DNA of 34,065 nt from Deltaproteobacteria bacterium (lineage in GTDB: Bacteria; Myxococcota_A; Polyangia; Polyangiales; Houyiibacteriaceae), in the NCBI GenBank assembly GCA_013151775.1, contig JAADHO010000416.1, forward strand, positions 1-34,065, in the 5' to 3' direction. Made by a program: the position numbers and the translations under genes. Positions within the stretch are counted from its first letter, which is position 1; each line of letters begins with the position of its first letter. The notes beneath the pieces were generated by a model that had not been told where the DNA came from, did no database searches, and saw only the letters and a program-made list of their open reading frames with translations. Shown here piece by piece: positions 1 through 34,065 of this stretch.

Positions 1-1
1 C

Positions 2-2146
2 ACACCCGCCTCGCCCAACGCCGGGCGTTTCGCGCTCACGGACAACGAGACGGAGCGCGCGCGCCACTGGCTGCCCTGTGTGGACCAACCGGCGGTGCGC
101 CCAACGCTGAGCTTTCATCTGCGCGCGGACGCCTCGCTGACCATCCTCGCCAACGGTCGCCTGACCTCGGAGGAGACGCATGACGACGGCACGAAGACGG
201 CCCATTGGGAGCTCGAGCAGAATTGCCCGAGCTACCTCACGTGCTTCGGTGTCGGCGAATTCGTGAAGCTCGATCAGGGCGAGTATCAGGGCCGACCGGT
301 CGCCGCCTTCGCGCCCGCGCCCCACGACGAGGCGGAGCTCGAGCGCAGCTTCGGACCAACCCTCGAGATGCTGCCCTGGCTCGAAGAGCGCCTGGGCGTG
401 AAGTTCCCCTTCCCCAAGTACTATCAGCTCGCCGTGCCCGGGATCGGTGGCGCCATGGAGAACATCTCCTTGGTGAGCTGGGACGACCGCTACCTGCTCG
501 ACGAGGCCCTCGCGAGCGAGATGCAATGGCTCTTCGACATCATCAACCTGCACGAGATGTCCCACTCCTACTTCGGCGATCACGTCGTCTGTCGTGACCA
601 CTCCCACGACTGGCTCAAGGAGTCCTGGGCCACCTATATGGAGGCCTGCTGGGCCGAGTCGAAGTGGGGCGAGGACTGGATGCGCTACGCGCTCTACACC
701 GACGCGCAGGCCTACTTCCAGGAGTGCCACGAGCGCTATCGGCGGCCCATCGTCACGCGCACCTTCGATCACTCCTGGAGCATGTTCGACCGCCACCTCT
801 ACCCGGGTGGTGCGTGGCGCGTGCACATGCTGCGGCGCGAGCTCGGCGACGACAGCTTCTGGGCGGCCGTCACGGACTACCTCGAGCGCTTCGGCGGCGG
901 CACCGCGGAGACGTCAGACTTCCGGCGCGTGCTCGAGCAGCACTCGGGACGCAGCCTCGCGCGCTTCTTCGATCAATGGTTGCGTTCACCGGGGCACCCC
1001 GTGCTGAAGTTGAGCTTTCGCTACGACGCAGAGGCCAAGCGAGGCGTCTTCGAGCTGGAGCAGACGCAGGTGGATGAGAAGGCGGGGGTCGGGCTCTTCG
1101 ACTTCTCGATCGACCTCGCGTGGTCCATCGGCGCCCAAGAGACGCGACGCACGCTGTCGGTCTCCGAGGCCAAGACGCGCGCGAGCTTTCCCATGGACAC
1201 CGATCCCGAGTGGCTGCGCGTCGATCCCGATCAGCGGTTACTGCATGAGCTCGAGTTCGATCCAGGCACGACACGGCTGGTCGCGCAGCTCGACGCTGCT
1301 GACGTCTATGGCCGCATCCAGGCGGGGCTCGGGCTGTGCAAGTCGGGCAAGCTGCGCGGGATCACGGCCGTAGCCGAGGCCTACGCGGACGAGGAATTCT
1401 GGGGCGTGCGCGTGGAGTGGGCCAAGGCTCTGGGAGACGCACACACGGAGCCCGCGATCGAGGCCCTCGCGAAGATCGTGCGCACGGAGCAGGACGCGCG
1501 CGCCCTCTTCGGCGTGATGGACGCCGCTGGCAAGCAGCGTGATCTGCGCTTGAATCACGCGCTGGTCGCCCGCTTGGCTGAGGGGCTCCCGCCACGCGCC
1601 GCGAGCGCGGCGTATCGTTCCCTCGGGGCGCAGCGGGAGGACGCACCCCTCGGGGTGATCGCCAAGGGTGCGGGGGAGTCGGGCACGGGCGGCTTCGCAC
1701 AGGCGGGCGCCCTGGCCGCTCTGGGCGCGTGTCGTCAGTTCGAGGCCCTCGGCGCGCTGATCGATCGCACGCGCGGAGAGGACACGGATGCGCGCGCGCG
1801 TCCCGCCGGAGCCACGGCCCTCGGCGACTTGGCCAAGACTCTGGACAAGCGCCCACGTGAGCGCGCCGTCGAGGCGCTCGAGGACCTCCTGCGCGACGCC
1901 GATTGGTGGGTGAGCACGGCCGCCGCCGCGGCCTTGGCCGACGCCGGCGCTCCCGAGAAGGCAGACGCTGTGGTCGCCCTGCGCGCGCGATTGTCGGCGC
2001 AGGAACAGGTGCGCGTCGATCGCACGCTCGACAGGCTTCGACGCTCAGGCGCACCCGAGCTGACGGCGCTGTCCAAGGAGGTAGAGCGCCTCAGCGAAGA
2101 GCTGCGAAAGCTGAAGCTCGACGTGGAGACGCGTGCGCAAGACTGA
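2..2146 (+). CDS. M1 family zinc aminopeptidase, 5' end outside window
   Basis: Zinc metallopeptidase predicted to remove N-terminal amino acids from peptides. The frame is open from base 2 with no start in the window; residues upstream of the first GTG (base 80) match the family (RARHWLPCVDQPAVRPT), so the gene begins further left. The exopeptidase motif GGAMEN lies at 446-463. The zinc site HEMSH lies at 551-565, followed after exactly 18 residues by the third ligand Glu (620-622), which fits HEXXH-X18-E. A tyrosine in HLYPGGAW fits the transition-state Tyr of M1 enzymes. The C-terminal third (about 1270-2060) is Ala/Leu-rich and helical, resembling HEAT-like repeats, and ends in a charged coiled-coil-like tail. 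The 3' end overlaps the next gene by 14 bases, suggesting co-translation. Family assignment is firm; substrate and cellular location cannot be seen. Confidence 0.93.
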   Translation, partial: TPASPNAGRFALTDNETERARHWLPCVDQPAVRPTLSFHLRADASLTILANGRLTSEETHDDGTKTAHWELEQNCPSYLTCFGVGEFVKLDQGEYQGRPVAAFAPAPHDEAELERSFGPTLEMLPWLEERLGVKFPFPKYYQLAVPGIGGAMENISLVSWDDRYLLDEALASEMQWLFDIINLHEMSHSYFGDHVVCRDHSHDWLKESWATYMEACWAESKWGEDWMRYALYTDAQAYFQECHERYRRPIVTRTFDHSWSMFDRHLYPGGAWRVHMLRRELGDDSFWAAVTDYLERFGGGTAETSDFRRVLEQHSGRSLARFFDQWLRSPGHPVLKLSFRYDAEAKRGVFELEQTQVDEKAGVGLFDFSIDLAWSIGAQETRRTLSVSEAKTRASFPMDTDPEWLRVDPDQRLLHELEFDPGTTRLVAQLDAADVYGRIQAGLGLCKSGKLRGITAVAEAYADEEFWGVRVEWAKALGDAHTEPAIEALAKIVRTEQDARALFGVMDAAGKQRDLRLNHALVARLAEGLPPRAASAAYRSLGAQREDAPLGVIAKGAGESGTGGFAQAGALAALGACRQFEALGALIDRTRGEDTDARARPAGATALGDLAKTLDKRPRERAVEALEDLLRDADWWVSTAAAAALADAGAPEKADAVVALRARLSAQEQVRVDRTLDRLRRSGAPELTALSKEVERLSEELRKLKLDVETRAQD

Positions 2147-3128
2147 GCCGGGCTGGGAGCCGGCGGAGCTGCCGCTGCCCTGCTTGGCGGACTACGTCGC
2201 CGAGCGCGGGCCGGGCACGCCCGAGGGCGGCATGCTCGCGCGGCGTCTCGAGGGCCTCGACGACGAGCAGGGCGCGCGTGTGCCCGAGGGCCTGCCGCCG
2301 GTGGTCGACGCGCACGTGCACCTCTTCCCCGATCAGGTCACGGACCGCCTGTGGGCGTGGTTCGAGGAGCACGGTTGGCCCATCCGCTACCGCATGTCCG
2401 CGCCGCGTGTGGTCGAGTTCCTGCTCTCTCGTGGCGTCTCCCACGTGGTCGGTCTGGTCTACGCACACCGCGCGGGCATGGCCGACGCGCTGAACGCCTA
2501 TGTGGCGGCGATCGCCGGGAAGGATCCGCGCGTGACGGGCCTCGCCACGGTGCTGCCCGGCGAAGAGGGCGCCACCACGATCCTCGAGGCGGGCTTCGAC
2601 ATGGGGCTGCGCGGTGTGAAATTCCACGCCCACGTGCAGTGCGTCGCCGCCGACGACGCGCGCCTCGACGACGTCTATGCGCTCTGCTCGGAGCGCGGCC
2701 TGCCCGTCGTCTTCCACGCCGGACGCGAGCCCAAGAGCCCGGCCTACCGCTGCGATCCGTGGCAGCTCTGCAGCGCGGATCGCGTGGAGCGCGTGCTTCG
2801 TCGCTTCCCCACGCTGAAGCTCGTCGTGCCCCACCTAGGCGCGGACGAGCTGAGCGCCTACCGCATGCTGCTCGGCCACTACGACAACCTCTGGCTCGAC
2901 ACCACCATGGCCATCGCGGGCTACCTGCCCGGCGCCGACGCCGAGCCCCTCACGAGCTACCGCCCCGAGCGCCTGATCTACGGCTCGGATTTCCCCAACC
3001 TGCCCTACGCCTGGGATCGCGAGCTCGGCATCGCCCGAGACGCCGGCCTCGACGAGCAGGCGCTGACGGCCTTCCTCGGCGGTAACGCACGCGCGCTGTT
3101 TGGGATCGCGGAACAGCAGGTCGCGTGA
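2133..3128 (+). CDS. Amidohydrolase family metal-dependent hydrolase (ACMSD-like, Amidohydro_2)
   Basis: TIM-barrel hydrolase or decarboxylase of the Amidohydro_2/ACMSD group, 331 aa, with a GTG start inside the last codons of the aminopeptidase gene. Metal-site motifs appear in the expected order: DAHVHLFPD near residue 52 (first beta strand), VVFHAGRE (His on strand 5), VVPHLGADE (His on strand 6) and IYGSDFPN (Asp on strand 8). The last 20 residues (GGNARALFGI) are typical of the family's C-terminus, where the final helix packs on the barrel. The first 50 residues are a family-variable extension. Coupling to the M1 peptidase suggests a shared peptide or amino-acid catabolic role, but this is inference; the substrate is unknown. 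No signal peptide is seen, so it is probably cytoplasmic. Confidence 0.88.
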   Translation: MRKTEPGWEPAELPLPCLADYVAERGPGTPEGGMLARRLEGLDDEQGARVPEGLPPVVDAHVHLFPDQVTDRLWAWFEEHGWPIRYRMSAPRVVEFLLSRGVSHVVGLVYAHRAGMADALNAYVAAIAGKDPRVTGLATVLPGEEGATTILEAGFDMGLRGVKFHAHVQCVAADDARLDDVYALCSERGLPVVFHAGREPKSPAYRCDPWQLCSADRVERVLRRFPTLKLVVPHLGADELSAYRMLLGHYDNLWLDTTMAIAGYLPGADAEPLTSYRPERLIYGSDFPNLPYAWDRELGIARDAGLDEQALTAFLGGNARALFGIAEQQVA

Positions 3129-3199
3129 GGAGACGCGAAGGGCCGGCGCCAAGCGTCGTGCTCGAAGAGGGCAGGCAGAAGAGGTAGGAGCGGCACAAT

Positions 3200-4651
3200 C
3201 TACGGATCATCCGACGCTTCTTCCAGCGCGTCGATCCGAAGCCGCATTAGCGTATCGACGCAGCACTGATCATGGACAGCCCACACACTGTCCCATGGTG
3301 CGCTCTGAGGAGCAATCGCAAGTATCTCTGAATTCGTGATACTGATAGGACTTGGTGCGCCAAAATCGAACTCACCTTGTCGCGAGGGTGGAGGGAGATC
3401 GTATGCGAGATGACGTCCGTCTCGCAGATCCCATACGTTGAGAGCGTGATAGCTGCAATCGTCGCGTCTGAAGGGACAAGCTCCCTGTTGTGCGTAGAAG
3501 TCCCCGCCACTAAACGAATCCATACTGCTGCTCTCGAGATCCACTAATTTGTGTAGATTGACAGGCGCTCCTTCCCTCGTAGTGTCGCCAGTCCAGAGTT
3601 CGTAGCGCCCCCATCGGGGAGGCCATTCGTCTGGCCGACCGGGCCTACGTGGAGGCAGCAGGTCGTAGGCCTCGACCCAGGTAAAATGGGAAGGTGTGAT
3701 CGACACGCCGATCACATCGGCATCCGGTGCGCCTAAGTTGATGTACGATGAGCTCCCGAAGATGTTCCCGTGTGTGAGGTAGATATGCGGCTGAGGCTCG
3801 GTGCGAAGACCTCCAAAGTAGTCCATAAAGGCATCACTATTTTGCCAGTATATATCGTTATCATTCAATGAAAAAATTCTGCCAGTCGGAAAGTCTTCTG
3901 TGCCATCCAATGCAAGGATACGGTCACTGCTCATAAACGCGAACCTGTCCGTCGCCGTGTTTACGACCGTCCACTGACCGGACACGTGGATGTTAGCTGT
4001 TGACCACTCGTATGGATTCCATGCTTCGCCGAGTGTTTGAATTGGCCGAGTCACATTTCGGATGTTCTCGAGTGGAGCGCGGAAAATGTACTCCCGATAG
4101 GCTGTGGTCTCGTTGCCAACGCCGAGGGCGAACGCGACGTCGCCGTCTCCATACGCCATGCTCACGATCTGGCACAACTCGTTGTGGGTTCGCCGACTTG
4201 GGAATCGCCAGGCGGCGATAGGGGAGCCTTTCGTGCGGGATATGAGCAGCGTAACGAAGGCATCCGAGGTGTTCACCTCGGACATGACGAAGTAGGTCTC
4301 TCCCCGATGTGTCCAGGCACTTCGCCAGGAGAAGGACCAGTACTTGTCGGGCGGCGGAAGAGCCAGGTGTTGGCAGCTCGCGCCGCAGTCCGGTTCCGTG
4401 ATCCACACGGGTGTGAAGAGCCCCTCGGGGTGCTCCGCCCGCTCGACGACACAGCCTTGGGGCAGCCCCGGCATGGGGATCCAGTGGGGGTCCTCCGTGG
4501 GTTGCGGTTCCGGACGCGCATCCAGGGTGGCATCCACGCCAGCGTCGCCCGGAGTCGATTCGGGCGAGGGCGACCCACAGGCGCCCAGCGTGGCCGAAAT
4601 CACGATGGCGACGAGTCGTAGACCTGGCGGCAGGGCACTCGGCGACGCCAT
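3200..4651 (-). CDS. Putative secreted lipoprotein, unknown function, lower-GC gene
   Basis: I do not recognise a family. I chose the ATG at 4651 (483 aa) rather than the upstream ATG at 4726, because the former begins a clean lipoprotein signal (MASPSALPPGLRLVAIVISA then lipobox TLGAC) while the latter sits inside a perfect hairpin. After the lipobox comes an Asp/Ala/Pro-rich tether, then a beta-rich body with many Trp, Tyr and Asn residues and several cysteines (PDCGASCQH, GACPFRRDDCS, HDQCCVD), suggesting disulfides in an extracytoplasmic domain. It could be a beta-propeller-like surface protein, but no repeat register is clear. The DNA is noticeably richer in A/T than its neighbours, for example around 3840-3900, which hints at a different origin. 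It is convergent with the amidohydrolase, with a 71-bp gap. Confidence 0.72.
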   Translation of the reverse strand: MASPSALPPGLRLVAIVISATLGACGSPSPESTPGDAGVDATLDARPEPQPTEDPHWIPMPGLPQGCVVERAEHPEGLFTPVWITEPDCGASCQHLALPPPDKYWSFSWRSAWTHRGETYFVMSEVNTSDAFVTLLISRTKGSPIAAWRFPSRRTHNELCQIVSMAYGDGDVAFALGVGNETTAYREYIFRAPLENIRNVTRPIQTLGEAWNPYEWSTANIHVSGQWTVVNTATDRFAFMSSDRILALDGTEDFPTGRIFSLNDNDIYWQNSDAFMDYFGGLRTEPQPHIYLTHGNIFGSSSYINLGAPDADVIGVSITPSHFTWVEAYDLLPPRRPGRPDEWPPRWGRYELWTGDTTREGAPVNLHKLVDLESSSMDSFSGGDFYAQQGACPFRRDDCSYHALNVWDLRDGRHLAYDLPPPSRQGEFDFGAPSPISITNSEILAIAPQSAPWDSVWAVHDQCCVDTLMRLRIDALEEASDDP

Positions 4652-4717
4652 GCGGAGCCCGTGGGTCGCTGGATTCTGGGCCGCCCGTTCGTGACCGAAG
4701 CGTAACTGGCAAAGCAC

Positions 4718-4741
4718 GATGAACACTCCTCAGTGTTCATC
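4718..4741. promoter_or_regulatory. Perfect 10-bp inverted repeat between GH31 gene and lipoprotein gene
   Basis: GATGAACACT and AGTGTTCATC pair perfectly around a 4-base loop (CCTC). It lies 34 bp beyond the stop of the GH31 gene and 66 bp upstream of the chosen lipoprotein start, both on the minus strand. No clear T-run follows on the minus strand, so it is a weak candidate for a Rho-independent terminator. A 24-bp palindromic operator for the downstream lipoprotein gene fits equally well. Confidence 0.5.
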
Positions 4742-4775
4742 AAGGTTTCGGATCAAGAGCGCGACGTCAATGGGG

Positions 4776-7316
4776 TCAGCGTACTTCGACGTGCGCGGCG
4801 TCCATGCCTCGTACGCTGAGGACGAGGTCGGTTCCGTCCATGGCCCAGCAGGTTCCGTCGCAGCCGGCTTCGACGCTGGCGACGTCGGCGCTGGCGGCGA
4901 GTGGGGTTCCGTCGACGCGGACCGTGGTGACGCTCGGCATCACGGGCTCAGCGTGGCTGAGTTCGACGCGCAGGCGTAGGTCGCGCAGGCCCGTGGCGCT
5001 GAAGTTCAGGTCGAGGTCGACGCCGTCCGCGACGCGCTCCGCGCTGATGTCGATGCCCTCTTCCGTGGAGACGCTGTTTGCCTCGCCTGGCAGCACGCGC
5101 GCGCGCAGCCACGGGCGCTGCGTCGGATCGATGACGCTCGGATCGGCCGTGGGGATCAAGGTGTCGAGGTCGTCTGGCAAGAGCGGCAAGATGGCGCCGA
5201 CGCGTACGAAGACGGGGGGCTGCCCGATGGGCGCGTCCACGCTGATGTCGGCGGGGCCGTCGAAGCGCTCGCCCGTGAACCAATGCACCCAGGCGCCCGG
5301 CGGGAGGTGCAGCGCGCGCGTGGTCGCACCTTCGGTCGTGACGCAGGCGACGAAGAGGTCGTCGCCCAGCAGGTAGGCGTAAGGGTCGGCGTAGCCGCCC
5401 GCGTCCTCGGGGTAGGCGAGGGCGGGCGCGAGCACAGGCGGCAGGCCCGTCTCGTGGGCGCGCACACCATACATGCGCAGGTAGGGCACGAGGGCCATGT
5501 GGGCGCGTGCGAGCGTGTGGTAGATGGCGCCGGCCTCAGCGTCGTAGAGCCAGGGGTCGTGGTGGGGTCCGCCGCCGCCGAGCTGAAGGAAAGGCGAGAA
5601 GGCCGTGTGCTCGGCCCAGCGCAGCAGGGTCTCGCGCGTGGGTGAGTCTCCGCGGAAGCCGCCCGTGTCCGAGGCGAAGCTCGGGAAGCCGCTGGCGGCG
5701 AGCGACACCAACGCGGTGATGGCCGCGGGCAGTCCGCCGACCTCGCCGTCGAGCCCCTCACGCAGATCGCTGTCGAGGTCGCCGGGCCAGATGATATCCG
5801 CCACGCTCTGGCCGCCCCAGGCCTCGGCGCGCACGAGCAGGAAGCCCTCGCCGGTCGAGCCCGCGTCGAGCGCCTGGCGATAGGGCGCGTGGTAGAGCGT
5901 GGCGTAGACGTTGTGCGTCTGCCGCTCCGTGGTGCCGTCGCCAAACAGCAGACCGGGTCTGGCGCCGAGCACCTCGACCAGGACGTCTTCGCCGAAGTCG
6001 AGCTTGAACGCGCGCACGCCCATGCCCACGAGGGGATCGATCCGCGCCTGCCAGAAGTCGACGGCCGCGGGCTGCGTGAAGTCCATCATCGCCCCTGGTG
6101 CGCCGGGCGAAGACGGCCCGATGAAGGCAGCGCCCGAGGGAGACTGGGTGACCAGCAGGTTCTGATCGCGCGCTTCGAGGTAGAGGCGCTCGTCTTCGTT
6201 CGTGGGCGCGGCGCCCTCGTCCACCGCGTCGAGGTAGGGCGTGCTCCAGAGCAGCGGCGAGTAGCCCATGGCCTGCATCTCCGCGAGCAATGCGGGCGCG
6301 TCGGGGAAGCGCGCCGGGTCGAAGACATGGTCGTTGTAAGAGGCCTCCCAGGGGTTGTCGATCCAGAAGCTCGTCGTGGGGATGTCCTCGCTGCGCAGGC
6401 GCGCGGCGGCCACGCGGAGATCGTCGCTGCTCTCCCAGGCGTTGCGCCAGTACATGGGCGCGAAGGCCCAGCGCGGCGGCAGGCGCGGCAGACCCGTGAC
6501 CTGAGCGTAGAGGGCGACCACCTCGGCCGGAGTCGGCGCGAGGAAGAAGTAGACCTCGAGCTCCGCGCCTTCGAAGCGAGCGTGCACGGCGTCCGCCTCG
6601 CTCGCTTCGAAGTCGAAGGCGCCAGCCTCACGGCTCATGACGAAGACGCCATAGCCCTTGGACGACACGAAGAAGGGGACGGGCACGTGGTGCTCGTTGG
6701 TGCCGCTGCGCGTGCCGCCGAGAGCGAGCTGCATGGGCACCACGCTGCCGCGCGCGTCCGCGTGGCCGAAGCGCTCGCCGAGGCCCTGATAGCTGCCGTC
6801 GTCGCTCGTGAGGGAGAGCCGGCTCAGGGCGATCGTCTCCTCGCCCGCGATGGCGGTCAGGCGCAGGCGAAACGTTCCAGGCGCCGGTGCGTCGAGTACG
6901 ACGCGGGCGTTGTGCCCCGCGTCGTCGCTGAGCACGCCCTCGCTGCTGCTCGTCTGCTCCAGGCCACGTGACAGGCCTCTCCACGTCACCCCACGGGGCG
7001 AGGCGTGGGTCACGTCGTGGTAGCGCGTGTCGCCGCTCGCGGAGACACCATAGGCCAGCGGTTCCGAGGCTCCCAAGAGCACGCTGGTGCCATCGGCGCG
7101 CTCGAGGCGCAAGCCTTCGCCCGAGCTCAGGAGCAGGCGACCTTCCGCCGAGCTGGCCTCGAGGGCGACGTTCAGGCCGGGCCCGGCGTCCACGCCGACG
7201 TCAGCCCTCGAGTCGAAGGCCGCGTCTGCCCCTGGGTGTGATCCGCCGCAGGCGCAAGTCCAGCTCAGCAAGAGCGCTCCTGCGCAGGAGATCGCGTGAC
7301 GTGTCGCGGGTGTCAT
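4776..7316 (-). CDS. Secreted glycoside hydrolase family 31 lipoprotein (alpha-glycosidase-like)
   Basis: Predicted retaining alpha-glycosidase of family GH31, 846 aa, exported as a lipoprotein (signal peptide ending in lipobox WTCAC, then a Gly/Asp/Ala tether). An N-terminal beta-sandwich (about 45-260) precedes the TIM barrel. Catalytic landmarks are visible: the nucleophile Asp at about residue 440 in AFKLDFGED, the acid/base Asp at about residue 513 in WPGDLDSD, and the substrate-pocket segment FASDTGGFRGDSP. Other GH31 signatures are WAFAPMYWRNAW, SFWIDNPWE and the C-terminal YAYLLGDDLFVACV. GH31 members act on alpha-glucosides, alpha-xylosides or sulfoquinovosides; specificity cannot be read here. 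No start-proximal Shine-Dalgarno beyond AAGG one base before the ATG. The next gene on this strand is the unknown lipoprotein, separated by a hairpin. Confidence 0.92.
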   Translation of the reverse strand: MTPATRHAISCAGALLLSWTCACGGSHPGADAAFDSRADVGVDAGPGLNVALEASSAEGRLLLSSGEGLRLERADGTSVLLGASEPLAYGVSASGDTRYHDVTHASPRGVTWRGLSRGLEQTSSSEGVLSDDAGHNARVVLDAPAPGTFRLRLTAIAGEETIALSRLSLTSDDGSYQGLGERFGHADARGSVVPMQLALGGTRSGTNEHHVPVPFFVSSKGYGVFVMSREAGAFDFEASEADAVHARFEGAELEVYFFLAPTPAEVVALYAQVTGLPRLPPRWAFAPMYWRNAWESSDDLRVAAARLRSEDIPTTSFWIDNPWEASYNDHVFDPARFPDAPALLAEMQAMGYSPLLWSTPYLDAVDEGAAPTNEDERLYLEARDQNLLVTQSPSGAAFIGPSSPGAPGAMMDFTQPAAVDFWQARIDPLVGMGVRAFKLDFGEDVLVEVLGARPGLLFGDGTTERQTHNVYATLYHAPYRQALDAGSTGEGFLLVRAEAWGGQSVADIIWPGDLDSDLREGLDGEVGGLPAAITALVSLAASGFPSFASDTGGFRGDSPTRETLLRWAEHTAFSPFLQLGGGGPHHDPWLYDAEAGAIYHTLARAHMALVPYLRMYGVRAHETGLPPVLAPALAYPEDAGGYADPYAYLLGDDLFVACVTTEGATTRALHLPPGAWVHWFTGERFDGPADISVDAPIGQPPVFVRVGAILPLLPDDLDTLIPTADPSVIDPTQRPWLRARVLPGEANSVSTEEGIDISAERVADGVDLDLNFSATGLRDLRLRVELSHAEPVMPSVTTVRVDGTPLAASADVASVEAGCDGTCWAMDGTDLVLSVRGMDAAHVEVR

Positions 7317-7368
7317 GCCTTGGGAGTCGCGAATCCAGTCGACCGCGTCAAGGCGCGGCCCTTTCCCG

Positions 7369-8286
7369 TCATGCGCGCGGCGGTGAGCTGGGACGCGTGA
7401 CCCGCGTCAGCGTCTCGGCCACGTTGCCCGAGGCCACGGCCTGGAGTCTCTCGAGCAGCTCGGCCCGCGCCCCCGCAGCGAGGCCTCCTTCGAGCTCCCG
7501 GAAGAGTCGAATGGTGGTCATGTCGTCACCGCGCGCCGCCGCCGCCTCGGCCGCCAGGCTCAGCCACTCCGGGCGCTCCTCGTCCGTCGCTGCTCGCGCG
7601 TGGGCTTCGATCAGCCGTGGGTCGACCTCGCCCGACTGAACCAGCCCGTGCACGAGCGCGCCGGGGCCCTCGAGGCTCGCCAGCACGAAGCGCGTCTCGG
7701 CGTCGACGCCCTCGCGCGCCAGGATCGACAGGGCGTGCTCGGGGCGTCGACCGCCTTCGTCGTCACCGAAGCGCATCAGCGCACACCAACCCTCCTCGCT
7801 CGGCGAGCGCGCCAGCTTCGTCGCGGCCTTCTCGAAACCAGGCGGCAGGCGCAGGCTCTCGCGCAGAGCGTCGGCCAGCTCGTCGTCGCCTTCGAAGAGC
7901 TCCTCACCGAGCAAGAGGCGGGCGATGGATTGGGCGAGGCCGCGCTCGCCCATGTCGAGCAGCGCGCGCACGTAGGCCGCGTCGCCGGCGCCGGAGAGCC
8001 AGATCTCGCGGGCGATCTGCGACAGCTGCGTCGAGTCGGCGGCGGCCTCGTCGAGGGAGGCGAGCAAGAAGGCCAGGGCTCTTCGCCTGCGCGCGAGCGG
8101 TGTGGAGACCCGCGGATGAATCGGCGCCGGCAGCGCGTCGATGCGCTCGCGCGCCAGGCGGAGGATCGCGCTGCGCCACTCGGGATCGTCCGCAGGTGCG
8201 GCGTCCAAGAGCTCATCGGGATCGGGCCAGCGTCCGCGCTCGGCGGTCAGCAGCCACGCGTCTAGCGCTGCGTCCAGATCGTCCAC
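7369..8286 (-). CDS. Hypothetical alpha-helical protein
   Basis: Not recognised. A 305-aa acidic, Ala/Leu/Glu/Asp-rich, almost wholly helical protein with no signal peptide or membrane segment. Repeating helix pairs (for example GDAAYVRALLDMGERGLAQ and PEWLSLAAEAAAARGDD) suggest a TPR/HEAT-like solenoid used for protein contacts. Start taken as GTG at 8286, with no convincing Shine-Dalgarno, so the N-terminus is uncertain. Third-position GC is high and coding bias looks genuine. It stands between the GH31 gene (53-bp gap) and the arsenic operon (148-bp gap); nothing ties it functionally to either. Confidence 0.7.
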   Translation of the reverse strand: MDDLDAALDAWLLTAERGRWPDPDELLDAAPADDPEWRSAILRLARERIDALPAPIHPRVSTPLARRRRALAFLLASLDEAAADSTQLSQIAREIWLSGAGDAAYVRALLDMGERGLAQSIARLLLGEELFEGDDELADALRESLRLPPGFEKAATKLARSPSEEGWCALMRFGDDEGGRRPEHALSILAREGVDAETRFVLASLEGPGALVHGLVQSGEVDPRLIEAHARAATDEERPEWLSLAAEAAAARGDDMTTIRLFRELEGGLAAGARAELLERLQAVASGNVAETLTRVTRPSSPPRA

Positions 8287-8358
8287 TCACGCAGGATCCC
8301 GCCCTCGCGCGCTCGCCGCAAGCCCAGGTTCTTGTCCGAGGGCGATCTGGAGCCGATG

Positions 8359-8385
8359 ACTCATATGAGCATGCCAATCATGAGT
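8359..8385. promoter_or_regulatory. Overlapping palindromes upstream of the hypothetical gene
   Basis: Within the 148-bp gap 8287-8434, CTCATATGAG (8360-8369) is a perfect palindrome. The half-sites ACTCAT (8359-8364) and ATGAGT (8380-8385) form a wider inverted repeat. A near-direct repeat ATGAGCATGC / ATGAGTACGC also spans 8365-8389. The stretch is less GC-rich than its surroundings, as expected for a control region. It lies about 75-100 bp upstream of the hypothetical gene's start and beyond the arsC stop. A further perfect palindrome CGCCAGCTGGCG sits at 8415-8426 just after arsC. No function can be assigned. Confidence 0.3.
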
Positions 8386-8434
8386 ACGCATACCAGCTCG
8401 TCGAACGAGGCCACCGCCAGCTGGCGTGCGCTGC

Positions 8435-8848
8435 TCATTCTCGCAGCAGGGCCTCGATGCGCAGGGCGAGTTCGTCCCGTGTGGTGCGGAAGTGGGCGAG
8501 GCGCTGCTCGTCGCTGAGCTCTTCGTGTTTGCGATCCGGATCCTTGAGCGGCCAGTGCAGGCGCGCGGCGTCGCTCAGGAAGACAGGGCAGACCTCTTCG
8601 GCGCAGAGGGTGATGACCAGGTCGACGCTCTCGGGATCGATCTCGTTCACGGACTTGGAGCGCTGCGTGGAGAGGTCGACGCCGAGTTCCGCCATGACTC
8701 GGATGGCGTACGGATTCACGCGCGTGGGCTGGCTGCCCGCCGACTGCACGCCCGCCCGGTCACCGAGGATCTTCCGCGCGAGTCCTTCCGCCATCTGGCT
8801 GCGCGCGGAGTTGGCGACGCAGAGGAAGAGCAGGCTCTCGTGCTTCAC
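8435..8848 (-). CDS. arsC: Thioredoxin-coupled arsenate reductase (low-Mr phosphatase fold)
   Basis: Reduces arsenate to arsenite in the cytoplasm for export by Acr3. The 137-aa protein has the phosphatase-type loop CVANSAR (C-X5-R, nucleophilic Cys10) near the N-terminus and the relay cysteines Cys82 and Cys87 in [11 protein letters not shown]. This is the three-cysteine arrangement of the LMW-PTP-like ArsC class that is recycled by thioredoxin. DPDRKHEE near residue 105 corresponds to the general-acid Asp loop. I place the start at GTG 8848: GGAG lies 5 bases upstream, and the start overlaps the acr3 stop in a GTGA junction, so translation is probably coupled. A longer open frame to 9433 is antisense-like sequence within acr3 and was discarded. 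Last gene of the operon. Confidence 0.94.
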
Positions 8849-9915
8849 GTCGACTCCAATGTCGGTGCCGCACTCGGGAAGTAACGTCTGCGCAGCGCGA
8901 GGGAGGCGCGCACGAGCAGGATCAACGCGGGCACCTCGATCAGCGGGCCCACGACGCCCGCGAAGGCTGCCCCGGAGTTCAGCCCGAAGACCGCGATGGC
9001 GACGGCGATGGCCAGCTCGAAGTTGTTGCCCGTGGCCGTGAAGGCGATGGACGCCGTCACCGGGTAGTCGGCGCCGAGCTTCCTCGAGAGGGCGAAGCTG
9101 ATGAAGAACATCAGGGCGAAGTAGATCACGAGGGGCGCCGCGATGCGCAGCACGTCGAGGGGGATCTCGACGATCAGCGAGCCCTTCAGGCTGAACATCA
9201 CGACGATGGTGAAGAGCAGGGAGATCAGCGTGATGGGAGAGATTCGGGGCAGGAAGACCTCGGCGTACCACGCCTCGCCCATGCGCTTGCGCAAGACCAT
9301 GCTCGAGAGGAAGCCGGCCGCGAAGGGCACGCCGAGGTAGATGCCGACGCTCTCGAGCATCTGCACGAAGGGCACCTGCACCGTGTGGCCTTCGAAGCCG
9401 AGCAGCGGCGGGATCACGCTGATGAAGAGCCACGCGTAGGCGCTGTAGACGAAGAGCTGAAACACGCTGTTCAGCGCGACCAGACCGGCGGCGTATTCGC
9501 TAGAGCCCTCGCCGAGGTCGTTCCACACCAGCACCATGGCGATGCAGCGCGCGAGGCCGATCAGGATCACGCCCGCCATGTACTCGGGGCGGTCGTGCAG
9601 GAAGAGCAGGGCGAGGCCGAACATCAGGAGTGGGCCGACGAGCCAGTTCAAGACCAAGGAGATGCCGAGCACGCGCCTGTTCCTGAAGACCTCTCCGAGC
9701 TTCTCGTAGCGCACCTTCGCGAGCGGCGGGTACATCATCAGCACGAGGCCGATGGCGAGCGGGATGTTGGTGTTGCCGACCTCGAAGCGGTGGATGAACT
9801 CCGCCGCGCCCGGCACCAGGCGACCGAGGCCGACGCCCAGGGCCATGGCCGCGAAGATCCAGAGCGTGAGGAAGCGATCGAGGAAAGAGAGCCTTTTCGT
9901 CACGCGCTCGGTCAT
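8845..9915 (-). CDS. acr3: Acr3-type arsenite efflux permease
   Basis: Integral inner-membrane arsenite exporter of the ACR3/BART family, 356 aa with about ten hydrophobic segments. Family landmarks include [21 protein letters not shown] at the first segment, [17 protein letters not shown], and the highly conserved [15 protein letters not shown] with Cys124, the position of the cysteine known to be essential in characterised Acr3 proteins. [20 protein letters not shown] near residue 300 holds the acidic residue also required in the family. It differs from E. coli ArsB, which is a 12-segment protein. It starts 5 bp after the arsA stop and overlaps arsC by 4 nt, so it is translated as part of one operon. 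Confidence 0.95.
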
Positions 9916-9920
9916 GGGCG

Positions 9921-11711
9921 TCAGGCGTGAAGCGGTGAGGCAGAGGGAGTGGACGCGGGCCTCGGCGCGCTCCCGACGAGTCGGAGGAGCTTCTCGGGGC
10001 CGATGGGCGCGTCCGCGAGCTGCGGCAGAATGGCCAGCTTCCCGGCGCGGGTCGCGACGTCGGCGAGCAGCGGCGCTTCGGCCACGGCGCGGGCGCGCAA
10101 GAGCGGGTCGTCGCTGCCCGAGAGGCTGACGCTGCGGTTCACGACCCAGCCCCCGCAGGTGATGCCGGCGCGCTCGAGATCCGCGACCAGGCTCGAGGCC
10201 TCTTCGATCGGCGTGGTCTCTGGCAGCGTCACGACGAAGACTCGCGTGAAGTCCGGGTCGCGCAGCCGGCTCATGGGCGTGAGCGCCGCTTCGTCTCCGA
10301 GCTTCCTGATCAGCTCGCGGTGGTAGGAGCCCGTGGCGTCGAGCAGCAGCAGCGTGTGGCCCGTGGGCGCCGTGTCCACGACGACTACCTCGTCTTCCGC
10401 GCCAGCGATGGCGCGAGAGAAGGCATGGAAGACGGCGACCTCCTCGGTGCAGGGCGAGCGCAGATCCTCCTCGAGCAGCGCTAGGGAGTCGGCGTCGAGC
10501 AGCTCGGCGGAGTCGGCCAGCACCTTCCGCCGATAGGCTGCCGTCTCCGCCTCCGGATCGATGCGGCTGACGCGTAGGCCTTCGACGCTGGCGCCCAACG
10601 CCTCTTCGAGGTGGGCCGCGGGGTCCGTGGTGGTCAGATGCACGGGGCAGCCGCGCGAGGCGAGGTCCACGGCGAGCGCCGTCGCCACGGTGGTTTTCCC
10701 GACGCCGCCCTTGCCCATCAGCATCACGAGGCCGTGGCCTCGGTCGGCGAGATCGTCCACGAAGCGCGCGAGGGGCCGCGCCTTGGTGGGGAGGCCGAGG
10801 TCAGCGCTCGCCTCCGGGTCGGCCCGCGTCTCGTCGGCGAAGAAGCCTCGCAGCGCGGGCAGGCCGAGGATGTTGCGCGGGCGCAGCGGCAAGAGCACAC
10901 ACGGCAGCGAAGCAAGGCGCGCGGGCATGTCGGTGATGGCGCGCTGCGCGGCGCCTTCGAGGGCCACGGCGAGCAAGTCCTCACTCTGCGCGCGCGGCAC
11001 GCCGTTTACGATCAGCAGAGCGTTGGTCATGCCCTGCCGCGATAGCTCGTCGAGCGTGCGCTGCGCCTCGTGGAGCGCGATCGTCTCGGGACGGCTGACC
11101 AGCAGCAGCGTCGTCTGTGTGGGGTCGGCGAGGCGCCTCATCGTCGCCTCGTAGTGTGCGCGCTGCGACTCGAGCTGTGACGCTGGGCCAAGACAGGATG
11201 CGCCTCCAGGGTGGTCGTCGAGGAAGTCGGACCACGCGGCAGGCAAGCTCAGCAGGCGCAGCGTGTGACCGGAGGGCGCGGTGTCGAAGACGACGTGGTC
11301 GTAGCCCTCGTCTCCGCCGCCGCCGAGCAGCGAGGTGAACTCATCGAAGGCCGCGACCTCCACGGTGCAGGCGCCCGAGAGCTGTTCCTCGATGGCGGCC
11401 ACGCTCTCCGCGGGCAGGACGCCGCGGTAGGGTCCGACGACGCGCTCGCGATAGGCCTGGGCCGCCTGATTCGGGTCGATGTTCAGGGCGAAGAGCTTCG
11501 GCACGCCGGCGACGGGCCTGGCCTCTCGGCCGAGCGGAGTGCCGAGGACGGAGGCGAGGTTCGACGCGGGGTCCGTGCTCACGAGCAGCACGCGCAAGCC
11601 GGCGTCGGCGAGGGCTACGGCCGTGGCGCAGGCGCTGCAGGTCTTGCCCACGCCGCCCTTGCCGGTGAAGAAGAGGTAGCGCGTGGCGCCTCGGATGAAG
11701 TCGGGGGTCAT
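9921..11711 (-). CDS. arsA: ArsA arsenite-stimulated ATPase
   Basis: Cytoplasmic ATPase that receives As(III) from ArsD and energises efflux. I set the start at ATG 11711 (596 aa; E. coli ArsA is 583), since upstream in-frame sequence is arsD read in the wrong frame. Two homologous halves each carry a P-loop, [11 protein letters not shown] (residues 14-24) and [11 protein letters not shown] (about 331-341), and the signal-transduction motif DTAPSGHTL / DTAPTGHTL. Metal-site cysteines are present: Cys115 (GACTVE), Cys173 (ASCLGP) and Cys421 (SPCTEE), almost the same positions as Cys113, Cys172 and Cys422 of the E. coli protein. The gene begins 11 bp after arsD. Paired here with Acr3 rather than ArsB, a known alternative arrangement. 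Confidence 0.95.
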
Positions 11712-11722
11712 GGTCGCGTGCC

Positions 11723-12178
11723 TCAGCAGCAGCTCTTCGGGCTCGCCTGCTCGGACTTCGTCTCTCCGCCGCAGCACGTGGACTTCGGCTCTTCGGCTTC
11801 GGCCCTCGCCTTGCCGCCGCAGCAACCTTTGGTGGCGACGAGGGCGTCCGTGGTCGCCTTGGCGAGCTGCGCGTCGAGCTCCGCGTACGCCGCGAGCTCT
11901 TCGCGTGTGGGGTAGCGTCCGCGGTCGACGACCGTACCCGCGGCGAGGATCAGCGGGAGGCAGGCGTTGCCGCGCGCGGCGAGTTCTCGTGCCACGACGG
12001 GATCCTCGGCGAAGCGCCCCGGCTCTTGCGACATGTTGACGCGCTCCACCTCCACGCCCTGCGCGGCGAGCCACTCGAGGTCCGCGGCGAAGCGCACGAG
12101 CTCCGGATCCACGTCGGGTCCGCAGACGCCCGTGGAGCAGCAGAGGGGAGGATCGAAGACTTGAATCGGGAAGGTCAT
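11723..12178 (-). CDS. arsD: ArsD arsenic metallochaperone with extra cysteine pairs
   Basis: Delivers As(III) to ArsA and may weakly repress the operon. Start at ATG 12178 gives 151 aa. The N-terminal thioredoxin-like domain has the metal-binding CCSTGVCG motif (Cys13, Cys14, Cys19), equivalent to Cys12/13/18 of plasmid ArsD. The C-terminal tail contains three vicinal pairs (GCCGGK near 119, TCCGGE near 135, and SCC at the very end). The well-studied E. coli plasmid protein is about 120 aa with two pairs, so this tail is longer. The gene is 32 bp after arsR and 11 bp before arsA. Confidence 0.93.
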   Translation of the reverse strand: MTFPIQVFDPPLCCSTGVCGPDVDPELVRFAADLEWLAAQGVEVERVNMSQEPGRFAEDPVVARELAARGNACLPLILAAGTVVDRGRYPTREELAAYAELDAQLAKATTDALVATKGCCGGKARAEAEEPKSTCCGGETKSEQASPKSCC

Positions 12179-12210
12179 GTGGGTCCTGTGGAGGGCTTGG
12201 GGTTTTCGAA

Positions 12211-12579
12211 CTAGAGATCGAGGACGAGGGAGCGTAGGCGCGCGACGAGCGTGCGGTCGACGCAGTAGCAGCGCCGGGGGCCGTCGATGGAGCCCTTCAC
12301 GAGCCCGGATTCCTTCAACAGCTTCAGGTGCTGTGACACCGTGGACGCCGCGAGGGGCAGCTCGTCTGCGATCTCGCCCGCGATGCACTGCTCGTGTGAG
12401 AGCAGGAGCTTCACGATGCGCACGCGCGCCGGGTGACCGAGGACCTTCGACAGCGCGGCGAGCTCCGCCTCTGCTTCTGGGCCGGAGGTGGGCGCGTCGT
12501 TCGCGGGCGCGTCGGGCGGGCAGCACTCCGAGGCGGGATCACATTCAGCGATGGGTTTGCGCGCATGCATTTCGTACAT
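12211..12579 (-). CDS. arsR: ArsR family arsenite-responsive repressor
   Basis: Winged-helix repressor of the ArsR/SmtB family and presumed autoregulator of arsRDA-acr3-arsC. The HTH is LPLAASTVSQHLKLLKESGL. Start is ATG 12579 (122 aa) or ATG 12570 (119 aa); neither has a clear Shine-Dalgarno, and the longer open frame to 12930 runs through parD and is not credible. Numbering from 12570, there is a Cys-rich N-terminus (Cys10, Cys16-Cys17) and Cys62 in SHEQCIAGEI, with a CYC at 101-103. The classic ELCVCDLC sensor of E. coli ArsR is absent. The N-terminal Cys-Cys plus one Cys before the HTH recalls the Corynebacterium glutamicum arrangement (Cys15/16/55); that comparison is inference. Confidence 0.9.
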   Translation of the reverse strand: MYEMHARKPIAECDPASECCPPDAPANDAPTSGPEAEAELAALSKVLGHPARVRIVKLLLSHEQCIAGEIADELPLAASTVSQHLKLLKESGLVKGSIDGPRRCYCVDRTLVARLRSLVLDL

Positions 12580-12588
12580 CGACGAAAT
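12569..12588. promoter_or_regulatory. Dyad over the arsR start, probable ArsR operator
   Basis: ATTTCGT (12569-12575) and ACGAAAT (12582-12588) form a perfect 7-bp inverted repeat around 6 bases. It lies across both candidate arsR start codons, where an autoregulatory repressor would block its own operon. The surrounding AT content is locally raised. No experimental site is known to me for this exact sequence. Confidence 0.5.
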
Positions 12589-12641
12589 ACGATGCGTGCG
12601 TCGTCGTGTCAAGCGCTGGCTGGCGAGGCGACATCCTGTGC

Positions 12642-12647
12642 TACAAT
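12642..12647 (+). promoter_or_regulatory. Possible -10 element for parDE
   Basis: TACAAT matches the sigma-70 -10 consensus at 5 of 6 positions, 25 bp upstream of the chosen parD start. The -35 region is poor (TGGCGA at 12621-12626, 15-bp spacing), so it may need an activator or not be a promoter at all. It falls in the short divergent gap shared with arsR. Confidence 0.25.
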
Positions 12648-12672
12648 GAAGCACAGCTGAATGGAGCAGGAG

Positions 12673-12951
12673 ATGGCCAAGAGAGAGAGCATCAGCGTGT
12701 CGTTTACACCGCAACAAGCCGCGTTCTTGGCTTCTTGCGTGGCGACGGGGCGGTATCAATCCGCGAGCGAGGTGGTTCGCGAGGCGATCCGCTTGCTCGA
12801 GGATCAGCAGGCGAAGCGGCATGCACAGCTCGAGCGCGTACAGCAGCTCGTAGAGGAGGGCGCGCGGCAACTGGACGCGGCTGAGGGCGTCGAGCTTGGG
12901 GGCGTGCTCAGCGAGCTGGCTACCAAGCACGCTCGCCTCGAGGAGCGGTGA
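12673..12951 (+). CDS. parD: ParD-like ribbon-helix-helix antitoxin
   Basis: Antitoxin that would bind and neutralise ParE and repress the pair. Start at ATG 12673 (92 aa, MAKRESISVSFTPQQAAFL) is preferred over ATG 12661, because GGAG at 12663-12666 lies 6 bases upstream. The N-terminal half is the RHH fold of ParD/CC2985 proteins, including YQSASEVVREAIRLLEDQ. The C-terminal half is a charged amphipathic helix (residues 45-90) that would wrap around the toxin. The stop overlaps the parE start by 4 nt, so production of both is coupled. Confidence 0.88.
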   Translation: MAKRESISVSFTPQQAAFLASCVATGRYQSASEVVREAIRLLEDQQAKRHAQLERVQQLVEEGARQLDAAEGVELGGVLSELATKHARLEER

Positions 12952-13283
12952 CCAAGGTCCTCCTCTCTCCCGCGGCGCGAGACGATCTCTACCGCATCGA
13001 CGACTACACTCTGGAGCGCTTCGGTCTGCGACAAGCTCGGAGGGCGCTCGGGATCATCGAGGAGGCGTTCCAGATGCTGGCCGCTTTCCCGGCGAGCGCT
13101 CCGCACCGCCCCGAGTTCGATCCACCGGGGCGGCGCTTTCGCTACCGAAGTGTCCTGCGCTCCCTGCTCATCGTCTACGAAGTCTCGCAAGACTCCATCC
13201 GGGTGGCGAGGATCCTCGATGCGCGTCAGGGCGATTTGCGTGGGCTCCTTCAAGACGAAACGGGTGGAGCGGCGGATGCTTGA
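12948..13283 (+). CDS. parE: ParE-like toxin (RelE/ParE superfamily)
   Basis: Small basic toxin of the RelE/ParE fold, 111 aa. ParE members typically inhibit DNA gyrase. It starts with GTG at 12948 inside the parD stop, with GAGGAG just upstream as ribosome-binding site. Family features include VLLSPAARDDLYRIDDYTLE at the N-terminus, the helix GLRQARRALGIIEEAFQML, the strand segment FRYRSVLRSLLIVYEV, and RVARILDARQGDL near the end, the typical ParE C-terminal strand. Intact and full length. Located immediately beside the ars operon, divergent from it. Confidence 0.88.
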   Translation: MTKVLLSPAARDDLYRIDDYTLERFGLRQARRALGIIEEAFQMLAAFPASAPHRPEFDPPGRRFRYRSVLRSLLIVYEVSQDSIRVARILDARQGDLRGLLQDETGGAADA

Positions 13284-13397
13284 AGCCCACTGAGTCTTCG
13301 GCAGAGTCGCTGTGGGCGGCGGCAATGTCGACATGTCGAGCTGGGCGCTTGCGTTTCCTCGCTCCCGTTGGTGAAGCTTCGGCGAAGGAGCTACGCC

Positions 13398-14090
13398 ATG
13401 ATCGATCTCTACACGTTCTCCACGCCCAACGGGTGGAAGGCCTCCGTGATGCTCGAGGAGCTCGGCCTCGCCTACGAGACACACGTCGTGGACATCACAG
13501 CGGGCGATCAGAAGCGGCCCGAGTTCTTGCGCATCAACCCCAACGGGCGCATCCCCGCCATCGTCGATCGCGACGCGGGAGATCTGGCCGTCTTCGAGTC
13601 GGGCGCCATCCTGCTCTACCTCGCCGACAAGACGAGGAAGCTCATCCCGCAGGATCTCGCAGGTCGCACGCGCGCCATCTCGTGGTTGATGTTTCAGATG
13701 GGCGGCGTCGGGCCGATGATGGGTCAGGCGAACGTCTTCTATCGCTACTTCCCCACGAAGATCCCCGAGGCCATCGAACGCTATCAGAAGGAGTCTCGGC
13801 GGCTGCTCGAGGTGCTCGATCGGCGCCTTGGCGAGAGCGCCAACCTCGCAGGCCACGAGTACGGCCTCGCTGACATCGCCAACTTCTGCTGGGCGCGCAC
13901 CTACGAGTGGTCGGGCGTCTCCATCGACGGTCTCGATCACCTCGAGCGCTGGCTCACGGAGATCGAGGCGAGGCCCGCCGTCGCGCGTGGTCTCGCTGTG
14001 CCCACCACCCTCGAGATGCCGACAGAGGACGAAGACGAGCAGCGCTTCGTCGAGCAGGCGCGGGGCATGCTCGTCGGAGGCGACGACTGA
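13398..14090 (+). CDS. Glutathione S-transferase, Nu-class-like (YghU/YfcG type)
   Basis: Cytosolic thiol transferase or glutathione-dependent disulfide reductase, 230 aa. Start at ATG 13398 with GGAG 7 bases upstream; an in-frame upstream GTG (13368) is rejected. The thioredoxin-like N-domain begins [20 protein letters not shown]. The Thr-Pro-Asn segment matches the glutathione-contact motif of Nu-class proteins, which lack the usual catalytic Tyr/Ser/Cys. [11 protein letters not shown] carries the cis-Pro, followed by [13 protein letters not shown]. The C-domain contains [15 protein letters not shown], the usual buried Asp helix cap. The gene stands alone; a GC-rich hairpin follows its stop. 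Confidence 0.9.
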
Positions 14091-14113
14091 CCGCCCACTC
14101 CGCGTGAGGGCGG
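14091..14113 (+). terminator. GC-rich hairpin after the GST gene
   Basis: CCGCCC (14091-14096) and GGGCGG (14108-14113) pair directly after the stop codon, with CTC/GAG able to extend the stem around a two-base bulge. No T-run follows, so intrinsic termination would be inefficient. The rest of the gap to 14196 shows nothing else. Confidence 0.4.
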
Positions 14114-14196
14114 GCGCGGCGGAATGCTGCCGCCTACTCCCGTGTGTCCGATTCCTGGAGGCTGCTGACCTCGTGGCCATCTGCTAGACAGCGGCC

Positions 14197-15687
14197 GTGG
14201 CCCTGCTCTTCCCGCGCTTGGCGTTTTCGGACGACTCTCTCGCCTTGCGCTGTGAGGACGCGGAGCTGAGCTACCGCGAGCTCGCCGGCGCGGCGGCGCA
14301 TCACGTCGGGCGGCTGCAGGCTGTCGGAGTGTCGAGCGGTCAACGCGTCGGAGTGTTCACACACGCGGGCTTGGGGACGATGGTGGCCTTGGTGGGCGAC
14401 GCCTTGGCCGGCGTCGTGAGCGTGCCGCTGAACCCCAAACTCGGCCCGCGCGAGCTGAGGCATATTCTGCGGGATGCCGATCCAAAGCGGATCTACAGCG
14501 TCCGCGCCGACGCGGACTCGCTGCGCGTCGTGGATGCGGGTGGCGGGATGGCCGTGGACGCGATCGAGCTTGGCGTCTCGATGGCGCCTGCGCCGACATT
14601 CGAGATTTCGGACGAGCCCCTGCTGATCCTCTACACGTCGGGCACCACGGGGCCGCCCAAGGGGGCCGTGCTCAGCTCACGCAACGTCGCCGCGAACGTA
14701 GACGCCTTGGCGCGCGCCTGGCTGTGGACGGACGCTGACGTGGTCGTGCATGCGCTGCCCTTGTTTCACGTTCACGGCCTGGTTCTTGGCCTCTTCGGCA
14801 GCCTGAGGGTCGGCGGCGCTTTGTCTCATCTCGCGAAGTTTTCACCCCGTGGGGTGTGTGATGCGATGGCTTCCGGCGGGAGCATGCTCTTCGCCGTGCC
14901 GACCATGTACCACCGACTCGCGGACGCTCTGGAGCACGACGCGCCGGCTGCAGCGGCCTTCGCGCGAGCGCGACTTCTGATCAGCGGATCCGCGGCATTG
15001 CCCGTGCGGGAGCATCGACGCTTCGAGGCCCTCTTGGGCCAGAGCATCTACGAGCGCTATGGCCTCACCGAGACCTTGATCAACTGCGCCGTGTGCGCCC
15101 ATGGAGACGCGGCGCCCGGCTACGTTGGACCGCCTCTCGGGGGCGTGGAGTTGCGCCTGGTGGACGACGCGGGCGTGGTGCTCGAGGTCTGCGACGACGC
15201 CACCATGGGTGAGGTCGTGGTACGCGGTCCGAACGTGTTTCTCGGCTATCTCAATCGCCCCGAGGAGACCGCCAGCGTGATGGATCAAGAGGGCTTCTTC
15301 CACACCGGCGACCTGGCCTCCCGGCGCGCGGATGGGGGCCTGCGCATCGTCGGTCGGCGCAGCACGGACTTGATCAAGACGGGCGGTTTCAAGGTGGGCG
15401 CGGGCGAGGTGGAGGCGTGTCTGCTCGAGGCTCCTGGCGTCGGCGAGGTCGCGGTCGTGGGCGCCATGGAGGACGACCTCGGTCAGCGGATCGTCGCCTT
15501 CGTCGTGCCCCGCGTCGCGGCGAAGCCACCCACAGCGCAGGAGTTGATGGACCACGTCGCCTCCGAGTTGACGCCGCACAAACGCCCACGGGAGCTGCGC
15601 TTCGTCTCCGAGTTGCCGAAGAACGCCATGGGCAAGGTGATGAAGCGCGCCCTGATCGCACGTCTCGTGGAGACGCGCGATGTCTGA
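14197..15687 (+). CDS. AMP-forming acyl-CoA synthetase, malonyl-CoA synthetase (MatB/ACSF3)-like
   Basis: Activates a carboxylic acid as acyl-adenylate and then as acyl-CoA. The 496-aa ANL-superfamily enzyme has the phosphate loop LYTSGTTGPPKGAVL (about 147-161), PLFHVHGLVLGLF, the adenine motif SIYERYGLTET, the HTGDLASRR motif with the ribose-binding Asp, and the catalytic Lys near the end in PKNAMGKVMKRAL. Short length, HVHGL and the MatB-like order of motifs favour a small or dicarboxylic acid substrate such as malonate, but specificity is inferred. The start is GTG 14197, without an obvious Shine-Dalgarno. The end overlaps the next gene by 8 nt. Confidence 0.88.
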   Translation: MALLFPRLAFSDDSLALRCEDAELSYRELAGAAAHHVGRLQAVGVSSGQRVGVFTHAGLGTMVALVGDALAGVVSVPLNPKLGPRELRHILRDADPKRIYSVRADADSLRVVDAGGGMAVDAIELGVSMAPAPTFEISDEPLLILYTSGTTGPPKGAVLSSRNVAANVDALARAWLWTDADVVVHALPLFHVHGLVLGLFGSLRVGGALSHLAKFSPRGVCDAMASGGSMLFAVPTMYHRLADALEHDAPAAAAFARARLLISGSAALPVREHRRFEALLGQSIYERYGLTETLINCAVCAHGDAAPGYVGPPLGGVELRLVDDAGVVLEVCDDATMGEVVVRGPNVFLGYLNRPEETASVMDQEGFFHTGDLASRRADGGLRIVGRRSTDLIKTGGFKVGAGEVEACLLEAPGVGEVAVVGAMEDDLGQRIVAFVVPRVAAKPPTAQELMDHVASELTPHKRPRELRFVSELPKNAMGKVMKRALIARLVETRDV

Positions 15688-16681
15688 GAACGAGGCCGGG
15701 AGCTATCGCTACGATGCGTTCACGGGCGCCTGGATGATCGTCGCGCCCGCACGGCGTCGCGTGCGGGTCGTGGGACGCGTGCCCGACGCTCTGCCGGAGT
15801 TGGACGGAGCCTGCGCGTTCTGTCCCGGCAACGAACGCCTGACCGGCAAGGCCGTGCATGTCGTGCCGCAGCCACGGGGTGACGCTTGGGCCGTGCGCGT
15901 GGTTCAGAACCTCTTCCCGGCGGTGCGCTCCGACCTGCTCTCCGGAGAGCTGCCCCCCGGCGGGCGCGCTCGGCCGGCCTTCGGCGCGCAGGAGGTGGTG
16001 ATCGAGTGTCCCGAGCACGACCTGGATCTGCCCGACTTGCCCCTGGCGCACCTGACGTGCTTGCTCGCTGTGTATCGCGACCGGTTGCGAGCGCTCTCGG
16101 CGCGAGAAGGCGTCGCCCATGTGTCGCTCTTTCGCAACCGCGGGCGCCGCGCCGGCAGCTCCCAACCCCACCCCCACGCCCAGCTCGTCGCCACGCAGGT
16201 GGCCGGGCGCGAGCAGGCGACGCGCTGGCGTCTGGCCCGCGAGTTTCAGAGCAAGCATGGGGAGACGCTGCTCGCGGCGACTCTGCGGAGGGAGCGCTCT
16301 CTTGCGCTGCGCGTGGTTGCCGAGAGCTCGCGCTTCGTGGCGTTGACGCCCTTCGCGCCCCACGGTCCCTACGAACTCTGGGTGGCCCCTCGAGGGCCCG
16401 GCGCGTGCCTTCGCGGGCTGCCGGACGGCGAGCTTGGCGAGCTGGCAGAGCTCTTGTCCGAGGGGATCCGAGTGGCGCTCGAGGCCAGCGGTCGGCGCGC
16501 CTACAACCTCGTCTTTCGGTTGCCGCCCGCGGGCGCTTTGCAGCACCCCGCGGCGTTCTGGACTGTCGAGATTCGTCCGCGCGGCGGAGGACCTGCGGGG
16601 CTGGAGCTGACGAGTGGCCTCGACGTAGTGGCCGTCAGCCCGGAGCAGTGTGCGGCGGAGATGCGTGCCCTCGCCAGATGA
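15680..16681 (+). CDS. Galactose-1-phosphate uridylyltransferase family protein
   Basis: HIT-superfamily nucleotidylyltransferase of the GalT type, 333 aa. GalT swaps UMP between UDP-glucose and galactose-1-phosphate; related enzymes act on ADP-glucose. The zinc-binding CAFCPGNE is near residue 45, and the active-site motif SSQPHPHAQLVAT (HPH, with His as the nucleotidylated residue) is near residue 160. WMIVAPARR near the N-terminus and YELWVAPR in the second half are typical. Sequence character is nearer to divergent GalT-like proteins than to E. coli GalT, and no other Leloir gene is nearby. Start at ATG 15680, overlapping the synthetase stop by 8 nt, so the pair is probably co-translated. 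Convergent with the sigma-54 regulator, 2-bp gap. Confidence 0.85.
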   Translation: MSENEAGSYRYDAFTGAWMIVAPARRRVRVVGRVPDALPELDGACAFCPGNERLTGKAVHVVPQPRGDAWAVRVVQNLFPAVRSDLLSGELPPGGRARPAFGAQEVVIECPEHDLDLPDLPLAHLTCLLAVYRDRLRALSAREGVAHVSLFRNRGRRAGSSQPHPHAQLVATQVAGREQATRWRLAREFQSKHGETLLAATLRRERSLALRVVAESSRFVALTPFAPHGPYELWVAPRGPGACLRGLPDGELGELAELLSEGIRVALEASGRRAYNLVFRLPPAGALQHPAAFWTVEIRPRGGGPAGLELTSGLDVVAVSPEQCAAEMRALAR

Positions 16682-16683
16682 GC

Positions 16684-18147
16684 TCAGCTTGCCCGCTGCA
16701 CGTGCTTCTTGACCGTCCGGCGGTCGAGCCCGGTGATGCGTGCGACGCGTTCGTAGGTCCCGTGGCGTTGATAGAGCTGTGTGCAGTAGTTGGCGAGCAG
16801 CTGCTTTGCGTCGATCTCCTGTGCGCCCAAGGCGGTCCAGACGCTGGCAGGGCTCGGTGACGCGGGTGTCGAGGCGTCGGGTCCACAGCGCCGAGTGAGC
16901 AGCACGCGTCGGACACATTGCTCCAGCTCCCGCACGTTGCCCGGCCAAGCGTAGTCTGGGCCCACGCCCTCGAGGATGGCTCGCTGCAGCTCGAGGACCA
17001 GCTCGGAGCTCGACTCTCCGACGAGACGCGGGACGATCACGCGAAGCAGCGCTTGGAGTTCGGAGGGCTCCTGTGCGAGGCGCGTGCGCAGCGGCGGCAC
17101 GTGGATCACGTCCGAGCACAGGCGGTAGTAGAAGTCGTGGCGTAGACGGCCTTCTTCGCGAAGCGTCTGGAGGGAGCGATGGGTCGCCGCCACGACACGG
17201 CCTTCGAAGCGGCGGGTCTCCCGGCTCCCGACGGGCGTGTAGGCGCGATCTTGCAGGACGCGTAGCAGCTTCACCTGCACGGGGATGGACACCTCACCGA
17301 TCTCGTCGAGGAAGACGACGCCGTGGGAGTTGACGCGAGCGAGGGCGCCGTCGTGGTGGGAGGTGGCTCCGGTGAACGCGCCCTTCTTGTGACCGAAGAG
17401 CTCGGACTCGATCAGGCTCTCGGGGAACTCGCTGAGGTTCAGCGGCACGAAGCTCGAGACGAAGCTCTCCTTGAAGTGAGCACCCTTTCGCGCGAAGGGG
17501 ATGAAGCCCGAGCGACCGATGGCGGAGGCCGCGGCGCCTTTGCCGGTGCCGGTCTCGCCCAGCAAGATCGTCGAGAAGTCCTCCATGCGATCCCAGAGCA
17601 GGCGCTCGTAGCGCTCGAGATCGTGCCCGAAGACGTTGTTCCAGAGGCTCTCCCGTAGCTCGCGCATGCAGGCGCTAGGACCGACGAGCGCTGTGCCGAT
17701 GAAGCGGAACGCGCGGCGCATCTGAAAAAAGACCTCGATGGCTCGGCGTCGGCGGTCTTCGGAGAAGCCCCAGACCGCGAGGTCGGCTTCGAGGCTTTCG
17801 GCGAAGCGCAGCGGCCGAGGTTCAGCGCCAGCCTGGAGCTGCTCTTCGATGTGTAGGTCGAAGGCCTCCGCGTAGCGGTGGAAGACATGAAACCAGCCGG
17901 CGTGCTCCAGCAGCCGCCGATCATCGCCGGTGAAGTCTCGGATATCGAGTCGCGCTTCCTCGTTGATGGCCGCCAGGCGCGCTTCCAGTTTCGTCAGCAG
18001 CAGCTCGAGCAGCTCCTCGGGCTGCGGGTCGCCGCCTGCGATCCGTCGGTCGAGCTCGTCCCGCTCGCGTCCAAAAGGGTTGGCGAAGGCCGCCTCGCTG
18101 ACGAGCGCGAAGAAGTCTCGATCGGATGTCTGAAGTGAACGACTCAT
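16684..18147 (-). CDS. Sigma-54-dependent enhancer-binding transcriptional activator
   Basis: AAA+ activator of RNA polymerase-sigma-54, 487 aa. The Walker A motif GETGTGKG is at residues 197-204, the sigma-54-contact loop GAFTGA at 256-261 (intact), and Walker B VVFLDEIGE at about 277-285. The C-terminal HTH is GTYERVARITGLDRRTVKKH in a Fis-like position. The N-terminal 190 residues are helical, rich in Arg/Glu, with no recognisable receiver, GAF, PAS or FHA domain, so the input signal is unknown. The gene diverges from the LplT-PlsC gene, and the 250-bp gap contains repeated dyads and a -24/-12 promoter pointing at that gene, so this protein is the obvious candidate activator. No strong promoter of its own is visible; TATAGT (minus strand, 18153-18158) is a possible -10. 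Confidence 0.92.
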   Translation of the reverse strand: MSRSLQTSDRDFFALVSEAAFANPFGRERDELDRRIAGGDPQPEELLELLLTKLEARLAAINEEARLDIRDFTGDDRRLLEHAGWFHVFHRYAEAFDLHIEEQLQAGAEPRPLRFAESLEADLAVWGFSEDRRRRAIEVFFQMRRAFRFIGTALVGPSACMRELRESLWNNVFGHDLERYERLLWDRMEDFSTILLGETGTGKGAAASAIGRSGFIPFARKGAHFKESFVSSFVPLNLSEFPESLIESELFGHKKGAFTGATSHHDGALARVNSHGVVFLDEIGEVSIPVQVKLLRVLQDRAYTPVGSRETRRFEGRVVAATHRSLQTLREEGRLRHDFYYRLCSDVIHVPPLRTRLAQEPSELQALLRVIVPRLVGESSSELVLELQRAILEGVGPDYAWPGNVRELEQCVRRVLLTRRCGPDASTPASPSPASVWTALGAQEIDAKQLLANYCTQLYQRHGTYERVARITGLDRRTVKKHVQRAS

Positions 18148-18220
18148 GCCCGACTATACATTTTTCGTACATCCCGTGCGCAATATATGCTCGGCCAGCG
18201 TTCAGTCGCGACAACTCCCA

Positions 18221-18244
18221 AAATGATCCTGGAAGCTTTCGGGA
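18221..18244. repeat. Upstream dyad element, copy 1 (candidate activator site)
   Basis: A 24-bp element centred on AAGCTT (18233-18238). It matches copy 2 at 21 of 24 positions. It contains the imperfect dyad TCCTGGAAGCTTTCGGGA, in which 7 of 9 half-site positions are symmetric. It lies about 160 bp upstream of the predicted sigma-54 start, a usual distance for an enhancer site. Confidence 0.6.
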
Positions 18245-18251
18245 ATACTCG

Positions 18252-18303
18252 GATCATATGTGCATTATGTGTACTTCATGTATTCAATAAATGTCATGTG
18301 ATC
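18252..18303. repeat. Inverted repeat in AT-rich spacer
   Basis: GATCATATG (18252-18260) and CATGTGATC (18295-18303) are inverted repeats matching at 8 of 9 positions. They bound an AT-rich core between the two copies of the dyad element. The core could be a flexible or protein-bent stretch; no specific factor is identified. Confidence 0.35.
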
Positions 18304-18315
18304 GCGCGGCATCCG

Positions 18316-18339
18316 AAATGACCCTGGAAGCTTTTGGGG
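18316..18339. repeat. Upstream dyad element, copy 2 (candidate activator site)
   Basis: Second copy of the 24-bp element, core AAGCTT at 18328-18333. Its centre is 95 bp from copy 1, close to nine helical turns, so both copies would face the same side of DNA. A third partial copy, GAAGCTTC (18339-18346), follows 12 bp later. It lies about 70 bp upstream of the predicted transcription start. Confidence 0.6.
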
Positions 18340-18371
18340 AAGCTTCGGCGAAAAACGTGCTGGAAGGCTGC

Positions 18372-18387
18372 TGGCACGACTTTCGCT
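18372..18387 (+). promoter_or_regulatory. Candidate sigma-54 (-24/-12) promoter
   Basis: TGGCACGACTTTCGCT matches the consensus TGGCACG-N4-TTGCW with one mismatch. The invariant GG and GC dinucleotides are separated by the required 10 bases. Transcription would start near 18398, which leaves almost no leader before the ATG at 18400. That is unusual and the main reason for caution. Confidence 0.55.
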
Positions 18388-18399
18388 CCGGTTTGGGGC

Positions 18400-20253
18400 A
18401 TGCTGACGCTTCTACGCTCTCGTCGCTTCGCGCCGCTCTTCTTCACGCAGCTCCTCGGGGCGCTGAATGACAATCTCTTCAAGAGCGCGCTGGTCATCAC
18501 GCTGACGTTCGGCGTGACCGCGCGCACGGAGGTCTCCCTCGACGCGCTGGTGAACATGAGTTCGGCGCTCTTGATCCTGCCCTTCTTCCTCTTCAGCGCT
18601 TTGGCGGGGCAGCTCGCCGACAACTTCGACAAGGCGTGGCTGACGCGCACGCTCAAGCGCGTGGAGTTCGGCGTGATGCTCCTCGCCGTGCTCGGCTTTC
18701 AGCTGAACAGTCTGCCTCTGCTCTTCGCGGCCCTCTTCATGATGGGCACTCAGTCCGCCTTCTTCGGTCCCGTGAAGTACGCGATCTTGCCGCAGCATCT
18801 CCACGTCGACGAGCTGGTCGCTGGCAACGGCTTGGTCGAGATGGGCACCTTCACGGCCATCCTGGCGGGCACCATCCTCGGCGGTCTGGTGGTCGCCATC
18901 CCCGGCATCGGCACCACGCTGCTCTCGGCCTCGCTCCTGCTCGTCGCCGTCTCCGGCTACGTCGTGAGTCGCGCCATGCCCGCCGCCCCGCCGACCACTC
19001 GGCGCGCGCTCGACTGGAATCTGCTCCGCTCCACGCGCGACACCTTGCGTCTGGCCCGACGCGACCGAGGCATCTGGCTCTCGATCCTCGGCGCCTCCTG
19101 GTTCTGGTTCGTCGGCGCGCTGCTGCTGGCTCAGTTCCCCGTGTTCACGCGAGAGGTGCTGAACGGCGACGAGTATGTGGTGACCGCGCTGCTCGCGATC
19201 TTCTCCGTTGGCATCGGTCTCGGCAGCGTCGCCTGCGAGAAGCTCACCTCGGGGCGCATCGACGTTGCGATCGTACCCGTGGCGGGCGCACTGATGGTCG
19301 CCGCGCTGCTCGACCTCGCCCTTGGATCCGCATCCCGCGCCGTGCCCGTGGACGCCATCGGTCCCCTCGCCATGCCTCCGCGTGTCGCCCTCGACCTGCT
19401 GCTCCTCGGCGCCTCGGGCGGCCTCTTCATCGTCCCGCTCTACGCCGTGATGCAGCACCGCGCCAAGCCTGATGAGCGCTCGCGGGTGATCGCCGCGAAC
19501 AACATCGTCAACGCTCTCTTCATGGTGGTAGCGGCGCTCTTCGCTGTGCTCGTGCGTGCAGCCGGTGCGTCCATCCCGACTCTCTTCCTGATCACCGCGC
19601 TCCTCCACGCCCTCGTCGTGCTCTTCGTCGCGGCGCAGGTGCACCGACGCCTGCTGCGCCTGGTGATGGGCCGCGTGATTCGCACGCTCTATCGCGTCCG
19701 AGCCCGCGGTCTCGAGCATCTGCCCGAGGAAGGCGGCGCTCTGGTCGTGGCCAATCACGTCAGCTTCGTCGACGCTCTGATCCTCGGCGGACTCGCCCAC
19801 CGGCCCATCCGCTTCGTGATGTACCACCGCTTCTTCACGATCCCTGGGACGCGCTGGTTCTGGCGGCTCGCGGGCGCCATCCCCATCGCGCCTCGTCGCG
19901 AGGACGCTGCCATGATGGAGCGCGCCTTCGAGTCCATCGATCGCGCCCTCGCTGACGGCGACGTGGTGGGCATCTTCCCCGAAGGTAAGCTGACCACGGA
20001 TGGCAAGATCGACGACTTCCGTCCAGGCATCGAGCGCATCCTCGCGCGTCGCGCCGTCCCCGTGGTGCCCATCGCCCTGTGTGGTCTTTGGGGCAGCTTC
20101 TTCAGCCACGCGGGCGGCAAGCCCATGAGCACGCGCCCGAGGCGCTTCTGGTCGCGCGTGGAGGTCGTCTGCGGTGAGCCCGTCGACGCACGGCACGCGA
20201 GCGCCGAAGAAATCCGAGAACGCGTGCTCGCCCTACGGGGTGATCTGCCCTGA
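18400..20253 (+). CDS. Fused LplT-like MFS transporter and PlsC-like acyltransferase
   Basis: Inner-membrane protein of 617 aa combining a lysophospholipid-flippase-like MFS domain (about residues 1-420, roughly 12 hydrophobic segments, starting [20 protein letters not shown]) with a glycerophospholipid acyltransferase domain (about 430-617). The latter has the catalytic HX4D motif in NHVSFVDA (19753-19776) and the substrate motif FPEGKLT near 19975. In E. coli, LplT and Aas form a lysophospholipid repair pathway, and many bacteria have a three-part fusion ending in an acyl-ACP synthetase. Here that third domain is missing. I use ATG 18400 since residues upstream of it (frame open from 18334) run through the repeats and promoter. 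Probable role: uptake and reacylation of lysophospholipids, under sigma-54 control. Confidence 0.88.
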
Positions 20254-20265
20254 CTCCGCCCCGAC

Positions 20266-21562
20266 TCAGCGACGACCCGCGCCGGGGCGTCCGCCTCGCC
20301 CGCCGCTTCCGCCTCGTCTGCTTCGTCCCGGACCACGTCCGCGTCCGGGGCGTCCACGTCCACCACCGCCACCTCCGCCTGCGGGCTTCCGTACGTGGCT
20401 GTGTCCGTGCAGATCCGTGGGCCTTGGCGGCTCCTGGCTCGGCGGGTACGGGTGGTCGACGACGCGCTCGATGTGGGCCTCGAGCAGGCGCTCGATGTCC
20501 ACGAGGTAGGGTCGCTCCTCCGACTCGCAGAAGGAGAGGGCGATGCCCGAGGCGCCGGCCCGTGCCGTCCGGCCGATGCGATGTACGTAGGTCTCGGGCA
20601 CGTTCGGGAGGTCGAAGTTGATCACGTGGCTGATGCCCTCCACGTCGATGCCGCGGGCCGCGATATCGGTGGCCACGAGCACGTTGATGGCGCCGGAGCG
20701 GAAGCCGTCGAGGGCGCGTGTGCGCGCGCCTTGGCTCTTGTTTCCGTGGATCGCGGCGGCGTGGATGCCCGCCTGATCGAGCTGCTTCACCACGCGGTTG
20801 GCGCCGTGCTTCGTGCGCGTGAAGACCAAGGTGTGCACCACCTCCTCCTTGCGCAGGAGATCCACCAAGAGGCGGCGCTTGTCGCCCTTGTCGACGAAGT
20901 AGATCTGCTGCGTGACCTTCTCTGCGGCAGAGGACACGGGCGCGACCGCGACGCTGACGGGGTTGTCGAGCAGCTCCTCCGAGAGCTTGCGGATCGGCGG
21001 CGGCATGGTGGCCGAGAAGAAGAGCGTCTGGCGCTTCTTCCAGCTTGGCGATCACGCGGCGCACGTCCGGGAGGAAGCCCATGTCGAGCATCCGGTCGGC
21101 TTCGTCGAGCACGAAGACCTCCACGTCGCTCAGGTCGACATAGCCTCGGTTCATCAGGTCGAGTAGGCGCCCCGGCGTGGCCACCAAGACGTCGATGCCG
21201 CGCTCGAGCTCGGCGATCTGCTTGCCCTCCTTCACGCCGCCGAAGATCACCGTATGCCACAGGTCGAGGTGCTTCCCGTAGGTCCTGAAGCTGTCGCCGA
21301 TCTGCGCTGCGAGCTCGCGCGTCGGAGTGAGCACGAGGGCGCGGATCGTCACCTCCTTGCCCGCCGAGGCGTCTACGCGCTGCAGCAGCGGCAGCCCGAA
21401 AGCGGCGGTCTTGCCGGTGCCTGTCTGGGCGCAGCCGAGGATGTCTCGGCCCTTCAGCGCGTGCGGGATCGCCTCGCATTGGATCGGTGTGGGAACCGTG
21501 TAGCCGGTCTCGGCTACGGCCTTGCGCACGGGCGCACTCAATTCGAAATCGTCGAAAGTCAC
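20266..21562 (-). pseudogene. RhlE-like DEAD-box RNA helicase interrupted by a frameshift
   Basis: ATP-dependent RNA helicase of the RhlE type, split over two frames. From GTG 21562: Q-motif ([21 protein letters not shown]), motif [24 protein letters not shown] and DEAD motif [13 protein letters not shown]. The frame is then lost near 21034-21042. The other frame continues with [11 protein letters not shown] (motif III), [33 protein letters not shown] and [10 protein letters not shown], then a Gly/Arg-rich tail ([14 protein letters not shown] type) for RNA contact. A one-base insertion or two-base deletion in the sequence read CTGGAAGAAGCG on the minus strand explains it. All motifs survive on both sides, about 430 aa in total, so the change is recent or a sequencing error. 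No canonical slippery site is seen. Confidence 0.85.
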
Positions 21563-21620
21563 GCGCCTTATTCCCAGACTTCAACGCGCGCGCAAGCCGA
21601 GGCCACGCGTGCGACTCGCC

Positions 21621-21842
21621 TCAGAGCGAGAAGGGGCGCATGTAGGTGCCGGCGGGCGAGGTGTAGACGACGGCCCCCTCGCTGCCCGTAGGCGAGAGCA
21701 CGACGCGGGTCATGTCCACCGCACCCAGGTCGTAGCGCTCGACGCTGCTCAGGTCGCCGGGCTCGAGCACGTCGAGCACGGAGTGGCCGGTGTCGTCGAT
21801 GTAGGTGGCGAAGAGGTGGCGTCCGTCGAAGGCGAGGTCGCC
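21621..21842 (-). pseudogene. Coding remnant, C-terminal fragment of an unknown protein
   Basis: A short minus-strand stretch reads as ordinary protein (DLAFDGRHLFATYIDD, VERYDLGAVDMTRVVLSPTG, ending TYMRPFSL) with strong third-position GC and a beta-propeller-like flavour. There is no plausible start: the frame runs upstream into the promoter and signal-peptide region of the divergent gene at 21917, where it loses protein-like character. Most likely the tail of a gene whose front part was deleted. It could instead be a very short real gene starting at an internal GTG. Confidence 0.4.
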
Positions 21843-21916
21843 CCTGAGGCGCTCCCGTCCCCCGCATCGCACAAGTCGCGGGCGCGCGTCGCTGGTTGGG
21901 ATACAATCCAGCCGTG

Positions 21917-23263
21917 ATGTCGACCCTTCGCCGCTCACGGCAGCTTTCTCGCGCTCCGCTCTCATGTGCCTTCGCCGTCTTGCTCGTCTCTCCTGCGCTG
22001 GCGGTCGCTCAGGGCGCTGATGGGCTCGCGCCTCCGCCCGCGCCCGAGGCGCCGAGCGCGCCCGCAGCTCCCGTGGACACGCCCGCGCCCGAGATCACGC
22101 AGTCTCCTCCCGCGCCGACAGCACCCGCAGACGACGTCGGCACGCCGCCGGCCGAGCCCGCGCCTCGCGACATCTTCCTGCCGGATCCCCTGCCTGGCCC
22201 CGAGACGCAGACGCCCGCGCAGGTCGTGGAGCCCCACGCGGCCGCGCTCGCGGACGAAGCGGTGAGCAGGGCCGACGCGGATTCCACAGGTCCGCGCTTG
22301 CACGCCATGGTGATCGACGCCGCGCCCTACGGGGTGGATCCCGTGGTCGGCGAGCACGTCAGCGTGCAGCTGCGGCAGACGGCAGAGGAGATGGGCTACG
22401 AGGTCGCCTCGCGTGAGCAGAGCGTGGACGCGGCGAGGCGCATCTCCATGCCCTTCCCGCCCGCGCCCGCGGACCTGTGGCGCGTGACCTGGGCTGGACA
22501 GGCGCAGCGCGGAATATTCGCGCGCGTGTGGGCGCAGGACGGTCGCTACGTCATCGAGATCATGGTGGCGAGCATGGATGGCTCGGGGCCCTTCTTCGCG
22601 CGTGGCACGTCGGGCGCCGAAGATCTCCACGCCGTGGTCGACACGCTGCTGCGTCAGGCGCTGCCCACACCTGGCCGCTGGGACGCGCAGGCGGCCGAAC
22701 GCTACATGGCTGGCGAGCCTTCCATCCCCGGCGCCACGCCGGCGGTGATGGCCCCCTCGGGCGCGACGCCAACGGTCTTCGCGCCCGTGGTCACCGGCGG
22801 ATCACCCTACCGTCCTCGCCGCCGCAGCCACCGGCCTACCCGTCGCTTCGACCTCGCGATCTCCACCGAGGCCGCCATCGGCACGGGCAGCGATCGCTTC
22901 TACAATCACCTGGTTGGTGCGCGCCTCGACTTACGCATCACCACGGAGATCATGCTCGGCGCCTACGCGGGCTACGCCAACCTGCGGGGTCGCGACGGGC
23001 GCGCGCAGAACATGCTCTTCTATCTTCAGGCGGAGGACCGCATCCGCCTGGGCGAGAGCACGGATTGGACCATCCCGCTGCGCTTCTCCCTCGGCTACCT
23101 GCCCTTCAACGGGCCCTTCGTGCGCATCTCCGCCGGTCTGAACGTGCCGGTGAGCGAGCGCGTCGAGCTGGGCATCGACCTGCTGGCGCCGACCTTCTGG
23201 GTGATCCCTGGCGGTGTCGCAGTGTCGGTAGACGTCGGGCTCGAGGTGATCTACCGCTTGTAG
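21917..23263 (+). CDS. Exported protein with Pro/Ala-rich linker and C-terminal beta-barrel-like domain
   Basis: Not recognised by family; probably outer-membrane associated. Start at ATG 21917 (448 aa) gives a Sec signal peptide, MSTLRRSRQLSRAPLSCAFA through LAVAQG. A roughly 80-residue Pro/Ala-rich linker (PAPEAPSAPAAPVDTPAPE) follows. Next is a mixed alpha/beta domain (about 130-255, LHAMVIDAAPYGVDPVVGEH to VVDTLLRQALP), then a second linker with a basic RPRRRSHRPTRR patch. The last 140 residues alternate polar and hydrophobic residues as in barrel strands (FDLAISTEAAIGTG, LRITTEIMLGAYAGYANL, FVRISAGLNVPVSERVELGI) and end in VIYRL, a terminal aromatic pattern common in outer-membrane barrels. 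TACAAT at 21902 is a possible -10. Convergent with the next gene, 14-bp gap. Confidence 0.75.
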   Translation: MSTLRRSRQLSRAPLSCAFAVLLVSPALAVAQGADGLAPPPAPEAPSAPAAPVDTPAPEITQSPPAPTAPADDVGTPPAEPAPRDIFLPDPLPGPETQTPAQVVEPHAAALADEAVSRADADSTGPRLHAMVIDAAPYGVDPVVGEHVSVQLRQTAEEMGYEVASREQSVDAARRISMPFPPAPADLWRVTWAGQAQRGIFARVWAQDGRYVIEIMVASMDGSGPFFARGTSGAEDLHAVVDTLLRQALPTPGRWDAQAAERYMAGEPSIPGATPAVMAPSGATPTVFAPVVTGGSPYRPRRRSHRPTRRFDLAISTEAAIGTGSDRFYNHLVGARLDLRITTEIMLGAYAGYANLRGRDGRAQNMLFYLQAEDRIRLGESTDWTIPLRFSLGYLPFNGPFVRISAGLNVPVSERVELGIDLLAPTFWVIPGGVAVSVDVGLEVIYRL

Positions 23264-23277
23264 CGCCGCGCCGGATC

Positions 23278-26082
23278 TCAGCGCGTCTGCAGCCCGGGCT
23301 GGTCCGGAGGCACGGTGGCTGCGGCCGCCGCGAGGTGGGTGAAGGCGCGGTAGGAGTGGTAGGCCTGCATGTTGTCGTCGCGGAAGAAGATCTGGCGATG
23401 AAGCCACAGGATCCCGCTCGACGAGGCGTCGTAGCTCCGCGTGTAGGTCCAGGTCCAATCGCGCCAGCTCGCGGGGATCGCCTCGAGGGCCGCGAGGGGG
23501 ATCGCGCTAGTGGTGCCGCCCACCTCTTGGGTGTGGGTGTTCAGCTCGAGCATCCGCTGGGTCAGCTCGAAGTAGGGTGCCGGGTCTCGGCCGTTGCTGC
23601 TGGCGATGTCCGCCGCGTAGGCGAAGGACTGCATGTGGTAGAGTTCGCTGTTGCCGCCGACCGTGCGCAGCTCCCAAGCGTCCGCCTGTGAGAGCGCCTG
23701 GTCCACGCCCTCGAAGAAGGCGCTCGCGGCCGCGCTGTCGTGGCTCCACTCGTGGTAGTAGGCCAGGCCCGTCATGCCGCGGATGAAGCCATTGAAGGGC
23801 GTGCTGCCGCCGCTCAGCTCGTCGCTGATGTGTCCGGGCAGCATCCCCACGAGCTCTCCGAGGCGCACACGCCAACCGGCCACGACCTCGGCCTTGGCCG
23901 CGGGATCCGACTCGAAGGCGGCCAGCGCGCGGCTCAAGACGCCGATGCCGTTCACCATCGAGGTGTTGGTCTGATAGCGCGCGATGAACTGCGCCGCCTC
24001 GAAGAGGGCGTCTCGCGCGCGCTCGTCACCGGTCAGATAGTAGTAGGTCTCGACTCCGGCGACGTGGCTGTACTCGGGCTGCTTGGCGTAGCCCGAGAAG
24101 GGCTGCATGCCGTGGCGGTGCAGCGAGCCCACGCTGAAGGGCGCGTTGCGTCCGTCGCCGCCCACTTCGTCCTGCGCGGTACCGTAGTGCACCATCTGCT
24201 GATCCAGCGTGTGACGCGCGAGGGCCTCGGCGTCGCGCAGGAGCTGTTGATGGGGACGCCGCAGGTACTGCGTCCAGAGCTGATTCGAGGGCTCCCCCGA
24301 GTTGCCCGACCAACCGTAGCGACCGCAGACCACGAAGGCCTGCGTGCCGCTGTTGCCGGAGGAGAAGAGCCCGCGGATGTCGCCATAGTCCTCGGCGCCG
24401 AACCAGCTGAATTCGCGCCGCTGCGCCAGGCGCATGAAGTCCTCCGCGATGCGCAGCTGCCGGTCGATGCGAAAATGCACCTCGTTGGCGTTCAATGAGG
24501 TGTCGAAGACGAAGGAGCCCAGGCCCATCACCCGCGCGTCCGAGTACCAGATCGGGGGAGCGAGCATCATCAGCGGTCCCCCGTCGACGGCCCGCGCGAG
24601 GGCTTGCACGCGGCTCGCATCCACCGGGGTCGAGGCCGCCTCGATCCAGATCTGATCTGTGCGCGAGAGCCCCTGCGCACCGCGGTTGGTGCTTATGCTG
24701 CCGGTCTCGTAGCAGTCCGTGTCGATGCTCGAGGAGTAGCGCGAGAGATCCCACGGGCCGGCGTCTGCGGGATGAAGTTGCACGTCGAGGCCCGCGGCGT
24801 CCGTGCGGATCGCCTTGGGAAAGTACTCGGCCATGTCCCGCAGAACCACCGCCAGCGAACCGCCCGCGCCCGAGCGTGCGGCGTAGCCGAGGGCCTGCCC
24901 GCTCTGGGAGCCCGCGGGTGTGGTGAAGCCCGCGTAGGCCGTGTGCAGCACCTGCCCGTCGCCCGCCTCGCCTTCGACCATGCCCGTGCCGCCGGTCAGG
25001 GGCAGGCGCAGCCCGTAGGCCTCCACCGGCTCGCGGTTTCCGCGCCCCGTGTAGACCAGGGTGTGGTCCACCCGGAAGTCGCGGCGACCGCGGAAGAAGT
25101 GCAGGCGGGTGACGAAGCGACCGAAGGACGCGCCGCTGGCGTCGAGCAGGGCGCCCGAGACGCGCACGACCGTGTGCAAGGGACCCTGCTCTTCGACCAC
25201 GACGCCGAGGTGCCAGGGGTCGTAGCGGTTGAAGTCGCGCGCGCTCATGCCGCTGCTCGAGCTGTAGTCCCAGTAGCCCAGGATGGAGTCGCCCGCGTTG
25301 GGCTCGCTCGTCGAGAGCAGGCGCGAGCCCGTGTAGCTGCTGCCTCCGGCCTCGATGTAGGGCCCGCGTGCGTCGCGCTCGGCCATCGTCGGCGACGCGA
25401 TCAGCTCCGACCCGTCCACGACCATGCGGTCGATCACGCCGCCATAGCCCGTGGGGATCTCGACCTGCAGCGGACCCGTGTCCACGACCACGCGGTCGGC
25501 TCGCTCGTCGACGGTTACGCCCGCCGTGTCCACGCGCGCCGAGTCGAGGCGTCGCAGCGACACACTGGCCGTTCCGTCCGCGGCGATGTCGCTCTGTGTG
25601 TCGACCAAGAGCCAGCGGACGCTGCCGTCGGGCCAGCGTGACGTCACCCGAGTCTGGATCGGCAGCGGCGTGTCGTCCGCGGCGAAGAGTCCCAGGAGTC
25701 GCTCGTCCGACACCAGACCACGGGGCAGGGGTACGCCCGTCCGGACGACGTCGGCTTGGCGACTCACGGAGGCGCCCTCGCGGATCTCGAGCGTGGTCAG
25801 GGTCTCGCCGGGAGCGATCTGCCGCGCGCAGCTCACGCCGTCGTCGAAGTATCCCGCGTCGCAATCGCAGCGCGCTTCGGTCGGCGAGCTCTCGACGCAG
25901 CGACCGTTGTCGCCGCAGACGCGCGCCGCGCAGGGGCTCGGCAGGTCCGCGTCGGGGCGAGGCGTTTCTCCATCACGCGGGGGCACGACGCCCGAGTCGA
26001 CCGGCGTGTTTCCGCCGCCGCCTCCACAGCCGAGCAGGACGCTGACGAAGAGCAGTGAGAGGCGAGTTGTCGAGATGCGCAT
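23278..26082 (-). CDS. Lipoprotein with PcRGLX/YetA-like RIFT-barrel region (exo-rhamnogalacturonan lyase-like)
   Basis: Large (934 aa) exported lipoprotein (signal ending LLGC, then a poly-Gly/Asp tether). A small EGF-like cysteine cluster follows (CAARVCGDNGRC, CDCDAGYFDDGVSC). The main body opens with PLPRGLVSDERLLGLFAADD and SRWPDGSVRWLLVDTQSD, which I associate with the N-terminal RIFT barrel of PcRGLX/YetA-like proteins (PL26-type exo-rhamnogalacturonan lyases). The C-terminal half is helical with many aromatic residues and His/Tyr pairs (HVAGVETYYYLTGDERA, GFIRGMTGLAYYHEWSHD), as expected for the alpha/alpha-barrel of such enzymes. A good AAGGAG site precedes the ATG. Third in a run of three lipoprotein genes, 28 bp after the previous stop. 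Enzyme activity is inferred; other uronic-acid polysaccharides are possible substrates. Confidence 0.72.
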   Translation of the reverse strand: MRISTTRLSLLFVSVLLGCGGGGGNTPVDSGVVPPRDGETPRPDADLPSPCAARVCGDNGRCVESSPTEARCDCDAGYFDDGVSCARQIAPGETLTTLEIREGASVSRQADVVRTGVPLPRGLVSDERLLGLFAADDTPLPIQTRVTSRWPDGSVRWLLVDTQSDIAADGTASVSLRRLDSARVDTAGVTVDERADRVVVDTGPLQVEIPTGYGGVIDRMVVDGSELIASPTMAERDARGPYIEAGGSSYTGSRLLSTSEPNAGDSILGYWDYSSSSGMSARDFNRYDPWHLGVVVEEQGPLHTVVRVSGALLDASGASFGRFVTRLHFFRGRRDFRVDHTLVYTGRGNREPVEAYGLRLPLTGGTGMVEGEAGDGQVLHTAYAGFTTPAGSQSGQALGYAARSGAGGSLAVVLRDMAEYFPKAIRTDAAGLDVQLHPADAGPWDLSRYSSSIDTDCYETGSISTNRGAQGLSRTDQIWIEAASTPVDASRVQALARAVDGGPLMMLAPPIWYSDARVMGLGSFVFDTSLNANEVHFRIDRQLRIAEDFMRLAQRREFSWFGAEDYGDIRGLFSSGNSGTQAFVVCGRYGWSGNSGEPSNQLWTQYLRRPHQQLLRDAEALARHTLDQQMVHYGTAQDEVGGDGRNAPFSVGSLHRHGMQPFSGYAKQPEYSHVAGVETYYYLTGDERARDALFEAAQFIARYQTNTSMVNGIGVLSRALAAFESDPAAKAEVVAGWRVRLGELVGMLPGHISDELSGGSTPFNGFIRGMTGLAYYHEWSHDSAAASAFFEGVDQALSQADAWELRTVGGNSELYHMQSFAYAADIASSNGRDPAPYFELTQRMLELNTHTQEVGGTTSAIPLAALEAIPASWRDWTWTYTRSYDASSSGILWLHRQIFFRDDNMQAYHSYRAFTHLAAAAATVPPDQPGLQTR

Positions 26083-26110
26083 GTCTTCTCCTTGGGCGAG
26101 CGAAGAGCGC

Positions 26111-27517
26111 TCAGAGTACAGGATCGATGTAGGTGTAGGGGCGGATGCGGTTGGGCTCGCTGGTGAGCAGCATGTCGCGCTCCGCGATCAGCGTGACGCC
26201 TTCGAACTGCGGCGCGCCGTCGACGTCGTAGGTGGCGATCACGCTGCCATCCCAGTCCACGTCGACCAAGCGCGCGCTCTCCTGACTCAAGATCAAGAGC
26301 CGCTGCGTACGCGGATCGAAGAGGCAGCTGCTGATGTCGGTGATGGTGGAGCCGAGACTCGCGTCGGCGTCGAAGGGTCGAGTGACCACGAGGTCGCTGT
26401 CGTAGCTGACATCGACGCCGGCCGCCGGGCGTGCGAACTCGTAGACGATCATCGGTGAGCTCTCGGTGCAGACCCACATGCGTCCGCTGCTGGGGTCGTA
26501 CGCGATGCCCTCGCCGCCCCGGTTGCGCACGGCGGGTGGTCCAGCGTAGCGAATGGTCTGCCAGCCGCGCAGGCTGATGAAGTCGACCGCGTCCGGGGGG
26601 ATCACCCCGATGGTCGCGCGTCCATACTCGTCGACCAAGGCGTATTCTGGAGAGTCCGGCGGTCCGCCGAGGTAGACGATGTCTTCGAGGTCCGCACCGA
26701 TCGGGACCGAGCTGAGGCGGAGTGCCTTCAAATGCGTCAGATCGGGCGCGAGGATGTGGATCATTCGATCGTTGTTGCGGATCATCACGAAGCGACCCGA
26801 GTCCGGGTTCCAGGTGTTCCCCGAGAGGTTGGTGGCGATCTCGCTCAGCGCCACGGCGGGGCTCGCCGGCGTGTAGTGAAGCAGTGGCACGACGACCTGC
26901 AGCGCGGGCGAGAGCATCCCCACGGGCGCGCCATCGACGCGCAGGTCGAAGCGCAGCGCGCTGCCTTCCTCGAGACCGTGGAAGGTGAAGGCGAAGGTCC
27001 CCACGCCCACCCGGCTCGCCAGCGAGAGCGTGCCGGTCGACGTCCCCGACGCGACGTCGAGGCTCAGTCTGTCGGGAGAGATGTTCAGGGCCGCGCCCAT
27101 GGTGTCTGCCAGCTGAAGCTGGATCGTCTCGTCTCTGCCCGACCAGACCCAGGGGGGCAACGTCCAGTCGACGCTCGCGACCTCAGAGGCTCCCGCGTCC
27201 GTCCAAGGACCCGCGTCGGGCGTCGGTCCGGCGTCCATCATGGCGCCCGCGTCTGTCGACGGGCCCGAGTCCATCCCGAGACCGGCGTCTGCCGACGGTC
27301 CTGCGTCCGTCGTGACGCCCGCGTCGGGCGCTGGCCCTGCGTCCATCATCACGTCAGCGTCCATCATCACGTCAGCGTCCGGCATCACGTCAGCGTCCGG
27401 CATCACGTCAGCGTCCGTCGTGGACGCGTCGGGCGACACGCTTCCATCCAGGGTTGTCCCGTCTTCCGCGCATGCGGCCAAGAGCGTGATCAATCCAATT
27501 GAAATCCACTTTTTCAT
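26111..27517 (-). CDS. Lipoprotein with SdiA-regulated-like beta-propeller domain
   Basis: 468-aa lipoprotein, signal MKKWISIGLITLLAACAED with lipobox LAAC. A long Asp/Ala/Met/Gly tether follows (residues about 20-110), built from DADVMP/DADVMM and DAGP-type repeats. A small beta domain (about 112-215) precedes a propeller-like region (about 220-468) with SEIATNLSGNTWNPDSGRFV, ADLEDIVYLG, GGEGIAYDPSSGRMWVCTES and FEGVTLIAERDMLLTSEPN. That pattern of 'is this meaningful' loops matches SdiA-regulated/phytase-like esterase propellers (PF06977 type). ATG at 27517 overlaps the upstream stop (ATGA), with GAGG 7 bases before it, so it is coupled to the beta-helix gene. Catalytic function unknown; a surface binding role is equally likely. 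Confidence 0.75.
   Translation of the reverse strand: MKKWISIGLITLLAACAEDGTTLDGSVSPDASTTDADVMPDADVMPDADVMMDADVMMDAGPAPDAGVTTDAGPSADAGLGMDSGPSTDAGAMMDAGPTPDAGPWTDAGASEVASVDWTLPPWVWSGRDETIQLQLADTMGAALNISPDRLSLDVASGTSTGTLSLASRVGVGTFAFTFHGLEEGSALRFDLRVDGAPVGMLSPALQVVVPLLHYTPASPAVALSEIATNLSGNTWNPDSGRFVMIRNNDRMIHILAPDLTHLKALRLSSVPIGADLEDIVYLGGPPDSPEYALVDEYGRATIGVIPPDAVDFISLRGWQTIRYAGPPAVRNRGGEGIAYDPSSGRMWVCTESSPMIVYEFARPAAGVDVSYDSDLVVTRPFDADASLGSTITDISSCLFDPRTQRLLILSQESARLVDVDWDGSVIATYDVDGAPQFEGVTLIAERDMLLTSEPNRIRPYTYIDPVL
27341..27412. repeat. Four tandem 18-bp repeats in the tether of the propeller lipoprotein
   Basis: Units GTCCATCATCACGTCAGC (twice) and GTCCGGCATCACGTCAGC (twice) lie head to tail. 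They encode DADVMM / DADVMP. The length is a multiple of three, so copy-number change would alter tether length without breaking the frame. Confidence 0.9.
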
Positions 27518-29754
27518 TCTGCGACCTCGATGTAGGCGAACCCGCTCTCCTCAGAGCCGTAGCGGGCGGTGACGGCGTATTGGCTGCACGCCGAAGCGTC
27601 GCGGTACAGGAGCTGAGTCTCCGGCAGGTCCGCGATGGGGGTCGGAGCGGCGTCCATGCACCAGACCCGGAAACCGGTCACGGAGGCCCGGCGGAAGCTG
27701 CGCAGGTGTTCCCACGCGATACGCTTGAGCGTGCCCTCCCGGGACACCCTGACGACCAGCGGCGGGATGCGCTCGTCCAGGTAGGCCCAGATGTACTCGG
27801 AGAGCGTCTCCCCCGGAGCCGCAGCGCCGCGATCGCCTCGCACATGCACGGTCCCGCCTCCCACCGCGATGGCGCTCGGGTTGTCGTAGCTCGCGAGCCG
27901 GGCTCCGATGATGTCCTCGCCCGCCAAGGGCCAGCGCCGACTCGTGGTCGCGCTCTCGTAGCCCGCGTCGCCATACCAGGTGTCGAGTCGACCCGTGTAG
28001 TAGAGCTGATTCGCGGCGCGATCGGCCAAGGGTGAGCCGGGCTGCGGCCGAGGCAGATAGCGCAGGCTGGCCGTCGGGTTCAGCTGATCGGGCTGACCGG
28101 AGACGTCGAAGGTGTTGGAGGACTCCAACGTGGCTCCCAGTGTTCCGCTGGGCATGTTCCAGAGCGTCGAATTCCGGATCGTCCCCTCCCCCGCGAAGAG
28201 TCGCCGCGGGTCGCCGCCCGCGAAGCCACGCGCGAGGCCGATGGTCGAGTGGTCGAGGGTGAAGGGTTGGTCGCCCTGGATCACCGCGACGCTCTCGCGA
28301 CCGAACTGTGGTGTCCGCGCGGCCTCCGTGTCCCACACGACCAAGCGCTCCCAGCGATGCGTGCTCGCGGCGTGGGAGTCCGCGGTCGAGAGGTGAAGCT
28401 GATTGTTCAGCGACAGGAAGCCGACCGTGGCGAGGTTGACGGGTACGGACTCACAGCCCGTGGCGGGATAGGCCGCGATGCCGGCGAAGTGCTTGTAGTG
28501 GGGCGCCGCGGTCGCCAGGCTGTCCAGCGCCAGACTGTCTTGGAGTAGATCGTTCTGCGTGCAGTAGTGGCTGTGGGCGCCGAAGGGTTGGTCGCCGAGG
28601 TAGGCGTCCAGGCGCACCAGGCTGCGTCGCACCACCGAGCGGTTGGTGCTGCGGAGCATGATCCCGTAGCGGTTGTCGGCCCAGTCGTAGCCGTTCTGGA
28701 CCAGCACGTCCTGAGCGCTGTTGATGCGAAAGCCCGCGTTGGAGCACCAGCCGTTCGCGGCCTCGCTGAAGTTCGTGCAAGAGCGCCCGTTCGTGCCGGC
28801 TCCCGCCGTGCCCAGGAAGTCGACCAGCAGATGGTCGCCGCCGGTGGAGGTGAAGGACTCGCGCAGCACGTCGCGGACGACGAAGCCGACGATCGCCGTG
28901 TAGCGTGGATCCCGGAGCTGGAAGGCCTTCTTCGCTTGCCGGATGCCATCGTGGGCTGCGCCGCTGATGGTCACCCCGCCGGGGGACGCGGCGATCATCG
29001 TGCTGAGCTGTGTGGCGCTCCCGGGTGTCGGTCGTGAGCGGTCGAAGGCGTTCTCGTAGCTCTCGTCGCGCGTGACGGAGACGGGGTAGCTCCCGTCGGG
29101 GATCACCAAGGTGTCTCCCGCGTTCATGCTGCGCGCGGCCACACCGATGTAAGGGGAGACTCCGTCGCGTCCGGCGACTCGGAGCCGGCTCGTGCCGCTG
29201 CGGTCCACGTGCACGATCATCGAGGCACGGTCTTCACCGGCGTAGTTGCTGCAAACGATGCGGATGTATTGACCGCGCCCGAAGCGGAGGCCGCTCGTGT
29301 CCCAGGTGATGGCGCCGGTCGCGGGATCGACCCGCACGTCGTCGTGACCCAGGTCCTTGCGGCAGAGCACGACGTCTCCCGCGATGCTCGGCGTGAAGCG
29401 AAAGACCTCTCCGAAGGCTACCTCGTGTAGCCCCATGTCTGCGATGCGGGGCGCCTCGGTCGCCGCTGGGCCGGCGTCGAGGGATGGCGTCCCGGCGTCC
29501 GACGCCGCGTCCTCCCGGTTGGCGTCCGAGGTGCTGCCGTCCAAGACCATGCCCGCGTCTGCGGAGTCGGCGTCTGCGGAGCCGGTGTCGGTGGAGTCGG
29601 CGTCTGCGGAGCCGCCATCCGTGGTGGTGGAGCTGCCATCCGTGGAGCCGGCGTCCTCCCCGCCCGCGTCCTCAGCGTTGGTGGCGCCCTGACAGGCGAG
29701 CCCCGCCATCACGAGTGTGGCGCCGAGCCATGTGTAGATCAGCCGATGCGTCAT
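27514..29754 (-). CDS. Parallel beta-helix lipoprotein, polysaccharide lyase-like
   Basis: Start at ATG 29754 (746 aa) with AGGAGA 4 bases upstream; the longer frame to 29790 lacks a signal at its start. The signal peptide MTHRLIYTWLGATLVMAGLA ends at a lipobox Cys. A roughly 100-residue Ser/Thr/Asp/Ala/Gly tether is followed by a cadherin-like or Ig-like strand region (ADMGLHEVAFGEVFRFTPS). A right-handed beta-helix of about 400 residues comes next (AGDTLVIPDGSYPVSV, GGVTISGAAHDGIRQ, YTAIVGFVVRDVLRESF, NAGFRINSAQDVLVQNGYD, RYGIMLRSTNRSVVRRSLV). Such folds occur in pectate, alginate and chondroitinase-B-type lyases; the rungs are clear but the catalytic residues are not. It ends with an Ig-like tail. 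First gene of the three-lipoprotein run. Confidence 0.8.
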   Translation of the reverse strand: MTHRLIYTWLGATLVMAGLACQGATNAEDAGGEDAGSTDGSSTTTDGGSADADSTDTGSADADSADAGMVLDGSTSDANREDAASDAGTPSLDAGPAATEAPRIADMGLHEVAFGEVFRFTPSIAGDVVLCRKDLGHDDVRVDPATGAITWDTSGLRFGRGQYIRIVCSNYAGEDRASMIVHVDRSGTSRLRVAGRDGVSPYIGVAARSMNAGDTLVIPDGSYPVSVTRDESYENAFDRSRPTPGSATQLSTMIAASPGGVTISGAAHDGIRQAKKAFQLRDPRYTAIVGFVVRDVLRESFTSTGGDHLLVDFLGTAGAGTNGRSCTNFSEAANGWCSNAGFRINSAQDVLVQNGYDWADNRYGIMLRSTNRSVVRRSLVRLDAYLGDQPFGAHSHYCTQNDLLQDSLALDSLATAAPHYKHFAGIAAYPATGCESVPVNLATVGFLSLNNQLHLSTADSHAASTHRWERLVVWDTEAARTPQFGRESVAVIQGDQPFTLDHSTIGLARGFAGGDPRRLFAGEGTIRNSTLWNMPSGTLGATLESSNTFDVSGQPDQLNPTASLRYLPRPQPGSPLADRAANQLYYTGRLDTWYGDAGYESATTSRRWPLAGEDIIGARLASYDNPSAIAVGGGTVHVRGDRGAAAPGETLSEYIWAYLDERIPPLVVRVSREGTLKRIAWEHLRSFRRASVTGFRVWCMDAAPTPIADLPETQLLYRDASACSQYAVTARYGSEESGFAYIEVAE
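29563..29614. repeat. 22-bp direct repeat in lipoprotein tether
   Basis: Two identical 22-base copies (29563-29584 and 29593-29614) with a 30-bp period encode the Asp/Ala/Ser-rich tether of the beta-helix lipoprotein. Period divisible by three, so in-frame expansion is possible. Confidence 0.8.
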
Positions 29755-29790
29755 CGATTCTCCTGCCCGAGACGATGCCGAGGCGGCCAC

Positions 29791-29826
29791 TTACAAACGA
29801 GGCGCGCTTCTTACCAACGAGGCGCG
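29791..29826. promoter_or_regulatory. Direct repeat upstream of the lipoprotein operon, candidate operator
   Basis: TTACAAACGAGGCGCG (29791-29806) and TTACCAACGAGGCGCG (29811-29826) differ at one base and repeat every 20 bp, about two helical turns. On the minus strand they read CGCGCCTCGTTKGTAA and sit 37-72 bp upstream of the beta-helix gene start, where a promoter belongs. A degenerate third GCCTCG occurs about 19 bp closer to the gene. It fits a tandem binding site for a regulator of the operon. Confidence 0.5.
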
Positions 29827-29847
29827 GGTTCGAGCGGAGCCCAGACC

Positions 29848-31458
29848 TCAGCGCATGACGCGTCGTGGCGTCGGGAGGATCTCGTCGGCCGCCGTTGGAG
29901 GGATCCCGAGGCGCGCGCCGGCGTTGTTGCCCCAGCAATAGAGGGCGTGGTCTCGCGTCAGGGCGCAGGTCTGTCTGGCGGCCGCGGCGACCTCGAGCCA
30001 GGCGCCGCCATCGGGAACGGGCACTCGCGTGGGCACGTTCACGCTCGGCGTGGGGGTCGGCACGCCGAGCTGACCGCTGCGGTTGCTGCCCCAACAATAG
30101 AGTTCCCCATCCGCGCGCAGGCCGCAGCTGTGATCGTCGCCCACGGCCACGGCGGTCCAGCCCTGCATCGGCACCTGCACGGGCGACACGAAGCAGTTCC
30201 GACTGCGGCAGCCGCTGAAGCCTTCCCCCTCGACGCCGAGCTGACCGTCGAGGTTGACGCCCCAACACAGCAGGAAACCCGAGGTCGTCACGCCGCAGGA
30301 GTGCTGCACGGACACGGCCAAGGACGAGAACTCGAGGTCGGGAGCGGGTGAGTCCGTGGGCGGAACCGAGCGCCCGCCGACCAGGCCGCCGTCTCCGCGC
30401 TGTCCCTCTCCACCGCGTCCCCAACAGCGGAAGCGTCCGGCCGCGTCGAGGGCGCAGGCGTGCAGCGGCGAGCTGTCGACGAAGCGCCAGTCCGGGTGCA
30501 CGCCTGTGTCCTCGGCCCGGAGATAGGCATCGCTCGAGCCGGCGCAGCTCACGCCGTTGGCGTGGACACCGCAGAGCCAGCCCGTGGCCAGGCTGAGCTG
30601 AGACCAGCCTCCGCTCGGCGTGAAGTCGACGGGCGAGGGCGTCCCGATCGAAGCGGCCGCCCCTGACGCGCTGGGCGCCGCGCCCCAGCAATAGAGTTCA
30701 CCGCCGCTCACCCCGCAGCTCGCGTCGCCACCGACCTCGAAGAGATCCCAGGAGCCAGCGCCGGGGGCGGTCACCTGTCGAGGGGAGCTGGCGTTCCGCA
30801 GCCCCTCGATGCCCAGCTGACCCGCGGCGTTGCTGCCCCAGCAGAAGAGCTGGCCGGCGGAGCTCGCGCAGCCGTGGGCGTCACTCAGGCGGACGCCGTC
30901 GAAGCAGCCATCCGTGGCGGGCCGTGGTCGGCACACGTCGCCCTCGCAGACGACGCAGCTCCCGCCCGGCGCGAGGGCGCAGGGCACGCTGACGCTCGCT
31001 CCCTCACGCTCCTCGAAGCAGGCGGGCTCACACACTCCACCCTCGCCGCAGCGCTGGTCGGGTCCGCAGACCACGGCCGCGCACTCGGGGCGGAAGATCA
31101 ACGTGAGCACCCTGCGCTCGTTCTGTACGAAGCGGCCGATGACGCGTTGCGTGCCCAGGCTGGCGGCGCCCTCGAAGAGCTCCGCTTCCACCGTGAAGAT
31201 GCGCGAGGCGTCGTCGTCGGCGGGCACGAGGGGGATCACCACGGGCAGCGTGATCTCCTGCCCAGGGGCCGGTCGCACGGGCACGAGGGGGGTCTCGTAG
31301 CGGCCGCCCCAGAGCCGCACCTCGAAGCCATCCACTCGCCCCGCGAAGGCCGTGGGGCGCGCCTCGAGGCTGAGGTCCATCTGCGAGTGGGGGACCTCCG
31401 AGCAGCCCGCCGCGAGCGCCAGCGCCAGCGCCAGCGTGTGCTCCACGCCGCACCTCAC
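29848..31458 (-). CDS. RCC1-repeat lipoprotein
   Basis: 536-aa lipoprotein with signal HTLALALALAAGC (lipobox LAAGC). Residues about 25-130 form a beta-sandwich-like region. A Cys-rich segment (about 125-185, VCGDQ/GEGGVCEP-type knots: VVCGPDQRCGEGGVCEP, GGSCVVCEGDVC) precedes RCC1-type repeats to the end. At least six repeats show the myxobacterial style in which each blade has YCWG: LFCWGSNAAGQLG, LYCWGAAPSAS, FRCWGRGGEGQ, LLCWGVNLDGQLG, LYCWGSNRSGQLG, LYCWGNNAGARLG. These would form a seven-bladed propeller exposed on the cell surface; ligand unknown. GTG start at 31458 overlaps the regulator gene's stop (GTGA), implying coupling. Confidence 0.88.
   Translation of the reverse strand: MRCGVEHTLALALALAAGCSEVPHSQMDLSLEARPTAFAGRVDGFEVRLWGGRYETPLVPVRPAPGQEITLPVVIPLVPADDDASRIFTVEAELFEGAASLGTQRVIGRFVQNERRVLTLIFRPECAAVVCGPDQRCGEGGVCEPACFEEREGASVSVPCALAPGGSCVVCEGDVCRPRPATDGCFDGVRLSDAHGCASSAGQLFCWGSNAAGQLGIEGLRNASSPRQVTAPGAGSWDLFEVGGDASCGVSGGELYCWGAAPSASGAAASIGTPSPVDFTPSGGWSQLSLATGWLCGVHANGVSCAGSSDAYLRAEDTGVHPDWRFVDSSPLHACALDAAGRFRCWGRGGEGQRGDGGLVGGRSVPPTDSPAPDLEFSSLAVSVQHSCGVTTSGFLLCWGVNLDGQLGVEGEGFSGCRSRNCFVSPVQVPMQGWTAVAVGDDHSCGLRADGELYCWGSNRSGQLGVPTPTPSVNVPTRVPVPDGGAWLEVAAAARQTCALTRDHALYCWGNNAGARLGIPPTAADEILPTPRRVMR
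31415..31436. repeat. 6-bp tandem repeat in RCC1 lipoprotein signal peptide
   Basis: AGCGCC is repeated 3.7 times and encodes the alternating Leu-Ala core of the signal peptide. Changes in copy number would stay in frame and alter the hydrophobic length. Confidence 0.7.
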
Positions 31459-32966
31459 GCGGGCCCCCGCTGCGTCGGCTCCTCGAAGGTCGTGTCCTCG
31501 ACGATGTAGGTGACGCGGCGCCCCTCTTTGCGGGTGAGGCAGGAGCCCTCGTCGACCAGCTCTTGGAGCACCTTCTGCGCCGTGCGGACGCCGATTCCCA
31601 GGCTCGAGGCGACCTCCTTGGCGCTCGCACCACGTCCCGCGAGCGCTCGCAGCACCCTATCCGTGGTTCGGCGGCCGCAGCGGGGATCGGGCACGCTCAC
31701 GCCGGAGCTCGTCTCGAGCCGGTTCCTGTCGTCGATGCGCACGAGCCGGACGCCCTCGGGGAGCTGGGCGCGCAGCCGGTGCGTGAGCACGTGGAGGGCG
31801 CTGCGGTGGGAGCTGGACGTCAGCGCGAAACCATAGGTGGCCGAGAAGAACGCTTCGTCGTCCAAGCCCTCACGCCCCGCGAGCAAGAGCACGGCCAGCG
31901 CTGTGTCCCGCCTCGTCCCCGCGCTCTTGCCGGCGGCGCTTGGAGTGGCCGCGAGCAGGCCCAACCCGAGCCCGAGGATACGCCGTGGGCCGCCCGCGCT
32001 TCGGTTGGTGACGTACGCCGGCGCGCCGCCCGACGGACTCTCGACGCACCAGCCGGTCAGGGCGACCGGAGGGTCGTTCCTCCGGCCAGCGCACCACTCC
32101 TGGAGCTCACCCACGAGGGACTCCAGAGGGACCTGAGGGTCGATCGCCGCGCGCAGCTGCTCCGCCTCATCCCGCAGGAAGACGCAATGGGGGAGCTGCG
32201 CGCTCAGGCTCTCCGCCGAGGCTTCGAAGGCGCTCCGCTCGCCCACGCGGGCCGCCCCGAGCATCGCGAGCAGCGCCCGCCCCGCGCGCTGCACGACGGC
32301 GTCGCCCTCGCTCAGCAGAGGCGCCGCCCGCTCGGGCTCTCCGGCCAGGGCGAGCTCCCAGGCGATCCAGCCACGGTAGGCCGGTGGGCAGGCTCGTCCC
32401 AGGGCGCTCGCGATGCGGGCCGCGAGATGAGGTGTGCCCGCCTGTCGACGGATCCGCGCGAGCACCAGGTTCGCCAGGATCTCCGAGTCCATCAGCCCCT
32501 CCACTCGGGCCATCCTCGAGGCTCTGCGCGCCAGCGCGGTCGCGCGCTGCAGCTCCCCCTCGGTGGACGCCACCAGCGCTCGCAGCGTGGCCGCCTCGAT
32601 CACCCGCTCGGCGCTGCCGCATTGGGCTGCCCGTCGCTCGAGCAGGCTCAGGTCGTGGGCCACCCGATCGCCGACGTAGAGGGCGCTCCAGGCGTGCGCG
32701 AGGTCGCGCGCGAGCTGCTCGTCGGGCTCCTCCGCCGCGAGCTCGTCGTGCAGCGAGAGGCAGCGGAGCAGGCTCGCTCCGTCCATCTCGACCACGGCGT
32801 GCTGCTCCAGGCGCTGCAGCCGCGCATGCGCCTGTGACGTGCTCATGCCTGTCAGCTCGTCGAGGCTCGGCAGCGCTTGGCTTGCTTCCGGGATGCGCTT
32901 GTTCATATCTTCGAGGTTCATGAGCGACGCGCCCGTCAAGGCCAGGAGAGGATCTGCGTCTGCCAC
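31455..32966 (-). CDS. Helical-repeat protein with C-terminal winged-helix domain, probable regulator
   Basis: No close family recognised. 503 aa from GTG 32966, or 488 aa from ATG 32921 (MNLEDMNKR); no Shine-Dalgarno decides. Residues about 50-300 are Ala/Leu/Arg-rich paired helices of TPR type (LHDELAAEEPDEQLARDLAHAW, ALVASTEGELQRATALARRA). A middle region (about 330-430) resembles the DNA-binding domain of transcriptional activators with wHTH plus helical-repeat domains (AVLLLAGREGLDDEAFFSATYG, SALHVLTHRLRAQLPEGVRLV). The last 80 residues are a second HTH (TDRVLRALAGRGASAKEVAS, LGIGVRTAQKVLQELVDEG). A role as a DNA-binding regulator is inference. Coupled to the RCC1 lipoprotein and divergent from the kinase. 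Confidence 0.72.
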   Translation of the reverse strand: MADADPLLALTGASLMNLEDMNKRIPEASQALPSLDELTGMSTSQAHARLQRLEQHAVVEMDGASLLRCLSLHDELAAEEPDEQLARDLAHAWSALYVGDRVAHDLSLLERRAAQCGSAERVIEAATLRALVASTEGELQRATALARRASRMARVEGLMDSEILANLVLARIRRQAGTPHLAARIASALGRACPPAYRGWIAWELALAGEPERAAPLLSEGDAVVQRAGRALLAMLGAARVGERSAFEASAESLSAQLPHCVFLRDEAEQLRAAIDPQVPLESLVGELQEWCAGRRNDPPVALTGWCVESPSGGAPAYVTNRSAGGPRRILGLGLGLLAATPSAAGKSAGTRRDTALAVLLLAGREGLDDEAFFSATYGFALTSSSHRSALHVLTHRLRAQLPEGVRLVRIDDRNRLETSSGVSVPDPRCGRRTTDRVLRALAGRGASAKEVASSLGIGVRTAQKVLQELVDEGSCLTRKEGRRVTYIVEDTTFEEPTQRGPA

Positions 32967-32970
32967 GCCG

Positions 32971-34065
32971 ATGGCCTACGCGCCTGTTTTGAGTCTGTCC
33001 CGCGGTGGGATGGGAGAGGTGAGCCTCGCCATGCGGATGGAGGGTGCCTTCCAGCGATTGTACGCCATCAAGCGCCTTCGGCCCCACCTCTGTGACGACC
33101 CAGAGGTTCGAACGCTCTTCCTCGACGAGGCGCGCTACGCGGGCCTGATCCGCCACGCCAACGTGGTGCCCGTGCTCGACGTCGGCGAGGACGAGGCGGG
33201 GCCCTTCTTGGTGATGGAGTACGTACAGGGCCTGCCGCTGAGTCAGCTCCTGCGCGCGCGCAGGCGTGTGCCCGTTCAGGTGGTCGTGCGCATCGGTCTT
33301 CAAGCGGCGCGCGGCCTGCACGCGGCTCATGAGCTGCGCGACCATGAGGGGCGCTCGCTCGAGCTCGTGCATCGCGACGTGTCGCCGGCCAACATCCTGC
33401 TGGGGTTCGATGGCGTCGTCCGGCTCACCGACTTCGGCATCGCCAAGGCGCTGGGGCGCAGCGTGCAGACGCAGACCGGTATCCTGAAGGGCAAGTTCGG
33501 ATACATGGCGCCCGAGCAGCTGCGCTTCCTGCCCGCGGACCGTCGTTCGGATCTCTTCGCTCTCGGCGTGGTGCTCTACGAGCTCTTCACGTCGTCGCGC
33601 CTCTACGCGAGCCGGGGCGATCAGGAGGGCCCTCGACGGATCTTGCACGAGCCCCCTCCCGACGTCGGCGAGGAGCGTCCGGACATCCCCGACTCGGTGG
33701 TCGAGCTGCTCTTCGCCCTGCTGTCGAAGGATCCCGCGGAGCGGCCAGAGACCGCCGCCGCCGCGGCCCTCGCGCTCGAGGGCACCCTCGCCGACTTGGT
33801 GGCGGAGGAGGGTGTGATGGGGCTCGCCCACTACATGGAGGCGGAGTTCACGGCGGAGCGCGACGCCATGCGCGCGCGTCTGGCGGCGGCCATGGAGGCG
33901 GCCGAAGTGGCGACTTCCAAGCTCTCCGCAGACGAGCAGGAGACCCTCTCCGCGGGCGGCGGGCCGGCTGGCGGTCGCGCTCCACGTCGCAGGGCCTTCG
34001 CCTGGGCGGCGCTCTTGGCGCTCGCCGCAGGGATCGCCTGGGTCAGTCTGCGCCCGGCGCCCTCC
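32971..34065 (+). CDS. Hanks-type Ser/Thr protein kinase, 3' end outside window
   Basis: Frame open from ATG 32971 to the window end (365 codons seen). The start is close to the glycine loop (LSRGGMGEVSLA); a later ATG at 33010 would cut the loop, so 32971 is kept. Kinase landmarks are all intact: the ATP-contact Lys in YAIKRLRP (Lys34), alpha-C Glu in LDEARYAG, catalytic loop HRDVSPANILL (Asp136), DFGIAKAL (Asp154), GYMAPEQL and SDLFALGVVLYELF. After the kinase domain comes an acidic, helical juxtamembrane stretch (about 285-335) and one transmembrane segment (FAWAALLALAAGIAWVSL, near 33993-34046). The rest is probably an extracytoplasmic sensor region. Begins 4 bp from the divergent regulator's annotated start. 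Confidence 0.92.
   Translation, partial: MAYAPVLSLSRGGMGEVSLAMRMEGAFQRLYAIKRLRPHLCDDPEVRTLFLDEARYAGLIRHANVVPVLDVGEDEAGPFLVMEYVQGLPLSQLLRARRRVPVQVVVRIGLQAARGLHAAHELRDHEGRSLELVHRDVSPANILLGFDGVVRLTDFGIAKALGRSVQTQTGILKGKFGYMAPEQLRFLPADRRSDLFALGVVLYELFTSSRLYASRGDQEGPRRILHEPPPDVGEERPDIPDSVVELLFALLSKDPAERPETAAAAALALEGTLADLVAEEGVMGLAHYMEAEFTAERDAMRARLAAAMEAAEVATSKLSADEQETLSAGGGPAGGRAPRRRAFAWAALLALAAGIAWVSLRPAPS

Follow-up and report, generated by a model that had tools for sequence, protein, structure and literature searches.

A divergent sigma-54 activator as the probable regulator of an LplT-PlsC fusion: a candidate membrane-maintenance circuit in Polyangiales

The control of lysophospholipid repair in bacteria is poorly understood. 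At the locus considered here, a gene for an LplT-type transporter fused to a PlsC-type acyltransferase lies back to back with the gene for a sigma-54 activator, raising the question of whether the two form a regulatory circuit, through which sites it would act and what it would respond to. The locus is part of a stretch of 34,065 nucleotides from a deltaproteobacterial assembly (Houyiibacteriaceae), which we refer to as the window. The original prediction, made from the DNA sequence, had described the two genes as divergent and separated by about 250 bp, and this description holds: both reading frames are intact and the intergenic gap measures 252 bp. The genes and their domains are as follows.

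16684-18147, minus strand: gene for the activator, 487 aa, with a helical N-terminal domain, an AAA+ sigma-54 interaction domain and a C-terminal helix-turn-helix (HTH)
17593-18147, minus strand: all-helical N-terminal domain, residues 1-185, a putative sensor (AlphaFold, alignment)
17365-17382, minus strand: GAFTGA sigma-54 contact motif, residues 256-261 (family alignment)
16690-16809, minus strand: C-terminal HTH, residues about 447-486, with an invariant DRRT (alignment; helices in the predicted model)
18400-20253, plus strand: LplT-type MFS transporter fused to a PlsC-type acyltransferase, 617 aa (Pfam, NCBIfam, motifs)
about 19693-20079, plus strand: acyltransferase domain within the fusion

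Residues 190-344 of the activator match PF00158 (Sigma54_activat) in Pfam with 147.5 bits (cut-off 20.2), the AAA+ domain expected of sigma-54 enhancer-binding proteins (bEBPs). Its GAFTGA loop is nearly invariant across the family alignment, the HTH is of the Fis type, and the genome carries rpoN in single copy (one Sigma54_DBD protein was found). By domain score, GAFTGA motif, rpoN and the -24/-12 element of its target, the protein is classed as a sigma-54 enhancer-binding protein, and ATP-dependent activation is predicted. RtcR and NtrC, which share the combination of AAA+ domain and HTH, rank high among the NCBIfam matches to the AAA+ domain. The RtcR match (174.9 bits, cut-off 650) covers residues 193-416 only and the NtrC match reaches 167.9 bits (cut-off 558.6). 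Neither a CARF nor a receiver (Response_reg) domain was detected in the N-terminus, and the protein is neither an RtcR nor an NtrC-type response regulator.

The N-terminal domain had resisted naming in the original prediction, and comparisons with Pfam, PDB sequences and structures gave no clear relative either. The AF2 model is all-helical (pLDDT 92.8) and the family alignment displays invariant NPF..R and Q..R motifs. Pfam yielded no family match and the PDB sequences nothing with an E value below 0.06; the best Foldseek match to PDB structures had an E value of 0.5, and the best VIA match (Z 4.7, rmsd 3.4 over 77 residues) was unconvincing, none of which is proof of a new fold. Judged by its position only, the domain is likely to be the signal input of the bEBP.

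The divergent gene product matches MFS_1 and Acyltransferase in Pfam, and the acyltransferase motifs NHVSFVD and FPEG (consensus NHx4D and FPEG) are intact, as expected of an LplT-PlsC fusion. The nearest NCBIfam models are acyl-ACP--phospholipid O-acyltransferase and LplT, both scoring under their full-length cut-offs, as is to be expected of a protein lacking the acyl-ACP synthetase part. The protein thus resembles LplT-Aas, which likewise pairs an MFS lysophospholipid flippase with an acyltransferase, but it is shorter, lacks the acyl-ACP synthetase domain and stands under the putative sigma-54/bEBP circuit. Fused LplT-acyltransferase forms have been noted in the literature but are uncharacterised (PMC11416262). 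Lysophospholipid is the putative substrate for transport and acylation.

The gap between the two start codons contains the following elements.

18155-18182, no strand: candidate operator array 1, TATAC-CGTAC-GTGCG at 11-bp spacing, adjoining the bEBP start codon
18218-18243, no strand: dyad 1 (CCTGGAAGCTTTCGGG core), a genome-specific repeat
18259-18286, no strand: candidate operator array 2, TGTGC-TGTAC-TGTAT at 11-bp spacing
18313-18338, no strand: dyad 2, 95 bp downstream of dyad 1
18349-18374: degenerate third repeat copy
18372-18387, plus strand: -24/-12 sigma-54 promoter TGGCACGACTTTCGCT, 14/15, with a predicted transcription start at about 18398

To be more than a local coincidence, the arrangement should recur in related genomes, where the original prediction had proposed to look for it. 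Among 145 sampled genomes of the order, 37 others each carry one bEBP match at E<=1e-60, and the complete orthologs are 36-58% identical over most of their length, N-terminal domain included. The divergent bEBP/LplT-PlsC pair was found in eight further genomes (L011, L038, L041, L042, L044, L045, L048 and L050) with bEBP identity as low as 38%; a ninth (L046) retains just the acyltransferase half beside the bEBP. In another genome (G037) the two genes are set apart by an inserted segment that contains a 2'-5' RNA ligase-like reading frame, and promoter and array remain on the LplT-PlsC side of it. LplT-PlsC co-occurs with the bEBP in 18 of 27 genomes versus 20 of 118 (p=8e-7, with related genomes counted as independent).

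Full-length relatives of the bEBP extend well beyond the order, to Desulfobacterota, Beta- and Gammaproteobacteria, Verrucomicrobiota, Kiritimatiellota, Planctomycetota, Acidobacteriota and others. Their divergent partners include LplT and PlsC as separate genes (Desulfocapsa MAG, L183), a fusion of LplT, PlsC and acyl-synthetase (Pedosphaera MAG, L188) and genes for a PspA-like and a DUF2157-like protein (Methylococcaceae MAG, L186). Several relatives have VIT/vWA-type proteins and a rhomboid-like protein as partners, assigned by reading the sequences rather than by family search, and at two loci (L179, L182) the partners have no obvious lipid link. Many of the gaps in these other phyla, though not every one, score above shuffled sequence for array (combined p 9e-6) and promoter (combined p 2e-8). 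The partner labels are clustered beyond all shuffles on the bEBP tree, where LplT as divergent partner requires at least five label changes and PspA between two and three. A small recurring set of membrane genes thus appears to have been joined to the bEBP repeatedly, with gains and losses indistinguishable on the tree.

Within the order, too, the regulon seems to reach past LplT-PlsC. The divergent gene of genus g2 encodes a PspA_IM30 protein (37.4 bits, cut-off 33.9) and is followed by a gene for a DUF2157-like membrane protein. YiaAB is the divergent partner in four genomes (G012, G030, G129, G139), and a sigma-54 promoter precedes each of the 11 YiaAB genes tested in bEBP genomes, whether or not they are linked to the bEBP, in most cases together with an array. 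YiaAB scores above its family cut-off in 14 of the 145 genomes, 13 of which have the bEBP (Fisher p=5e-8, related genomes counted as independent). In the remaining one (G126), the C-terminal part of the bEBP runs antisense into codon 8 of YiaAB, a relic shared by both genes of a divergent pair that were truncated together, apparently in one deletion. No YiaAB gene was found in the genome of the window. DUF2339 genes have a sigma-54 site in four of ten bEBP genomes, three with a clear array, and arrays in trans also lie near PilZ and NosD-like genes. Ordinary PspA paralogues were rejected as targets: among 28 scored in bEBP genomes, two had a promoter of at least 12 and none an array of at least 11. 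The PspA genes in the genome of the window have no such sigma-54 promoter, and none adjoins the bEBP. Sigma-54 control of lysophospholipid repair, which the original prediction had called unusual, is supported in part: LplT-PlsC probably comes under the circuit, but the circuit is not specific to such repair, as relatives drive PspA-like, YiaAB, DUF2339 and VIT/vWA genes.

This spread of targets bears on the signal. The bEBP may control these promoters and yet sense a non-membrane cue such as carbon, growth phase or development, the membrane genes being downstream products. An N-terminal domain without known relative in Pfam and PDB comparisons, the VIT/vWA-rhomboid partners and the arrays in trans near PilZ and NosD-like genes would all fit such a cue; the partners that recur and were joined independently are nevertheless membrane genes, namely PspA-like, LplT-PlsC and YiaAB, and we regard a non-membrane cue as a serious though minority possibility. 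The membrane partners point instead to membrane or lysolipid stress as the signal. Taking this further, the N-terminal domain could be a cytoplasmic sensor of membrane lipid damage (a lysophospholipid or a bilayer property) in a one-component sigma-54 lipid-damage response that repeatedly recruited LplT-PlsC, PspA-like and YiaAB genes across phyla, an extension that we put forward as speculative and rather doubtful.

As to the sites of action, arrays of TGTAC half-sites at 11-bp spacing, overlooked in the original prediction, lie on either side of dyad 1. The better of the two window arrays, array 2, has p=0.0005 against shuffles of the gap, and both are degenerate nonetheless. When periods from 6 to 17 bp were scored in the target gaps, 19 gaps reached at least 12/15 at 11 bp and between none and two at any other. 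The array distinguishes targets from controls with p about 1e-9, a significance overstated by counting related genomes as independent, and an array score of 11 is reached in only seven of the 12 LplT-PlsC gaps. The arrays of genus g2 are almost perfect (e.g. TGTACATTCAGTGTACACGCGATGTACA, 15/15); they directly adjoin the bEBP start codon, and TGGCACGCTCCCTGCT-like promoters and an AGGAGG leader come next. In several genomes (L032-L035) the bEBP adjoins unrelated genes and no array is present. The trivial explanation that TGTAC pairs flood the genome was ruled out by 54 matches compared with 97 in a reversed control. Because array and bEBP co-occur and DRRT is invariant in the HTH, the 11-bp TGTAC array is a conserved candidate operator of the bEBP, and its position against the bEBP start codon makes autoregulation likely.

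The dyads had been singled out earlier as the activator's sites. Two dyads with centres 95 bp apart are indeed present, as 26-nt repeats that are 88% identical. It could be argued that the bEBP acts here through these 24-26-bp dyads while the TGTAC arrays belong to another regulator: the dyads are situated between bEBP and promoter with a spacing of about nine turns, and dyad pairs recur in this genome at C290, 95 bp apart and alongside TGTAC arrays, and at C48, 106 bp apart, where another 14/15 sigma-54 site precedes a DUF2339 membrane protein gene. Against this, CCTGGAAGCTTYNG occurs 14 times in this genome (0 in the reversed control), and five relatives that share the DRRT HTH of the bEBP have 0-1 copies. 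Seven of the copies are at the window gap, C48 and C290, while the remaining half are not near any array, and orthologous gaps share arrays, not dyads. We therefore reject the dyads as a conserved operator, contrary to the expectation that they would be conserved in orthologous gaps, and consider action through them unlikely; they are a genome-specific element, possibly with an auxiliary role.

The arrays would serve the -24/-12 element, which was found as originally described, at its position and with one mismatch and exact GG-N10-GC spacing. TGGCACGACTTTCGCT is the only site of at least 14/15 on either strand of the window and has p=0.0015 against 2000 dinucleotide shuffles of the gap. The A of the LplT-PlsC ATG follows the C of the -12 GC by 14 nt, giving a predicted leader of about 2 nt and hence an mRNA predicted to be nearly leaderless, unlike the PspA-like and YiaAB targets, whose leaders mostly have a Shine-Dalgarno sequence. 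Taking the best GG-N10-GC site within 160 nt upstream, a site of at least 12/15 is present in 12 of 12 LplT-PlsC upstream regions of this type in bEBP-bearing genomes, ten of them with an identical promoter-to-ATG distance, and in none of eight control LplT-PlsC genes, from genomes without bEBP or of another subtype. For targets versus controls as scored also for the array, the promoter gives p about 1e-10, again overstated in that related genomes were counted as independent. The promoter thus passes the test of conservation in orthologous gaps. Since three genomes (G002, G024, G054) keep the promoter at LplT-PlsC with the bEBP located elsewhere, it cannot be put down to the divergent layout, and LplT-PlsC homologues of the other subtype in bEBP genomes (L088, L091, L097, L099) do not have it. 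It is this retention in trans and the absence in controls, rather than the p-values, on which the case rests. That the layout is incidental, with LplT-PlsC transcribed from an ordinary promoter and the -24/-12 match due to chance, as the one mismatch and the 19 matches of at least 12/15 in the window might suggest, is hardly credible given the control genes, the fixed position and the trans cases.

Taken together, bEBP control of LplT-PlsC is well supported by comparative evidence. Of the local circuit initially proposed, divergent pair and promoter stand, conserved also where the bEBP is unlinked, and the dyads as its sites do not. We consider it quite probable that the locus is a one-component, PspF-like sigma-54 circuit for membrane maintenance, in which the bEBP acts via the TGTAC array on the LplT-PlsC promoter. 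In the stretch from its start codon to the divergent gene, the bEBP would bind TGTAC half-sites that recur with every helical turn (11 bp), and its GAFTGA-bearing AAA+ ring would remodel E-sigma-54 at the -24/-12 element to yield the nearly leaderless LplT-PlsC mRNA. The fusion protein would then flip lysophospholipid inward and re-acylate it. Through the array at its own start codon the bEBP would regulate itself. The helical N-terminal domain, present instead of a receiver, FHA or CARF domain, would control the AAA+ ring, with membrane stress, lysolipid stress or a partner protein as the trigger.

One of the nearest known counterparts is PspF/pspABC of Escherichia coli, where a bEBP is likewise divergent from a sigma-54-dependent membrane-protection operon. 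PspF, however, lacks an N-terminal domain and is kept in check by PspA, whereas the bEBP described here has a helical domain of 185 aa, a putative operator in the form of a TGTAC array with 11-bp spacing, and varied partners including LplT-PlsC and YiaAB. It scores 144.4 bits against the PspF equivalog TIGR02974 (cut-off 443.55), and a divergent pspA-like gene is found in genus g2, L065 and L186 but not in the window; in these three the PspA-like and DUF2157-like partners resemble Psp/Lia systems (PMC11237479, PMC9239133). The bEBP would work like PspF and yet, by score and N-terminal domain, fall outside the PspF family.

In the literature searched, subscription papers being outside its scope, there was no direct precedent for a sigma-54 link to LplT, lysophospholipid or YiaAB. 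The circuit is in line with a published proposal that the cell exterior is under sigma-54 control (PMC3162934). Comparative genomics has defined the bEBP family, its candidate operator, its promoter and its regulon, and these extend the Psp idea of a divergent bEBP and membrane effector to a new regulator with exchangeable effectors. They also open a way into YiaAB and DUF2339, two families of membrane proteins that have received little study. As judged from genome comparisons, the bEBP circuit looks like an unrecognised membrane-maintenance switch.

The dyad CCTGGAAGCTTYNG, first noticed as a pair in the gap between the sigma-54 activator (bEBP) and LplT-PlsC genes, has undergone a 14-fold expansion that is confined to this genome. 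The copies frequently occur as pairs spaced by 95, 106 or 39-40 bp, and the dyad is possibly a REP-like or auxiliary element:

window 18218-18243 and 18313-18338, dyads
C290:4822/4917/4957, dyads
C48:18361/18467, dyads
C203:9793/9832, dyads

A second sigma-54 site in the same genome, accompanied by two dyads and weak arrays, was located on contig C48, and the short segment immediately 3' of this promoter is similar to the LplT-PlsC start. No good sigma-54 site was found at three further array loci of this genome (L131-L133):

L130:2493-2508 (C48), sigma-54 site TGGCACGAGTTTCGCT, 14/15, upstream of the DUF2339 gene
L130:2631-5804 (C48), DUF2339 membrane protein gene
L131 about 2230-2280 (C345), 11-bp TGTAC array near a PilZ-domain gene
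L132 about 3350-3520 (C290), 11-bp TGTAC array near a BcrAD_BadFG ATPase gene
L133 about 2530-2570 (C236), 11-bp TGTAC array near a NosD-like gene

In G039 (L258; G039:C539), LplT-PlsC and the membrane gene YiaAB are divergent on one contig and their common gap contains a TGTAC array and TGGCACGGACGCTGCA. In G076, the nearest relative, of the same genus and 81% complete, neither LplT-PlsC nor bEBP was detected at the thresholds used. In the single-contig genome G126 (13.6 Mb), YiaAB codon 8 is fused antisense to bEBP residues 398-485 (L257:1262-1656). A single deletion appears to have eliminated the gap together with the start of YiaAB and most of bEBP, so that the two genes survive as one shared relic.

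An RhlE-like helicase in the window (20102-21562 and 20266-21006, minus strand) is split, with its DEAD half in one reading frame and its Helicase_C half in another, which is a frameshift or assembly error.

Because the spacing from promoter to LplT-PlsC (window 18386-18400) is kept in the orthologs, the mRNA from the sigma-54 promoter is predicted to be almost leaderless, unlike those of the PspA-like and most YiaAB targets.
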